Shown in pieces: positions 1 through 64,000 of a DNA stretch of 64,000 nucleotides. Position numbers and translations under genes: made by a program. The notes beneath the pieces were generated by a model. That model ran no database searches. It was not told the origin of the DNA and saw only the letters and a list, made by a program, of their open reading frames with translations. This DNA is from Prochlorococcus marinus str. MIT 9515 (GTDB lineage: Bacteria; Cyanobacteriota; Cyanobacteriia; PCC-6307; Cyanobiaceae). The DNA is taken from positions 1,612,001 to 1,676,000 of the forward strand of contig NC_008817.1 of the NCBI RefSeq assembly GCF_000015665.1, written 5' to 3'. How positions within the stretch are numbered: the first letter of the stretch is position 1; every line of letters begins with the position of its first letter.

Positions 1-1337
1 GGTCTGCCATTCCTATGTATTTCTGCTGTTTCATTAGCGACTGCTTTCCATTTTCCTATTTCTGTTTTAAAGACTTGATCAGCCCAGTCTTGTCTCTTCC
101 TAACCTGATTAGTTGGAACAACTGTTGACTCTAACTTATAAGTTTTTTCAAATTCCACTTCTTCAGTCTTAGCAGTCCCTGTCATACCAGCTAAACCTGG
201 ATACAGCAGGAAAAAATTCTGATAAGTTATTGATGCTAATGTCTGAGTCTCAGGCTGAATTTTGAGACCTTCTTTTGCTTCGATTGCTTGATGTTGGCCA
301 TCACTCCATCTCCTTCCCGGCATAACCCTTCCTGTAAATTCATCAACTATTACTGCTTCGTCTTTCTTAATGATATAGTTTACATCCTTCACAAATAATT
401 CTTTAGCCTTTAAAGCATTAGTAATATAATGCGCCCATGGATCTTGAGGATCATATAAATCATTAACCTTGAGTGACTCCTCACATTTAGCAAATCCTTG
501 ATCAGTCAATATACAACTACGTTGTTTTTCATCAACTTCATAATCACCCTCAGGATCAATACCATCTTTACTCAACTCTTTTGCCTTAATTAGAGATAAA
601 GCTAATTCTGCAGCTTTTTGATATTTTTCTTGAGGTCTTTCAATTTGACCAGAAATAATCAGAGGAGTTCTAGCTTCATCAATTAAAATTGAATCAACCT
701 CATCTATCACGCAATAATTAAATTTTCTTTGAACTACTTCTTCAATCTCAGTAGCCATATTATCTCTCAAATAATCAAAGCCTAATTCAGAATTGGTGGC
801 ATAGGTTATATCACATGCGTAATTTTTTTTTCTTTCAGCAGGACTCATGTCTTGCTGAATTAAACCTACAGATAATCCTAAAAAACGATGCACTTGTCCC
901 ATCCACTCTGCGTCTCTTCGAGCCAAGTAATCATTAACTGTCACCACATGTACACCTTTACCAGTTAAAGCATTTAGATAACAAGGCAGAGTGGCAACAA
1001 GAGTTTTACCTTCACCGGTTTTCATCTCAGCAATTTGCCCCTCATGAAGAACCATTCCACCAATTAATTGGACATCAAAATGACGCATTTCTAAAACTCT
1101 TTTACTTGCTTCTCTAACAATCGCAAAAGCTTTTGGTAATATTTCTTCTAATTTTTCATTTTGTCTTTTGATATTTATTTCTAATGAAACTTTTGATTTA
1201 AGATTATGAGTCTCATTTCTTAATTCGTCATCAGTAAGTATTGATACTTCTTCTTCTAATAAATTTATTTCTTCAACTATTGGTTGATATCGCTTTAACT
1301 TTCGTGTATTTGGATCTCCCAACAAAAGTTTTAGCAT
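1..1337 (-). CDS. secA: Preprotein translocase ATPase SecA (3' end outside window)
   Basis: SecA is the ATPase motor that pushes unfolded preproteins through SecYEG at the plasma and, in cyanobacteria, thylakoid membranes. About 445 N-terminal residues are visible. They begin [10 protein letters not shown] and include the Walker A region [13 protein letters not shown], the segment [14 protein letters not shown], the [20 protein letters not shown] helicase motif and the preprotein cross-linking region with [12 protein letters not shown]. The start at 1337 has a good Shine-Dalgarno, AGAGGA, nine bases upstream on the minus strand. The C-terminal half, including any zinc-binding tail, lies beyond position 1. 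The gene is divergent from the GNAT gene. Identity is not in doubt. Confidence 0.97.
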
Positions 1338-1374
1338 GATCGTTTGTCCTCTAAAAATTAATCCTATTACAAAC

Positions 1375-1380
1375 ATTATA
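1375..1380 (-). promoter_or_regulatory. Candidate -10 box for secA
   Basis: On the minus strand this reads TATAAT, 37 bases upstream of the secA start codon. No convincing -35 hexamer lies 17 bases further out (CATTTA), which is common in cyanobacterial promoters. Called by motif and position only. Confidence 0.35.
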
Positions 1381-1513
1381 AATTAGTACGTTACAACTAA
1401 ATGAGTAAATCTTATATCTCTTTATTTTTTTAAAAGTTATCGATTAAGGTATTTAAGTCAAAATTCCCAAATAAGATATTACATTTATCTCAAAATTCTA
1501 TAATCTCACATTA

Positions 1514-1969
1514 ATGAACAAAGTATTTTTAATTAAGCATTCTAAAGGAGCTCTTGGATTGAGATTGTTTGGATTAGGTCCAAATCTTAAGCCCACCAAC
1601 GGATTATTTAAACTAAAGCAATTTTTACATCGTAATACATTTTGGGCTAAGGATAGAACAATTAATGACCTGAAGAAATGTCTTGCTAACAGCGATATCA
1701 TTATTAGTATATGGTCTAATAATCAACCAGTTGGCTTTGGGAGAGCCTTATCAGATGGTATCTACAGAGGTGTTTTATGGGATATAGTAATCGATCAAAA
1801 TCATCAAGGAAAAGGCTACGGAAAAATGATTGTGAAAAATATTTTAGAGTCAAAACAAATTAAACATACAAAGAAAATTTATTTAATGACTACGAGCAAA
1901 AAATTATTCTATTCTCAACTTGATTTTAAAGAAGTTAACTCTCAAACTCTTTTAGTACGCGAAATATAA
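1514..1969 (+). CDS. GNAT-family N-acetyltransferase
   Basis: This 151-aa protein is a probable acetyl-CoA-dependent N-acetyltransferase of unknown substrate. The acetyl-CoA binding signature is visible as Q98-G-K-G101-Y-G103 after the strand VLWDIVIDQ, and a C-terminal FYSQLDFKE segment matches the family's last conserved strand and helix. The first 50 residues are unusual for the family and carry a basic, hydrophobic stretch (LGLRLFGLGPNLKP). A TATAAT hexamer at 1499-1504 is so close to the ATG that the transcript could be nearly leaderless. The gene is divergent from secA and stands alone. The fold is reasonably sure; the substrate is unknown. Confidence 0.85.
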   Translation: MNKVFLIKHSKGALGLRLFGLGPNLKPTNGLFKLKQFLHRNTFWAKDRTINDLKKCLANSDIIISIWSNNQPVGFGRALSDGIYRGVLWDIVIDQNHQGKGYGKMIVKNILESKQIKHTKKIYLMTTSKKLFYSQLDFKEVNSQTLLVREI

Positions 1970-2029
1970 ATTTCTTTTAAACTATAAGCCATTCTAAAAC
2001 CAAATAATTATGTATGACATTTCTTAAAC

Positions 2030-2066
2030 CCCTAAAAGTAAGTAGGGATCTTAAGATTTTATTTTT
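2030..2066 (+). terminator. Possible terminator downstream of the GNAT gene
   Basis: A CCCTA/TAGGG stem with an 8-base loop (2030-2047) is followed by the palindrome ATCTTAAGAT and a T-rich run. The stem is short, so this is a weak call. It sits about 60 bases after the acetyltransferase stop codon. The rest of 1970-2207 shows no gene. Confidence 0.25.
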
Positions 2067-2207
2067 AAAAATTGAATAAAAAAATAACTAGACTAACCAA
2101 TTAGTACTCACTGAAATTCACTATTAAGGAATAAATCTAAAGATTTGAGATTAATTTCCTTTAAAAAGTTTTTCAATAATTTAGAAATTTTTTTATCAAA
2201 TTTCAAT

Positions 2208-2639
2208 TTAAGATATAAATTTTGAATAAAGCCATCTTATGAATGGGCCTAAAACAGGTAGTGGGCCAAATGTAGGACCACAAAAATCAAAATAATCTCT
2301 ATGTTCTTTTATTAATCCATTTTTTGAAAATATTAAACGTGTAATGCCCGGATAAATAAATTCTTTACCCATTATCTTTAAACCCATAGTCCACTCTATG
2401 AATCCACAATCCTCATTGATTGAAATTGCATGAGTTTCTAAAAAAATATCATCACATCTTTTAATTAACTTTTCTTGAGCCGCAATATATGCATCTAATC
2501 CTCTTGTTTCCTGAGTAGGGTCAATGAAGGTAATATCATCGTTATAGAATTCTGCCCATTTTTGTTTAGAAGGAGCATCTTGCCCATAAGGCTTATTAAA
2601 TAATGCTTTTAATTCCTCTATAGAAATAGTTTTTGTCAT
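2208..2639 (-). CDS. SnoaL/NTF2-like protein
   Basis: A 143-aa protein of the NTF2-like/SnoaL superfamily, small alpha+beta barrels that act as isomerases, hydrolases or ligand binders. An N-terminal helical part (WAEFYNDDITFIDPTQETRG) leads into strands with GFIEWTMGLKIMGKEF and the closing IKEHRDYFDF segment, which is the usual SnoaL ending. No catalytic residues can be assigned from sequence alone. It lies between the GNAT gene and a possible glycosyltransferase on the accessory side of tRNA-Gly, on the same strand as the latter and 72 bases downstream of it. The specific function is unknown. Confidence 0.75.
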   Translation of the reverse strand: MTKTISIEELKALFNKPYGQDAPSKQKWAEFYNDDITFIDPTQETRGLDAYIAAQEKLIKRCDDIFLETHAISINEDCGFIEWTMGLKIMGKEFIYPGITRLIFSKNGLIKEHRDYFDFCGPTFGPLPVLGPFIRWLYSKFIS

Positions 2640-2711
2640 ATTTAAAACAGGATCAATTTCATCTTACACATTTTAAATAAGTTAATGACATGAATAATTT
2701 TTTTATTTTTT

Positions 2712-3731
2712 CTATTGATCATTATTAGGATCCCAATAACAACCTCTATCAATGCCAAAGTAACCTTTTGGTTTTTCATTCATAGAGGGATATTTCCAAA
2801 ATTCATTATAAAAATTCATAAATACTGGTTCTTGGTCCCATCTCTTACCCTTGATTCCAAACATTATTTGAGTTGCGCCACCTAAATGGATACTTTTTTT
2901 TCCTAACTTTTTAATTCTTGAAGCCAAAGGAAAGCCATACGCTCCACAACCAATTAAAGCAATGTCAAAATCTGTTTGACAAGTTTCTTCTGTTAAGGCA
3001 TCTAATGTTTCAAACCAATTCGAAAACCTATAACTATCACCGGGAAGTGTTTGAGGTGCTTTTATTAATTTCAATTCGAATTTAGGAAGAACTTTTTTAT
3101 CTTTGAAAATATTAGAACGGTTTTGTTTATATTGATCGTAAATACTTTCCGTAAAAGGATGGACTACTAATACTTTTAATCCTTCTAGGGCTTCAGACCA
3201 AGGATTATTTGATAGATAAGGTTCAATACAATCTAATTTGCAAACCTGCGCATTTGGCAAATACTTTTGATATTTAGACTCACCTTTAACCCAAGAGGCT
3301 AATAGATCAACACTCTTCATTGAAGAAATCATTTCCTCTCTAAACAAACCAATATTTTTTTGGGTAACTGGATAAAACCCAGATTGTCGATGAATATCAT
3401 TCAAAAGACAATTTTTAGAGAAAGGATATCTCAAAGTTAAAGACCATTCATGTAATTTTTCTAGTGAATTCATTTTTAGAAAATTTTCATAGTGAATGAG
3501 AGTATCAATCTCTGTCCAACCAAATCTTCCAACCATAAAAGGTTCATGTGATTTGATAAACTTAAAAATTATTTTGTTTGTATCAGTCCTAGATAATTTC
3601 TTAGGTTGAATATCAATCAATCTTTGATAATTAGAATATGTATATAACTCGGACCTTATAAATGGCTTAGTCAAGAGCTTGACAATAAATCTTAGAGATT
3701 TTTTTATTAACCTCTTTAGTAATTTAATCAT
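2712..3731 (-). CDS. Uncharacterised protein, possible GT-D-fold glycosyltransferase
   Basis: A 339-aa protein with a basic N-terminus (MIKLLKRLIKKSLRFIVKLL) that could lie along the membrane. The body has MVGRFGWTEIDTL near residue 66, a middle segment LKVLVVHPFTESIYDQY, and a conserved-looking C-terminal block with DIALIGCGAYGFPLA and FGIKGKRWD. This arrangement resembles the GT-D-fold proteins found in polysaccharide loci. I recall the resemblance but cannot confirm it without a profile search. The galE gene immediately upstream on the same strand supports a role in surface sugar assembly. Function is inferred, not shown. Confidence 0.6.
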   Translation of the reverse strand: MIKLLKRLIKKSLRFIVKLLTKPFIRSELYTYSNYQRLIDIQPKKLSRTDTNKIIFKFIKSHEPFMVGRFGWTEIDTLIHYENFLKMNSLEKLHEWSLTLRYPFSKNCLLNDIHRQSGFYPVTQKNIGLFREEMISSMKSVDLLASWVKGESKYQKYLPNAQVCKLDCIEPYLSNNPWSEALEGLKVLVVHPFTESIYDQYKQNRSNIFKDKKVLPKFELKLIKAPQTLPGDSYRFSNWFETLDALTEETCQTDFDIALIGCGAYGFPLASRIKKLGKKSIHLGGATQIMFGIKGKRWDQEPVFMNFYNEFWKYPSMNEKPKGYFGIDRGCYWDPNNDQ

Positions 3732-3831
3732 TGGTAGATAAGAACCTAAATCAATAAAATATACTTACCTTATTATGGTGTAATAATTTTATTCTATTTA
3801 CTTTTCATAGGAGATTTTAAGTTCAATTGAT

Positions 3832-4878
3832 TTATTTGTTGGAGTTAAATTTTTTCTTAAAAAGATACCAATTCCAAGCAGTCCGTATGATGCTTTCTAA
3901 ATCTTGGAATTCTGGTTTCCATAACAATTCCTTCTTCGCTTTTTCAGGCGAGGAAATAAGTACAGGGGGATCGCCTTGCCGTCTTTTGGATTGTAATATT
4001 CTAATTTCTTTCCCAGTAACTTTTTTTGAAGCATCTATAACTTCCATTATTGAATATCCTTTACCATTTCCAAGATTATAAATTGATAAACTTTTATCAT
4101 TCATTATTTTATTTAAAGCCAAAACATGAGCTTTTGCTAAATCACTTACATGTACGTAATCTCTTATACATGTGCCATCAAATGTTGGATAATCAATACC
4201 ATTAACCTTTAAAAAACCCTCTTTATCAGAAAGAGCCTCAAGTACTAAAGGAATCAAATGTGTTTCTGGATTATGATCTTCACCAATGTCCCCATTAATG
4301 TCCGCGCCTGCAGCATTGAAGTAACGAAGTATGGATACAGGCAGCTCATAAGCTTTGTGATAATCAATTAAAATTTTCTCCATCATTAATTTACTCCTTC
4401 CATAAGGGTTGATCGGATTCTGTGGAGTCCTTTCAATTATGGGGATTTCGGCTTCTAGAGGTATCCCATATGTCGCACAAGATGAGCTAAAAACAATCGG
4501 GATTGGTTGAGAGTTTCTTTTTTTGGAATCTTCCAACAAAGCCTCTAAGAGGCTGATTGTTTCTACTAAGTTGTTTTTATAGTATTTAGCAGGGTCAACA
4601 ACAGATTCCCCCACATAAGCGTAAGCAGCAAAATGCATAATCCCCTTTATATCTTTACCTCTAGTTAGGGGATGTTCTCCTGAAAAAAGTTTTTTTAAAA
4701 GTGGCTTGTCGCCTACTTGACCAATTACTAAAGGAACTGCTAAGACATCCTCGACAATATTTCTATGACCATAAACTAAATTATCTAGTACGATAGGTTC
4801 AAAACCTTCATTCTGAAGTTCTCTTACAGTATGAGAGCCAATATAACCTGCACCTCCAGCAACTATTACAGTAGACAT
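3832..4878 (-). CDS. galE: UDP-glucose 4-epimerase
   Basis: GalE interconverts UDP-glucose and UDP-galactose using tightly bound NAD+. The 348-aa length is normal. The Rossmann motif GGAGYIG (residues 8-14), the SSSCATYG strand (131-138) and the catalytic pair Y159/K163 in NPYGRSK are all present, followed by LRYFNAAGAD and the C-terminal IYNLGNGKGYSIMEV. It starts just downstream of tRNA-Gly and is followed on the same strand, after 100 bases, by the possible glycosyltransferase. This fits supply of UDP-galactose for surface polysaccharide. Extended SDR relatives with other UDP-sugar substrates are possible but less likely. Confidence 0.93.
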   Translation of the reverse strand: MSTVIVAGGAGYIGSHTVRELQNEGFEPIVLDNLVYGHRNIVEDVLAVPLVIGQVGDKPLLKKLFSGEHPLTRGKDIKGIMHFAAYAYVGESVVDPAKYYKNNLVETISLLEALLEDSKKRNSQPIPIVFSSSCATYGIPLEAEIPIIERTPQNPINPYGRSKLMMEKILIDYHKAYELPVSILRYFNAAGADINGDIGEDHNPETHLIPLVLEALSDKEGFLKVNGIDYPTFDGTCIRDYVHVSDLAKAHVLALNKIMNDKSLSIYNLGNGKGYSIMEVIDASKKVTGKEIRILQSKRRQGDPPVLISSPEKAKKELLWKPEFQDLESIIRTAWNWYLFKKKFNSNK

Positions 4879-4910
4879 ATATCAACCTGTCTTTAACATA
4901 ATTTTTGAAA

Positions 4911-4982
4911 AGCGGATGAAGAGATTCGAACTCTCGACATTCTCCTTGGCAAGGAGATGCTCTACCACTGAGCTACATCCGC
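4911..4982 (-). tRNA. tRNA-Gly (GCC anticodon)
   Basis: On the minus strand a 72-base cloverleaf can be folded. The acceptor is GCGGATG/CATCCGC with U73, the D-arm TAGCTCAGTGGTAGAGCA, the anticodon loop TTGCCAA (anticodon GCC) and the T-arm GAGAGTTCGAATCTC. CCA is not encoded. Its 3' end faces galE, so the accessory cassette lies on the side where tRNA-directed integration usually occurs. Confidence 0.97.
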
Positions 4983-5044
4983 ACAACTCTATTATTTTAT
5001 CTTAAAAAAGGAATGAAATGAACATAATCTTACTTTTTTTGAAA

Positions 5045-5521
5045 CTAATTTAAATTTTTGATTAGAGAACCCATTTCTATTGCCTGTAAAGCATAATTCC
5101 AACCAAGATTATTTTTTATACCAGCTCTTTCTAAAGCCTGCTGCATACTATCAGTCGTTAAAACACCAAAAATAATTGGAACATCATAATCATATGAAAC
5201 TTGCGCAATTCCCTTACTTGCCTCAGAAATAACAACATCATAATGAGAGGTTTCTCCTCTAATAACAGCTCCAAGAGAAATTAAAACATCGTAGTTTGAT
5301 TTTTTCAAAAGTGTTTTCGCTGCTATTGGTAGTTCGAATGATCCAGGTACCCAGACTATATCAAGTGTTTCACTTGTTTCTGAGGTATCTAAACCATGCC
5401 TTTTCAAACAATCAAGGCAACCAGATAATATTTTATTAGTAATTAAATCATTAAACCTTGCAACAACTATGCCCACTTTCAAGTTTGAAGCAGTAGTAAA
5501 AGATCCCTCAAAGATAGCCAT
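5045..5521 (-). CDS. ribH: 6,7-dimethyl-8-ribityllumazine synthase
   Basis: RibH condenses 5-amino-6-ribitylamino-uracil with dihydroxybutanone phosphate, the penultimate step of riboflavin synthesis. The 158-aa length is typical. Recognisable motifs are ARFN (21-24), VPGSFELP (58-65) and [12 protein letters not shown] (84-95) with the catalytic H93, and the C-terminal region ends [12 protein letters not shown]. It lies 48 bases downstream of psbZ on the same strand and may share its transcript. Confidence 0.97.
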
Positions 5522-5569
5522 TAAATTTTCTTCGTTATATAACTAGACTCTCATGAAAAGGTATTAAGT

Positions 5570-5767
5570 TCAAACTAAAGATGAAACAATCCCTGTAGCA
5601 AAAACTAAAACCACCCAAACTGCAGCAATAGAATATATTTTTCTTCTACTTTCTTTCTGGCCTTCTTCAGTAGAGGGTTGAGTTACATATAAAACAGGAA
5701 CTCCAACTACTGCAATAAGAGAAGAAAATAAAAGAGCATTTACAAAGAAAAAATTAACTGCCTGCAT
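5570..5767 (-). CDS. psbZ: Photosystem II protein PsbZ (Ycf9)
   Basis: PsbZ is a two-helix subunit at the edge of the photosystem II core that helps hold the antenna and core together. The 65-aa product has two hydrophobic segments: one around residues 5-27 ending in VGVPVLYVTQP, and one around 44-64 (IAAVWVVLVFATGIV). They are joined by a charged loop containing EEGQKESRRK, as expected for the family. It is a direct marker of an oxygenic phototroph. A TATAAT box lies shortly upstream, and ribH follows on the same strand. Confidence 0.95.
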   Translation of the reverse strand: MQAVNFFFVNALLFSSLIAVVGVPVLYVTQPSTEEGQKESRRKIYSIAAVWVVLVFATGIVSSLV

Positions 5768-5788
5768 GATTAGACTTACTTTTGAAAT

Positions 5789-5794
5789 ATTATA
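5789..5794 (-). promoter_or_regulatory. Candidate -10 box for psbZ (and possibly ribH)
   Basis: The minus strand reads TATAAT 21 bases before the psbZ ATG. There is no clear -35 element (CATTTT at the expected spacing). Strong photosystem genes in this group often have such -10-only promoters; the assignment is inferred from position. Confidence 0.4.
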
Positions 5795-5909
5795 GATACT
5801 ATGATCTCACGAAAATGAATATTTTTGGAGAAAATTTACATACGTTTAGTCAGTTATAAAATGCAAAACTAAAATTAGTCCCTAATATCTATTTATAAAT
5901 AATAAAAAA

Positions 5910-8654
5910 ATGCAAGACGAAACTATAATTCAGAAAGAATTATTTGCAATCAATAATGAACTTAAACTTCCAAAGAGCTCGAGTAAAATTTCTGATAATT
6001 TATCGACTGAAGAATTAAAAAAAGAGTCACAGAGAAGGCCGAGACAAAGAAAAAATGCCACCAATGTAATTAACAAATTCAAGAATGAGTTACATAATAA
6101 AAGCAGGGATAATTGCATTAATGAAAAATCTTTCAGTTATAAAACAGTTGAAAAAGAAAAATTAACTCCAATTCTCAAGCATTATGTAAAATTAAAAGAA
6201 GAAAACAGCGATAGATTGTTGTTATATAGATTAGGTGACTTTTTTGAATGTTTTTTTGAAGATGCTGTACTTATATCTAACCTATTAGAAATAACATTAA
6301 CCAGCAAAGATGCTGGGAAAGAAATTGGGAAAATCCCTATGGCGGGGGTCCCTCATCACGCAATGGAGAGATACTGCGCAGAGTTAATTAAAAAAAATAA
6401 TTCGGTTGTTATTTGCGATCAGTTAGAAAAAAGTACTGGAAATTATGGTACACCATTAAAAAGAGGAGTAACAAGAATAATCACCCCTGGAACTGTAATT
6501 GAAGAAGGTATGCTGGTTGCGAAAAAAAATAATTGGATAACAGCAATCCACTTATCAAAAAATATTTCTGAAAATCTAGATGAATGGGGTATTTCAAGAG
6601 CAGATGTGAGTACAGGAGAGCTATTAACAATGGAAGGTAAATCACTTCCAAAGTTATTCGATGAACTTGTTAAGTTAGATACATCAGAGATCATAATTGG
6701 AAGCAATGAAGAGAAAAGTTTATTAGAAGAACAAAATGAAAACATCACATATACCGTTACGCAAGAGACTTTTTTCAGTATTAATGAAGCAAGTTCAACT
6801 ATAAAAAACTATTTCCAAATTCTAAGTCTAGAAGGTCTAGGGCTCAAAAATTTAAACAATGCGACCAAAGCACTTGGTGGCCTACTAAATTATCTAGAGA
6901 AAATCAATCCTTCCAATTTAGAGAACGATTCTTCTCTAAGAATTTCTTTAGATTTCCCACAAATACAATTTCCAAAAGATCATTTAATTATTGATTATCA
7001 AACTCAAAAAAATTTAGAAATAAAAAATACACAACGAGAAAACAATTATGCAGGTTCGCTTCTTTGGAGTATTGACAAAACATATACCTGCATGGGCGCA
7101 AGATGTTTAAGAAGATGGATAGATTCTCCATTATTAGATATTGATGAAATTTGTAAAAGACAAAATATTATTTCAAACTTTTTAGAGTCTAAAAAGTTAA
7201 GAATAGATACCCAAAATATACTTAGAGCAATGGGCGATTTAGAGAGACTTTCGGGAAGGGCATGCGCTGGTCATGCAAGTCCAAGAGATTTGATAGCAAT
7301 ATCTGAAGGCTTAAAAAAATTACCTAAATTAAAGTCAATTGTTAATTTATTTAAGTATAAAATCCCATCTTGGACGGATCAATTAAAGAATGTTGATAAT
7401 GAACTTCTAGAATTAGCAGATCTAATAAGTTTCAAACTTGTAGGAAATCCCCCTTTAAATACTAGTGAAGGCGGAATTATCCATGATGGAGTTGACAATG
7501 TACTAGATGGCTTACGTAATTTAATCGACGATTACTCAGATTGGTTAAATGAAGAAGAATTAAAAGAAAGAAAAATTAGTAAAATCTCGAATTTAAAGAT
7601 TCAATTTCATAAAAACTTTGGTTATTACATTTCAATAAACAAATCAAAAGTTAATTTAGCACCAGACCATTGGATTAAAAGGCAAACTCTTACTAATGAG
7701 GAGAGATATGTAACTACAGAAATAAAAAATAAAGAAAGTAAAATATTTCAAGTAAAAAACCGGGCAGCGGCAAAAGAGTATGAATTATTTTGTGAGATAA
7801 GAAATCTTGTAGCTTCAAAAACAAAAAAAATTAGATCCATCGCAAAATCTATAGCGTGTATAGATGCATTACTCGGTTTATCCATTACATCATTAGAGAA
7901 TAATTTCATAAAACCTACTCTTTTACCCATTCAAAATTCAACGACCCAACAAAGTACAGAAATTATTAAAGGACGGAATCCCATCGTTGAACAATTATTA
8001 ACTAATAAAGAATTTATATCTAATGATATTTTGTTTAATAATAAGCAAAAATTAATAATATTAACTGGTCCAAATGCTAGTGGAAAAAGCTGCTTTATTA
8101 GACAAATAGGTTTAATTCAAATTTTATCTCAAATTGGTAGTTTCATCCCTGCAAGTAAAGCAAATATACAAATTGCGGATCGAATATTTACAAGAATTGG
8201 AGCTGTAGATGATCAATCTTCCGGGCAGTCAACATTCATGGTAGAAATGTCAGAGACAGCATCAATACTAAACCAAGCGACATCAAACTCTCTTGTTTTA
8301 CTTGATGAGATCGGCAGAGGGACATCTACTTTTGACGGATTATCCATAGCGTGGTCAGTGAGTGAATATCTTGCAAAAAAAATTGTATGTAATACCATTT
8401 TTGCTACTCATTACCATGAACTTAATTATCTTAAAAATACAAATAAAAATGTAGAAAATTTTCAAGTATTAGTTAAACAGAAAAAGGATCAACTATATTT
8501 TTGTCATAAAATAACAAAAGGTGGGGCAAACAAAAGTTACGGTATTGAAGCTGCAAAGTTAGCTGGGGTTCCCAAAGAAGTTATCGATAAAGCTAAATTA
8601 GTTTTAGATTATTTAGAAAAAAATAATCAGTTAAATTCTCAAATACAAATTTAA
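5910..8654 (+). CDS. mutS: DNA mismatch repair ATPase MutS
   Basis: MutS recognises mismatches and small loops and starts repair. The mismatch-reading Phe-X-Glu motif is present as GDFFECF (F111/E113). The Walker A GPNASGKS lies near residue 720, with [12 protein letters not shown] and the FATHYHEL segment behind it. The C-terminus [19 protein letters not shown] is typical of MutS1, not MutS2. Compared with the E. coli layout there is an N-terminal extension of about 75 residues, rich in Lys and Arg (RRPRQRKN), before the first domain. It is convergent with cobH, 20 bases away. Confidence 0.97.
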
Positions 8655-8674
8655 AAAATAATATAAACAATAGT

Positions 8675-9298
8675 TTAAATAGTTTCTCTCAATAAGGCAT
8701 TAACCGCTGCTGCCGCCATTGCAGCGCCTCCTCTTGTTGATTGGACGACAATCCTTGGATAATTGGTATTAAGTAATTTATTTTTACTTTGTTTTACCCC
8801 AATAAAACCTACAGGCATTCCAATAATTAAACTAGGAATCTGTTTTGAATTTGTCAGAATCTTTAATAAATTAACTAATGCTGTTGGAGAACTTCCAATC
8901 ACAATAATTGGTGATTGACTTCCTACATTTTTGGTAGACAATTCAATCCAACCTTTTTCTATCCCATAAGCAGTTTTAGTCAATCCTAAAAAGTTTTTAT
9001 CATCAAACCATTGTTTCGCCGAAACAACTAAGTTTCCATTTGTATTTTTTGCCATTGATTTTATAGCTGCTGCTGCCATATCAGTATCAGTCAGTATTGG
9101 TGCGCCGTCTTTTAGGGATTTCACAGCTTTTTCACAAGCACCTTCGCTAAATTCCAAGAGTTTCTGAATATTAAAATCACCTGAGGTATGCACTAATCTT
9201 TCTAAAACTTTATTTTCTAAATAATTAAAATTATTTTCAATCAAATTAGATCTTATAAATCTAATACTTTCTAAAAAAATAGGATGATCTTTTATCAT
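8675..9298 (-). CDS. cobH: Precorrin-8X methylmutase
   Basis: CobH/CbiC moves a methyl group from C-11 to C-12 of precorrin-8X to give hydrogenobyrinate (cobyrinic acid ring) in corrin synthesis. The 207-aa protein contains LVHTSGDF with the conserved His37, the segment DGAPILTDTDMAA, PIIVIGSSPTAL, the glycine-rich IGMPVGFIGVKQSK and the C-terminal RGGAAMAAAAVNALL. The gene is divergent from holA and convergent with mutS. It shows that cobalamin-type corrin synthesis is present, as expected for picocyanobacteria. Confidence 0.95.
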   Translation of the reverse strand: MIKDHPIFLESIRFIRSNLIENNFNYLENKVLERLVHTSGDFNIQKLLEFSEGACEKAVKSLKDGAPILTDTDMAAAAIKSMAKNTNGNLVVSAKQWFDDKNFLGLTKTAYGIEKGWIELSTKNVGSQSPIIVIGSSPTALVNLLKILTNSKQIPSLIIGMPVGFIGVKQSKNKLLNTNYPRIVVQSTRGGAAMAAAAVNALLRETI

Positions 9299-9362
9299 TA
9301 AAATTAAATTTATCTTATATTAAAAGTAAGCATAATTGTAATAAGGCTCTTTTTTATCCAAT

Positions 9363-10364
9363 ATGCCAATACAAATAATTTGGGGAAACGATTTAAATGC
9401 ATGTAATAAGTTTATTAAAAAAATAATTGATCAAAAGGTATCCAAAATTTGGATAGAAATAAACGTTAGCTATTTAAATGGTGATGACGATAACCAAATA
9501 AAACAAGCATTTGATGAAATACTAACACCTCCTTTAGGCGATGGATCAAGAGTAGTTGTATTAAAAAATAACCCAATATTTACTAACAAAAATGAGGATA
9601 TAAGGATCAAATTCGAAAAAATTTATCAAAATATTCCAGATAATACTTACTTTATTTTGCAAAACATCAAAAAACCAGACTCAAGACTAAAAAGTACCAA
9701 ATTCATTCAAAATTTAATTAAAAAAGATTTAGTACTTGAAACTTCATTTTCATTACCAGATATCTGGGATTATGAAGGCCAGAAAAGATACTTAGAAGTC
9801 ACAGCAAATTCAATGAATATTCAACTAGGGGAAGGAGCTGCTGAATTAATTATGAAATCAATAGGAAATGATAGTTTTAACTTAAGGAACGAATTAGCTA
9901 AAGCGAAGATATATTTATCTGCATCCAATAGGAACGAAACTAAAGAGCTTATTCTGAAAGTTGATGAAATTAAAAATATATTTAATGATCATCAATCAAA
10001 TATTTTTAAAATAATTGATCATCTTTTACAAAATAATATTAACGAAAGTCTTATCGATATTCATTATTTATTAAAAAAAGGCGAGCCTGCTTTAAGGCTT
10101 AATGCAGGATTAATAAGTCAAATCAGAATTCATACCATAGTAAAGTTACTTCATAAATCAGGTGAGCAAGATTTACCAACAATATGTAAGATTGCTAATA
10201 TATCAAATCCAAAAAGAATCTTTTTTATCCGTAAGAAAGTAAATAATACATCCTCAAATTTCTTAATTAAATTGATGAGTAATTTATTAGATATTGAATT
10301 CTCACTAAAAAAAGGTAATAATCCCTTTAATGTTTTTACAGAACATCTCGTTAACTTAAGTTAA
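9363..10364 (+). CDS. holA: DNA polymerase III delta subunit
   Basis: The delta subunit opens the sliding clamp within the clamp-loader complex. The 333-aa product has the low-conservation pattern typical of HolA: N-terminal PIQIIWGNDLNA, DGSRVVVLKNN, the strand TYFILQNIKKPDSRLKSTK, and the C-terminal collar-domain segments LLKKGEPALRLNAGLISQIR and LLDIEFSLKKGNN. It lacks a functional P-loop, as expected for delta. lysC follows after 39 bases on the same strand. The tau/gamma subunit gene dnaX is in the same window at 23.9 kb. Confidence 0.88.
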   Translation: MPIQIIWGNDLNACNKFIKKIIDQKVSKIWIEINVSYLNGDDDNQIKQAFDEILTPPLGDGSRVVVLKNNPIFTNKNEDIRIKFEKIYQNIPDNTYFILQNIKKPDSRLKSTKFIQNLIKKDLVLETSFSLPDIWDYEGQKRYLEVTANSMNIQLGEGAAELIMKSIGNDSFNLRNELAKAKIYLSASNRNETKELILKVDEIKNIFNDHQSNIFKIIDHLLQNNINESLIDIHYLLKKGEPALRLNAGLISQIRIHTIVKLLHKSGEQDLPTICKIANISNPKRIFFIRKKVNNTSSNFLIKLMSNLLDIEFSLKKGNNPFNVFTEHLVNLS

Positions 10365-10403
10365 CCAAATATTAAGTTAGAAAATTTATATTATGATTAA
10401 AAT

Positions 10404-12164
10404 ATGGCTTTATTAATCAAAAAATTTGGCGGCACTTCGGTTGGTGACATTACAAAAATTAAGGCTATTGCGCAAAGTATTGCTCAAAGTAAAGAAGCTG
10501 GGAATGATATCGTCGTAGTTGTATCTGCAATGGGCAACTCTACAGATAAATTAAATAAATTAGCAGAATCAATCAGCAAAAATCCAAATAGGCGGGAATT
10601 AGACATGCTCCTCTCTACAGGTGAGCAAGTATCTATGGCACTTCTATCAATGTCATTAAACGAATATGGGATCCCTGCAATATCTATGACCGGTAGCCAA
10701 GTTGGCATTATTACTGAATCTATTCATGGGAAAGCAAGAATTCTAGATATCAAAACAGAACGTATAAAAAATTATATTAATCAAGGTTATGTTGTGGTTA
10801 TTGCTGGTTTTCAAGGTTCAACTCTTAGTCATACAGGAACAACGGAAATCACAACTTTGGGCAGGGGCGGTTCAGATACTTCAGCAGTAGCCCTTTCCAC
10901 AGCATTAGGTGCAGAAACTTGCGAGATATATACAGATGTTCCTGGAGTTCTTACAACTGACCCAAGGATAGTATCTGATGCGAAATTATTAGATGTTATA
11001 AGTTGTGAAGAGATGCTAGAACTCGCAAGTGTTGGTGCATCAGTACTCCATCCAAGAGCTGTAGAAATTGCTCGCAATTATGGAATAAAATTATATGTTA
11101 AATCTAGTCAAACCCTCTCAAAGGGCACTCTTCTACATAGCAACATTAAGCCTTTGGCTCTCAAAAGAGGAGGGTTAGAATTAACAAAAACCGTTAATAG
11201 TCTTGAAGTATTAGAAAAACAAATCGTTTTTAGTATTTCCAAACTACCTGATAGGCCTGGAATTGCAGCTCAAATATTTGAAACCTTGTCTGAAGCAAGC
11301 ATCAATGTTGATTTAATAATCCAAGCTACACATGATGGAAATAGTAATGACATCGCATTTACCGTTAATCAATTTGATTTAACCAAAACGATTGAGCAAT
11401 GTAAATTAATAACAAATCAATTAGGTGGGGAATATAATTTCAAAACAAATATGACAAAGTTAAGTATTCAAGGCGCTGGGATAATGGGAAGACCAAGTGT
11501 CTCGGCTGATTTATTTGATACTCTATCCCAAGCAAACATAAATGTAAGATTAATAGCAACAAGCGAAATCAAAGTCAGCTGCGTAATCGACATAGATAAT
11601 ATTCCAAAAGCTATAAGATTTGTAGGTGAAAAATTTAAATTATCTGATAAACAAATATTTATTAATCCACTTTTTGAAAGAGAGGATCAACCCGAAGTCA
11701 GAGGAATTGCATTAGATAAAAATCAAGTTCAAGTTAGCTTTCGAAACCTACCGGATAAACCTGGTGTTGCAGCTTCGATATGTTTAGCTCTAGCAGAGAG
11801 TAATTTAATTTTTGATACTATTGTTCAATCTGAAAGCTTAACATCTTTCAAAACTAAAGATATAAGTTTTACTATGAATAAACAAGACAGAGCAAGAGCT
11901 AATAAAATTTTTTACTCTTTAACAAAAAAATTATCAGGAGCATTCGTTGAAGATGGACCTGCGATTGCCAAAGTAAGCACAGTTGGAGCTGGAATGGCAT
12001 CTAAGGTCGGAACAGCAGGGAAAATATTTAGAGCACTTGCTAATAAAAACATTAATATTGAAATGATTGCCACAAGTGAAATCAGAACTTCTTGTATTGT
12101 CTTAGAAAAGGATTGTGACCAAGCAGTAAATGCTATTCATTCTTATTTCGAATTAGATAAATAA
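10404..12164 (+). CDS. lysC: Aspartate kinase with duplicated ACT regulatory region
   Basis: Aspartokinase phosphorylates aspartate, the entry step to lysine, threonine, methionine and diaminopimelate. The catalytic domain starts KKFGGTSVGD (residues 6-15) and has TLGRGGSDTSAVAL and the segment EIYTDVPGVLTTDPRIV. After about residue 265 there are two successive regulatory halves, each with an LPDRPG/LPDKPG-type ACT start and a VGAGM or IQGAGIMG repeat, giving four ACT-like units in 586 aa. That is longer than the usual 400-450 aa and matches the cyanobacterial aspartokinase type. asd and dapA lie 6-8 kb downstream on the other strand. Confidence 0.96.
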   Translation: MALLIKKFGGTSVGDITKIKAIAQSIAQSKEAGNDIVVVVSAMGNSTDKLNKLAESISKNPNRRELDMLLSTGEQVSMALLSMSLNEYGIPAISMTGSQVGIITESIHGKARILDIKTERIKNYINQGYVVVIAGFQGSTLSHTGTTEITTLGRGGSDTSAVALSTALGAETCEIYTDVPGVLTTDPRIVSDAKLLDVISCEEMLELASVGASVLHPRAVEIARNYGIKLYVKSSQTLSKGTLLHSNIKPLALKRGGLELTKTVNSLEVLEKQIVFSISKLPDRPGIAAQIFETLSEASINVDLIIQATHDGNSNDIAFTVNQFDLTKTIEQCKLITNQLGGEYNFKTNMTKLSIQGAGIMGRPSVSADLFDTLSQANINVRLIATSEIKVSCVIDIDNIPKAIRFVGEKFKLSDKQIFINPLFEREDQPEVRGIALDKNQVQVSFRNLPDKPGVAASICLALAESNLIFDTIVQSESLTSFKTKDISFTMNKQDRARANKIFYSLTKKLSGAFVEDGPAIAKVSTVGAGMASKVGTAGKIFRALANKNINIEMIATSEIRTSCIVLEKDCDQAVNAIHSYFELDK

Positions 12165-12174
12165 AAAAAATTAA

Positions 12175-14214
12175 TTAATTATTCCTAGATAATTTTTGCC
12201 TAAGTTTCTTAATTCTATCTCTAAGATTTGCTGCCTCTTCGAAATTTAGTTCTTTTGCTGCTTCTTTCATTTTATTTTCTAACTTATCAATTAAATTAGG
12301 CATCTCTTCCAGTAAACATTGATTATCTTTAGCATTTAAAATTTCATCTGTTTTATTACTAACAACATTGATCAAATCTTTAGAGAATCCTCCAGTTTCT
12401 AATTTTCTGGAAAGTTCTAAAAAAGATAATATTGAATTTTCAATTTTTTTACCTGCAGGTTGTGGAGTGATGCCGTTGATCTGATTATATTTTTTTTGGA
12501 TAGTCCGTCTTCTATCAGTTTCGTCTATCGCTCTTTTCATTGATTGGGTAAAATTATCTGCATAAAGCAAAGCAACTCCCTCAACATGTCTTGCCGCTCT
12601 TCCAATAGTTTGAATTAGAGAACGCTCTGCTCTCAAAAAACCCTCTTTATCTGCGTCTAAAATAGCGACTAAAGAAACCTCAGGCAGATCAAGTCCCTCC
12701 CTTAGCAAATTAACTCCTACTAATACATCATATTCACCCAATCTAAGATCTTGAATAATCTCTATCCTTTCAATAGAGTGGATTTCAGAATGTAAATATC
12801 TGACCCTAACTTTATTATCTGATAAAAAATCAGTAAGATCTTCTGCCATCCTTTTTGTAAGAGTAGTAACCAGTACTCTTTGATTCTTTTTAGCTCTAAC
12901 TCTTATTTCTGATAAAAGATCATCTATTTGTCCATCACTAGGCCTCACATCAATGATGGGATCTAAAACGCCTGTAGGTCTAATAACTTGTTCAATAAAC
13001 TGGCCTTCGCATTGATCCAACTCCCATTGGCCAGGAGTTGCACTGATGAACAATGTCTGTTTAGATTTTTCCCAAAATTCTTCGCATTTTAAAGGTCTAT
13101 TATCTGCAGCACTAGGCAACCTAAAACCATGATCTATTAACACTTTCTTTCTAGCTTGATCCCCATTATACATTGCATGCAATTGAGGACATGTTACGTG
13201 ACTTTCATCAACTACTAATAACCAATCTGTTGGGAAATAATCTATTAAACATTCTGGTGGTGTACCTTCTTCCCTACCAGCCAAATGTCGTGCGTAATTT
13301 TCAACGCCATTACAGTATCCAACTTCTCTTAGCATTTCTAAATCATATTTTGTGCGTTGCTCTAAGCGCTGCGCTTCCAACAACTTTCCTTCACAAGCAA
13401 ACTTATCAAGTTGTTCTTTTAATTCATTTCTTATAGCAGTAATGGCAGCCTCTAGTCTCTCTTTTGGAGTAACAAAATGCTTTGCTGGGTAAACACTAAC
13501 TTGATCAAGACTCTCAAGAATCTCTCCAGTTAATGGATCAACAAATCTTATAGCCTCAATCTCATCTCCAAATAATTCAATTCTTATCAATCTATCTTCA
13601 TAAGCTGGTCCAATTTCTAATACATCTCCCTTAATTCTAAATCTGCCTCTAGTAATTTCTACATCATTTCTTGTGTATTGATTATCTACAAGTGCTCTTA
13701 AAGACGAACGTAAATCTATAGATTCACCAACTGCAAATTTAACAGCAGCTTTTAAATATTCACTTGGTATTCCTAGACCATAAATACAACTAATAGATGC
13801 AACAACAATTACATCTTTCCTCTCAAATAATGAACGAGTAGCGGAATGCCTAAGCATATCAATTTCTTCATTAATTGAAGCAGTTTTTGCTATGTATGTA
13901 TCACTTACTGGAACATAAGCTTCAGGTTGATAATAATCGTAGTAAGAAATAAAGTATTCAACCGCATTTTTAGGAAAAAACTGCCTTAATTCATTACATA
14001 ATTGAGCTGCTAAAGTTTTATTATGAGCCAAAATAAGCGCTGGTCTTCCAGTTTGCTGGATTACATTAGCAATAGTGAAAGTTTTTCCAGTACCAGTTGC
14101 TCCCAAAAGAGTTTGAAACTCTTTACCACTATTAACTCCTTGAACTAACTTTTTAATGGCTTTAGGTTGATCACCATTTGGTTCATAGGGTGCTTGAAGC
14201 TTATAGTTATTCAT
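12175..14214 (-). CDS. uvrB: Excinuclease ABC subunit B
   Basis: UvrB is the damage-verifying helicase-like subunit of nucleotide excision repair. It has Walker A GATGTGKT (38-45), the beta-hairpin region [11 protein letters not shown], a DESH box near residue 336, the motif [24 protein letters not shown], and a C-terminal UVR motif ([19 protein letters not shown]) that contacts UvrC. The 679-aa length is normal. It starts 27 bases after the DUF561 gene on the same strand and is convergent with lysC, 10 bases apart. Confidence 0.98.
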
Positions 14215-14241
14215 TCAGCTAATAGCTTAAGTTTTTATATG

Positions 14242-15018
14242 TTAGGAAATTTTTTCTTTAATCATTGAATTTTTCAAAGATTCTTTTAGGCCTCTAACAA
14301 CAGCAATCATTGATAATAAATCATCTAATTTATTAACGACGGATCCCACTCCAACTGCTGAAGCTCCACATGACACTGCCAAAGGACATGTTACTTCGCT
14401 TAAGCCAGAAGCACTCATGATTGGAATATTAATAGATTGTTGCTGAAACTCCTTAAATATTGCATAAGTAGCTGCCAATGTAGGGACTGACTTTTCTAAT
14501 AATCCTTGAATTCCTGAACTGTACGGATTAGAACTTTTACCTCCTTCAGTTTGAATAATATCAGCACCTTCAAAAACTAATTTCACTGCAAGATCAACTT
14601 GCTTATCAATAGGCATAGTATGAGGGACTGTAACTGATAGAGGAATATTAGGTAAAAAATCTTTAGTTTCTTTTGTAAGATTTAAAATTTTGTCCTCCGA
14701 AAAAGTAATACCTTTCTCATAAAAACTATCGTAATTTCCTATTTCGATTAGAGAAGCTCCTGCCTTTACAGAATTTATAAATAATTTAGGCTCTATTGAA
14801 CTCACACAAATTGGTAATGATGATATCTCGATCGCGGATTCAACTAATTCAGGTTTACAAGCTATATCAATTAAATCAGCTCCACCCATAAAAGCTGCTT
14901 CTGAAATTTTCTTAACAGATTTGATTTCAAAATTACTTAATCCAGAAATAACTTTTAGTAAAGTTTTACTTCTAAGCTCTTCTTGGATTTTTTGTGGCAA
15001 AAGATTAATCAGACTCAT
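14242..15018 (-). CDS. DUF561 / Ycf23-family protein
   Basis: This is a TIM-barrel-like protein of the Ycf23/DUF561 family, conserved in cyanobacteria and some plastids, with no established reaction. Visible features are LLKVISGLSNFE at the N-terminus, GGADLIDIACKPELV, SLPICVSSIEP, the phosphate-site-like GADIIQTEGGKSSNPYSSG, and PIMSASGLSEVTCPLAVSCGASAVGVGSVV near the end. The reading frame opens at 15102, but that start is one base from the tilS start on the other strand. I prefer the internal ATG at 15018, which gives the family-like beginning MSLINLLPQKIQEEL and room for divergent promoters. uvrB follows on the same strand. Confidence 0.85.
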   Translation of the reverse strand: MSLINLLPQKIQEELRSKTLLKVISGLSNFEIKSVKKISEAAFMGGADLIDIACKPELVESAIEISSLPICVSSIEPKLFINSVKAGASLIEIGNYDSFYEKGITFSEDKILNLTKETKDFLPNIPLSVTVPHTMPIDKQVDLAVKLVFEGADIIQTEGGKSSNPYSSGIQGLLEKSVPTLAATYAIFKEFQQQSINIPIMSASGLSEVTCPLAVSCGASAVGVGSVVNKLDDLLSMIAVVRGLKESLKNSMIKEKIS

Positions 15019-15103
15019 AGACTTGATGAATTTATTACCTGATTGTGACATTGTTTTATTAAAACAGTGAATTTTTTTAAAAATATTATCTGAGTTAAAC
15101 AAT

Positions 15104-16120
15104 ATGTCTAATAAAAATTCAACGCAAAAAAATTGGACATCCTGGCATCATCTCCTACAAAAAGAGATTTTGAGCAATAAAACATTCATTCCAGATGGAG
15201 CAAAACTATTAATATCAGTTTCCGGAGGACAGGATTCGATGGCTCTATTAAACCTAATCAATGACATGAAAATGCAACATAATTGGTTTGTGAATATTTG
15301 GCATGGTGATCATCAATGGCACGAAAAATCTGAAACATATGCACTTGAATTGAAAAATTACTGTAATCAAAAAAATATTTCATTTTTTTTTGATCGCGCT
15401 AATAAACAAACTATTTCTTCTGAAGAAAAAGCACGCGATTGGAGATATAAGAAATTAACTGAAAGGGCAAATCAATTATTTATTGAGAACCAAAAAGAAA
15501 TTGATATTTACTTATTAACGGGGCACACTAATACAGATAATGCTGAAACATTTTTACTAAATTTAGCTAGAGGAAGCAATTATGCTGGACTAAGTTATAT
15601 CGAAAAAAAAAGATTGCTCGAACCTCACATTTTTTTAATAAGACCATTGTTAATATTCAGCAGAGAAGATACTAAGAAATTTTGCCAACTTCAGAAGATT
15701 CCTATTTGGGAAGACCCAACTAACTATGATCTAAAAATAAAAAGAAATTTAATCAGAAAAAAAATTATTCCAACTTTAGAAACTATGTATCCTGGTTGTT
15801 CTACAAGGATAAATAATTTTGCTGAAAAAATGAGAAATTTTAAAAATGAACAAGACGACCTCAGTAAACTTGCATTCCTATCTTGTAAAGATACAAATGG
15901 TGTAAAGAGAGAATTATTAAATGGCTTATGCGTGGAAGCAAGATGTACTATTTTAAATACTTTTATAAAGAAGGATTGTGCAAAACAATTAAGCTCAAAA
16001 AATATAACTTATTTGGTCTCTTCGATTTTTAAAAAACATAGAGGCCAAATAAATTTACCAAATGGATTAAAGATTATTTGGGATAAGAATTACATTAATA
16101 TTGAGAAAACTAGGAAGTAA
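15104..16120 (+). CDS. tilS: tRNA(Ile)-lysidine synthetase
   Basis: TilS adds lysine to C34 of the CAU-anticodon isoleucine tRNA so that it reads AUA. The PP-loop motif SGGQDS (40-45) is clear, followed by WHGDHQWH, the segment EEKARDWRYKKL and GHTNTDNAETFLLNLARGS. The 338-aa length is short because the C-terminal domain seen in E. coli TilS is minimal here, as in many cyanobacteria. Its last 11 bases overlap the convergent RNase J gene. Confidence 0.95.
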   Translation: MSNKNSTQKNWTSWHHLLQKEILSNKTFIPDGAKLLISVSGGQDSMALLNLINDMKMQHNWFVNIWHGDHQWHEKSETYALELKNYCNQKNISFFFDRANKQTISSEEKARDWRYKKLTERANQLFIENQKEIDIYLLTGHTNTDNAETFLLNLARGSNYAGLSYIEKKRLLEPHIFLIRPLLIFSREDTKKFCQLQKIPIWEDPTNYDLKIKRNLIRKKIIPTLETMYPGCSTRINNFAEKMRNFKNEQDDLSKLAFLSCKDTNGVKRELLNGLCVEARCTILNTFIKKDCAKQLSSKNITYLVSSIFKKHRGQINLPNGLKIIWDKNYINIEKTRK

Positions 16121-18113
16121 CTGCCGATCTTCTTCTCCTAGTCCTACCCGCAGGCGCATCTTCCGTCTTAGCTACTGAAGGTGATACAGAATCTTTTTGA
16201 GGTTGGTTATTACTTACTTGATTTGTATCTTTAGTAGATTGATTATTTTTAAAATTATTTTGATTTCGATTTATATTTTGATTATTAACATTTGGATAAT
16301 GTTTATTTTTAGGATGCTGCTTTTGTTCATTAACTATTTGAGGCTTGTAAGCTCGGGTTCCGCTTGGTGCTGGTTGAGCTAAGCATAAAATTAATGGCTC
16401 GACTTGTAATTCTCTACGCATTCTTCTAGTTAAACCATTTTCAATCTCTCTTTGGACCCCAATCCAATCAACTTCAAAATTATTGGGACTAGTCTGTCTT
16501 GATAATTGTTTCCAACGGTTTTCTAATACCCAATTTATCTCTCTTTCGGTCCACATGGACATTTTTCGTGGATCAGCTGAAATCACCACGCCTCTCAAAC
16601 TTACTCTTGGTGGAGCAACCATATTACCATCAGTGCTTATTGGAGCTAAAACGGTAACTATTCCATCATCGGCTAACTGCTGTCTCTCTTTAAGAGCTCT
16701 TGCATCTACGACACAAGTCCTCGTATTATCTAACATTTCAATTCCAGACTTTACTGGATCTCCTTGTATCATGGAATCGGATCTAAGCTCAATTGTATCT
16801 CCGTTATCAAGGATTAATATATTGTTGGGATCTACACCCATCGATTCAGCTGTTTTACCATGCAAAACCTGCATTCTATACTCACCATGAACAGGTACAA
16901 AGAACTTTGGTTTAATTAATGCCAACATCAATCTTTGATCATCTCTACATCCATGGCCAGACACATGAATTCCATGCTCTTTACCATAAATAACTTTAGC
17001 TCCCAATTTAATTAATCTATCAATACTATGAGCTACAGAAATTGTATTACCTGGTATTGGACTGGAAGAAAAAATAACTGTATCAGTAGTTTTGAGTTTA
17101 ACGTGGGGATGTTCATCTCTTCCAATTCTGCTTAAAGCAGCCATCACCTCTCCTTGACTACCTGTCATTAAGAGCAAAGTTTCTCTATCTGGTAAATCTC
17201 TTATACTTTTAATTGGAAAGAAAAGATCATCAGGACACTTTATATAACCTAATTCGCGACATTTACCTACAACGTTAAGCATAGATCTTCCCATCAATCC
17301 AATTTTACGTCCATGCTTCATTGCTAATTGGATCACCATCGCAACCCTATGTGTTGAACTAGCGAAAGTGGTAAGCATAACCCTACCTTTAGCTTCAGAT
17401 ATTATTCGATCTAAATTTGGAAAAACAGAAATTTCTGAGGGAACAAAACCCTTCACTTCAGAATTTGTAGAGTCTGAAAGTAAACAAAGGACACCTTTAT
17501 CTCCATAATAAGCCATTCTTTCAATGTCAGCATGTTTTTTATCCGGTGGGAGATGATCAAACTTAAAGTCTCCAGTAAAGAAAACAACACCTACTGGAGT
17601 TGTTAAAGCCAGAGAAAAACTATCGCCAATAGAATGAGTATTACGTATGAATTCCAACGAAAAATGCTGACCAAGTCTTACAACTTGCCTTGGTTTAATA
17701 GCCTGTGTTGTTGTCCTGTTCGCCACACCAGCTTCTTCCATTTTTCCTTTAAGCATGGAGATTGCCAAAGGTGGTCCATAAATCACAGGAATATTAAATT
17801 TCTTTAAATGATGAGAAATTCCACCAATATGATCCTCGTGACCATGAGTAACTATCATCCCACGAAATCTATTTAAATTAGCTTGTAAATATGAAGTATC
17901 AGGCATAACAACATTCACGCCATGCATGCCATCACTTGGGAAAGCCAGTCCGCCATCTATCAAAATAATGTCATCTTCATATTCAAAAACACATGTGTTT
18001 TTACCTATTTCATGAAGACCCCCTAAAGGAATAATTTTTAACGCAGGTTCATTCGATCTTTTTGCTTTAGATAAATTTTGATTATTATTTGATTTGGTTT
18101 GATTTGAATTCAT
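16110..18113 (-). CDS. rnj: Ribonuclease J
   Basis: RNase J is a metallo-beta-lactamase/beta-CASP nuclease with 5'-3' exonuclease and endonuclease activity on mRNA. The zinc motif HGHEDH (90-95), THSIGDSFSL, the strand FTGDFKFDH, DSTNSEVKG and PVHGEYRM are present. From about residue 590 the protein has an Asn/Gln/Lys-rich low-complexity tail ending in a basic peptide, AGRTRRRRSAVTS, that resembles the arginine-rich C-terminal motif of cyanobacterial RNase E. It is the last gene of an asd-dapA-rnj run, 76 bases after dapA, and overlaps tilS by 11 bases. Confidence 0.96.
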   Translation of the reverse strand: MNSNQTKSNNNQNLSKAKRSNEPALKIIPLGGLHEIGKNTCVFEYEDDIILIDGGLAFPSDGMHGVNVVMPDTSYLQANLNRFRGMIVTHGHEDHIGGISHHLKKFNIPVIYGPPLAISMLKGKMEEAGVANRTTTQAIKPRQVVRLGQHFSLEFIRNTHSIGDSFSLALTTPVGVVFFTGDFKFDHLPPDKKHADIERMAYYGDKGVLCLLSDSTNSEVKGFVPSEISVFPNLDRIISEAKGRVMLTTFASSTHRVAMVIQLAMKHGRKIGLMGRSMLNVVGKCRELGYIKCPDDLFFPIKSIRDLPDRETLLLMTGSQGEVMAALSRIGRDEHPHVKLKTTDTVIFSSSPIPGNTISVAHSIDRLIKLGAKVIYGKEHGIHVSGHGCRDDQRLMLALIKPKFFVPVHGEYRMQVLHGKTAESMGVDPNNILILDNGDTIELRSDSMIQGDPVKSGIEMLDNTRTCVVDARALKERQQLADDGIVTVLAPISTDGNMVAPPRVSLRGVVISADPRKMSMWTEREINWVLENRWKQLSRQTSPNNFEVDWIGVQREIENGLTRRMRRELQVEPLILCLAQPAPSGTRAYKPQIVNEQKQHPKNKHYPNVNNQNINRNQNNFKNNQSTKDTNQVSNNQPQKDSVSPSVAKTEDAPAGRTRRRRSAVTS

Positions 18114-18189
18114 GATAAGAGTATTTTAACAAACTAAAATTGTGGGCATTTTATTCAAAGTAACTTTATTAAAGCTCTAAGAGAAGCAT

Positions 18190-19098
18190 TTACAAAGACA
18201 GATTTTGAATTATCTGAAATAAATTGTCTTTCTTTTCTTTAATAAGAGGTGTTAATGGATTCCTAGGAGAACCTACTTGCCAACCTGTTAGTTCTAAAGC
18301 AGCTTTGATGGGAATTGGATTTGTCGTTTCAAATAGTGCTTTAAAAAGTGGTTGCAGCTTTTCATGAATATCAAGGGCAATAGAGAATTCTCCTTTTTGA
18401 AACGATTCAATCATCATTTTTAGCTGCAACCCAACAATGTGGCTAGCAACGCTTACTACACCAACAGCACCTACTGATAGCATAGGAAGCAATAATGAAT
18501 CATCGCCACTATATATAAAAAGTTTAGGGCCGCACGCTGCCCTTAACTCAGTCACTTCTTCTATTCTACCGCTTGCTGCTTTAATACTGAGAATATTGGG
18601 AAAATTCATAAGTTTGTTTACAGTCGTAGGTAATAAATTACAACCAGTTCTTCCGGGAATGTTATATAACATTAAAGGTAAATCACTTGCGGCAGTAGCT
18701 ATAGAACTAAAGTGGTTATAAAGACCTTCTTGAGGAGGCTTATTATAATAGGGAACAACCACTAAAGCACCATCAGCACCAAATTCATAAGCTTTTTTGG
18801 TGGCTTCTATAGCCTCACTTGTACAATTACTACCTGTACCAACAATAACTTTCGATCTAGAATTTAAAGAACTTTTTACTGCAACGAATAAATTATGCTG
18901 TTCATCCCATGAAAGAGTTGGAGATTCTCCTGTGGTACCACAAAGCACAATGCCATCAGAGCCATTTTCACAAAGGTGATTAGCAAGTTTAATAGCTAAC
19001 TCATAATCAACCCCCCCATTTTCTTTAAATGGAGTAACCATCGCAGTTAATATTCTTCCAAATATTGGATTAGAAAATTGTGTATTGTTGGGAATCAT
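18190..19098 (-). CDS. dapA: 4-hydroxy-tetrahydrodipicolinate synthase
   Basis: DapA condenses pyruvate with aspartate semialdehyde, committing carbon to diaminopimelate and lysine. The Schiff-base lysine is K173 in SIKAASGR, with Y145 in YNIPGRT and the T55-T56 pair in CGTTGESP completing the proton relay. The 302-aa length is typical. Its start overlaps the asd stop by 4 bases (translational coupling), so the two consecutive enzymes of the pathway are made together. rnj follows downstream. Confidence 0.97.
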
Positions 19099-20126
19099 TT
19101 TTTTGCAATCAATAGTTCAGCTATTTGAACAGCATTTAGTGCTGCTCCTTTCCTTATTTGATCTCCACATAACCACAATTCTAATCCATTCGGATTACTT
19201 ATATCAGTTCTTATTCTGCCAACAGCAATATTATCTCTTCCCATCACATCGTTGGGCATAGGGAACCTATTTTTTGCATAATCTTCAATAATTTCTAAAC
19301 CTTGTGCTTTTTTTAATTGATCAATAGCATATGAAGGTTTAACAATGTCCTTAAATTCAATATTAACTGATTCAGAATGTGCCCTAAGAACTGGAACCCT
19401 TACACAAGTTGAAGAAAGTTTTAAGTCAGTATTATTCAATATTTTGCGAGTCTCATTTGTCATTTTCATCTCCTCTTCACAGTAATTATTTGAAAGCATT
19501 GGTGAATTATGTAGAAACAAATTAAAAGCTAATGAATATGGTAAGACTTCACTTTCTTTTGGATCTCCCTGTAAATATTTCTTAGTTAAAAACTGTAATT
19601 CTTCCATTGCTAATTGCCCTGCTCCACTTACAGATTGATAAGTTGAAACGATTACTCTTTTAATAGGAGAAATATTATTCAAAGGAGCCAAAACTAAAGT
19701 AAGCAATATAGTTGTGCAATTCGGATTAGCTATAACACCATTATGCTTTAAGGCGTCAGAAGCATTGACTTCAGGAACAACAAGAGGAACATCATCTTCT
19801 AATCTGAATGCACTTGAATTATCAATCAATAAAGCATTCTGATCTTTGACTGTTGATATCCATTGTTTCGAAACACTTCCGCCGGCAGAAGCAAGGACTA
19901 AATCAACATTTAAAAATTCTTCTTTTGTAGCTTTTTTAGTTATAAGTTCTTCACCTTTCCATTTAATTATTTTTCCTTCTGAACGCTGAGATGAAAGCAA
20001 AATCAAATCTGAGATAGGAAAATCTCTTTCTTCAAGAATTTTGAGTATCTCTGATCCAACAGCACCCGAAGAACCCAAAACAGCTATTTTTAAAGGCCTG
20101 TTTGGCAAAAATGGAGATTTTCTCAC
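19095..20126 (-). CDS. asd: Aspartate-semialdehyde dehydrogenase
   Basis: Asd reduces aspartyl phosphate to aspartate semialdehyde with NADPH, the step between LysC and DapA. The nucleotide motif GSSGAVG (18-24), the catalytic Cys137 in NPNCTT, and [13 protein letters not shown] are visible. The C-terminal IAVGRIRTD and [13 protein letters not shown] close the protein at 343 aa. It overlaps dapA by 4 bases and is divergent from tig across a 128-base spacer. Confidence 0.97.
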
Positions 20127-20254
20127 TATATAATTTAAAAAATTACAGAATTTAATATTTCTCTTACTGTATCAAAAAAGTTAACTTCAAGGAAATCACT
20201 TAATGTGGAATAATTAAGTTTCTGCTTATTGTAATAATTTAAAAAAACTCAAAC

Positions 20255-21676
20255 ATGATTAAAGAAGCATTAATAGTAAAAACAACCGCACTGCCTCAAA
20301 GTAGAATTGCTCTTGAATTAGAAATCCCATCTAATACATGCAAATCATTCGTCAGTGAAACAATAAATTCAATTAGTCGTTCAGCCAAAATCCCAGGATT
20401 TAGGCTTGGCAAAATTCCAAAACAAGTATTAATACAAAGAATTGGTATAAACCAACTATATGCCTCTGCTCTAGAAAAAATAATTGATAAATCTTGGAAA
20501 GAGGCCATAGAAATGGAATCAATAGAGCCACTAAGTGAACCGGAATTAGTTGATGGATTTGAATCATTACTTAAGAATTTCAATCCGGAAAAAACTTTAA
20601 AAATTAATCTTCAAACTGATGTTGCACCCACATTAAAATTAAAAAAATCAAAAGGCCTATCAGTTGAGATTATAAAAAGAAAATTTGACCCCAAATCCAT
20701 AGATGAAGCTTTAGAAAAATCAAGAAATCAACTAGCAAATATTATTCCAGTTATTAATAGACCCGCTAGATTAGGAGATATCGCTGTAGTGAGTTTCAAA
20801 GGCATTTATAAAGATTCCAAAAAAGCAATCGATGGAGGATCTAGTGACTCAATGGATCTTGAATTAGAAAAGAACAAAATGATTCCAGGGTTCGTTGAAG
20901 GTATTGTTGGTATGAAAATCGATGATAATAAAACTCTTAATCTCAAATTTCCTGATGACTACTCTCATGAAGAGTCCAGAGGGAAAGAAGCAATCTTTGA
21001 AGTCAGTCTAAAAGACCTTAAAGAGAAAGAATTGCCTGAACTAAATGATGATTTTGCAAAACAGTCTGGAAATAAAGATTCATTAAAGGAACTTAAAAAA
21101 GATATTGAAAAACAATTAAAGGAAAATTTTGATAACACTCAAAAAAATATCAAAATTGAAGCTTTAATGGATGCATTATCCAAAGAATTAGATGCTGAGA
21201 TTCCAAAAGCAATGATTGATATTGAAGTAAGAAATAATATTGAACAAACAGCGCAAAGATTTGCCCAACAAGGAATGGATATCAAATCAACTTTTACCCC
21301 GGAATTAGTTAAAACTTTAGCAGAATCAACTCGTCCTCAAGCTGAAAAAAATGTTCAAAGAAATTTAGCTTTAAAAGCATTATCAGAAAGTGAGAATATT
21401 ACAGTCGAGGATAAAGAAATAAATCAAAAAATGAAGGAATATGATGATGAAATTTCTAAATCACAAAAACAAATTGACATTCAGAAATTAAAAGAAGTAG
21501 TTCTTAACGATCTTCTAAAAGAAAAGTTAATAACTTGGCTTGAAGAAAATTCAACGGTTAAAGAAATAAGTGAAAAAGTAACAAAATCAACTACAAAATC
21601 AAAGACAAAATCAAAGACAAAGAAAGAAAGCCAAGCTAAAAGTGAACCGAATAAAAAGAAAAAAGAAAAAAAATAA
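20255..21676 (+). CDS. tig: Trigger factor chaperone
   Basis: Trigger factor binds the ribosome exit tunnel and shields nascent chains. The N-terminal ribosome-binding domain has the signature PGFRLGKIPKQV (residues 46-57). The FKBP-type domain follows (RLGDIAVVSFKGIY, FVEGIVGM), then a helical C-terminal domain. The 473-aa protein ends in a low-complexity Lys/Ser/Thr tail with a repeated KSKT unit encoded by 12-bp repeats. It heads the tig-clpP-clpX-dnaX run. Confidence 0.96.
   Translation: MIKEALIVKTTALPQSRIALELEIPSNTCKSFVSETINSISRSAKIPGFRLGKIPKQVLIQRIGINQLYASALEKIIDKSWKEAIEMESIEPLSEPELVDGFESLLKNFNPEKTLKINLQTDVAPTLKLKKSKGLSVEIIKRKFDPKSIDEALEKSRNQLANIIPVINRPARLGDIAVVSFKGIYKDSKKAIDGGSSDSMDLELEKNKMIPGFVEGIVGMKIDDNKTLNLKFPDDYSHEESRGKEAIFEVSLKDLKEKELPELNDDFAKQSGNKDSLKELKKDIEKQLKENFDNTQKNIKIEALMDALSKELDAEIPKAMIDIEVRNNIEQTAQRFAQQGMDIKSTFTPELVKTLAESTRPQAEKNVQRNLALKALSESENITVEDKEINQKMKEYDDEISKSQKQIDIQKLKEVVLNDLLKEKLITWLEENSTVKEISEKVTKSTTKSKTKSKTKKESQAKSEPNKKKKEKK
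21581..21616 (+). repeat. 12-bp tandem repeat in the tig C-terminal tail
   Basis: Three consecutive 12-base units, the last two identical (ACAAAATCAAAG) and the first differing at the end, encode the repeating T-K-S-K/T pattern of the basic tail. The period is a multiple of three, so copy-number change would keep the frame. Confidence 0.75.
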
Positions 21677-21740
21677 TTTATAAAAAATTTAACTAATCAA
21701 GAAAAAAACTTCTAAATTAGATATAAAAGAGATTAATTTA

Positions 21741-22391
21741 GTGAATTCTAAACAAAAACATTTAATACACAGCTCAATGAGTCCTCTTGAAAGTGTCAAT
21801 AACACGAAATCTGCTATTCCTACTGTTGTGGAACAATCTGGAAGAGGAGAAAGAGCATTTGATATTTATTCGAGATTATTAAGGGAAAGAATAATATTTT
21901 TAGGAACCGGAATTAACGATCAGGTAACAGATTCACTTGTTGCACAACTTCTATTTCTAGAAGCCGAAGATCCTGACAAAGATATTCAAATATATATCAA
22001 TTCTCCCGGTGGTTCTGTTACTGCAGGATTAGCTATTTACGACACGATGCAACAGATCTCTCCAGATGTTGTCACGATCTGCTTTGGCGTGGCTGCAAGT
22101 ATGGGGGCATTCCTTCTTTCTGGTGGCGCAAAAGGGAAAAGGTTGGCTTTGCCTAATTCAAGAATTATGATTCACCAGCCTCTTGGAGGTGCTCAAGGCC
22201 AAGCAGTAGAAATTGAGATACAAGCAAAAGAAATATTATTTCTCAAAAAAACTTTAAATTCTCTTTTGTCAGAACATACTGGTCAATCTTTAGAAAAAAT
22301 TAATGAAGATACTGAAAGAGATTATTTTCTGTCACCTGAGGAAGCTGTGCAATATGGATTAATTGATAAAGTTATAAAAAATGACAAGTAA
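21741..22391 (+). CDS. clpP: ATP-dependent Clp protease proteolytic subunit
   Basis: ClpP is the serine protease ring that works with Clp ATPases. The catalytic triad is visible as S120 (GVAASMGA), H145 (MIHQPLGG) and D194 (ERDYF). The GTG at 21741 is preceded by AAAGAGA at usable spacing, while the internal ATG at 21777 has nothing comparable, so the GTG start (216 aa) is preferred. It sits between tig and clpX, so this copy most likely partners ClpX. Cyanobacteria normally carry further clpP paralogues elsewhere. Confidence 0.95.
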
Positions 22392-22447
22392 AACTAATAT
22401 TTTAAGAATATGATGACGAATCCAAATTTATAAGCAATCCTAATAAT

Positions 22448-22474
22448 AAGGGATAGTTACCCTTTTTTATTTTT
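22448..22474 (+). terminator. Hairpin plus T-run between clpP and clpX
   Basis: The arms AAGGG (22448-22452) and CCCTT (22460-22464) form a 5-bp stem with a 7-base loop, followed directly by TTTTATTTTT. It looks like a weak intrinsic terminator or attenuator that could lower clpX relative to clpP. Confidence 0.45.
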
Positions 22475-22492
22475 CACAAGCTTTGATAATCG

Positions 22493-23860
22493 ATGGCTAA
22501 ATTTGACGCCCATCTAAAATGTTCATTTTGTGCCAAATCACAAGATCAAGTTAGAAAACTTATAGCAGGTCCTGGGGTATACATCTGTGATGAATGCATA
22601 GACCTATGTAATGAAATTCTCGATGAAGAATTAATTGATACTCAGGCAAAACTTAATAACTCCACACAAGTCAAGAAAAAATTACCGATTAATAATCCTG
22701 ATACATCTATCCCTTTCGAATTAACCTCCATTCCCAAACCACTGGAAATTAAAACTTTTCTAGATAACCAAGTTGTAGGTCAAGAATCTGCAAAAAAAAT
22801 ACTTTCAGTTGCTGTTTATAATCACTATAAAAGGTTAACTTGGAGATTAAAAGAAGAAAATAAGGACAATAATTCTAACGATTGTCATGCAACTAAACTT
22901 CAAAAATCAAATATCCTACTGATTGGTCCAACTGGAAGTGGTAAAACATTATTAGCACAAACTTTAGCTGAGTTTCTTGATGTTCCTTTTGCAGTGGCTG
23001 ATGCAACGACTCTAACTGAAGCTGGATATGTTGGAGAGGATGTTGAGAATATTCTATTAAGACTTCTACAAAAGTCAGAAATGAATGTAGATTTAGCTCA
23101 AAAGGGTATTATATATATTGATGAGATAGACAAGATAGCTAGAAAGAGTGAAAATCCATCAATTACAAGAGATGTATCTGGAGAAGGAGTTCAACAAGCA
23201 TTATTAAAAATGCTTGAGGGAACAATTGCAAATGTCCCTCCTCAAGGAGGACGAAAACACCCTTACCATGATTGTATACAGATAGATACAAGTCAGATTT
23301 TATTTATATGTGGAGGTGCATTTATAGGTTTAGAAGATATTGTTCAAAAACGCTTAGGAAGACACTCTATAGGATTTACAACCAACTCAGACGAAAGCAA
23401 AATAGATGCAAAAAAATTAGTTGATTCTCGAGATGCTCTCAAGAATTTAGAACTAGATGATTTAGTCAAATATGGATTAATTCCAGAATTTATAGGGAGA
23501 ATTCCTGTATGCGCAGTATTAGATCGTCTCACTAAAGAAACTCTTGAATCGATCTTAACTGAACCAAGAGATGCACTAGTAAAGCAATTTAAAACTTTAT
23601 TAAGTATGGATAATGTTGAATTAAATTTCGAACCCGAATCTGTGGAAGCAATCGCTAATGAAGCTTTTAAAAGAAAAACAGGTGCTAGAGCTCTTAGATC
23701 AATAATTGAAGAATTAATGCTTGATTTAATGTATACACTCCCATCACAAGAAGAAGTAACTAAGTTCACCATTACGAAAAAAATGGTAGACAACCTGTTC
23801 TCATCTAAAATTGTTAAACTTCCTGCAGGTTCACATAGGATTATTAAAGAATCTGCATAA
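22493..23860 (+). CDS. clpX: Clp protease ATP-binding subunit ClpX
   Basis: ClpX is the AAA+ unfoldase that feeds tagged substrates to ClpP. The N-terminal zinc-binding domain has C10, C13, C32 and C35. The Walker A GPTGSGKT lies near residue 145, with the Walker B segment [11 protein letters not shown], and the sensor-2 region near [17 protein letters not shown]. The 455-aa length is normal for cyanobacteria. It follows clpP by about 100 bases with a weak terminator between, and dnaX follows 55 bases later. Confidence 0.98.
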
Positions 23861-23915
23861 AAGTAAGGTTAACTCTCTATGATTTCAAGATTATTCATAT
23901 AATTAATAATCATAA

Positions 23916-25703
23916 ATGCTTAATATACATAAACCTTTTCATCAAAAATATAGGCCTAGCAACCTTGATGAGCTAGTTGGTCAAGAATTTATATCAATAA
24001 CCCTTAAACAAGCACTAATATCTAAGAAAATTGCACCTGCTTATCTGTTTAATGGGCCTAGAGGAACTGGAAAGACATCAAGTGCACGAATATTTGCAAA
24101 ATCATTAAATTGTCTATCATGTGAACAGCCTACGGCTAATCCTTGTGGCAAATGCGAATTATGTAAACAAATTGCAGATGGTAATGCCCTTGATATTATT
24201 GAAATTGATGCTGCTTCTAATACTGGGGTTGATAATATAAGAGAAATAATAGATGGAGCAAGATTCACTCCTACTCAAGCCAGGTGGAAAGTATACGTTA
24301 TCGATGAATGTCATATGCTCTCAACTGCAGCATCAAATGCTTTACTCAAAACTATTGAAGAACCTCCCGAAAGAGTTGTTTTTATTCTTGCTACTACAAA
24401 TCCGGAAAGAGTAATAAATACTATTCAAAGTAGGTGTCAAAAATTCGATTTTAAAAGAATCAGCTCAAATACTATTTTCCACAACCTTTCAGAAATAGCG
24501 AATAAAGAATCAATTAAATTTGAAGATCAAGCACTAAAATTAATTGCAAAAAGATCTAATGGTGGAATGCGTGATGCACAAAGTTTACTAGATCAATTAA
24601 GTCTTCTTCCTAATGGCGTAACTACTAAAAATGTTCAAAACTTACTTGGAGAAGTATCCGAAAATGATTTAATTAATTTAATAAATGCCTTAATTTACAA
24701 TGAACCAGAGTCGTTATTAATTAGTTGCAATCAATTATATGATTCAGGAAATGAACCTCATGAGATATTAGTTGGTTTATTAAATATTACTAGAGACCTA
24801 TTATTGAAAACTTTAAATAACAATTATTCAGATATTTTCTATACCTCCATTGACTTTCAAAATGAATTAAATAAATTTTCTAAAAACATTAGTAAAATGA
24901 GGATAATTGATTGGCATAACAAGCTTAAAAATATTGATTATCAAATCAAAACAAGTGATAATCCAAAATTATGGTTAGAAGTACATTTAACAAGCCTTAT
25001 TGAAAATAAGATCGAAGACAACATAGTTAATAATGGACAAAGTAATAAAGAGACTTTAAATCAAAAGGTTATTAATAAAGATGAATTAATTAATAAAACA
25101 ATCATTTCTAAAAATGCAAATCAAACTGAATCAGAAGATATTAATAAAAAGGAATTAATTAATAATCAAGATATTCAGCCTAATTATGAAAATGCAAATC
25201 AAACTGAATCAGAAGATATTAATAAAAAGGAATTAATTAATAATCAAGATATTCAGCCTAATTATGAGCATGCAAATCAAACTGACTTTTTAAAAGAAAA
25301 GTGGGAGCTAATTCTATCTAAATTAGAATTGCCTTCGACAAGAATGTTACTTTCTCAGCAAGCAGAACTAGCAAGTATTGATTCGAATGAAGTTTTAATA
25401 GCATTATCTCCCAACTGGGAAAACATGATCAAAAGTCGAAAAATAATAATTGAAAATGCTGTAAAAAAAGTTTGTGGAGATAAAGTAAAACTTAACTTTT
25501 CTAGCAAAAAAATTAATATTAATAATACTGCAAAATCTCAAGAGAAAATAATTAAAAAATCAACTAGTAATAGGGAAATACAAAATACCAATTTTCAAAA
25601 TTCCAACACCCCTATAGAAAAACCTCAAAAAGAATTTTATGATGACAATTCCAAAAATCTAGCAAATTTTTTTAACGGAGAAATTATTGATTTGGATGAA
25701 TAA
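23916..25703 (+). CDS. dnaX: DNA polymerase III tau/gamma subunit
   Basis: DnaX is the ATPase of the clamp loader and, as tau, links it to polymerase and helicase. Walker A GPRGTGKT is at 47-54. Zinc cysteines follow (C69, C77, C80, C83), then DECHMLS and the SRC sensor motif. Domains I-III end near residue 370. After that comes an Asn/Lys/Glu-rich linker containing two near-identical 26-residue copies, then a conserved-looking C-terminal domain (LSKLELPSTRMLLSQQAEL). No intein and no A-AAA-AAG slippery heptamer were seen. It is convergent with the GT2 gene, with stop codons almost touching. Confidence 0.96.
   Translation: MLNIHKPFHQKYRPSNLDELVGQEFISITLKQALISKKIAPAYLFNGPRGTGKTSSARIFAKSLNCLSCEQPTANPCGKCELCKQIADGNALDIIEIDAASNTGVDNIREIIDGARFTPTQARWKVYVIDECHMLSTAASNALLKTIEEPPERVVFILATTNPERVINTIQSRCQKFDFKRISSNTIFHNLSEIANKESIKFEDQALKLIAKRSNGGMRDAQSLLDQLSLLPNGVTTKNVQNLLGEVSENDLINLINALIYNEPESLLISCNQLYDSGNEPHEILVGLLNITRDLLLKTLNNNYSDIFYTSIDFQNELNKFSKNISKMRIIDWHNKLKNIDYQIKTSDNPKLWLEVHLTSLIENKIEDNIVNNGQSNKETLNQKVINKDELINKTIISKNANQTESEDINKKELINNQDIQPNYENANQTESEDINKKELINNQDIQPNYEHANQTDFLKEKWELILSKLELPSTRMLLSQQAELASIDSNEVLIALSPNWENMIKSRKIIIENAVKKVCGDKVKLNFSSKKININNTAKSQEKIIKKSTSNREIQNTNFQNSNTPIEKPQKEFYDDNSKNLANFFNGEIIDLDE
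25113..25286 (+). repeat. 78-bp tandem duplication inside dnaX (2.2 copies)
   Basis: Copy 1 is 25113-25190 and copy 2 is 25191-25268; by eye they differ only at the last base. A third partial copy of about 18 bases follows. The unit is 26 codons, so the frame is preserved. It lies in the linker before the tau C-terminal domain. Confidence 0.95.
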
Positions 25704-25704
25704 G

Positions 25705-27006
25705 TTAAACACCAGTATGAAGTGTTTTCTTCCAGAGAATCTTTTTCGGAAAAATAGACATTTTTATTGTCACCCAGGGTATTACAACAAACCAATGAGA
25801 CAAATATAAAAGAGAAACCAACATCATCATCAAATTGAGATTTTGTAAAATTGGACCTTCACTTTTGCATGAAGAACCATACCAAACGGCAATTCCCGAC
25901 AAAGTAAATGCCGTTATCGAGATTGGCAAATAACTGGGCGATTCAGCTAGAGCAATACTCAAAATCAAATCAATCATAGAGATAATAGGTAAGGCGTATT
26001 GCAAAATAAAGAAAAAGGTTAAATCAAATTTTTGAATAAGTTCAATTTTTTTTGATAATAATTGTTCGCCATAATCAAAAAATCTTTGCAAACCTCCTTC
26101 AGCCCATCTTTGTCTCTGTGAAAATAAAGCAGATATATTTTCAACGGCTTCTTCCATAACAGGAGGATCCCATAGAATCCCAATTTTTGCTTTAGTAAGT
26201 AAAAGCCTGAGACTTAAATCCAAATCATCAGTAACTGTATCTTCATTAAACGAACCACATTTAAGTAAAACTTTTTTATTAATTAATTGACCATTACCTC
26301 TCAATTCAGATACTCCAGCAACAGATAATCTTCCATATTGAAAGATTGCATCCATGGCCATTTCCATAGATTGACAACTGGTTAAAAAATTCTTACTCAC
26401 ATTTATGACTGATTTTCTTAATTGCACTGCTGACCAAGATCCCTCATAAACAAAACTAAATAATCTTCGTAATGTGCCTTTTTTCAGTTGCGCATCAGCA
26501 TCTAATATTAATATCCATTCTCCATATGTAAACTTTAAAGCATAATTTAATGCTCCTGATTTACCACCTCCAGCATTTGCAGATCTACTGATAATTTTTA
26601 ATTTATCAAACTCTCTCGATAACCTTTCCAAAATTAAAGGTGTCTTATCAGAACTGCCGTCATCAATAATATAAATATTTAACTTATTAGTTGGATAGTC
26701 TAAATTAAATAATCTTTCGACTAATCTTTCAATTACATTTTCCTCATCTCTTGCAGCAACTAAAATATCTAAAGTAGGTAAGTTATCATCAGAAATTTTC
26801 TTATAGTTCTTTGTTGAACTAACATTTCTATCTAGATTTTTTGAAATTACATATAATCCATAACATGCGATTAAAAAAGAAATCGCAAATGTAAAAGATA
26901 AAAAGTATTTAAAATGAAAAATGTGAGGAATCGTACTTACTGATAAACAAACAACAAAAAATAATAATGATTTTAATCTTCGATTTTTGTAAAAACCGTT
27001 GTTCAT
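25705..27006 (-). CDS. Membrane glycosyltransferase, family 2
   Basis: A 433-aa inner-membrane glycosyltransferase of the GT2 family. Two N-terminal hydrophobic segments (about 11-28 and 34-55) are followed by a cytoplasmic GT-A domain. The nucleotide-sugar site has DDGSSD (115-120), the metal motif DADAQ (169-173), the acceptor-side TDDLD (259-263) and QRQRW (297-301). These last motifs are typical of processive enzymes such as cellulose, hyaluronan or poly-GlcNAc synthases. Further membrane segments follow (about 320-345 and 355-415). It lies 28 bases downstream of the SpoIID-like gene on the same strand. The product polymer or glycolipid is unknown. Confidence 0.88.
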   Translation of the reverse strand: MNNGFYKNRRLKSLLFFVVCLSVSTIPHIFHFKYFLSFTFAISFLIACYGLYVISKNLDRNVSSTKNYKKISDDNLPTLDILVAARDEENVIERLVERLFNLDYPTNKLNIYIIDDGSSDKTPLILERLSREFDKLKIISRSANAGGGKSGALNYALKFTYGEWILILDADAQLKKGTLRRLFSFVYEGSWSAVQLRKSVINVSKNFLTSCQSMEMAMDAIFQYGRLSVAGVSELRGNGQLINKKVLLKCGSFNEDTVTDDLDLSLRLLLTKAKIGILWDPPVMEEAVENISALFSQRQRWAEGGLQRFFDYGEQLLSKKIELIQKFDLTFFFILQYALPIISMIDLILSIALAESPSYLPISITAFTLSGIAVWYGSSCKSEGPILQNLNLMMMLVSLLYLSHWFVVIPWVTIKMSIFPKKILWKKTLHTGV

Positions 27007-27034
27007 GAATGCTTTCTTATGTTTATTATTTTAG

Positions 27035-28570
27035 TTAATGAGACAATATCTCAATTTTTTTAATTTTTGTTCCCTGATAATAATGATTCAATATTTGTTC
27101 ATAAGTAAAACCCAATTTAGCCATTTCGATCGCTCCTGATTGAGACAAACCTACACCATGACCGAAGCCACCTCCTTTAAAAAGCCAAAGATTATCATTT
27201 AATTTATTAATAATAAATAAATTACTTGGTAAAAAACTCAATATTCTTCGAATATCATCTTTTATAAGAACTATGGGTTTTTGAACATTTTTCAGCTTAA
27301 TTTCTAATTTTATTACTCTTCCACTGGAACCTCTCTCAATAATATTTAGATTAACCAAATCTGCTTTCTCCTTAATCAATTGATTATTTATTAAATTATT
27401 TTGGATTATTTCACTAGAAACTTTTTTCTGCCATCGATAAAGAGAATGCCTGTCACCATAAACCTTCTCATCTGCAAAATCAAGAAATTTGTTTAATTCA
27501 TCTCCAGTTTTGATTGGAAGCTTAAAAGTTTTTTTTAAAGGATCTAAACCATCAATCATTGCATTAAGATAGCGGTAATCTTTTATTTGCCAAGATTCGC
27601 TTGCACTAGCTGATAAACCACCATTAGAGCCATGATAAAAGGAATTAATTGGTTTGTTTTTATAAGTAATTATTAAATTAGAAGTATCTATAATCGCTTT
27701 ATTCACATTTTTATATTTAATATTAGGGGGTTTATAAACTTGACATTGAGTACTGATACACAAATGATAATTATCGATATTAAATCTTTCTGAATTATAA
27801 AGAGCCCAAGTCCTGGCAATCACTGCTTGTGCTTTTAAAGCTTCTAAAGGTGAATTAGAGCCTATCTCATATGGCAGGACACCTTTCAGATAATCATCAA
27901 ATTTAATTTTCTGAATCAACGTCCAAGTTCCGTATGAATCTTTGGCTAAATAAAACTTTTTCCCAAAATTAATATCATTAATTCTTATCTCATCTGATGA
28001 AGATAGGAATATCGGGCCCTGAAGTTGTTTTTGAGAATATTCACTGATAAGAAAAGGAACTATTTTTGAACTATAAGATTTTTTGAAAATTTTATAGTTC
28101 AATTTATTGGGAACATTTTTACTTATTGGTATCCAAACTTCCCAATTTTTTGGATACGCTACGAGAGCTTCATAACCTTTTTCTTTTAAGTTTTTAGCTT
28201 TCCTTTGAGCAGATTCAAAGCTTGCAAATGGACCAAATACAATTCTCTCAATTACGACAGGAGTTTTCAAAGGAATCTTCTTAAAAAGAATATTTATTTT
28301 TTTAGATTTATATTTAAGACCATTAGAGGAATGGAGTGTAATGAAATTTTTGTTTGTTATAAACGTGATATTTTGTTTTTCAAAAAAACTATCCGTATTA
28401 GCTCCTAAATATTGTTTTAATCCAATTAAAAAATTACCTTTTTTTAATTCTTCAGTAAGATTTATTTTTAAAGATTCTTTTGCATACAAATTTATTTTAA
28501 ATATTGGTGTAATACAACATAGTAAATAACAGCTATAAATAATATGTAAAAAGTTAAATCTGCGCAGCAT
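27035..28570 (-). CDS. SpoIID/LytB-domain protein with SPOR-like region
   Basis: A 511-aa exported protein with a hydrophobic N-terminal signal (residues 8-25). Residues of about 95-135 (FGPFASFESAQRKAKNLKEKG) look like a SPOR peptidoglycan-binding repeat. The SpoIID core follows: YLKGVLPYEIGSNSPLEAL, AQAVIARTWAL, FYHGSNGGLSA, and the terminal FGHGVGLSQSGAIEMAKLG. SpoIID proteins are lytic transglycosylases or amidase enhancers acting on peptidoglycan. The organism does not sporulate, so a role in cell-wall turnover is inferred. It pairs with the GT2 gene downstream. Confidence 0.88.
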   Translation of the reverse strand: MLRRFNFLHIIYSCYLLCCITPIFKINLYAKESLKINLTEELKKGNFLIGLKQYLGANTDSFFEKQNITFITNKNFITLHSSNGLKYKSKKINILFKKIPLKTPVVIERIVFGPFASFESAQRKAKNLKEKGYEALVAYPKNWEVWIPISKNVPNKLNYKIFKKSYSSKIVPFLISEYSQKQLQGPIFLSSSDEIRINDINFGKKFYLAKDSYGTWTLIQKIKFDDYLKGVLPYEIGSNSPLEALKAQAVIARTWALYNSERFNIDNYHLCISTQCQVYKPPNIKYKNVNKAIIDTSNLIITYKNKPINSFYHGSNGGLSASASESWQIKDYRYLNAMIDGLDPLKKTFKLPIKTGDELNKFLDFADEKVYGDRHSLYRWQKKVSSEIIQNNLINNQLIKEKADLVNLNIIERGSSGRVIKLEIKLKNVQKPIVLIKDDIRRILSFLPSNLFIINKLNDNLWLFKGGGFGHGVGLSQSGAIEMAKLGFTYEQILNHYYQGTKIKKIEILSH

Positions 28571-28606
28571 ACGATGGAAATTTCCTTATCAAATCAAAAC
28601 TTTAAT

Positions 28607-28635
28607 TTGCACCAATGCATATAAAGGTTTAGATT
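28607..28635 (+). promoter_or_regulatory. Candidate promoter for rpmI-rplT
   Basis: A -35-like TTGCAC (28607-28612) and a -10-like TAGATT (28630-28635) are separated by 17 bases. They end 26 bases before the rpmI ATG, which has an AAAGGA ribosome-binding site. Motif-based only. Confidence 0.4.
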
Positions 28636-28661
28636 ATCTAGAATAAACGTTATCAAAGGAA

Positions 28662-28859
28662 ATGTCTAAACTTAAGACTCGTAAATCAGCAGCAAAAAGA
28701 TTTAAAGCTACTGCTACGGGTAAATTCATGAGAAGAAGAGCTTTCCATAATCATTTATTAGATCACAAAAGCTCAAAATTGAAGAGACATCTATCTACAA
28801 AAGCTGTTGTTGATGAAAGAGATGCTGATAATGTAAGATTAATGATTCCCTACGCATAA
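28662..28859 (+). CDS. rpmI: 50S ribosomal protein L35
   Basis: A 65-aa, strongly basic protein of the large subunit. The family signature is clear in [17 protein letters not shown] near the N-terminus and in the middle [14 protein letters not shown]. The start has a good AAAGGA ribosome-binding site. It is followed by rplT after 30 bases, the usual bacterial order. infC, which often precedes this pair in other bacteria, is not upstream here, where the divergent SpoIID-like gene lies instead. Confidence 0.98.
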
Positions 28860-28889
28860 AAGCGCTCAAGTTACTTTCAAAATAAATTT

Positions 28890-29237
28890 ATGGCACGAGT
28901 TAAAAGAGGCAACATAGCCAGAAAAAGAAGAAACAAAATCCTTAATCTTGCAAAAGGTTTCAGAGGAGGAAACAAGAATCTATTTAGAACTGCTAACCAA
29001 AGAGTAATGAAAGCTCTATGTAATGCTTATAGAGATAGAAGAAGAAGAAAAAGAGATTTTCGAAGACTTTGGATTGCAAGAATCAATGCCTCAGCAAGAA
29101 TCAATGGTACGAATTACAGCAAATTAATTAATGGATTAAAGACATCTGAGATAATTATTAATAGAAAAATGCTTGCACAATTAGCTTTGAACGATCCACA
29201 ATCTTTTGAGAAAATAGTTTCTGCTGTAAGCAAATAA
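28890..29237 (+). CDS. rplT: 50S ribosomal protein L20
   Basis: L20 binds 23S rRNA early in large-subunit assembly. The 115-aa product starts [19 protein letters not shown] and contains [19 protein letters not shown] and [16 protein letters not shown], all typical. In several bacteria L20 represses the rpmI-rplT transcript; whether that occurs here cannot be read from the short leader. A TPR gene follows after 40 bases. Confidence 0.98.
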
Positions 29238-29277
29238 ATTATACGAATATAATTTTGAGCAATATATTTTATCAGTA

Positions 29278-29835
29278 ATGGAACTATCTTCCTTTCAATC
29301 ATATTTGATAATACTTTTTGTAGTACTTGTAATAATTTCTGTTTTTGTCTTTCGACAATTTCTTAGAACAAGAAAGGAAGAATTAAATTTAGTTACATTT
29401 GAGCAAAAAGGTCTAGATTCATTCACAAAAGCTAGTGAACTTTATGAATTTGGCTCTATACAAATTAAAAAAAGGTTGTATTCAGAGGCCACTAAGACTT
29501 TTTTAAAAGCTGTTGATTATTATGATGATGAACCTAATGAGGCAAAAGCTATCATAGAAAATGCTCTCGGTTTTTCCTATGCTGCGCAAAATAAATTTAA
29601 AAAAGCAATCATACACTATAATTCAGCTATAAAATCTCTTCCAGAATATACAGTAGCTTTAAATAATCTTGCTTCAGCACAACAACGATTACTCGAATAT
29701 GAATTAGCGTATGCAACTTATAAAAAAGTTTTATTAATAGATCCAAACAACAAAACAGCAATCAAGAAGAGTAAAGAACTACAACAAAGGAATAATTACT
29801 CTCCTTATAAAGGAATAAAAGATAAAGGGTTTTAA
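29278..29835 (+). CDS. Membrane-anchored TPR-repeat protein
   Basis: A 185-aa protein with one N-terminal membrane helix (about residues 8-27, [17 protein letters not shown]) followed by tetratricopeptide repeats. The clearest are around 54-90 and 95-170, where [19 protein letters not shown] and [19 protein letters not shown] show the usual A/G/Y/F pattern. TPR proteins act as scaffolds; in cyanobacteria several assist photosystem assembly, but nothing here specifies a partner. thiG starts two bases after its stop codon, so they are probably co-transcribed. Confidence 0.85.
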
Positions 29836-29837
29836 AA

Positions 29838-30635
29838 ATGAAAGAAGATTCAGCCTTAATTATTGGAGGTAAAAACTTTTCAAGCCGATTAATGGTAGGC
29901 ACAGGAAAGTACACATCTGCAGAAGTAATGGTAGAAAGTTTATTAAATACTGAATCTGAGATAGTAACTGTTGCAGTTAGAAGAGTGCAAAATCATCAAA
30001 ATGGTGAAAATTTATTAGAAAAAATTGATTGGGAAAAATTCTGGATGCTTCCTAATACTGCTGGCTGCGCTAATGCAGATGAAGCAGTGAGAATAGCAAT
30101 TTTAGGAAGAGAACTTGCAAAATTATCAGGTCAAGAAGAAAATAATTTCGTCAAATTAGAAGTGATTCCCGATAAAAAATATTTATTACCTGATCCCATA
30201 GAAACTCTGAAAGCAGCTGAAATTTTAATAAAAAAAGATTTTATTGTTCTACCTTATATAAATGCTGATCCAATATTAGCTAAAAAGTTAGAAGAGATAG
30301 GTTGTTCAACAGTAATGCCATTAGGATCACCTATCGGCTCCGGCCAAGGTCTTTTAAATCTATCTAATATTTCCATAATTATTGAAAATTCCAATATTCC
30401 AGTAATAATTGATGCTGGTATAGGTGTCCCGAGTGAAGCTTCTCAAGCTATGGAACTGGGAGCAGATGGGGTTTTAATCAATAGTGCAATTGCCTTGGCT
30501 AAAGACCCTTTAAAAATGGCTAAAGCCATGAATCATGGGGTAAGAGCTGGGAGAGAAGCCTTTCTGGCTGGAAGAATTGAAAAACAGAGGTTGGCAAGCG
30601 CTAGTTCTCCTTTCACAAACATCTCGAAAAAGTAA
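29838..30635 (+). CDS. thiG: Thiazole synthase
   Basis: ThiG forms the thiazole phosphate ring of thiamine from deoxyxylulose phosphate, dehydroglycine and ThiS thiocarboxylate. The 265-aa TIM barrel shows [12 protein letters not shown] near the start, [15 protein letters not shown], the Schiff-base strand [23 protein letters not shown] and [21 protein letters not shown]. Two bases separate it from the TPR gene upstream. The other thi genes are not in the window. Confidence 0.97.
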
Positions 30636-30680
30636 TATTAAAGCCTTTAAATATTTTATCAAAAACTAAAAAAAAGGTTT

Positions 30681-30782
30681 ATGAAAACTAATTTATATAT
30701 TGAAAAAAAAGATTTGAAACTTTTTACAATATTTTTTCGCATTTTGGAAGCACTCTGTAGTAATTTAATAAATATAAGATGA
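30681..30782 (+). CDS. Possible 33-codon small ORF upstream of sqdB
   Basis: A short frame beginning MKTNLYIEKKDLKLFTIFF and ending CSNLINIR is preceded by AAAAGG at workable spacing. It lies in the 170-base gap between thiG and sqdB. It could be a small basic peptide or leader ORF, but length and AT-rich composition make a chance ORF quite possible. Nothing else was seen in this gap. Confidence 0.2.
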   Translation: MKTNLYIEKKDLKLFTIFFRILEALCSNLINIR

Positions 30783-30805
30783 CCTTTTCAATTCTGGAGT
30801 TTTGA

Positions 30806-31999
30806 GTGAAAGTAATTGTTCTTGGCGGAGATGGTTTTTGCGGTTGGCCTTGTGCGGTAAATTTAGCTGAACAAAATCATGAAGTAATTATAGTTGACAA
30901 CCTAAGTCGAAGAAAAATAGATATTGATCTTGAAGTGGAGTCTTTAACCCCAATTTCATCAATAAACGAAAGACTTTCTGCGTGGGAAGAGACTGGTGGT
31001 AAACCAATAAAATTTCTCAATATTGATCTTTCTAAACAATACCAAAAATTACTTAATTTACTTATTGAGGAAAAACCTGATTCGATTGTACATTTTGCTG
31101 AACAAAGAGCCGCACCTTACTCAATGAAATCAAGTTATACGAAAAGATATACAGTTGATAATAATGTCAATGGTACACACAATTTACTTGCTGCAATTGT
31201 AGAAAGTAATTTAGATATTCATATCGTTCATTTAGGAACTATGGGTGTATATGGATATGGATCACATAGAGGCGCAACAATCCCTGAAGGCTATTTAAAA
31301 GTTGAAGTTCCTCAACCAGATGGAAGTCGTTTTGAAGAAGAAATTCTTCATCCTGCAAGTCCGGGCAGTGTTTATCATATGACAAAAACATTAGATCAAT
31401 TATTATTTCTTTATTACAATAAAAACGATTTAATTAGAATCACAGATCTTCATCAAGGGATTGTTTGGGGCACCAATACAGAAACAACATTAAAAGATCC
31501 AAGATTGACAAATAGATTTGATTACGATGGCGATTATGGTACTGTTCTTAATAGATTTCTAATGCAAGCAGCTATAGGATATCCATTAACTGTCCATGGA
31601 ACAGGAGGACAAACAAGAGCTTTTATACACATAAAAGATTCAGTGAAATGTGTTCAACTTGCTTTAGAAAATCCTCCAGAATCTGGAGAAAGAGTCAAAA
31701 TTTTTAATCAAATGACAGAAAGTCATCAGGTTGGTGAATTAGCTAAAAAAGTTGCTTCGCTTACTGGAGCCGAAATTAATTATTTACCAAATCCTCGAAA
31801 TGAAGCAGTCGAAAATGATTTAATAGTTGATAACAAGTGTTTCATAGAATTAGGGCTTAATCCCACCACACTTGATAATGGCTTATTAGAAGAGGTTCTT
31901 GAAGTAGCTAAAAAATATTCTATGAGATGTGATAAAAAAAGAATTCCTTGTATTTCAACTTGGACGGAGAAACAAGCTAAAGCAATAAAAAATAATTAA
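30806..31999 (+). CDS. sqdB: UDP-sulfoquinovose synthase
   Basis: SqdB makes UDP-sulfoquinovose from UDP-glucose and sulfite, the head-group donor for the thylakoid sulfolipid SQDG. The NAD motif GGDGFCG (7-13), HFAEQRAAPYSMKS, HLGTMGVYGYG and VYHMTKT with the catalytic Tyr/Lys identify it among extended SDR proteins. The GTG start is supported by GGAG six bases upstream. sqdX follows after 28 bases, so the two steps of sulfolipid synthesis form a unit. Sulfolipid lets picocyanobacteria save phosphorus in membranes. Confidence 0.97.
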   Translation: MKVIVLGGDGFCGWPCAVNLAEQNHEVIIVDNLSRRKIDIDLEVESLTPISSINERLSAWEETGGKPIKFLNIDLSKQYQKLLNLLIEEKPDSIVHFAEQRAAPYSMKSSYTKRYTVDNNVNGTHNLLAAIVESNLDIHIVHLGTMGVYGYGSHRGATIPEGYLKVEVPQPDGSRFEEEILHPASPGSVYHMTKTLDQLLFLYYNKNDLIRITDLHQGIVWGTNTETTLKDPRLTNRFDYDGDYGTVLNRFLMQAAIGYPLTVHGTGGQTRAFIHIKDSVKCVQLALENPPESGERVKIFNQMTESHQVGELAKKVASLTGAEINYLPNPRNEAVENDLIVDNKCFIELGLNPTTLDNGLLEEVLEVAKKYSMRCDKKRIPCISTWTEKQAKAIKNN

Positions 32000-32027
32000 A
32001 AATTGTTTTAATATCTAATTTAAACAA

Positions 32028-33161
32028 GTGAAAATAGCATTCTTTACTGAAACTTTTCTGCCTAAAGTCGACGGAATAGTAACAAGATTAACTAAGACAA
32101 TCGAATTTCTAACAAAAAATGGAGATGAAGTCATCGTATTTTGTCCCGAGGGTTGTCCTAATACTTATCAGGGAGCGACAATAGTTGGTGTAGCTGCTAT
32201 GCCATTACCATTATATCCTGAATTGAAATTAGGCCTTCCTGGCCCCGCAGTCTCTGATAAGCTAGAACAATTTAAGCCAGATTTAATACATGTAGTTAAT
32301 CCAGCAGTACTTGGTCTAGGAGGTATATGGCTAGCTAAAACAAATAATATTCCCCTAATTGCAAGCTACCATACACATCTTCCAAAATATCTTGAACACT
32401 ATGGAATGGGAATGTTAGAACCGCTTTTATGGGAATTATTAAAAGCAGCTCACAATCAAGCCTTATTAAATCTTTGTACCTCATCTGCAATGGTTAATGA
32501 ACTTGAAGACAAAGGCATACAAAGGACTGCTTTGTGGCAAAGGGGCGTAGATACTGAAAACTTCAAACCAGAATTAAGAAGCGAAAAAATGAGAGAAAAA
32601 TTATTTGGTAAATATAAAGATGCCGATTCACTTTTGATTTATGTAGGTCGATTATCTGCAGAAAAGCAAATTGAGAGAATTAAACCAGTTTTAGAAAGCA
32701 TACCAGGAGCATGTCTAGCTCTTGTTGGAGATGGTCCATACAGAAGTCAGTTAGAAAAAATTTTTGAAAACACTAAAACAAATTTTGTAGGTTATTTGTC
32801 TGGAGAAGAACTTGCCAGTGCTTATGCATCTGGAGACATTTTCTTATTCCCGTCAAGCACGGAAACTCTTGGATTAGTATTATTAGAAGCAATGGCAGCA
32901 GGATGCCCAGTGATAGGAGCAAATAAAGGAGGAATTCCCGATATTATCAACGATGGAATAAACGGCTGCTTATATGACCCAGATGAAAAAGACAATGGAG
33001 AAAAAAGTTTAATTGAAGCCACGAAGAAAATTTTGGCAGATAAAAATAAAAAAGAAGCTATGAGAATAGAAGCTAGAAAAGAAGCTGAACAGTGGGACTG
33101 GAATCAAGCTACTCTTCAATTACAAAAATATTATTCAGAAACACTAGAAAATATCTCTTAA
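32028..33161 (+). CDS. sqdX: SQDG synthase (sulfoquinovosyltransferase)
   Basis: SqdX transfers sulfoquinovose from UDP-sulfoquinovose to diacylglycerol at the membrane. It is a GT4-type glycosyltransferase of 377 aa with N-terminal FTETFLPKVDGIVTRL, SYHTHLPKYLEHYG, the donor-site segment YVGRLSAEKQIER and PSSTETLGLVLLEAMAAGCPVIG near residue 280. The start is a GTG without a clear ribosome-binding site; no ATG gives a sensible alternative. It lies directly downstream of sqdB, which fixes the function more firmly than the family alone would. Confidence 0.95.
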   Translation: MKIAFFTETFLPKVDGIVTRLTKTIEFLTKNGDEVIVFCPEGCPNTYQGATIVGVAAMPLPLYPELKLGLPGPAVSDKLEQFKPDLIHVVNPAVLGLGGIWLAKTNNIPLIASYHTHLPKYLEHYGMGMLEPLLWELLKAAHNQALLNLCTSSAMVNELEDKGIQRTALWQRGVDTENFKPELRSEKMREKLFGKYKDADSLLIYVGRLSAEKQIERIKPVLESIPGACLALVGDGPYRSQLEKIFENTKTNFVGYLSGEELASAYASGDIFLFPSSTETLGLVLLEAMAAGCPVIGANKGGIPDIINDGINGCLYDPDEKDNGEKSLIEATKKILADKNKKEAMRIEARKEAEQWDWNQATLQLQKYYSETLENIS

Positions 33162-33172
33162 TGTTCTTTGAA

Positions 33173-33424
33173 TTAAGCTACATGAGGTGGTGGCGTAGGA
33201 TTAATAAATGTATTGATTGGAAGTATTAAAGTAGCTATATTTTGATTCTTATCAGGCCTCTGTTTTTTTGGAAATCTTTTCCCAAAAGGCACCCTAATAA
33301 CATTAGTACCTTCAACAGAACCAACTTTTAAATTATTTACTGATAAATTATTAACAAAATTTGGTAAATCCAAATTCTTGATTGGCAAGAGTTTAACTTT
33401 GCCATCCTTAAGATCTTTGCTCAT
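33173..33424 (-). CDS. Uncharacterised 83-aa protein
   Basis: I do not recognise this gene. The product is short and basic, without membrane segments or cysteines. It begins MSKDLKDGKVKLLPIKNLDLP, contains VIRVPFGKRFPKKQRPDK and ends INPTPPPHVA. The frame is convergent with sqdX, 11 bases apart, and fills a gap whose other strand has no better candidate. The composition matches neighbouring genes. It is probably a conserved picocyanobacterial protein, but the function is unknown. Confidence 0.6.
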   Translation of the reverse strand: MSKDLKDGKVKLLPIKNLDLPNFVNNLSVNNLKVGSVEGTNVIRVPFGKRFPKKQRPDKNQNIATLILPINTFINPTPPPHVA

Positions 33425-33469
33425 AGCTTCAAATACCCCAAATAAATTTGATGCTTGATAATAATAATC

Positions 33470-33511
33470 AAAAAATTTAAAAAAATTCTATAAGAAAATA
33501 TTAAATTTTTT
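33470..33511. terminator. AT-rich inverted repeat downstream of gcvP
   Basis: AAAAAATTTAA (33470-33480) is perfectly complementary to TTAAATTTTTT (33501-33511), an 11-bp stem with a 20-base loop. It lies about 45 bases beyond the gcvP stop codon, and read on the minus strand the distal arm ends in a T-run. A weak terminator is possible. The stem has no G or C, so it may simply reflect base composition. Confidence 0.25.
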
Positions 33512-33555
33512 ATTCAAATTGACATTAACTAAAAAAACAAGAAAATGCCAGTCTT

Positions 33556-36465
33556 TTAAGCACATTTTTTCTCCTCTAAGAAATCTTGATCATTGACATT
33601 ACAAGAACAAATTAAATTTCTATCTCCATAAGCATTATCAATCCTTGATACTGAAGACCAAAATTTATATTCGTATTTACCTTTATAAGGATATGCAGCC
33701 TTTTCTTTTGAATAAGGATAATTCCAATTATCTGAGATCAATTCACTTATGGTATGAGGAGCATTACTAATTAGATTATTATTTTTAAGATCAATATTGT
33801 TTTCAATTTCTTCAATTTCTTCGCTTATTAAAAGCATAGCTTCACAAAATCTGTTTAATTCTGTCAAACTTTCACTTTCTGTCGGCTCAATCATAATAGT
33901 CTCAGGAACCGGCCAACTTATTGTTGGAGCATGAAAACTATAATCTATTAATCTTTTGGCTATATCATTTACACTTAAACCTGTTTTTGACTTCAAATCC
34001 CGAAAATCAAGAATGCATTCATGAGCAACGAAGTTATTTTGTCCTTTATATAAAATCCTAAATTTATTTTTTAATTTATTAGCAATATAATTTGCTGACA
34101 ATATTGCATGAGTACTCGCCTTCCTTAAACCGCTTTGACCGGCCATCTTAATATACATCCAGCTTATTGGAAGAATACTTGCACTTCCGTGCTGTGAAGA
34201 AGATACAGAATATCCAAGGTGACTAAAAATGTTATCTGTTAAAGAATGGGAAGGAAGGAAAGGACTTAAAATATCAGATGTTGCAACTGGACCAACACCT
34301 GGTCCGCCGCCGCCATGAGGTATACAAAAAGTTTTATGTAAGTTCAAATGGCAGACATCCACGCCATAATCTCCAGGCTTACACAATCCGACCTGAGCAT
34401 TAAGATTGGCCCCATCCAAATAAACGAATGCGCCAACTGAATGAATTAATTCACAAATTTCTTTGATTTTTAATTCAAAAACTCCATGAGTAGAGGGATA
34501 AGTTAGCATTAATGCACCGATTTTATTATCTAGTTCTTTGACCTTAATTAATAAATCCTCATATGAAATATTACCCTCAGAATCACATTTTATAGTTACA
34601 ACATCAAAACCTGCCATAACAGCGCTAGCAGGATTTGTTCCATGAGCACTTTGTGGAATTAAGCATTTTTTTCTTGCTAAATCGCCTTTTGAAGCGAAAT
34701 AAGAATTAATTGCCAATAGACCCGCAAACTCACCTTGAGAGCCTGCATTTGGTTGGAACGAAACTGAATTCAAACCAATAAGTTCACTAATCCATTTCTC
34801 AAGATCACTTATTATTTTTGAATAACCTCTAGTTTGATTAGCTGGAGCGAAAGGATGAATTGAAGATAAATTAGCCCATGAAATTGGACTAAGCTCTGCT
34901 GCAGAATTTAATTTCATAGTACAACTTCCCAGCGGAATCATTCCATCAACCAGTGAAAAGTCTTTCTCAGCAAGTTTAAAAATATACCTCATTAAATCAG
35001 TCTCACTTTGATAGTTCTCAAATATATTTTGTTGCATCCATTCTTTATTTCTTAGAGGAATACCTTCAAAATGAAAAGAATTATTAACTTTAATGTGTTT
35101 AAAATCTTCTTTTTTACCGACACCATTTGCTATTAAGCTAACTATTTTACGGATTTCATTTTCATCAGTAAGCTCATCTAGGGAAATTCCAAATCCTGTA
35201 GAATCCTCAATCGACGAACCCAAAGGTAAAATTCTAAAATTAAATCCGTTTTTCAAAGCTTCTTTATGAATCTTTTCAGATTCCTCGCAGTAAATATCCA
35301 CACTATCAAACCTATTCCCAAGAGGTATTTTGAAACCTAACTCACAAAGACACGATTCTAAATATCTTCTTAATAAAACTAACCTCTTAGCCATTTTTGT
35401 TAAGCCATTAGCACCATGATAGATGGCATAAAAAGAGGAAATTATTGCTAGCAACGATTGAGCTGTACAAATATTACTAGTCGCTTTTTCTCTTCTTATA
35501 TGTTGTTCTCTTGTTTGTAGTGCCAATCTCAGTGATTGTTCTCCGTTTTTAGATAGAGTTTGCCCTACTATTCTTCCGGGTATAAGTCTTTTATATTTTT
35601 CACTACATGCAAAAAATGCTGCATGAGGACCACCAAAGCCCATTGGGACCCCAAATCTTTGAAGACTTCCAACAGCTATATCTACTCCAAATTCGGCTAT
35701 TGGTTTTATTAAAACTTGCGCAAGAGGATCAATAATTGATGTAACAATGATTTCTGCTTTTTGAGCTTGGGAAACTAAAAATGTTGGATCAAATAATTCT
35801 CCATTTTTCCCAGGAAGCTGAATTAAGAGACCAAAAACATCATCATAATTTTTAAGGTGCTTTTGATTAAAACGTTTTAAATCAATTCCTAATGGTTTAG
35901 CTCTCGTCAATAAAACATTAAATGTATGATCAAAAACATTTTCATCTACTAAAAAAATATTTGAGGACTTATTTTTCCTGGCGGAAAAACTCATTGTCAT
36001 TGCTTCTGCAGCAGCTGTTCCCTCATCTAAAAGCGAAGCATTAGCCACTGAGAATGCTGTCAATTCACAAATTAAAGTTTGAAAATTAAATAAAGCTTCT
36101 AATCTGCCTTGCGCAATTTCTGCTTGATAAGGGGTATAAGCTGTATACCATCTGGGGTTTTCTAATACATGCCTTTGGACAACCTTTGGAGTATGGGTAC
36201 CATAATATCCAAGACCGATTAAGGATCTTATTTTATGATTTTTATTAGATATTTCTTCTAATTCGTTCAATGCCTCAATCTCAGAACAGCCTATTGGCAG
36301 GCTATTTGAATATTTTTCTTTAAACTGAATATCTTCAGGAATAACTTGATTAATAAATTCGTCTATGTTATTAAAGCCAAGTTTTTGAAGCATTTTTTTC
36401 TCATCATTCTCCTTCAATCCAAGATGCCTTCCAATAAATAAATCCGAGTTAATTGAGGGATTCAT
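33556..36465 (-). CDS. gcvP: Glycine dehydrogenase (decarboxylating), P-protein
   Basis: The P-protein of the glycine cleavage system decarboxylates glycine and passes aminomethyl to the lipoyl arm of GcvH. In phototrophs it recycles photorespiratory glycine. The 969-aa length matches the fused single-chain form. The N-terminal RHLGLKENDEKKML, DEGTAAAEAM, the PLP-binding lysine near residue 709 in HLNLHKTF, and the glycine-rich PHGGGGPGVGP are visible. gcvH is 46 bases upstream on the same strand, and gcvT is 18 kb away on the other strand. Confidence 0.98.
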   Translation of the reverse strand: MNPSINSDLFIGRHLGLKENDEKKMLQKLGFNNIDEFINQVIPEDIQFKEKYSNSLPIGCSEIEALNELEEISNKNHKIRSLIGLGYYGTHTPKVVQRHVLENPRWYTAYTPYQAEIAQGRLEALFNFQTLICELTAFSVANASLLDEGTAAAEAMTMSFSARKNKSSNIFLVDENVFDHTFNVLLTRAKPLGIDLKRFNQKHLKNYDDVFGLLIQLPGKNGELFDPTFLVSQAQKAEIIVTSIIDPLAQVLIKPIAEFGVDIAVGSLQRFGVPMGFGGPHAAFFACSEKYKRLIPGRIVGQTLSKNGEQSLRLALQTREQHIRREKATSNICTAQSLLAIISSFYAIYHGANGLTKMAKRLVLLRRYLESCLCELGFKIPLGNRFDSVDIYCEESEKIHKEALKNGFNFRILPLGSSIEDSTGFGISLDELTDENEIRKIVSLIANGVGKKEDFKHIKVNNSFHFEGIPLRNKEWMQQNIFENYQSETDLMRYIFKLAEKDFSLVDGMIPLGSCTMKLNSAAELSPISWANLSSIHPFAPANQTRGYSKIISDLEKWISELIGLNSVSFQPNAGSQGEFAGLLAINSYFASKGDLARKKCLIPQSAHGTNPASAVMAGFDVVTIKCDSEGNISYEDLLIKVKELDNKIGALMLTYPSTHGVFELKIKEICELIHSVGAFVYLDGANLNAQVGLCKPGDYGVDVCHLNLHKTFCIPHGGGGPGVGPVATSDILSPFLPSHSLTDNIFSHLGYSVSSSQHGSASILPISWMYIKMAGQSGLRKASTHAILSANYIANKLKNKFRILYKGQNNFVAHECILDFRDLKSKTGLSVNDIAKRLIDYSFHAPTISWPVPETIMIEPTESESLTELNRFCEAMLLISEEIEEIENNIDLKNNNLISNAPHTISELISDNWNYPYSKEKAAYPYKGKYEYKFWSSVSRIDNAYGDRNLICSCNVNDQDFLEEKKCA

Positions 36466-36511
36466 ATTTAATTTATTTTTCTTTAAAATAGCCGGTTTTT
36501 AAAAATTTGCT

Positions 36512-36901
36512 TTAATTTGGTGAAACCTTTGATTTATATTCATCTGAATTCATTAATTCGTCTAATAAAACATTCGATTCTGGTTTAATAATTAGCAACC
36601 ATCCATTGCCAATTGGATCATTTTGCAAAATTTCTGGATTATCAATAACACTTTCATTTACAGAAAGCACTTCTCCTGCGAAGGGAAGATATACTTCTTC
36701 AACTGCCTTAACAGACTCTATTGTTCCAAAAGTTTCTCCCTTTTGTAAATTAGTTCCTTTTTCAACTAATTCAACAAAAACAATATCTCCTAATTGATCA
36801 ATTGCAAATTCACTAACACCAATTTTTAACAATCCATTTTCTTCCTTTACATATTCATGTGTATCGGCATACTTTAAATTATTCGGAAACTTATAGGACA
36901 T
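36512..36901 (-). CDS. gcvH: Glycine cleavage system H protein
   Basis: GcvH carries the aminomethyl intermediate on a lipoyl group between the P, T and L proteins. The 129-aa product has the THEYV N-terminal element, GVSEFAIDQLGDIVFVELVEKG, and the lipoylation lysine K65 in TIESVKAVEE. It starts 8 bases after the methionine-gamma-lyase-like gene and is followed by gcvP, so the three are likely one transcript. Confidence 0.98.
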   Translation of the reverse strand: MSYKFPNNLKYADTHEYVKEENGLLKIGVSEFAIDQLGDIVFVELVEKGTNLQKGETFGTIESVKAVEEVYLPFAGEVLSVNESVIDNPEILQNDPIGNGWLLIIKPESNVLLDELMNSDEYKSKVSPN

Positions 36902-36909
36902 AATAAAAT

Positions 36910-38202
36910 TTATGAAAAAATGAGAGATTCCCTTTCAATTAGATTTTCTTCTAATAACTCAAATACTAATTGAATTAAAGCAATTTTGATGTGAGCCATG
37001 TGAGAACCACCTTGAACAAAAATATTATATGGATCTCGTAAAGGAGCATCAGCTGAAAATTCACTTGTACTTCCTTCAATAAACGTGCCTCCTGACATTA
37101 ATAAATTTGAATCATAACCACTCATTGGAGAAGGAATGACACTTAAAAAAGAATCTATCGGTGAAGAATTTTGAAACGATTGACATACTTTTTGTATTAA
37201 GTGTGGATTATTTAATCTAACTGCTTGAATTATGTCTGACCTGTAAGACTTTGGCTTTGGTAAAACCATAAAACCTAGTTTTTGAAAAACGGCAGCAACC
37301 AAATCGGCACCTTTGAGAGATTCATGCACCATTTGAGGTGCTAAAAATAATCCCTGCAGAATTAATCTGCCACAACCAAAGTTAATTCCTGCATCGGCTC
37401 CAATTCCTGGTGCAGTTAACCTACAACATGCCATTTCAACTAATTCAGAATCACCTGCAATGTATCCACCAGTAGGAACAATTGTCCCACCCAAGTTTTT
37501 AATTAGTGATCCAGCGATTATATTTGCACCGTTGGTAATTGGTTCACTTTCTTCTACAAGCTCTCCATAACAATTATCAACAAAACAAATACACCCAGGA
37601 CTAAGAGAATGAACGAGATTGCAGATATGTTTGATTTGATTATTATTTAAAGATTTTCTCCAACTATAACCACAACTTTTCTGGATAAATACTAATTTAC
37701 ATTTATTATTTTTAAAAAAAGTTATAAGTTTTTCATCGTACGAATTTGTTTTTTCATCAATACTAATTTGTCGATATTCAACTCCTAAATCTAATAAAGA
37801 ACCTTTTCCCTTTCCTCTAATACCTATCACTTCCTCCAAGGTATCGTAGGGATTGCCTGTAACAGATAACATTAAATCACCGGGACGCAAAATTCCAAAA
37901 AGAACGGAACTTATCGCGTGAGTCCCGCTTACAAATTGCATTCTTACAGCTGACTTTTCTGCAAGAAAAAATTTTGCAAATACATCATCAATCTTTTGTC
38001 TAGATAAATCATCATGCCCACTACCTGTTGATTGATTGAAATGAATAGTTGAGACTTTTTCTTCATTAAAAATTCTCAAGATATTCTGTAATTTGTCATA
38101 AATTTGATTTGATCTTTCGTGAAAAATATCTTTTAAATCTTCCTCTAATGCAATAACCATCTCTTTGGCTAAATTAAAATTATAATTTTTATTATTTTTC
38201 AT
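36910..38202 (-). CDS. Methionine gamma-lyase-family PLP enzyme ("aluminum resistance" family)
   Basis: A 430-aa fold-type-I PLP enzyme of the family often named aluminum-resistance or methionine-gamma-lyase-like. Diagnostic segments are FNQSTGSGHDDLSR, MQFVSGTHAISSVLFGILRPGD, SVTGNPYDTLEEVIGIRG, FVDNCYGELVE and the PLP lysine near residue 240 in GSLIKNLGGTIVPTGGYI. Substrate is not settled for the family; a sulfur amino acid lyase is the usual guess. Its start overlaps the upstream 240-aa gene by 11 bases and gcvH follows after 8 bases, so it is embedded in the glycine-cleavage transcript. Confidence 0.88.
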   Translation of the reverse strand: MKNNKNYNFNLAKEMVIALEEDLKDIFHERSNQIYDKLQNILRIFNEEKVSTIHFNQSTGSGHDDLSRQKIDDVFAKFFLAEKSAVRMQFVSGTHAISSVLFGILRPGDLMLSVTGNPYDTLEEVIGIRGKGKGSLLDLGVEYRQISIDEKTNSYDEKLITFFKNNKCKLVFIQKSCGYSWRKSLNNNQIKHICNLVHSLSPGCICFVDNCYGELVEESEPITNGANIIAGSLIKNLGGTIVPTGGYIAGDSELVEMACCRLTAPGIGADAGINFGCGRLILQGLFLAPQMVHESLKGADLVAAVFQKLGFMVLPKPKSYRSDIIQAVRLNNPHLIQKVCQSFQNSSPIDSFLSVIPSPMSGYDSNLLMSGGTFIEGSTSEFSADAPLRDPYNIFVQGGSHMAHIKIALIQLVFELLEENLIERESLIFS

Positions 38203-38914
38203 TCTTTAAAACTCTCTTTTTTTGAAAAGCTATATCTCTTAAATGCATAAGAAAAGCGTTAGGTCCTCCCTCACTAAAATAAGAAAGTTTTTTTGATGTC
38301 TCATAAAGATCAAGTAATTCTCCATCTAATTCCTCTGCCGTATAATCTTTTATTCCAGCTATCACTTCCGCGAAACGCTCTCTTCTTAAAGGCTTTGAAC
38401 TTGTATATGCCTCCATAACGACAACTTTACAATATCTCCAAGGCCTGTTTTGACAAAAATGATCAGAAAGAGCATCGCTTAATGTAGAGGCTTCATGATC
38501 TTCGATATACCAATCGAAAGATGAAGGAAGAGGTTTCAATCCTGAAAAAATTTCAAATAATTCTCCTGCTGACAATGGCTTACCAGAGTCATTTTTTAGT
38601 GGCAGAGCAGAATCTTCCAATGATCTCCATAATTCTGGGTGATTTTCTTCTAATTGATCCCTTATCGAATCTATACCTTGATCAAGAATCGTATTAACTT
38701 GTGCCAAAGCAAGAAAAACTTCTGGCCCTGGGGATGACAACTTTCCATTCCTTAAATTTGAAATCTGAGAATTATGCACTCTACCTAAATCAAGTATTTC
38801 AGAAAGCAGAGGCAAAACCCTGTGTGACCATGCATTTCTCTCATGCCAAAGATGAATCAAATGAGCCATAGCTCTTCGACCCTTCAATAATTTCTCCCGA
38901 TATCCTAAACTCAC
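38192..38914 (-). CDS. Uncharacterised 240-aa cyanobacterial protein
   Basis: I do not know a function for this gene. The protein is soluble and rich in charged residues and leucine. Residues of about 40-75 (LDLGRVHNSQISNLRNGKL and following) look like a Cro/XRE-type helix-turn-helix element, though I cannot score it. The rest has WYIEDHEASTLSDALSDHF and VVVMEAYTSSKPLRRERFAEV. It is the first gene of the run with the methionine-gamma-lyase-like gene (11-base overlap), gcvH and gcvP, and is divergent from the desaturase, a position where an autogenous regulator could sit. Confidence 0.7.
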   Translation of the reverse strand: MSLGYREKLLKGRRAMAHLIHLWHERNAWSHRVLPLLSEILDLGRVHNSQISNLRNGKLSSPGPEVFLALAQVNTILDQGIDSIRDQLEENHPELWRSLEDSALPLKNDSGKPLSAGELFEIFSGLKPLPSSFDWYIEDHEASTLSDALSDHFCQNRPWRYCKVVVMEAYTSSKPLRRERFAEVIAGIKDYTAEELDGELLDLYETSKKLSYFSEGGPNAFLMHLRDIAFQKKRVLKNEK

Positions 38915-38990
38915 GGATAATTAAAATAATCAATAGTATAGTATGATAATATTACATATCGGCCTTTTTGAAAACAGCTCTTCCAATATT

Positions 38991-39929
38991 ATGAAATCAG
39001 TTATCTTCCAAGAAACAGCCAAATTAAAAAGACCTGTACCTGCAGAAAAGGTTTTAGAACTTCACTACAAATTTTTAGCTCCATCTAGCCACTCTAAAAA
39101 TTACCCTCCTAGATTACATAAGACATGGGGGACTATATTTTTTATGATCGCAATACATGTATTATCTTTTGTAGCGTTACAACCACAGTTTTGGAGCTTA
39201 CCCGCGGTAACTGCATTATTTTTCTTTTACTGGTTAACTGCATGCCTTGGAGTCACTTTGGGTTATCATCGATTGCTTTCCCATAGATCATTTGTTGTTC
39301 CAAAATGGCTTGAAAGATTTTTTGCCACGTGTGGTGCCATAAGCTGTCAGCATGGTCCTATTGATTGGGTTGGTTTACACAGACATCATCATTCATTCTC
39401 GGATACAGAAGTCGATCATCACAATAGCAAGAGGGGATTTTGGTGGAGTCACATGGGATGGATGTTTAAAGATGTTGAAGCTCTTAAAGCAGTACCAAAG
39501 TTAAGTGCAGATTTAATAAAAGACCCCTACTATAGATTTTTAAATAAATATTTTCTTTTTCTTCAAATACCAATTGGCTTATGCTTATTCGCAATAGGAC
39601 AAAAACTAGAAGTTGGAGGCTGGGCAATGGTCTTATGGGGGATACCTTTAAGACTTGTAGTCGTTTATCACATAACTTGGTTAGTAAACTCAGCTACTCA
39701 CTGTTGGGGTAAGGCTCCTTTTGAAAGCGGTGATGAATCAAAAAATAATGCTTGGGTTGCAGCTTTAACATTTGGAGAGGGATGGCATAATAATCATCAC
39801 GCTTTCCCTAATTCAGCAAGACAGGGTTTATTCAAAGGGCAAATTGATTTGACTTGGGAGCATATTAAACTTCTTGCTAAATTGGGATATGCAAAAAAAG
39901 TAAAATTACCCTCTAGGACTTATTATTAA
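38991..39929 (+). CDS. desC: Acyl-lipid/acyl-CoA delta-9-type fatty acid desaturase
   Basis: A membrane di-iron desaturase that introduces the first double bond into saturated acyl chains. The three histidine boxes are present in order: HRLLSH, HRHHH and, near the C-terminus, HNNHH. Hydrophobic segments surround boxes 1 and 3 (IFFMIAIHVLSFVAL, VTALFFFYWLTACLGVTLGYH). The frame opens at 38943, but that start would leave only 28 bases to the divergent start codon at 38914. The ATG at 38991 begins MKSVIFQETAKLKRP and leaves room for a promoter, so I prefer it. The regiospecificity is inferred. Confidence 0.92.
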   Translation: MKSVIFQETAKLKRPVPAEKVLELHYKFLAPSSHSKNYPPRLHKTWGTIFFMIAIHVLSFVALQPQFWSLPAVTALFFFYWLTACLGVTLGYHRLLSHRSFVVPKWLERFFATCGAISCQHGPIDWVGLHRHHHSFSDTEVDHHNSKRGFWWSHMGWMFKDVEALKAVPKLSADLIKDPYYRFLNKYFLFLQIPIGLCLFAIGQKLEVGGWAMVLWGIPLRLVVVYHITWLVNSATHCWGKAPFESGDESKNNAWVAALTFGEGWHNNHHAFPNSARQGLFKGQIDLTWEHIKLLAKLGYAKKVKLPSRTYY

Positions 39930-39949
39930 ATATATAAACTAATAATTTT

Positions 39950-40405
39950 ATGGCTAAAAGAGTAAAAGTCGTTTTAACAGAATCAATTGCCACACTCGGA
40001 AGAGATGGTGATGTTGTTGAGGTTGCTCCCGGTTATGCAAGAAATTACTTATTACCTTTCGGTAAAGCATCTAATGTTACCCCATCTATTCTGAAACAAA
40101 TTGAACGAAAAAGAGCCAAAGAAAAAATTGCTGCAGAAAAATTAAAACAAGAAGCTATTGACTTTAAAACTGCTTTAACAACCATTGGTAGATTTACAAT
40201 TAAAAAACAAGTTGGTGAAGATGGGGTTCTGTTTGGAACTGTTACAAATGGAGATGTTGCAGAGGCAATACAATCAGCTACCAAAAAAGATATTGATAGA
40301 AGAGACATAACAGTACCGGACATTCATAATTTAGGTTCATTCGTCGCCAAAATAAAACTTCATCAAGAAGTAAGTGCGGAAGTTAACATTGAAGTAACAA
40401 GTTAA
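39950..40405 (+). CDS. rplI: 50S ribosomal protein L9
   Basis: L9 is a two-domain large-subunit protein joined by a long helix. The 151-aa product begins [25 protein letters not shown] and has the signature [13 protein letters not shown]. The connecting helix (about residues 45-75) and a C-terminal domain with [23 protein letters not shown] follow. dnaB lies 58 bases downstream, a common bacterial arrangement. Confidence 0.98.
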
Positions 40406-40463
40406 TAACTTTGTTGCATTATTTCTAAAAGTAGTCAGAGTATATATCTAAGTCTTCAATTAT

Positions 40464-41846
40464 ATGGTTTCGGTTCCTTTCCCAAATAATGGGTCTAATA
40501 AAAATTTCAAAAAAGACTATAGTAGCGAAAATGCAGGATTAGTTCCTCCCCAAAATATTCAAGCAGAAGAAGCTATTTTAGGTGGTATTCTTCTTGATCC
40601 GGATGCAATTGGAAGAATTGCAGATTTAATTAAACCAGAAGCTTTTTATATAAATGCGCATCAAGATATTTTCAAAACAGCCCTAATGTTACACACGCAA
40701 GGCAAACCTACAGATTTAACATCAATGAGTGCGTGGCTTGCAGACAATGGATCACTTGAAAAAATTGGAGGAAATTCTAAATTAGTAGAACTAGTAGAAA
40801 ACGTTTCTTCCACAGCTTCAATAGAACAAGTAGCGAATTTAATAAGTGATAAATTTATACGGAGACAACTAATCCGATCTGGGAATGAGGTAATTCAGCT
40901 AGGATTTGATCAAACACAAGAAACTAATGAAGTATTAGATAAGGCAGAGCAAAAAATTTTTGAAATTAGCCAAGAAAAACCCACTAAAGGTCTTACTCAG
41001 GCGGCAGAAATTCTTACAAGTACTTTTAATGAAATAGAGTCAAGGTCGTTGGGTAAATCTGTTCCTGGTATTCCGGTCAATTTTTATGATCTTGATGCAA
41101 TGACTCAAGGTTTTCAAAGAAGTGATTTAATAATTGTGGCAGGAAGACCATCGATGGGTAAAACTTCCATGGTTTTGAACCTAGCAAAGAATGTAGCTCA
41201 ATCTCAGGATCTTCCTGTTTGTGTCTTCAGCCTTGAGATGAGTAAAGAGCAACTTACTTATAGATTACTTTCTATGGAAGTGGGTATAGAAAGTGGAAGA
41301 TTAAGAACAGGTAGACTACAACAAGATGAATGGCCTTTACTTGGAGAAGGAATCAACTCATTAGGTCAACTTCCCATTTTTATTGATGATAAACCTAATT
41401 TAAGTGTTTTAGAGATGAGATCGCTATGCCGAAGATTAATAGCTGAGCAGAAAAAAGAACTGGGTTTAATAGTTATTGACTACCTGCAACTAATGGAAGG
41501 TACAACACCAGACAACAGAGTTCAAGAGCTATCTCGTATTACTAGAGGTCTTAAAAGCATGGCAAGAGAGTTAAAAGTACCAGTAGTAGCCTTATCTCAG
41601 TTAAGTAGAGGAGTTGAGTCAAGAACAAATAAAAGGCCTATGTTAAGTGACCTTAGAGAATCGGGTTCTATAGAACAAGATGCCGACTTAGTATTAATGA
41701 TTTATAGAGATGAATATTACAATCCAGAAACTGAAGATAGAGGCATAACTGAAATTATTGTCACTAAACATAGAAATGGACCCGTTGGAACTGTTAAATT
41801 ATTATTTGAACCACAATTTACAAGATTTAGGAATTTAGCTAATTAA
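40464..41846 (+). CDS. dnaB: Replicative DNA helicase
   Basis: DnaB is the hexameric helicase that unwinds the chromosomal fork. The N-terminal domain starts at PPQNIQAEEAILGGILLD. The RecA-like domain has Walker A GRPSMGKT near residue 227, the segment VCVFSLEMSKEQL, the Walker B strand LIVIDYLQLM, and the C-terminal SDLRESGSIEQDADLVLMIYRDEYY. The 460-aa length shows no intein, unlike some cyanobacterial dnaB genes. mnmG follows after 12 bases. Confidence 0.98.
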   Translation: MVSVPFPNNGSNKNFKKDYSSENAGLVPPQNIQAEEAILGGILLDPDAIGRIADLIKPEAFYINAHQDIFKTALMLHTQGKPTDLTSMSAWLADNGSLEKIGGNSKLVELVENVSSTASIEQVANLISDKFIRRQLIRSGNEVIQLGFDQTQETNEVLDKAEQKIFEISQEKPTKGLTQAAEILTSTFNEIESRSLGKSVPGIPVNFYDLDAMTQGFQRSDLIIVAGRPSMGKTSMVLNLAKNVAQSQDLPVCVFSLEMSKEQLTYRLLSMEVGIESGRLRTGRLQQDEWPLLGEGINSLGQLPIFIDDKPNLSVLEMRSLCRRLIAEQKKELGLIVIDYLQLMEGTTPDNRVQELSRITRGLKSMARELKVPVVALSQLSRGVESRTNKRPMLSDLRESGSIEQDADLVLMIYRDEYYNPETEDRGITEIIVTKHRNGPVGTVKLLFEPQFTRFRNLAN

Positions 41847-41858
41847 TTCATCACGAAA

Positions 41859-43823
41859 ATGAAAAAGCAACAATCCTCCAATGAATCTTTTGACGTTATT
41901 GTTATTGGAGGAGGACATGCAGGATGTGAAGCTGCCATTACGACAGCTAAATTAGGCTTTTCAACCGCATTATTCACAATAAATTTGGATAGAATTGCTT
42001 GGCAACCATGCAACCCCGCGGTAGGTGGACCAGCAAAAAGTCAATTAGTACATGAAGTTGATGCTTTAGGTGGAATCATTGGGAAACTAGCTGATGAGAC
42101 AGCAATACAGAAAAGAATATTAAATGCGAGCAGAGGGCCAGCAGTTTGGGCATTAAGGGCTCAAACCGATAAAAGAGAATATTCGAAACGAATGATAGAG
42201 ATACTACAAAACACTGATAATCTATCTTTGAAAGAAGCCATGATTACTGAATTATTGATAAAAGAGGTTGAAACTTTTACCAAAAACTCAAAGAATACGA
42301 CAAAGCAAATTAAAGGTGTGAAAACTTTTTTTGGAACCTGCTATTCTGCAAAATCAATAATAATAACTGCCGGAACTTTTTTGGAAGGGAGAATCTGGAT
42401 AGGTAATAAATCGATGTCTGCAGGGAGATCCGGAGAGCAAGCGGCTCAAGGTTTAACTGAAAGCTTACATAGTCTTGGAATAAAAACTGAGAGACTAAAA
42501 ACTGGAACTCCTGCAAGAGTGGATAAAAAAAGTATTTCTTTTGATGCATTAGATATTCAGCCAAGCACAGCTTCAGATAAATATTTTTCATTTGATCCCA
42601 AAATAAAAAACGACATGCCACAAATTTGTTGCCACATAACACGAACAACTCAAAAAACTCATGAATTAATTCGTAATAATTTGCATTTAACCCCAATTTA
42701 TGGAGGATTTATAGATAGTAAAGGACCTCGATATTGCCCTTCTATAGAAGACAAAATCGTAAAATTTGCAGATAAAAATTCACATCAAATTTTCTTAGAA
42801 CCTGAAGGGATAAATACGCCTGAAATTTACGTACAAGGATTCTCAACTGGGTTACCTGAAAATATTCAATTAGAACTTTTAAGAACATTACCAGGTTTAA
42901 ATAAATGTAAAATGCTTAGGCCTGCTTATGCTGTCGAGTATGAATACATTCCTGCAACTCAACTTAAGTTATCATTGGAAACTATTGAGATAGACAATTT
43001 ATTTAGTGCTGGACAAATCAATGGTACAACTGGCTATGAAGAGGCTGCTGCTCAAGGATTAGTAGCTGGAATAAATGCAACTAGAAAACTTAATATGAAA
43101 GATCCAATAATCTTTTCAAGAGAGAGCAGCTATATAGGCACTATGATCAATGACTTAATAACACGAGATCTAAAAGAACCATATAGAGTTCTCACAAGTA
43201 GAAGTGAATACAGACTTACTTTACGAGGAGACAATGCCGATAGGAGATTGACTCCTTTGGGTTTTGAAATAGGATTAATTGATGAACGAAGATGGTTTGC
43301 TCATAAAGAAAAAATGAAATTACTTAAAGAAGAAAATTCAAGATTAGAAAATACACGTTTAAAATGTACTGATGAAATCGCCAGAAACATAGAGTTAGAA
43401 AGTGGCTCAAAAATTAAAGGATCGACGACATTGAAAGATCTTTTAAAAAGACCAAATGTTCACTACTCTGATTTTATAAAATATGATTTGGCAAACAAAA
43501 GTCTACCAATAGCAGTTATGGAAGGAGTTGAAATAGACATTAAATACGAAGGTTACCTTAAAAGACAACAAAATAATATCGATCAGATAAATCGTCAAAG
43601 TCTCAAATCACTGCCAATCGAAATTAATTATGACCTAATAGATACTCTATCTTTAGAGGCCCGCGAAAACTTAAATAAAATAAAACCTACTAATTTTGGG
43701 GATGCCTCCAAAATACCCGGTGTCAGTAAAGCTGATTTAACAGCATTACTAGTTTGGCTTAAAATAAAAGAAATAAAAAAAGAAAAGACAAATAGTTTTG
43801 TTGAAAAAAAGTTATCATCTTAA
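41859..43823 (+). CDS. mnmG: tRNA uridine-5-carboxymethylaminomethyl modification enzyme MnmG
   Basis: MnmG (GidA) with MnmE installs the carboxymethylaminomethyl group on U34 of certain tRNAs. The FAD motif [10 protein letters not shown] (17-26), [22 protein letters not shown], the segment [33 protein letters not shown] and the C-terminal [17 protein letters not shown] are all typical. 654 aa is normal. It is 12 bases downstream of dnaB and 6 bases upstream of the chorismate-lyase-like gene. Confidence 0.98.
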
Positions 43824-43829
43824 AAGAAA

Positions 43830-44450
43830 TTGGTATCATCACTGAATAATAAACTCTTTAACTCACCAAGAATTTTATGGGAAGAGAAAGCTACTGCTTT
43901 CTTAGTTGAAAATTCTTTACCAAAAATATCTGGCTCATGGAAATTAATGTTATTAGGTGATGGTAGTCCAACAAGACATTTACAACTTTTAACTAATCAA
44001 GAAACAAAAATCAAATTAATATCTATGCAAATAGATCCTCTCTTTAATAAAGAAGGTCCAATAGAAATCAATCAATTAAAAGAACCTTTAATTAGAAGGC
44101 AAGTTTGGATTAAAAATCAAAACGAAAGTCTTGCGTGGGCTGAAAGTTGGTGGAATTCACAACAAGTCAGTGAGAATTTAAAAGCAAAAGAAGAACCAAT
44201 TTGGAAAAACTTAACTCAAGATAGATCAGAATTGTTTAGAGAAGTCGATAGCATTTCAATAGTTAATGCGAATTGGTTGGAGGAAGAATTTTGTTTTAAA
44301 GGTCCATTTTGGTCAAGAAATTACAGATTTTTTCGTAATAAACAACCTTTAACCATTATTCGTGAGGTCTTCAACCCTCAATTAGAAACTTGGTTAGGTT
44401 CCTCAGGAATTCAAAATTTTTCTAATCTATATTCTTCTTCTTCGTCTTGA
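43830..44450 (+). CDS. Chorismate lyase-like protein (plastoquinone head group)
   Basis: A 206-aa protein resembling the cyanobacterial chorismate pyruvate-lyase family (formerly DUF98), which makes 4-hydroxybenzoate for plastoquinone. Matching segments are LLGDGSPTRHLQLLT (about 40-54), EPLIRRQVWI, and the C-terminal YRFFRNKQPLTIIREVFNP. The start is a TTG; the next Met is residue 40, within the conserved core, so TTG is preferred. Its last 24 bases overlap the convergent 188-aa gene, and its five terminal serines come from a TCT/TCG run that encodes arginines on the other strand. Enzyme assignment is by family resemblance. Confidence 0.82.
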   Translation: MVSSLNNKLFNSPRILWEEKATAFLVENSLPKISGSWKLMLLGDGSPTRHLQLLTNQETKIKLISMQIDPLFNKEGPIEINQLKEPLIRRQVWIKNQNESLAWAESWWNSQQVSENLKAKEEPIWKNLTQDRSELFREVDSISIVNANWLEEEFCFKGPFWSRNYRFFRNKQPLTIIREVFNPQLETWLGSSGIQNFSNLYSSSSS

Positions 44451-44993
44451 CCTTGGAAGACTTCTCCCATTATTTAAACCACTTGTTATGTTATCTTCAT
44501 CACCATTAAGATCATCAATTTTTTCAGCAGATCTTTGCCATCTATTAACTTTTAAGTCTGAATCATCCGGCCATTCATCAAAATAGTTTGATTTTCCATA
44601 AGGCAACTTCTTTTGTTCATCTATTTGAATATTTTTAGGTTGTCTTAAAGATAAGGCCTCTAAAGGACGTTTTGAGGATATCTTTGCTAATTCATCAGAT
44701 CTAGATTCTCTTGAAAAAGATTTAATATCTTGTACATGTGCATAACTATTTTCCTGATCTGACAAATCTTCCTCTTCAAAAAACACATCCATTTTATCTG
44801 AAACCCATTTACCAACATTTTTAACATTCCTGCGAGATATTCCTCGGAAATCAGTACTCCTTTTATTTCCGGGTCTTGAACCTGATACCCCATCAACAAA
44901 TTGTCTTCCTGTTTCAACAATTTTATCAACTTGCTTATCAAGTATTGTTCTATCAAAATTATTTCTAAAGTTTCTAGGCCTGCGAGAATCCAT
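44427..44993 (-). CDS. Uncharacterised charged protein with arginine-rich C-terminus
   Basis: I do not recognise a function. The 188-aa product is highly charged, with no membrane segment. It starts MDSRRPRNFRNNFDRTILDK, has a helix-like part VDKIVETGRQFVDGVSGSRPG, then NVGKWVSDKMDVFFEEED, and a long polar, probably disordered second half containing the aromatic spot FDEWPDDSDLKVNRWQRSAE. The end is RSRRRRRI. The shape (a short folded N-terminal part, acidic middle, basic tail) suggests an adaptor or RNA-associated protein, which is inference only. The 3' end overlaps the chorismate-lyase-like gene by 24 bases. Confidence 0.7.
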   Translation of the reverse strand: MDSRRPRNFRNNFDRTILDKQVDKIVETGRQFVDGVSGSRPGNKRSTDFRGISRRNVKNVGKWVSDKMDVFFEEEDLSDQENSYAHVQDIKSFSRESRSDELAKISSKRPLEALSLRQPKNIQIDEQKKLPYGKSNYFDEWPDDSDLKVNRWQRSAEKIDDLNGDEDNITSGLNNGRSLPRSRRRRRI

Positions 44994-45076
44994 AAATTAT
45001 CTTTGTTTTAAATATCAAGTTACAACAACATAATAGGAAATTCTAAATAAAGAAACATAATCACATTTTTAAATTG

Positions 45077-45604
45077 TCAATCAAATAAAATTAAACAGTT
45101 TTTATTCCAAGATCCATTAAAAAACAAATTACAGCATTTTTTACAAGCGATATTCTTCATCCTTTTTCTATACATATATTTCTCCCCGCAATTTAAGCAT
45201 TTTCCTATATATTTTAATGCTTTTCTTTCAACTGGAAAATTATGTCTAATACTTATCTGAAAATTTTTTTCTTCTTTGTTGATTTGGTTCATTTTACTTA
45301 GAAAATTTGGCCCGTGTATCTCATTAATATTCAAAATCCTATCTACCCAGGCATGAATCATTTCATGGCAGAGCGTACTATAAATTTGATTAGACGATAA
45401 TTTACTTAAAATTGGCTTTGATAAAATAATCTCAGAATCAATAACTCCATTAAATTGTTTTCGCTTATAAAAACCTGCAGTTGTTTTTAATCTGTTATCA
45501 CTCCATCTAACCTTTACTAAAGGCTCTTTATTAATTGTTAGAGATTGATCAAAAAATTGCTTATTAAATTTATGGAATATTGGTAAAAGAGGAATTACAG
45601 ACAT
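45077..45604 (-). CDS. SprT-like zinc metalloprotein
   Basis: A 175-aa SprT-family protein. The zinc-metallopeptidase motif HEMIH (80-84) is intact with its glutamate, and H97 in HGPNF is the probable third ligand. The C-terminal zinc ribbon has C136/C139 and C154/C157. Eukaryotic Spartan/Wss1 relatives digest DNA-protein crosslinks; bacterial SprT function is not established. It is preceded by the divergent 139-aa gene and lies about 0.5 kb from the DNA ligase gene, which is suggestive but not evidence of a shared role. Confidence 0.87.
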   Translation of the reverse strand: MSVIPLLPIFHKFNKQFFDQSLTINKEPLVKVRWSDNRLKTTAGFYKRKQFNGVIDSEIILSKPILSKLSSNQIYSTLCHEMIHAWVDRILNINEIHGPNFLSKMNQINKEEKNFQISIRHNFPVERKALKYIGKCLNCGEKYMYRKRMKNIACKKCCNLFFNGSWNKNCLILFD

Positions 45605-45690
45605 TATCGATTAAATTTAGTATTATTTTGACAAAAAAAGTCATCAAAAACGATTTATTTTCTTAAAATTAAAAAAAATCAAATTTTAAA

Positions 45691-46110
45691 ATGGATGCAT
45701 TACTAGTAAAAGATATTGGTGTCAAAGCTTTATTAATAGGTGGAGCAGTACTTGTTTCTTTTTGGACATTCAATGCTGTTAAGCTTGTTATAAGTGCAAG
45801 AGGAATTAATCCATTAGTTCGAAAATTCTTTGATCAAGTAGCAGCAGGAAGAATAGACGCTGCCTATGGACTTACTACAAAAACTTACAAAACACATGTA
45901 AAACGTCAAGACTTTTTAAAGTTTTTAGCTGGCTTAAATTTAAATAAATATAGAAATCTAAAGTCAGGAAGACCTAGAGTTCAAGAAGATCAGATCATAA
46001 TTACTTTAAATTTAAAATCTGAAGATAAAAAAGAAGAGCTTCCACTAGATTTTACTTTTTCAAAAACTGACAAAGATTGGAAGATAGACAGAATTGCCAA
46101 AGTAAATTAG
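45691..46110 (+). CDS. Membrane-anchored NTF2-like/DUF4864-type protein
   Basis: A 139-aa protein with one N-terminal membrane helix (about residues 12-34, ALLIGGAVLVSFWTF and following), then a small soluble domain. The domain has VRKFFDQVAAGRIDAAYGLTT, the helical DFLKFLAGLNLNKY and closing strands LPLDFTFSKTDKDWKIDRI. This layout resembles DUF4864 and NTF2-like periplasmic domains, judged by pattern only. It precedes the DNA ligase gene by 17 bases on the same strand, so the two may be co-transcribed. Confidence 0.75.
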   Translation: MDALLVKDIGVKALLIGGAVLVSFWTFNAVKLVISARGINPLVRKFFDQVAAGRIDAAYGLTTKTYKTHVKRQDFLKFLAGLNLNKYRNLKSGRPRVQEDQIIITLNLKSEDKKEELPLDFTFSKTDKDWKIDRIAKVN

Positions 46111-46127
46111 TAAAGGTTTAAATACTT

Positions 46128-47459
46128 GTGAAACATCAAGAACTTCGGGAAGAAGAAATAATAAAAAAATTAGAATTAAACCCAAGCAGGTTAGATAAAG
46201 AACAAATCATTTTTGAAGCAATGAAAAAAGGGCTTAATGATTTTTTTGATGGAATACGTATGGCCTTAGATCCCTTAGTAACTTTTGGTGTAAAGCAAGT
46301 GCCAGAGAAAGTAGAAGAGACATCTAATAAAGGATGTAAATGGAGTGATTTTAAAGGATTAACAACTCAATTGATCCAAAGAGAACTGACTGGGTATGCC
46401 GCTAGAGATGCGATCAAATCAGTTATGAACTCTGCGACTAAAGAGCAATGGAACGGATTTTACAGACGAGTATTAATTAAAGACCTCCGCTGTGGTGTTT
46501 CTGAAAAAACAATTAACAAAGTTGCAAAAAAATTTCCACAGTATGCGATACCTATATTCTCGTGTCCCCTTGCTCATGACAGCGCAAACCATGAAAAGAA
46601 AATGATAGGCAAAAAACAAATTGAAATTAAACTAGACGGAGTCAGAGTATTGACAATTATTAGGAATAATAAAGTAGAAATGTTTTCGCGCAACGGCAAG
46701 CAGTTTCATAACTTTGGTCATATCATTGCAGAAATAGAAAAAGTATTAGAAAAACATCCTGATCCCCAAGATTTAGTATTAGACGGTGAAGTGATGAGTG
46801 CTAATTTCCAAGACCTGATGAAGCAAGTTCACAGAAAAGATGGTAAAGAATCAAAAGATGCAGTCTTACACTTATTTGATATATGTCCACTTAAAAATTT
46901 CAAGGAGGGTTTATGGAAAAAACCCCAAACCACAAGAAGTATGCTGGTAAAAGATTGGGTAACAAAAAATTCAACTTTTTTAAAACATGTCCAAACACTC
47001 GATTGGGAAGATGTGGATTTAGATACTACTAAGGGACAAATGAGATTTATAGAACTTAATAAAGAAGCAGTAGAGGGAGGGTATGAAGGCGTTATGATTA
47101 AAAATCCTAATGCTTGGTATGAATGCAAAAGAACACATAGTTGGTTAAAAGCAAAACCATTCATAGAAGTTACATTGAGAGTTGTAGCAATAGAAGAAGG
47201 AACAGGCCGAAACGAAGGTAGGCTTGGAGCCATCCTGGTTGAAGGTGAAGATGATAAATATAATTATCGACTTAATTGCGGGAGTGGATTTAGTGACTCT
47301 CAACGTGAAGAATATTGGAGTGAAAGAGATCAAATAATCGGCCAATTGGTAGAAATCAGAGCTGATGCAAGAACTAAATCTCAAGATGCTGAAACCTTTA
47401 GTCTTAGATTCCCAAGATTCAAATGCTTTAGAGGATTCGAACCAGGTCAAAAAATCTAA
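46128..47459 (+). CDS. ATP-dependent DNA ligase, T4-phage type
   Basis: This enzyme seals nicks using ATP. Nucleotidyltransferase motifs are in order: I with the AMP-accepting K168 in KLDGVR, III FSRNGK (186-191), LDGEV (218-222), IIIa LHLFDI (247-252), IV EGVMIK (320-325) and V WLKAKP (339-344). The OB-fold domain ends with SLRFPRFKCFRGF. The N-terminal part (LTGYAARDAI, RVLIKDLRCGVSEKTINK) resembles phage T4 gp30 more than bacterial LigB/LigC or LigD. The start is a GTG with AAAGG 11 bases upstream. Bacteria normally rely on NAD-dependent LigA, so this looks like a second, phage-derived ligase. The base composition matches the neighbours. Confidence 0.93.
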   Translation: MKHQELREEEIIKKLELNPSRLDKEQIIFEAMKKGLNDFFDGIRMALDPLVTFGVKQVPEKVEETSNKGCKWSDFKGLTTQLIQRELTGYAARDAIKSVMNSATKEQWNGFYRRVLIKDLRCGVSEKTINKVAKKFPQYAIPIFSCPLAHDSANHEKKMIGKKQIEIKLDGVRVLTIIRNNKVEMFSRNGKQFHNFGHIIAEIEKVLEKHPDPQDLVLDGEVMSANFQDLMKQVHRKDGKESKDAVLHLFDICPLKNFKEGLWKKPQTTRSMLVKDWVTKNSTFLKHVQTLDWEDVDLDTTKGQMRFIELNKEAVEGGYEGVMIKNPNAWYECKRTHSWLKAKPFIEVTLRVVAIEEGTGRNEGRLGAILVEGEDDKYNYRLNCGSGFSDSQREEYWSERDQIIGQLVEIRADARTKSQDAETFSLRFPRFKCFRGFEPGQKI

Positions 47460-47564
47460 TTTTCAATGGGATTACTTTTGTGATAGTGAGTATTTAAACT
47501 GGTGGTAAATCATGCAATAAAGTATCTATTATTAATAAATTACAATTGAAAATTATTCGTCTTT

Positions 47565-47717
47565 ATGGATAACAAAAATCTTTTCAAATATATTAAAACT
47601 CCCTGCGGTCAATCAAAATACATCGAATTAGAAGCTAATAAAAGTGTGCTTGGGAAATTAAGACTTTATTGGTTTATCATCATTGCGTCTATAAGAGATT
47701 GGAATATTAAGGATTAA
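47565..47717 (+). CDS. Possible small protein of 50 aa
   Basis: A short frame starts MDNKNLFKYIKTPCGQSKYI and ends IIIASIRDWNIKD, with a hydrophobic patch around LYWFIIIASI. It lies in a 247-base gap between the ligase gene and the convergent VTT-domain gene, which it overlaps by 11 bases. The protein-like composition and mixed codons favour a real small gene, but no family is recognised. The rest of the gap (47460-47564) shows nothing else. Confidence 0.4.
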   Translation: MDNKNLFKYIKTPCGQSKYIELEANKSVLGKLRLYWFIIIASIRDWNIKD

Positions 47718-48318
47718 TTTCTTTTGACTCATTAATATATTCTCTAGCGTACTTTGCTGAAAAATATACAACCATCAATGTAGAAATCACACTTATAGTA
47801 GTAATCAGTATATTATTATTTGGTTGTAAATTTTTTAAATCCTGCAAACTTTTTGCCAAGCTACCTATAGAACAATAAAGAAATGTTCCTGGAATAATTC
47901 CAAGAAGACCTAAAGCAAAATCTCTAAATTTAATATTATTTAACCCATAAAAATAATTAAGAATACTAAAAGGAAAGAGTGGGGAAAGTCTTGCTAAAAG
48001 TATTAATTTAAGACCACCCTTCTGCACTACTTGTTCCATAAGACTTAATCTTGGATAACGATTAATAATTTTTTTCAGCTTTTTTGATAAAAAACTTTTT
48101 GAAATAAAGTATGCTATTGAAGCACCAATAACTGCCGCACAAAAAACTATGATTGAGCCGAGATAGGAACCATATAAAAAACCAGATAATAAAGATAACC
48201 AAGAGGCGGGAAGAATTAATAAAATAATTAAAATATAAAGAAAAATAAAAGCAAAAATACCAATATTTGTATTAAAAAAAAAGGCTAAATCATAAATATT
48301 TTCAAAAAAAGAAGACAT
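47707..48318 (-). CDS. VTT-domain (DedA/TVP38-like) membrane protein
   Basis: A 203-aa polytopic membrane protein of the VTT/SNARE-associated superfamily. Segments include AFIFLYILIILLILPASWLSLLSGFLYG, the glycine-rich GSIIVFCAAVIGASIAYF, and the family-typical LLARLSPLFPFSILNYFYGL followed by FALGLLGIIPGTFLYCSIGSLA. Relatives in bacteria and eukaryotes move lipids such as undecaprenyl phosphate or phospholipids across the membrane; the substrate here is unknown. It sits one base after valS on the same strand. Confidence 0.9.
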   Translation of the reverse strand: MSSFFENIYDLAFFFNTNIGIFAFIFLYILIILLILPASWLSLLSGFLYGSYLGSIIVFCAAVIGASIAYFISKSFLSKKLKKIINRYPRLSLMEQVVQKGGLKLILLARLSPLFPFSILNYFYGLNNIKFRDFALGLLGIIPGTFLYCSIGSLAKSLQDLKNLQPNNNILITTISVISTLMVVYFSAKYAREYINESKEINP

Positions 48319-48319
48319 A

Positions 48320-51082
48320 TTACTTTAATAAGTTAAGTTTCTTATTGATTCTTTCAGATTGCAAATTTCCCTCTTTTAACTTAACAAAACATTCATCAAC
48401 AATATCTCTTGGAGCTTTATCAATAAAGTTTTTGTTAGATATTCGCTTATTTAAAGATTCTATTTCAAGATTAACTTTTTTCAAATCATTAGTGAGCCTA
48501 TCCTTCAAAGCCTCTAGATTAACAAAATCATTAAAAGGCAAATAAACCTCTAGATCACCAATAATACCTGAAAAAGACTTGACAAAAGTATTTTTGTCGA
48601 TCTCATTAGATTTACGGAGAACCACTTCAGATGACTTAGTAAAAGTTTTAAGATCTACTAATAGAGTTTTAAGGAAATTAGTTAATTCAACATTATCTGA
48701 AATTAAATAAACAGGAACGAGTTGAGATGGCTTAAGTCCTAATTCCACCCTAAGATTTCTAATCAATCTAATTATTTCAAAGAGCTCTTGAAAAGATTTA
48801 TCTATATGATGATTTATGTGTTTTTTTTCTACAACAGGCCATTGCTGAAGAGATAATAAAGTCTGTTCGGGTTTTAGTTGTAATGCATGCCATAGTTCTT
48901 CAGTAATATGCGGCATAAATGGATGCATCATTACTAAAACATCAGAAAGTACCTTGATTAATATTTTTTCCGATATTTGTCTATTCTGTAATTCCTTATT
49001 ACTGAACTTTTGCTTTGAAAATTCAACATACCAATCACAAAAATCATTCCAAGTAAATTCGTATAATAATTTCGCAGCTTCACCTAATTTGTATTCAATT
49101 AAAAGATTAGATACTTTGGAATTCAATTGATTTAATTTTGATAAAATCCATTTATCAGATAATTGAAAATATTTTTCATCACTCTCGCTTAATAAATAAT
49201 TTTCAGAAAAAGTTTTATTTATCAAAACAAATTTAGTAGCATTCCAAAGTTTATTTGCAAAATTCCTTGATGCTTCAACTGTTGAAGAAGTATCATTTTT
49301 TCGATCAAAATCTAGCCTTATATCCTGTCCAGCTCCAGCGACTTCTCGAATTAAAGCAAACCTCAAAGCATCAGAACCGTATTTATCAATCAAAAGCAAA
49401 GGATCAATACCGTTACCTGCACTTTTACTCATTTTTTTATTATTTTCATCTCGAACTAAACCATGAATATAAACATCCTTGAAAGGTATTTTATTCGTAA
49501 AAGTTTTACCCATCATTGTCATTCTGGCTACCCAAAAGAAAATGATATCGAAACCGGTCACTAAAACGCTATTGGGATACCATTTTTTAAAATCTTCATC
49601 ATTTACGTTAGGCCAACCTAATGTAGAAAAAGGCCATAAACCACTTGAAAACCAGGTATCTAGTACATCTTTATCACGAATAAGTTGAAAATCAGCTCCA
49701 AATTCTTTTGTAGCTTTGTTTAAAGCTTCTTTCTCATTCCTTGCAACAATATATGGAGTATTTTGATCGATTGAATCCTCTGAATGTTTCAAGATATACC
49801 ATGCAGGAATTTGATGTCCCCACCATAATTGCCTACTAATGCACCAATCATTGATATTATCTAACCAATCTTTATAAACTTTCTCCCAGCGATTAGGAAT
49901 AAAAGTAGGCTTTTGAGAATCAAGTTCTTCAAGACAACTTGAAGAAATATTTTCCATTTTTAAAAACCACTGGGTTGACAATAATGGCTCAATTGGCACT
50001 TTCCCCCTTTCGGAAAAAGGTACAGTATTTTTATAGTCTTCTATTTTTGTTAACAAACCTAACAAATCTAATTCCTTTATTATTTGTTTTCTAGCTTCAT
50101 ATCTATCTAAATCCTGAAATTTTCCTGCATTAATATTAAGAGTTCCATCTTTATTCATTATATTTATTTGCTTTAGATTATTTCTTTTGCCCATAGCAAA
50201 ATCGTTAGGATCATGAGCTGGAGTTACCTTTACACAACCTGTACCAAAATCCTTATCAACTTCCATATCAGCAATAATAGGTATTTCCCTATCAACAAAA
50301 GGAACTTTTACTTTTTTTGCAATATACTTTTTATATCTTTCATCATTTGGGTTTACAGCTAAAGCAGTATCTCCCAATAAGGTTTCAGGTCTGGTTGTTG
50401 CGACCTCTAAGTATTCATCTAAAATTTGACCCGCATCAGAAATTAAGGGATATTTAAAATGCCATAAATGTCCATTAACCTCCTGCATTTCAACTTCAAG
50501 ATCACTTACTGCTGATTGAGATGCTGGGCACCAATTAACTAAATATTCACCTCTATAAATAAGTTTTTTATCGTGCAGAATATTAAACGCTTCAATAACT
50601 GCCTCATTTAATTTTTCGTCAAGAGTAAATCTTTCTCTCTCCCAGTCTACAGAATAGCCAATTCTCTTTAATTGAGATACTATTTTACCCCCACTCTGCT
50701 CTTTCCAAATCCAGGCTCTTTTTAAAAAATCTTCTCTTCCAATATCGCCACTATTTTTACCCTCATTTTTTAATTGTTTTTCAAGTATAGTTTGGACGGC
50801 TATTGATGCATGATCAGTTCCTGGTAAGCACAATACATTTTTACCAAGGAGTCTTTGGAAACGAATAATCACATCTATTAACGAACTATTGAAAGCATGT
50901 CCCATGTGTAAAGACCCTGTGACATTGGGAGGAGGAATAACTATACAAAAAGGTTCACCTTTATCTCTCGAATCGGGACTAAATGCTCTTAAACTATCCC
51001 ATTGTTTTTGCCACTTTTTTTCAACCTCTGAGGGTGAATAATTCTTTAATGTAAATTCATCATTCAACTTATTCATTTGCAA
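48320..51082 (-). CDS. valS: Valyl-tRNA synthetase
   Basis: ValS charges tRNA-Val and edits misactivated threonine. Class I motifs are present: PPPNVTGSLHMGHAF (the HIGH-type signature) near residue 50 and KKMSKSAGNGIDP (KMSKS) near residue 554. The editing domain has ATTRPETLLGDTA and the C-terminal coiled-coil arm begins around residue 855 (RLTNDLKKVNLEIESLNKRI). 920 aa is normal. A tRNA-Val gene lies only 0.4 kb away, with the HesB-like gene between them. Confidence 0.98.
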   Translation of the reverse strand: MQMNKLNDEFTLKNYSPSEVEKKWQKQWDSLRAFSPDSRDKGEPFCIVIPPPNVTGSLHMGHAFNSSLIDVIIRFQRLLGKNVLCLPGTDHASIAVQTILEKQLKNEGKNSGDIGREDFLKRAWIWKEQSGGKIVSQLKRIGYSVDWERERFTLDEKLNEAVIEAFNILHDKKLIYRGEYLVNWCPASQSAVSDLEVEMQEVNGHLWHFKYPLISDAGQILDEYLEVATTRPETLLGDTALAVNPNDERYKKYIAKKVKVPFVDREIPIIADMEVDKDFGTGCVKVTPAHDPNDFAMGKRNNLKQINIMNKDGTLNINAGKFQDLDRYEARKQIIKELDLLGLLTKIEDYKNTVPFSERGKVPIEPLLSTQWFLKMENISSSCLEELDSQKPTFIPNRWEKVYKDWLDNINDWCISRQLWWGHQIPAWYILKHSEDSIDQNTPYIVARNEKEALNKATKEFGADFQLIRDKDVLDTWFSSGLWPFSTLGWPNVNDEDFKKWYPNSVLVTGFDIIFFWVARMTMMGKTFTNKIPFKDVYIHGLVRDENNKKMSKSAGNGIDPLLLIDKYGSDALRFALIREVAGAGQDIRLDFDRKNDTSSTVEASRNFANKLWNATKFVLINKTFSENYLLSESDEKYFQLSDKWILSKLNQLNSKVSNLLIEYKLGEAAKLLYEFTWNDFCDWYVEFSKQKFSNKELQNRQISEKILIKVLSDVLVMMHPFMPHITEELWHALQLKPEQTLLSLQQWPVVEKKHINHHIDKSFQELFEIIRLIRNLRVELGLKPSQLVPVYLISDNVELTNFLKTLLVDLKTFTKSSEVVLRKSNEIDKNTFVKSFSGIIGDLEVYLPFNDFVNLEALKDRLTNDLKKVNLEIESLNKRISNKNFIDKAPRDIVDECFVKLKEGNLQSERINKKLNLLK

Positions 51083-51167
51083 TAGTTATTTCATTAGCTT
51101 TTTATTTATTTTATATTGATAGAAGCAAATAATTGAAAAATATCAGTTTGCAAAAATAAAAATTATT

Positions 51168-51506
51168 CTAAATCAATTTAAATCCAGAGCCACAAGAGCA
51201 CCTTTTTGCATTTTCTGGAGTTGAGATAAGAAAACCACCACCACTTAAATCACTGTAATAATCAAGTTTTAAATCTTTTAACAAAGAAAACTTTTTAATA
51301 TCAGCATATAAAGTTATACCCTCGGTTCTAGATATTGGAGAACCATTATTTATTCCTGGTTTCAATTTAATATGCATCCAACCCTCTGAACCTTCATCTT
51401 TAATTAGGTCAATAAACATTTCACCTGGAGAACCCCCAAAGGATGCTTGCCTAGATAGCTCTGATGCAGCACTTTGACTGATTGAAAGATTTACGATCTC
51501 AGTCAT
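51168..51506 (-). CDS. HesB/IscA-like protein lacking the first conserved cysteine
   Basis: A 112-aa member of the A-type Fe-S carrier (HesB/IscA) superfamily. The C-terminal part is canonical: YYSDLSGGGFLISTPENAKRCSCGSGF keeps the CxC pair. The N-terminal cysteine, normally in a GGCSG motif, is replaced: the corresponding segment reads IKDEGSEGWMHIKL. Typical carriers use all three cysteines, so this protein may bind a cluster differently or serve another role. It is monocistronic between tRNA-Val and valS. Confidence 0.82.
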   Translation of the reverse strand: MTEIVNLSISQSAASELSRQASFGGSPGEMFIDLIKDEGSEGWMHIKLKPGINNGSPISRTEGITLYADIKKFSLLKDLKLDYYSDLSGGGFLISTPENAKRCSCGSGFKLI

Positions 51507-51523
51507 TAAAATAAATTAGTCAA

Positions 51524-51595
<72 letters not shown>

Positions 51596-51694
51596 TTATA
51601 ATAATTCATTCTAATAGATGAAGTTGAAATTTTTATAATAAGTATTTAAATATTTCATGATTAAGGCAAAATTAAAAAAATAAAATAAAGATTT

Positions 51695-52549
51695 ATGACC
51701 CCAAACAATTGCAATAACAATCAAAACGATAGAAATTTAAAGGCTTTAGAGAATTTCAAAATTTTAATATCCAATATTAAATTATTAAAAGATAAAACTT
51801 GGGGCTGTCCATGGCAAAAAAAACAGTCACATGAAACTTTGATCCCCTTTTTAAATGAAGAAAGTAATGAATTTATTGATGCAGTATATGAAAAAAACGC
51901 GAATAATATGTGTGAAGAATTAGGAGACCTTTTATTACAAATACTGCTTCATGCTGAAATTGGTTTTGAAGAAAATCAATTTGAATTAAATGATATTATC
52001 AAAAATCTCAATAAAAAAATCATCAATAGACATCCATATATTTTTAAAAAGCAAGAAAAAGTATCTTTAAAAAAATCGCAAGAAATTTGGAGAAATATCA
52101 AAAATTCAGAAAAGAAAGATCACAATAAAGAATCTTCAATTAGTAAACAATTAAATTCGGAAATAAGAAGTTTGCCTGCAACAGTTGGATCAGAAAAAAT
52201 AACAAATACTGTTAAAAAATACGGTTTTAAGTGGGTAAGTAGTAATCAGATTTTTGATAAATTAAGTGAGGAAATATGCGAATTAAAAGAGGCGATACAA
52301 AGCAAAAATTCATCAGATATACAGGATGAATTTGGAGATGTTTACTTTACTTTGATAAATCTTTCAAACTTTTTAAAAATAAATCCAGAATCATCTCTAC
52401 AAAAAACTAATAAAAAATTTTTAAAAAGATTTTCAATAATTGAAGATCTTGCAGGAGATAATATTAAAAAACAAACTCTAAAAGAATTTAAGCGACTTTG
52501 GAAAGTTGCTAAAAAAACATTATTTATAGAAAATCTAAAAAACAAATGA
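51695..52549 (+). CDS. mazG: Nucleoside triphosphate pyrophosphohydrolase MazG
   Basis: MazG hydrolyses NTPs and dNTPs to monophosphates and pyrophosphate, clearing damaged nucleotides and possibly affecting ppGpp levels. The 284-aa protein has two MazG-fold halves. The first has CPWQKKQSHETL, the metal-binding EESNEFIDAV and ELGDLLLQILLHAEI. The second has KLSEEICELKEAI and DEFGDVYFTLINL, each an E-E...E-x-x-D pattern. Cyanophages carry their own mazG, but this is the long bacterial form. It overlaps speE by 4 bases. Confidence 0.94.
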   Translation: MTPNNCNNNQNDRNLKALENFKILISNIKLLKDKTWGCPWQKKQSHETLIPFLNEESNEFIDAVYEKNANNMCEELGDLLLQILLHAEIGFEENQFELNDIIKNLNKKIINRHPYIFKKQEKVSLKKSQEIWRNIKNSEKKDHNKESSISKQLNSEIRSLPATVGSEKITNTVKKYGFKWVSSNQIFDKLSEEICELKEAIQSKNSSDIQDEFGDVYFTLINLSNFLKINPESSLQKTNKKFLKRFSIIEDLAGDNIKKQTLKEFKRLWKVAKKTLFIENLKNK

Positions 52550-53397
52550 AAGATATAACAACGTGGATTGATGAATACCAAAAAGGTTCAAGATTTGGCC
52601 TTAAAGGAAAAGTTTTACTCAAAAAAAATTCTAAATTTCAAGAAATCCTGATCATAGAAAGTGATTATTATGGTAAGGCTTTAATGTTAGATAGATGTTG
52701 GATGACATCAATGAGAGACGAAAAATATTATCATGAATGTTTGGTTCATCCAGCCTTAAGTAGCATAAAAGAGAAATCTCGCATATTAATAATTGGAGGG
52801 GGTGATGGTGGAACCGCAAGAGAATGCTTAAAATATTCTCAAGTAGAAAAAATAGATTTGGTAGAAATTGATGAGGAAGTCATAAAGGCATCTAAAAAAT
52901 TTTTGCAAGAAATTGGAGGTACTGCCTGGATTGATAAAAGATTAACCATACATATTGATGATGGTGTTAAGTGGGTAGAAAAAGCAAAAAATAATTTTTA
53001 TGATTGCATTTTTATAGATTGTTCAGATCCCTCAGAATTTTCTAACTTATTATTTACAGATACTTTTTATAAAGAATGCAAAAGAATACTTACGCAAAAG
53101 GGAATATTAGCTACTCAAAGCGAATCACCTGAATCATTCAAAAATATACATATACATATTTTGAAATCTCTTAAGAAAGTATTTAAATTATCTGAAACTA
53201 TGTACTCATTTGTGCCCATATACCCAAGTGGTATTTGGAGCTGGACATTCGCCTCAAAAGGAGAATTGAATTTATCAACACCATGTTGCAATGAGGTTAC
53301 AACAATAGAAAAGGGATGTGATATTTGGAATTTAAATTTTCAAAATGCGGCATTCAAAATGATGCCAAATAAAATTGTGAAAGAACTAAATTCGTAA
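52546..53397 (+). CDS. speE: Spermidine synthase (polyamine aminopropyltransferase)
   Basis: SpeE transfers aminopropyl from decarboxylated SAM to putrescine. The SAM-site motif GGGDGG (84-89), the YHECLVHPAL segment, DLVEIDEEVI and the gatekeeper region CIFIDCSDPSEF are typical. The 283-aa length is normal. It overlaps mazG by 4 bases and is followed by speB after one base, so polyamine genes are translationally coupled here. Confidence 0.96.
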   Translation: MKDITTWIDEYQKGSRFGLKGKVLLKKNSKFQEILIIESDYYGKALMLDRCWMTSMRDEKYYHECLVHPALSSIKEKSRILIIGGGDGGTARECLKYSQVEKIDLVEIDEEVIKASKKFLQEIGGTAWIDKRLTIHIDDGVKWVEKAKNNFYDCIFIDCSDPSEFSNLLFTDTFYKECKRILTQKGILATQSESPESFKNIHIHILKSLKKVFKLSETMYSFVPIYPSGIWSWTFASKGELNLSTPCCNEVTTIEKGCDIWNLNFQNAAFKMMPNKIVKELNS

Positions 53398-53398
53398 A

Positions 53399-54283
53399 AT
53401 GATAAATAAAAATTTGTTTGATAAAGAAAAAGCAATTTTTATGGGGTCAAAAAGAAATCCTGATAATTGTTCAATTGGAATATTTGGAGTCAATTATGAT
53501 GGGACATGCTCCTATAAGTCAGGAGCTAAATTTGGTCCTAATGCCATAAGGCAAGTTAGTACATGCTTAGAAACATTTTGTCCAAGATTAGAAAAAGATT
53601 TAGAAGATTTTAATTATGTTGATTTTGGCTCGTTAATAATTCATAAAAAGGACTCAAAGTCTGTCATTAAATCAGTCAAATCAGCAACAAATTTTTTAAT
53701 GAGTAAAAGCCTAGCTCCCATTATGCTTGGAGGTGAACACTCTATTACGAGGGGTGCTATTGAGGCATTAGTCAAAAAATATCCAGATTTGATTTTAATT
53801 CAACTAGATGCTCATGCAGATTTAAGAAGTTCATATATGGGAAACGAACATAGTCATGCTTGTACAATGCAAAGATGCTTAGATGTCTTACCTGAAAAAA
53901 AGATTTTGCAAGTAGGGATAAGGAGTGGAACAAAAGAAGAGTTTAAATTTATGAGACATCAAAATCAATTAGTAAGATTCTCCCCAGGCGGGAATACCCA
54001 AGAATTAAAAAAGGCTCTTATTCCTTACTCTAATTCTCCAATATATTTAACAATAGATTTAGATTGGTTTGATCCAAGTTTATTACCTGGCACAGGAACT
54101 CCCGAACCAGGAGGATTTTTTTGGAACGACTTTGAAGCGATTCTCGACACTTTAAAAAACATTAGAATAGTTGCTTCAGATATTGTGGAATTATCTCCAG
54201 ATATTGATAACAGCGGAGTAAGTAGTGTCGTTGCCGCAAAAGTACTAAGGAGCTTAATTATGTCATTAAAAAATATGCAATAA
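53399..54283 (+). CDS. speB: Agmatinase / ureohydrolase
   Basis: A manganese ureohydrolase of 294 aa. All metal ligands are visible: H114 in GGEHS, D137/H139/D141 in DAHAD, and D220/D222 in DLDWFDP. The C-terminal GTGTPEPGG motif is present too. Adjacent to speE, the best assignment is agmatinase, making putrescine from agmatine for spermidine synthesis. Cyanobacterial ureohydrolases of this family have been shown to use other guanidino substrates, so the substrate should be held loosely. Confidence 0.9.
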   Translation: MINKNLFDKEKAIFMGSKRNPDNCSIGIFGVNYDGTCSYKSGAKFGPNAIRQVSTCLETFCPRLEKDLEDFNYVDFGSLIIHKKDSKSVIKSVKSATNFLMSKSLAPIMLGGEHSITRGAIEALVKKYPDLILIQLDAHADLRSSYMGNEHSHACTMQRCLDVLPEKKILQVGIRSGTKEEFKFMRHQNQLVRFSPGGNTQELKKALIPYSNSPIYLTIDLDWFDPSLLPGTGTPEPGGFFWNDFEAILDTLKNIRIVASDIVELSPDIDNSGVSSVVAAKVLRSLIMSLKNMQ

Positions 54284-54333
54284 AAAAATTCTAAACTAAA
54301 GTATAGGAAACTAAAAAAATCGTTTAATATTTC

Positions 54334-55446
54334 ATGGATTTACTTAAAAGTCCACTTTATTCAAAATATATTGAGTCAAATGCAAAGTTAATCAATTTTG
54401 CAGGATGGGAGATGCCCATATCCTTTTCGGGATTAATAAACGAACATGAATCAGTAAGAACATCAGCAGGATTCTTTGATATTTCCCATATGGGTGTAAT
54501 TTCTCTCAGAGGTATTAATCCTAAAGAATATATTCAGAAATTTTTTCCTACTAATTTATACTCCTTTTCAGAAGGTCAAGGGCTTTATACACTAATACTT
54601 AATGAGAAGGGAGGAATAATAGATGACTTAATCATTTATGACCTTGGTCGACAAGAAGGTGATATCTCAGAAATCTTTTTAATAGTAAATGCCAGCAGAT
54701 ACCAAGATGATTTTTTATGGATTAAAAATAATTTAAATACCAACCAAGTTTCTGTATCAAACGCAAAAACAGACAAGGTTCTCTTATCAATACAAGGCAG
54801 AAATTCCTTTACGTTATTTGAAGAATGGATTGGCTCATCGATCTCACATATTCCCTACTTTGGATGTGAATATAAAAATTTTGATCATATTTCGACTGAA
54901 GGAAAATTTTTCTTTTCAAAAACAGGTTACACGGGGGAAAACGGTTTAGAGATACTTTTACCCGCACAATCTGCCATTAATCTGTGGGATTTCTTAGTTT
55001 CAAGGAATATTCAGCCTTGTGGATTGGGTGCTAGAGACACCTTAAGACTTGAGGCTGGAATGCATTTATATGGCCAAGATTTAGATGAAAAAACTACCCC
55101 ATATGAGGCAGGTTTGGGCTGGCTAGTAAATTTAGAGAATAATCATGAATTTTTTGGAAGAGATTTTCTTGAAAAACAATCAAAATTAGGTATTAAAAAA
55201 AAATTAGTTGGTCTAACTATTGAAGGCAGAGCTATTGGAAGAAAAGGGTGCGAAGTATTTAAAGATGAAAAATACATTGGAATTATAACCAGCGGTACTT
55301 GGTCCCCTACTACAGAAAAGGCAATCGCTTTTGCTTATATTCAAAATTCTTACGCTGCTTTGAATAATGTTGTTGAAGTTTTAATCCGAGGCAAAAAATT
55401 CAAGGCGACCATAACGAAAAGAGCTTTTTACAAAAAAGATATTTAA
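54334..55446 (+). CDS. gcvT: Aminomethyltransferase (glycine cleavage T protein)
   Basis: GcvT transfers the methylene unit from the H-protein arm to tetrahydrofolate, releasing ammonia. The 370-aa product has N-terminal [33 protein letters not shown], the folate-site region [33 protein letters not shown] and the C-terminal GYIT-like segment [12 protein letters not shown]. gcvP and gcvH are about 16 kb away on the other strand. The short 50-base leader leaves no space for a glycine riboswitch. Confidence 0.97.
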
Positions 55447-55504
55447 CTAAATTTACCCTTTAAGAATTATTATTATAAGTTATTGCTCAATAAGTCATTT
55501 CTAG

Positions 55505-57313
55505 ATGCGAAACAAAATTTGTGAAGAACTCAATAAGTCTGATATTGGGAAAGAAGTTAATTTATGTGGATGGGTAGACCGAAGAAGAGATCATGGTGGA
55601 GTGATTTTTATCGATTTGCGTGATCACAGTGGATTTATGCAAATCACTATTAATCCTGAAGATGGTGAGACTCTTTTTAAACAAGCTGAAATTCTAAGAA
55701 ATGAAACTGTGATAATGGTTAATGGAATTGTTAATGAAAGACCAAAGGATTCAATCAATAAAAATATAATCACTGGGGAGTTAGAACTAAAAGTTCAAGA
55801 TTTACAAATTCTTAATCAAATTAAAAATAATTTACCATTTCCTGTCTCAGTGCATGATTATGAGAATACGAAAGAAGAACTTAGATTAAAATATCGATAT
55901 TTAGATATAAGAAGAGGAAAATTACTCGAAAATTTAAAAACAAGACATAAGATTATTAAAGCAATAAGAAATTATCTTGATAATTCTGGATTTACAGAGG
56001 TTGAAACACCATTACTTACAAAATCGACTCCGGAAGGGGCTAGAGATTTTTTAGTTCCAGCTAGGCTTTCAAATGGTGATTTTTTTGCTTTACCACAATC
56101 TCCTCAATTATTTAAACAACTTTTAATGGTAGGAGGATTAGACAAGTACTATCAAATCGCAAAATGTTTCCGTGATGAAGACCTAAGAGCAGATAGACAA
56201 CCAGAATTTACTCAGCTTGATATTGAAATGAGTTTTGTAAGTGAAGAAGAAATCATTGCTTTTAATGAAAAACTAATAAAACATATATGGAAAAATGTAC
56301 TCAATATAAACTTAAATGAGGATTTCCCAAGAATGTCTTGGCAAGAAGCAATGGACAACTATGGAACAGACAGACCAGATACGAGATATGGAATGTTACT
56401 TAAAAATTTAGGCGAGATACTTGGCAATATTGGTTTTAACATTTTCACCAAAGCAATACAGATGGGGGGAGCAATAAAATCTATAACTATTAAAAATGGC
56501 AATTCAAGTATTAGTAACGTACGTATCAAACCTGGAGGGGATATTTTTAAAGTTGCCCAAGAAGCAGGTGCTGGAGGTTTAGCCTTCATAAGGGTTAAAG
56601 GAGATGAACTTGAAACAATTGGAGCAATAAAAAATAATTTAAACAAAGATCATATTTCTAATATTTTAAAAATTACCGAAGCAGAAGATGGAGATTTAAT
56701 TCTTTTAGGAGCAGGAAGCACAAAAATTGTAAATCAATCACTAGATAGAGTAAGACAATATATTGCAAAAGATTTAAATCTTTTAGAAAATCAAAAAGCG
56801 CAATCGCAATGGAATTTTTTATGGATCACTGACTTTCCTATGTTTGAAATGAATGAAGAAGAAAAAAGGTTTGAAGCTTTACACCATCCTTTTTGTTCTC
56901 CTAAAAATGTAAAGTTTGAAGATAAAAAAGAATTAACAAAAAAAATAGAAACCTCAACTGCATATGCTTATGACTTAGTACTAAATGGATTAGAGTTAGG
57001 AGGAGGTTCATTGCGTATACATCAAGCTGAAATGCAAAAAGAAGTTCTCAGAACAGTTGGATTAACAGATCATCAAATTGATGAGAAATTTGGGTTTTTA
57101 ATTGAAGCTCTTGAAATGGGTGCTCCGCCTCATGGAGGCATCGCCTTTGGATTAGATCGCATAACAATGCTGATTTTGGGAGTAGATTCAATAAGAGAAA
57201 CAATTGCTTTTCCAAAAAATCAACAAGCCAAATGTCTATTAACTAATGCACCTTCAAATGTCTCCAAATCACAATTAAAAGAATTAGATATTGAAATAAC
57301 AATTGATGAATAA
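55505..57313 (+). CDS. aspS: Aspartyl-tRNA synthetase
   Basis: AspS charges tRNA-Asp. The N-terminal OB-fold anticodon domain has [24 protein letters not shown]. Class II motif 2 reads [24 protein letters not shown], and motif 3 is [19 protein letters not shown]-type insertion of bacterial enzymes lies between (about residues 300-410). 602 aa is normal. Whether it also charges tRNA-Asn (non-discriminating type) cannot be decided here. Confidence 0.98.
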
Positions 57314-57387
57314 ACTATTTATGGATGATCAATAATTTTTTTGTTTAAATAAAATATAAGGAGGTTGTGCTTAATTAAAAATATTTA

Positions 57388-58998
57388 ATGTCAAAATTTG
57401 TTTTTGTTACTGGGGGAGTTGTTTCTAGCATTGGTAAAGGTATTGTTGCCGCAAGCTTAGGAAGATTATTAAAGTCAAGAGGATATAGCGTTTCAATACT
57501 CAAATTAGATCCTTATCTCAATGTTGACCCTGGAACAATGAGCCCTTTTCAGCATGGTGAAGTTTTCGTGACAGAAGATGGGGCTGAAACAGATTTAGAT
57601 TTAGGACACTATGAAAGATTTACTGACACTGCAATGACTCGCTTAAATAGTGTCACAACAGGATCTATATATCAAGCAGTCATTAATAAAGAAAGAAGAG
57701 GTAGTTACAATGGGGGCACAGTGCAAGTTATTCCTCACATAACAGGTGAAATAAGAGAAAGGATTCATAGAGTAGCATCTAACAGCAATGCTGATATTGT
57801 TATCACTGAAATTGGTGGAACAGTAGGAGATATTGAATCTCTGCCATTTTTAGAGGCAATAAGAGAATTTAAAAATGACGTTAATAAAAATGATGTTACG
57901 TATATCCATGTAACTTTACTCCCATATATCAAAACTTCAGGTGAAATAAAAACTAAACCTACTCAACATTCTGTTAAAGAATTAAGATCAATCGGCATAC
58001 AACCAGATTTACTTGTATGCAGAAGTGATAAAGAAATTAACGACAGTCTTAAAAGAAAACTTAGTGGTTTCTGCGGAGTTAATCTTAATTGTGTAATTGA
58101 AGCATTGGATGCTGACAGTATTTATTCTGTCCCACTTTCATTAAAAAAAGAGGGTTTATGTAAAGAGACTTTGAGATGTCTAGATCTAGAGGATAAGGAA
58201 TGTGATTTAGAAAGTTGGGAAAAAATAATTCATAATCTTAGAAATCCTGGTAACCCTATAAAAGTTGCTTTAGTTGGAAAATATATAGAACTTGGTGACG
58301 CATATCTTTCAGTAGTGGAAGCATTAAGACATGCTTGCATTGAACAAAAGGCTTTCTTAGATTTGCATTGGGTCAGTGCTGAAATGATCGAAGAGAAATC
58401 AGCCGAAGAGTATTTACATGATGTTGATGCAATTGTTGTACCGGGAGGATTTGGAAATAGAGGAGTAAATGGAAAGATTGCATCAATAAAATTTGCAAGA
58501 GAAAAAAAAATTCCTTTCCTAGGTTTATGTTTAGGTATGCAATGTGCAGTAATAGAGTGGGCCAGAAATGTGGTCCAATTACCGGGCGCATCTAGCTCGG
58601 AATTAGACCCAGAGTCTGAGAATCCTGTTATACATTTATTACCAGAACAAGAAGATATTGTTGATCTAGGAGGCACTATGAGATTAGGAGTTTATCCTTG
58701 CAGACTTCAAAAAAATACAACTGGTAAGGAACTTTATAATGAAGATGTTATATATGAGAGACATAGACATAGATACGAATTTAATAATTTCTACAAACAA
58801 ATTTTTGTAGATTCTGGATACAAAATCAGTGGTACATCACCTGATGGCAGATTAGTAGAGTTGATTGAGTTAGTTAATCATCCATATTTTTTAGCATGCC
58901 AATACCATCCTGAATTCTTATCGAGACCAGGAAAGCCCCATCCTTTATTTAAAGGCTTGATAAAAGCATCTCGAGAAAAATTAGAGCAATCAAAATAA
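57388..58998 (+). CDS. pyrG: CTP synthase
   Basis: PyrG aminates UTP to CTP using glutamine. The synthetase domain starts [17 protein letters not shown] and has [27 protein letters not shown]. The glutaminase domain has the nucleophile Cys near residue 380 in [10 protein letters not shown] and a C-terminal CQYHPEF with the His/Glu pair. 536 aa is normal. A perfect AAGGAGG occurs 23 bases before the ATG, too far to be an ordinary ribosome-binding site; an in-frame stop upstream excludes an earlier start. Confidence 0.98.
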
Positions 58999-59024
58999 TA
59001 TTATTTATTTTTTTGCATTAAATA

Positions 59025-59696
59025 ATGACAAATTTCTTACCATTAGTAGAAAAATTTCATTCATTACAAGGGGAGGGCTTTCATACAGGTCAAAGTGCAT
59101 TTTTTATACGACTAGCTGGCTGTAACGTTGGATGTCCATGGTGCGATACTAAACATTCTTGGGATAAAGAAAAATTTCCTTTAATATCAATTCAAGAAAT
59201 CATAAATGAAATAAAAAGGGCTCGAAAACAAGGGGCATCTTTTTTAGTAATAACTGGTGGTGAGCCTTTACATCATAACTTAGATAATTTATGCCAAGCT
59301 ATCAATGAAGAAACTTCTACGGAAAATCAAAGCCCAATTAAGATTCATATTGAAACCAGTGGTGTAAGCAATTTGTCAGGTAGTTTTGATTGGATTACTT
59401 TATCTCCTAAAAGACACCAACCCCCAAAAACTTATTTTTTGAAAAATTGTAATGAATTAAAAATAATTATCAATGATCAAAAAGATATTGATTTTGCAAT
59501 CGATATAAAGCAAGAAATTATGAATAAGTATCAGAATTCTTCATCAACAAAGAATTTTTATAAGTTGGATAAAAAATATTATTTACAACCTGCATGGCAA
59601 AACGATGATGGGTTTTCCCTTACAATTGATTTTATTAAAAATAATCCTGAATGGAATTTGAGTCTTCAAACACATAAGTACTTAAAAATCAAATAA
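59025..59696 (+). CDS. queE: 7-carboxy-7-deazaguanine synthase
   Basis: QueE is a radical SAM enzyme that contracts 6-carboxy-tetrahydropterin to 7-carboxy-7-deazaguanine on the way to queuosine. The cluster cysteines are C33, C37 and C40 in GCNVGCPWCDTKHSW. HSLQGEGFHTGQSAFFIRLAG precedes them and VITGGEPLHH follows. The 223-aa length is typical. queC, the next enzyme, starts 5 bases downstream. Confidence 0.96.
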   Translation: MTNFLPLVEKFHSLQGEGFHTGQSAFFIRLAGCNVGCPWCDTKHSWDKEKFPLISIQEIINEIKRARKQGASFLVITGGEPLHHNLDNLCQAINEETSTENQSPIKIHIETSGVSNLSGSFDWITLSPKRHQPPKTYFLKNCNELKIIINDQKDIDFAIDIKQEIMNKYQNSSSTKNFYKLDKKYYLQPAWQNDDGFSLTIDFIKNNPEWNLSLQTHKYLKIK

Positions 59697-59701
59697 TTTA
59701 T

Positions 59702-60376
59702 ATGAATTTAGAAAACAAATCTGCAGTAATTTTATTATCGGGTGGCTTAGATTCTTCAACTGTCACAGGCTTAGCAAAAGCCTCCAAGGCAAAGATATTT
59801 GGCCTATCATTTGATTACGGTCAAAGACATAAAAAAGAACTCAATTCCGCATTAACGATAGCTAAACACTTTGCAATAGAAGAATTCAAAATCGTAAAGC
59901 TTGACCTCTCTTTATGGGGAGGTTCATCCCTTACTGATACAAAAAAAGATTTACCTATCGAAGGTGTTCAACTAAATACAATTCCCAATACATATGTACC
60001 GGGAAGAAATACAATCTTTATTTCTGTTGCGTTAAGTTATGCTGAAGCCATTAACGCTGATTTAATAGGCTTAGGTGTTAACGCGCTAGATTATTCTGGA
60101 TATCCTGATTGCAGGCCTGACTATATTAAAAAATTTCAAGAATTAGCTTATCTTGCTAACAAAAGAGGAAGAGAAGATAATCCAATTAAACTTTGGACGC
60201 CATTAATAGATTTAAATAAAGAGGATATTATTCAATTAGCTTTTGATCATAATGTTCCCTTAGAAAAAACATGGAGTTGTTATTCAGGTAATTTAAAACC
60301 CTGTGGGAAATGTGATAGTTGCAGAATAAGACAAACAGCCTATAAAAAATGGCAAATTAAACAAAATGAATATTAA
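59702..60376 (+). CDS. queC: 7-cyano-7-deazaguanine synthase
   Basis: QueC converts the carboxy-deazaguanine product of QueE to preQ0 using ATP and ammonia. The PP-loop is LLSGGLDSST (11-20). Further signatures are GLSFDYGQRHKKEL, VPGRNTIFISVALSYAEA, and a C-terminal zinc site with four cysteines in WSCYSGNLKPCGKCDSC. 224 aa is normal. It lies directly after queE and overlaps pabB by 11 bases. Confidence 0.97.
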   Translation: MNLENKSAVILLSGGLDSSTVTGLAKASKAKIFGLSFDYGQRHKKELNSALTIAKHFAIEEFKIVKLDLSLWGGSSLTDTKKDLPIEGVQLNTIPNTYVPGRNTIFISVALSYAEAINADLIGLGVNALDYSGYPDCRPDYIKKFQELAYLANKRGREDNPIKLWTPLIDLNKEDIIQLAFDHNVPLEKTWSCYSGNLKPCGKCDSCRIRQTAYKKWQIKQNEY

Positions 60377-61685
60377 AACAAAAAAATTATCTAAGTGGAT
60401 TGATCCAGAATTAATTGCAAATCATTTGGCCTTGAAATTTGGAGAACATGGGTTGTCCTGGTTAGATAGTGATGGAAAAGATAATGGGAAATGGTCAATA
60501 ATGGGAGTGAACCCAAAAAAAATAATTTCTTCAGGAAATATAAATAATTTAGATATTGGTAATAACCCTTTTTTAAAATTAAAAAAAATTGAGAAAGGTT
60601 TTTGGATTGGATGGCTCAACTTTGAAGCTGGGGCTTATATTGAGCCAAAAAATCCATGGAAAAATCATGAAATATCTACTTTATGGATTGCATCGTATGA
60701 TCCAATTATAAAATTTAATCTAATTTCAAATGAAATACTGCTTGAGGGAACAAATTCTGCTGAATTAAGTAAATATGAAAAAATAATTTATGATATCGAT
60801 CCTGAAAAAGAAAAAAATTCTATAAATAAAATTTTTAAATTTGATTTTTCAAAAATTAATTTACTAAAAATAAGCAATCAATTTCAGAAAAATATTTTAA
60901 GAATTAAGCAATTAATATCTATAGGAGACATTTTTCAGGCAAATCTAACAACAAAATGTGAAGTTGAAGCTTTAGAAACTTTTAGTTATCTAAATTTATA
61001 TTTAAAAATAAGAAGCAAACTACCTGCGCCTTTTGGAGGAATAATAATAAATAAATCAAAGGGTATTAACGAAGCAGTATTATCAACCTCCCCTGAAAGA
61101 TTTTTAAAAATAGACAAAGAGGGATATGTTGAATCAAGACCTATCAAAGGCACAAGGTCTAGACATCAAGATGAAAACCAAGATGCGTTAAATGCCATAG
61201 ATTTGATAACTAATGAGAAAGATAGAGCTGAAAATATTATGATTGTAGACCTCTTGAGAAATGATTTGAGCAAAGTATGCGAAGTAGGAAGTATTGAAGT
61301 GCCGGAGATATTAAAACTTGAAAGTTATTTAAAAGTCCATCATCTTACATCTGTGATTAGAGGAAAGTTAAAAAAAAATAAAAGTTGGGTAGACTTACTA
61401 ATTGCTTGTTGGCCAGGGGGTTCTATCACAGGTGCTCCAAAATTAAGGTCCTGCCAAAGACTTTTTGAAATAGAAAATAGTAGCAGAGGACCTTATTGTG
61501 GATCCTTTATAAAATTAGACTGGCATGGAGAATTTGATAGCAATATACTCATAAGATCATTTATCGTAAAAAATCAGAAAATTCAAATATCTGCTGGATG
61601 CGGAATAGTAAATGATTCTGATCCAAAAGAGGAATTAAACGAACTAAAATGGAAACTTTTACCTTTAATTGATTCATTGAAATGA
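60366..61685 (+). CDS. pabB: Aminodeoxychorismate synthase component I
   Basis: PabB-type chorismate-utilising enzyme that makes 4-amino-4-deoxychorismate for folate. The C-terminal chorismate-binding core is clear: GDIFQANLTTKCE, TSPERFLKI, SRPIKGTRSRHQDENQDA, VDLLRNDLSKVCEVGS, WPGGSITGAPKLRS and AGCGIVNDSDP. At 439 aa it has a reduced N-terminal domain and no fused glutaminase. Anthranilate synthase (TrpE) is the main alternative, but the 4-base overlap with pabC supports PabB. It overlaps queC by 11 bases. Confidence 0.92.
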   Translation: MNIKTKKLSKWIDPELIANHLALKFGEHGLSWLDSDGKDNGKWSIMGVNPKKIISSGNINNLDIGNNPFLKLKKIEKGFWIGWLNFEAGAYIEPKNPWKNHEISTLWIASYDPIIKFNLISNEILLEGTNSAELSKYEKIIYDIDPEKEKNSINKIFKFDFSKINLLKISNQFQKNILRIKQLISIGDIFQANLTTKCEVEALETFSYLNLYLKIRSKLPAPFGGIIINKSKGINEAVLSTSPERFLKIDKEGYVESRPIKGTRSRHQDENQDALNAIDLITNEKDRAENIMIVDLLRNDLSKVCEVGSIEVPEILKLESYLKVHHLTSVIRGKLKKNKSWVDLLIACWPGGSITGAPKLRSCQRLFEIENSSRGPYCGSFIKLDWHGEFDSNILIRSFIVKNQKIQISAGCGIVNDSDPKEELNELKWKLLPLIDSLK

Positions 61686-62509
61686 CGATAAGTATAGGCT
61701 GGCATAAAGATCAATGGCTAAAAATTGAAGATATTTGTATCTCAGCAAATGATAGAGGTCTAAAGTTTGGCGATGGAATATTCGAAACTATTTTGATAAA
61801 AAATAATAATGCTATTTTGTTAGACGAACATCTTCACAGATTAGAAAATAGTAGCAAAATTTTAAATATAGATTTTAATATTAATAAATTCTATTTAAAA
61901 AAAATTATTAGTCTAGGTATAAAAAAATTATCTCTTAAGAATAATCAATTAGGCTCTATAAGAATTAACTACAGTAGGGGTTTAAATAAAGGGAGGTCAA
62001 TAAGAATTAGAAACAGTATAGAAGAGAACAATAGCAATAATTTATGGATTGAATTTTATATAATAGAATCTAATTTTTCTCCAATTAGTACTTTCATTAG
62101 TCAAACCGAAAAAAGAAATCAATATAGTTTAATTAATCAATGTAAAACGTTTTCATATAATCAATCAATACAAGTTTTATTAGAAGCTAAAACAAAATCA
62201 TTTGATGACTGTTTAATGTTAAATACAACCAATGAATTATGTTGTGGCAGTACTTTTAATATATTACTAAAAAGGAATAATATATGGTTCACACCAAGAA
62301 AAGAAAGTGGTTGTCTTCAAGGAATTATGGTTAGTAAGGCTAAAAAATTAAAACTAATAAAAGAAGATTTAATCCTTCCGAAATTTTATAAAGATGATAT
62401 TTTAATTGCAATCAACAGCTTATCTTGTAGACAAATTAAAAAAGTTAATGAGATAGAATTTATATCAACTTTTGATCCAAAATATTTCTGGGAATTATTA
62501 TATAATTAA
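61682..62509 (+). CDS. pabC: Class IV aminotransferase, probable aminodeoxychorismate lyase
   Basis: A PLP-dependent fold-type-IV enzyme of 275 aa that probably releases 4-aminobenzoate from aminodeoxychorismate. The family start NDRGLKFGDGIFETI (24-37), the arginine region LDEHLHRLENSSKIL, the probable PLP lysine K155 in QCKTFSYN and the C-terminal GIMVSKAKKL fit. Substitutions from the textbook pattern make branched-chain or D-amino acid aminotransferase possible, but coupling to pabB (4-base overlap) favours PabC. It is convergent with cobA. Confidence 0.87.
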   Translation: MTISIGWHKDQWLKIEDICISANDRGLKFGDGIFETILIKNNNAILLDEHLHRLENSSKILNIDFNINKFYLKKIISLGIKKLSLKNNQLGSIRINYSRGLNKGRSIRIRNSIEENNSNNLWIEFYIIESNFSPISTFISQTEKRNQYSLINQCKTFSYNQSIQVLLEAKTKSFDDCLMLNTTNELCCGSTFNILLKRNNIWFTPRKESGCLQGIMVSKAKKLKLIKEDLILPKFYKDDILIAINSLSCRQIKKVNEIEFISTFDPKYFWELLYN

Positions 62510-62517
62510 TATTATTT

Positions 62518-63303
62518 TTAATCTGTTAAAAAAGCATTAGGTAGATTAGTTATATAATTATTAACTTTAAAATCAACAATCCTACCAATAACAACAATTG
62601 ATGGTGAAGTAAAACCTTTTAGCCTAATATTCTCTACTAGGTTTTTTAATTCTGAAATTAAGCATTTTTGATTATTCAAAGTTGCTTCTTGAATAACAGC
62701 ACATTTGGTATTTTTATCCAAACCACCTAAAATTAATTCACTAACAATAAATTCAATATTTCTTATTCCCATATAAATTACTAAACCATCAGATGATTGA
62801 GATAATGCTCTCCAGTTAACATTCTTTTTATCCTTATTTATATGTTCATGACCTGTCACGAAAGTTATTGAGCTGCCTGCTTCTCGATGAGTTAATGGAA
62901 TTCCATAATAAGTAGGAGCCGCTATACCTGAAGTTATACCTGGTACTATTTCGATTGAAATCCCATTTTTTTCTAAGAAAGATACTTCTTCACCTCCTCT
63001 TGAAAAAACAAATGGATCTCCTCCTTTGAGTCTTACAACTGTCTTTCCTTCTTTTGCTAATTTTAAAATTAGGGAATTTGTATCAGATTGGGGAACTGAA
63101 CACTTACCAGCCCTCTTCCCTACATTAAATATTTCAGCCTTTTTATTAGTTTCTTTTATTATTTCTGCAGAGATCAGAGCATCATGCACTAATACATCAC
63201 AACTTTTTATAAGTCGTAAGGCTTTTAGTGTCAACAGCTCAGGATCACCAGGCCCTGCGCCAACTAAATAAACTATTCCGGGCACATTAATCTCCATTAA
63301 CAA
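62518..63303 (-). CDS. cobA: Uroporphyrinogen-III C-methyltransferase
   Basis: CobA (SUMT) methylates uroporphyrinogen III at C-2 and C-7 to give precorrin-2, the branch to siroheme and cobalamin. The SAM motif VGAGPGDPELLTLKA (14-28), the segment RLKGGDPFVFSRGGEE, VPGITSGIAAPTYYGIPLTHR and VTGHEH are all present. The 261-aa protein is the stand-alone form without the CysG dehydrogenase/chelatase part. The start could be Met1 or Met3; both are close to the divergent MFS gene, 39 bases away. Confidence 0.97.
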   Translation of the reverse strand: MLMEINVPGIVYLVGAGPGDPELLTLKALRLIKSCDVLVHDALISAEIIKETNKKAEIFNVGKRAGKCSVPQSDTNSLILKLAKEGKTVVRLKGGDPFVFSRGGEEVSFLEKNGISIEIVPGITSGIAAPTYYGIPLTHREAGSSITFVTGHEHINKDKKNVNWRALSQSSDGLVIYMGIRNIEFIVSELILGGLDKNTKCAVIQEATLNNQKCLISELKNLVENIRLKGFTSPSIVVIGRIVDFKVNNYITNLPNAFLTD

Positions 63304-63342
63304 GTATGGTAGTAGAAGAAAATCGTATTGTAGATAAATATC

Positions 63343-64000
63343 GTGAAAAAAAGTTTATTTAAGCCAAGTAGGAAATTCACATTATTCAGTGCTTTTATAA
63401 CTCTCTTAAATGATCGTTTAAGTGAAAGTATTCTTTTGCCTATTTTACCTTCTTTTGTTTTACTTTTTGATTCAAAAGCAAGTACTTACGGTTTACTATC
63501 CTGTACTTATCAATTAGCACAATTTACAGCTTCACCATTTATTGGGCTTATGAGTGACAGATATGGTAGAAGACCTGTAACACTATTTTGTATAACTGGC
63601 TCAATAATCGGAATCTCAATACTATCATTTACAGTTTTATTTGATTGGTCAAATTCAATAGCTACTATTCCCTTATTTTTATTATTTATAGCAAGACTTA
63701 TAGACGGGCTCAGTGGTGGGACTGCAGCAACAGCGACTACCATCCTTGCAGATATTTCTAGCCCTGAAAAAAGAGCCAAAACATTTGGACTTATTGGGGT
63801 TGCCTTTGGATTAAGTTTTTTCTTAGGAAATATATTTGTTGTAATTTTTGCTAAAAATACAAATAATAATTTCATTATTCCCGTAATAATAGCTTCAATT
63901 ATTCCAATTATTAACTTTATACTAGTCCTTTTTTATTTACCAGAAACTAAACCTCAAAACGAATTAAACAAATCACCCCAAATGTTGAAAAATCCTTTAA
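63343..64000 (+). CDS. Major facilitator superfamily transporter (3' end outside window)
   Basis: About 219 N-terminal residues are visible of a TetA-like MFS drug/solute exporter. The frame begins with a GTG (MKKSLFKPSRKFTLF) because an in-frame TAG lies 12 bases before it and no ATG is available. Helices alternate with short loops. The loop after helix 2 has the MFS signature GLMSDRYGRRPV, and helix 4 reads IARLIDGLSGGTAATATTILAD, the usual GxxxG-rich segment of 12-helix antiporters. The substrate cannot be told. It is divergent from cobA. Confidence 0.9.
   Translation, partial: MKKSLFKPSRKFTLFSAFITLLNDRLSESILLPILPSFVLLFDSKASTYGLLSCTYQLAQFTASPFIGLMSDRYGRRPVTLFCITGSIIGISILSFTVLFDWSNSIATIPLFLLFIARLIDGLSGGTAATATTILADISSPEKRAKTFGLIGVAFGLSFFLGNIFVVIFAKNTNNNFIIPVIIASIIPIINFILVLFYLPETKPQNELNKSPQMLKNPL

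Follow-up and report, generated by a model that had tools for sequence, protein, structure and literature searches.

The window, as we call the whole 64,000-nucleotide stretch of Prochlorococcus marinus str. MIT 9515 DNA that was analysed, contains a gene with a GTG start codon whose product, referred to here as T4lig, resembles the ATP-dependent DNA ligase of bacteriophage T4 (Table 1). It is preceded by a gene for a 139-aa membrane protein (m139) and followed by a conserved 50-aa ORF, and these two form the left and right borders of what we term the slot. The 50-aa ORF is 40-88% identical across the family, overlaps with its 3' end the DedA-like gene on the opposite strand, and is likely to be a real small protein. 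A SprT-like protein is encoded upstream of the slot, and the wider neighbourhood is made up of genes whose products we take to be MnmG/GidA, a DedA/TVP38-like membrane protein and valyl-tRNA synthetase (ValS).

Table 1. Features of the ligase locus (positions in the window) and the two adenylation-only proteins found elsewhere in the window's genome (positions in loci L003 and L004)
Feature	Position	Strand	Basis or remark
MnmG/GidA (presumed)	41859..43823	+	part of conserved neighbourhood
SprT-like protein, upstream of slot	45077..45604	-	PF10263
139-aa membrane protein (m139), left slot border	45691..46110	+	found in 52/53 slot loci
T4/Pmar-Lig-type ATP-dependent DNA ligase (T4lig), 443 aa, predicted	46128..47459	+	ORF, Pfam, phrog_114, PDB match, motifs
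Adenylation domain of T4lig, residues 157-343, catalytic K168	46596..47156	+	PF01068, motif
OB domain of T4lig, residues 357-435	47196..47432	+	PF14743
50-aa conserved ORF, right slot border	47565..47717	+	found in 53/53 slot loci
DedA/TVP38-like membrane protein (presumed)	47707..48318	-	conserved beside slot
Valyl-tRNA synthetase, valS (presumed)	48320..51082	-	conserved beside slot
Adenylation-only NAD-ligase-like protein	L003:1492-2247	-	PF01653, window's genome
Adenylation-only NAD-ligase-like protein	L004:1297-2046	+	PF01653, window's genome

The sequence-only reading had proposed a phage (T4) type ligase carrying a complete ATP-ligase motif set, and every expected nucleotidyltransferase motif could be located, including the lysine of KxDG: K168-LDGVR, SRNGK at 187, LDGE at 218, HLFD at 248, EGVMIK at 320 and WLKAK at 339. 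The N-terminal segments that it had described as LTG-x-AA and R-x-RDL-x-CG-like are present as ELTG-x-AA and RRVLIKDLRCG. Pfam identifies DNA_ligase_A_M (5.8e-23) and DNA_ligase_OB_2 (2.5e-11), with RNA_ligase also above its cut-off (4e-08). The phage ligase family phrog_114, which holds T4 gp30, SPO1 gp32.95 and KVP40 gp30, spans residues 9-436 of T4lig (5.4e-91), so that the N-terminal DNA-binding domain is included in the match. The nearest solved structures are 6RAU, 6RAS and 6RAR/6RCE (best E 2.7e-237), all of the Prochlorococcus enzyme Pmar-Lig (PMC6698739), to which T4lig is 78% identical over 441 aa. Together, phrog_114 and the full-length 6RAU match give an N-terminal DNA-binding domain, an adenylation domain and a compact OB domain, the short all-helical fold of the first being taken from the description of Pmar-Lig, whose DNA-binding domain is reported as T4-like (PMC6698739). 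None of the 13 NCBIfam models listed, including those for the cellular LigB, LigC, LigD and LigE ligases, is matched by T4lig above its cut-off (best 83.9 bits; the LigB-type model TIGR04120 gives 38 bits with a cut-off of 400), and judged by these scores an ordinary bacterial LigB or LigC identity did not materialise. T4lig is thus predicted to be an ATP-dependent nick-sealing DNA ligase of the T4/Pmar-Lig type. ATP-dependent nick sealing comparable to that of T4 ligase is reported for its homologue Pmar-Lig, which does not join blunt ends (PMC6698739).

The native base composition claimed for the gene is borne out in being near native, but T4lig is slightly GC-richer (GC 0.354, GC3 0.257) than valS (0.313 and 0.216) and the window (GC 0.317). 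T4lig is under purifying selection like valS: across 78 pairs from 13 hand-chosen loci of the 23 with T4lig in the slot, median dN/dS is 0.105 for T4lig, 0.100 for valS, 0.087 for mnmG, 0.145 for the DedA-like gene and 0.107 for the SprT-like gene.

If T4lig is a phage-type ligase, where is the NAD-dependent LigA, which is regarded as the replicative ligase in bacteria? Its presence was one of the checks proposed with the sequence-only reading, and profile searches with TIGR00575, PF01653 and PF03120 found no full-length LigA in the window's genome, a single contig of 1,704,176 bp. All nine LigA candidates there were scored, and the best TIGR00575 match reached 72.5 bits in the scan and 82.3 bits as a translated protein, with a cut-off of 444.45. 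PF01653 matches two separately encoded proteins, 251 and 249 aa long, which consist of the adenylation region only. Beyond the adenylation part, TIGR00575 matches just two stretches, both weakly: one of 25 bits in a 644-aa frame and one of 18.8 bits in a 228-aa frame (model positions ~496-575). We take both for helix-hairpin-helix (HhH) motifs of other proteins. As nothing else was found, a hidden LigA was rejected; so was a LigA remnant inside the slot, where no match was better than E 0.3.

The two adenylation-only proteins are paralogous and resemble the A subunit of the split T5-type phage ligases. They could, with a diverged partner, amount to a split NAD-dependent ligase in the fashion of T5-like phages, leaving T4lig an accessory role. 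They retain the adenylation core, share 26-30% identity with phage proteins annotated as 'NAD-dependent DNA ligase A subunit', and have counterparts of ~250 aa in frames widespread in the genus. However, the NAD-ligase OB domain PF03120 has no match in the window's genome, and the two weak stretches are all that TIGR00575 offers there as a partner, which makes such a persisting split enzyme scarcely credible.

The place where ligA would be expected is the slot itself. In three relatives outside the genus (G010, G078 and G056) and in one genome of the same genus (G389), ligA has m139 on one side and the DedA-like gene with valS on the other, in a gene order that matches the window. Every slot locus was selected because it contains a ligase hit; the presence of a ligase thus follows from the selection, and it is the common surroundings that are informative. 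Among the 53 loci, T4lig occupies 23 and LigA 30, eight of the latter from the genus itself (L042, L100-L105 and L108). Both borders are found in 52 of the 53, the exception being L108, which is cut by the contig start, and the 50-aa ORF stands 3' of ligA and T4lig alike. The borders are 1449-1477 bp apart with T4lig (n=23) and 2040-2275 bp apart with LigA in 26 of 29 loci, the other three measuring 2443, 3296 and 5397 bp; some more distant relatives have extra genes between LigA and its neighbours. The change at the slot is a gene-for-gene swap. T4lig shares locus, borders and orientation with the LigA of sister Prochlorococcus, whereas the architectures are non-homologous, LigA being an NAD-dependent enzyme of ~690 aa and T4lig an ATP-dependent one of 443 aa. 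T4lig is not an extra ligase but stands where ligA would be. As a separate observation, the contig ends ~1 kb upstream of T4lig in many draft Prochlorococcus loci (L215, L219 and L246, for example), and these ends near the SprT-like gene hint at a stretch that is hard to assemble.

In a scan of 400 family genomes, full-length T4lig is present in 65 of the 68 from the window's genus, as the claim that it is stably kept would have it, and in 0 of the 332 others; seven family genomes besides these 65, six of them outside the genus, have weak partial matches only (at most 38% identity). LigA, scored in two candidates per genome with drafts included, is above cut-off in 1 of the 68 genus genomes (G389), in none of the 65 with T4lig and in 292 of the 332 others, being below cut-off or absent in the remaining 40. 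T4lig is missing from three genus genomes: G389, which has LigA in the slot, and the drafts G396 and G399, which have neither ligase and also no valS match of ortholog strength. A tblastn search of 200 genus genomes with the G389 LigA, with up to five candidates scored per genome, detected a full copy in six and a partial copy in G499. For these seven, the lack of T4lig is read from what occupies the slot and from there being not even a weak T4lig match, while G389 was probed with T4lig itself. From these wider samples, eight genomes of the genus keep LigA at the slot. Nor is T4lig universal in cyanobacteria: a phylum sample of 386 genomes has it in 17, all of the window's genus, with no full-length relative in the 369 genomes of other genera, two of which have distant matches (27-29%).

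In a quick tree built from six proteins of the flanks (53 loci, with L082 left out; 2563 columns), the T4lig loci form one clade (support 99), its sister is made up of the genus's eight genomes with LigA (support 88), and one change separates the LigA and T4lig states. The position of this clade and its LigA sister places the swap within the genus, between the split from lineages that keep LigA and the divergence of the two main T4lig sub-branches. On our reading, the slot records a single event, in which a phage-type enzyme would have displaced the replicative ligase in situ.

What might have been the source of the incoming gene? Acquisition of the gene, which the sequence-only reading had suggested, is supported, and its source would lie outside the family, since no full-length copy is seen outside the genus. 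The closest relatives elsewhere belong to uncultivated viruses, at up to 76% identity: IMG/VR yields 434 matching stretches, with identities to T4lig of 67-76% for the best 80. Neither slot border, and none of nine host neighbourhood markers besides the ligase, occurs in any of these 80 viral loci. Phage isolates were rejected as close relatives, as none of 1081 records reaches at least 60% identity; T4 gp30 and the other isolate ligases differ from T4lig in being at most 38% identical to it, and no cyanophage is among the 40 isolate matches listed. This low identity is in line with the reported absence of gene 30 from isolated T4-like cyanomyoviruses (PMC2984593, in the part of the paper available).

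The direction of transfer was probably from phage to host. In a first ligase tree (19 of 23 host, 50 of 80 viral and 7 isolate rows), 31 viral rows group with the 19 host rows at 99 while the 19 other viral rows fall outside, and the host rows make up one nested clade; with midpoint rooting they likewise nest inside viral rows. The largest path is 1.62 among viral rows and 0.62 among host rows, and the viral rows are thus the more diverse. The reverse, in which the viruses took the ligase from Prochlorococcus and Prochlorococcus from an unseen cellular donor, draws on a second tree with more distant viral rows (52 of 130 viral, 6 host and 3 of 7 isolate rows), where, under a weak root set by a very distant isolate outgroup, the viral rows may come together on one side of the tree (support 48); both are quick trees with long-branch warnings. 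The missing gene 30 of isolated cyanomyoviruses would also suit that reversal. Against it stand the nesting and the greater viral diversity, as well as the lack of a full-length relative in the other family genomes and in the other genera of the phylum sample; moreover, the best 80 of 186 genome matches are all picocyanobacterial records. We regard the reversal as improbable.

Under transfer from phage to host, the donor pool in view appears to be viral, with a T4-type baseplate wedge protein and cyanophage-like neighbours, and with psbA in 0 of 25 viral records, which bears on the donor's host. T4 gp23 occurs in one of these 25, and its closest counterparts belong to jumbo phages that infect other hosts. 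Against these results, an NrdA encoded in one viral record shares 68-70% identity with ten Synechococcus phages among the matches listed, in a search limited to 5000 records; a ClpA-like protease occurs in two records, and the one searched is nearest to other phages at 43.5%. Two further viral proteins gave no match. A tRNA-ligase-like gene near the viral ligase (L110:3624-4466, + strand, for example), found in 16 of the 80 viral loci and so far in few isolates, shares 64-67% identity with the 'tRNA ligase' of P-SSM2/5/7 and points the same way as the NrdA.

That T4lig has also taken over the work of LigA is suggested by seven genomes that are 99-100% complete (G017, G220, G270, G282, G306, G341 and G375). 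All have T4lig, none has a LigA or a LigB-type ligase above cut-off, and tblastn gives no LigA match better than 1.3e-12, the four with listed places matching in the adenylation region only. T4lig is the only full-length ligase found in them, and for this reason it would appear to replace LigA in vivo. The G282 ligase, which is also in the slot, is 100% identical to the crystallised Pmar-Lig over 440 aa. Pmar-Lig is described as one of three ATP ligases that exist in addition to the replicative NAD-dependent enzyme (PMC6698739); the G282 result, in which it is the only full-length ligase found, disagrees with the available text of that paper for this genome. Two further points run counter to a replicative role. 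The 26-residue clamp-binding loop of T4 ligase is absent from Pmar-Lig (PMC6698739), and a bacterial clamp motif could not be clearly recognised in T4lig, the one candidate, 'QIIF' at residue 26, being weak. In addition, 'NAD-dependent DNA ligase' is reported as over-represented in two surface-ocean samples (PMC3686209); as far as the excerpt goes, this could refer to the adenylation-only proteins.

A LigB-type ATP ligase could instead have taken over replication when LigA was lost, with T4lig an accessory repair enzyme. The window's genome does encode one such ATP ligase (545 aa, L001). Of 151 genus genomes, 98 contain a ligase that passes the LigB-type cut-off; among the 51 with a completeness of 90% or more, a hand count gives 41. 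It is, however, patchy in the genus and sits at a separate locus, the slot of ligA being held by T4lig, and it is the LigB-type enzyme that was not found in the seven near-complete genomes. In addition, a study of a set of isolates lists DNA ligase as one of the genes that most genomes of one HLII subgroup lack (PMC9040837, as excerpted). A takeover by the LigB-type ligase is accordingly very unlikely. Upstream of it lies a 226-aa ORF (L001:182-862, + strand) that matches positions 99-313 of a 326-position model of a ligase-associated exonuclease at 237 bits, below the cut-off of 325; from the late start of this match and its score, it looks N-terminally truncated.

We therefore return to displacement. 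It is very probable that T4lig displaced LigA once, in situ, in the ancestor of the T4lig-bearing branch of Prochlorococcus, and that it most likely now serves as the replicative and repair ligase of the chromosome. The exchange would have been gene for gene, through recombination in the conserved flanks, with a marine phage of the T4 superfamily as the putative donor. T4lig would then most likely seal Okazaki fragments and repair nicks on the chromosome, presumably using ATP where LigA used NAD+. It is also likely that this branch replicates without LigA, with a phage Okazaki ligase, swapped in once by flank recombination, as its sole essential replicative ligase, and that Pmar-Lig is thus the only DNA ligase in its own genome.

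A search of the open-access literature, with subscription papers mostly outside its scope, found no report of LigA loss or of displacement at the slot in Prochlorococcus. Several papers, each consulted in part, touch on its ligases: a 'NAD-dependent DNA ligase' viral family is unique to some LL strains (PMC11357015), which fits the retention of LigA there; 'DNA ligase' genes are placed in LLI-specific segments (PMC6102989); an ATP-dependent ligase is described as lost early (PMC3940434); the LigA of P. marinus is given as NP_876232.1 (PMC3397958); and a P. marinus ATP ligase has been placed in a tree of viral ligases (PMC2806865). The displacement is reminiscent of Babela massiliensis, in which the NAD-dependent ligase is reported to have been replaced by an ATP-dependent one (PMC4378268), but that bacterium is a reduced amoeba parasite, and the available part of the report describes no in-situ swap.

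The bacterial ATP ligases characterised so far are described as auxiliary (PMC10799422, as excerpted). In a large branch of Prochlorococcus, an ocean photosynthesiser, the standard replicative ligase appears to be gone, and a virus-type ligase is probably doing the same job; a free-living and very abundant bacterial lineage thus appears to depend on a virus-type ATP ligase after giving up LigA. Because LigA-holding sister genomes bracket the event, it offers a clear-cut example of a viral-type gene taking the place of a core replication gene. The swap shortens the slot by ~0.6 kb, which is consistent with genome streamlining. The finding also reinterprets Pmar-Lig, and it predicts that the T4lig branch would tolerate inhibitors of LigA.
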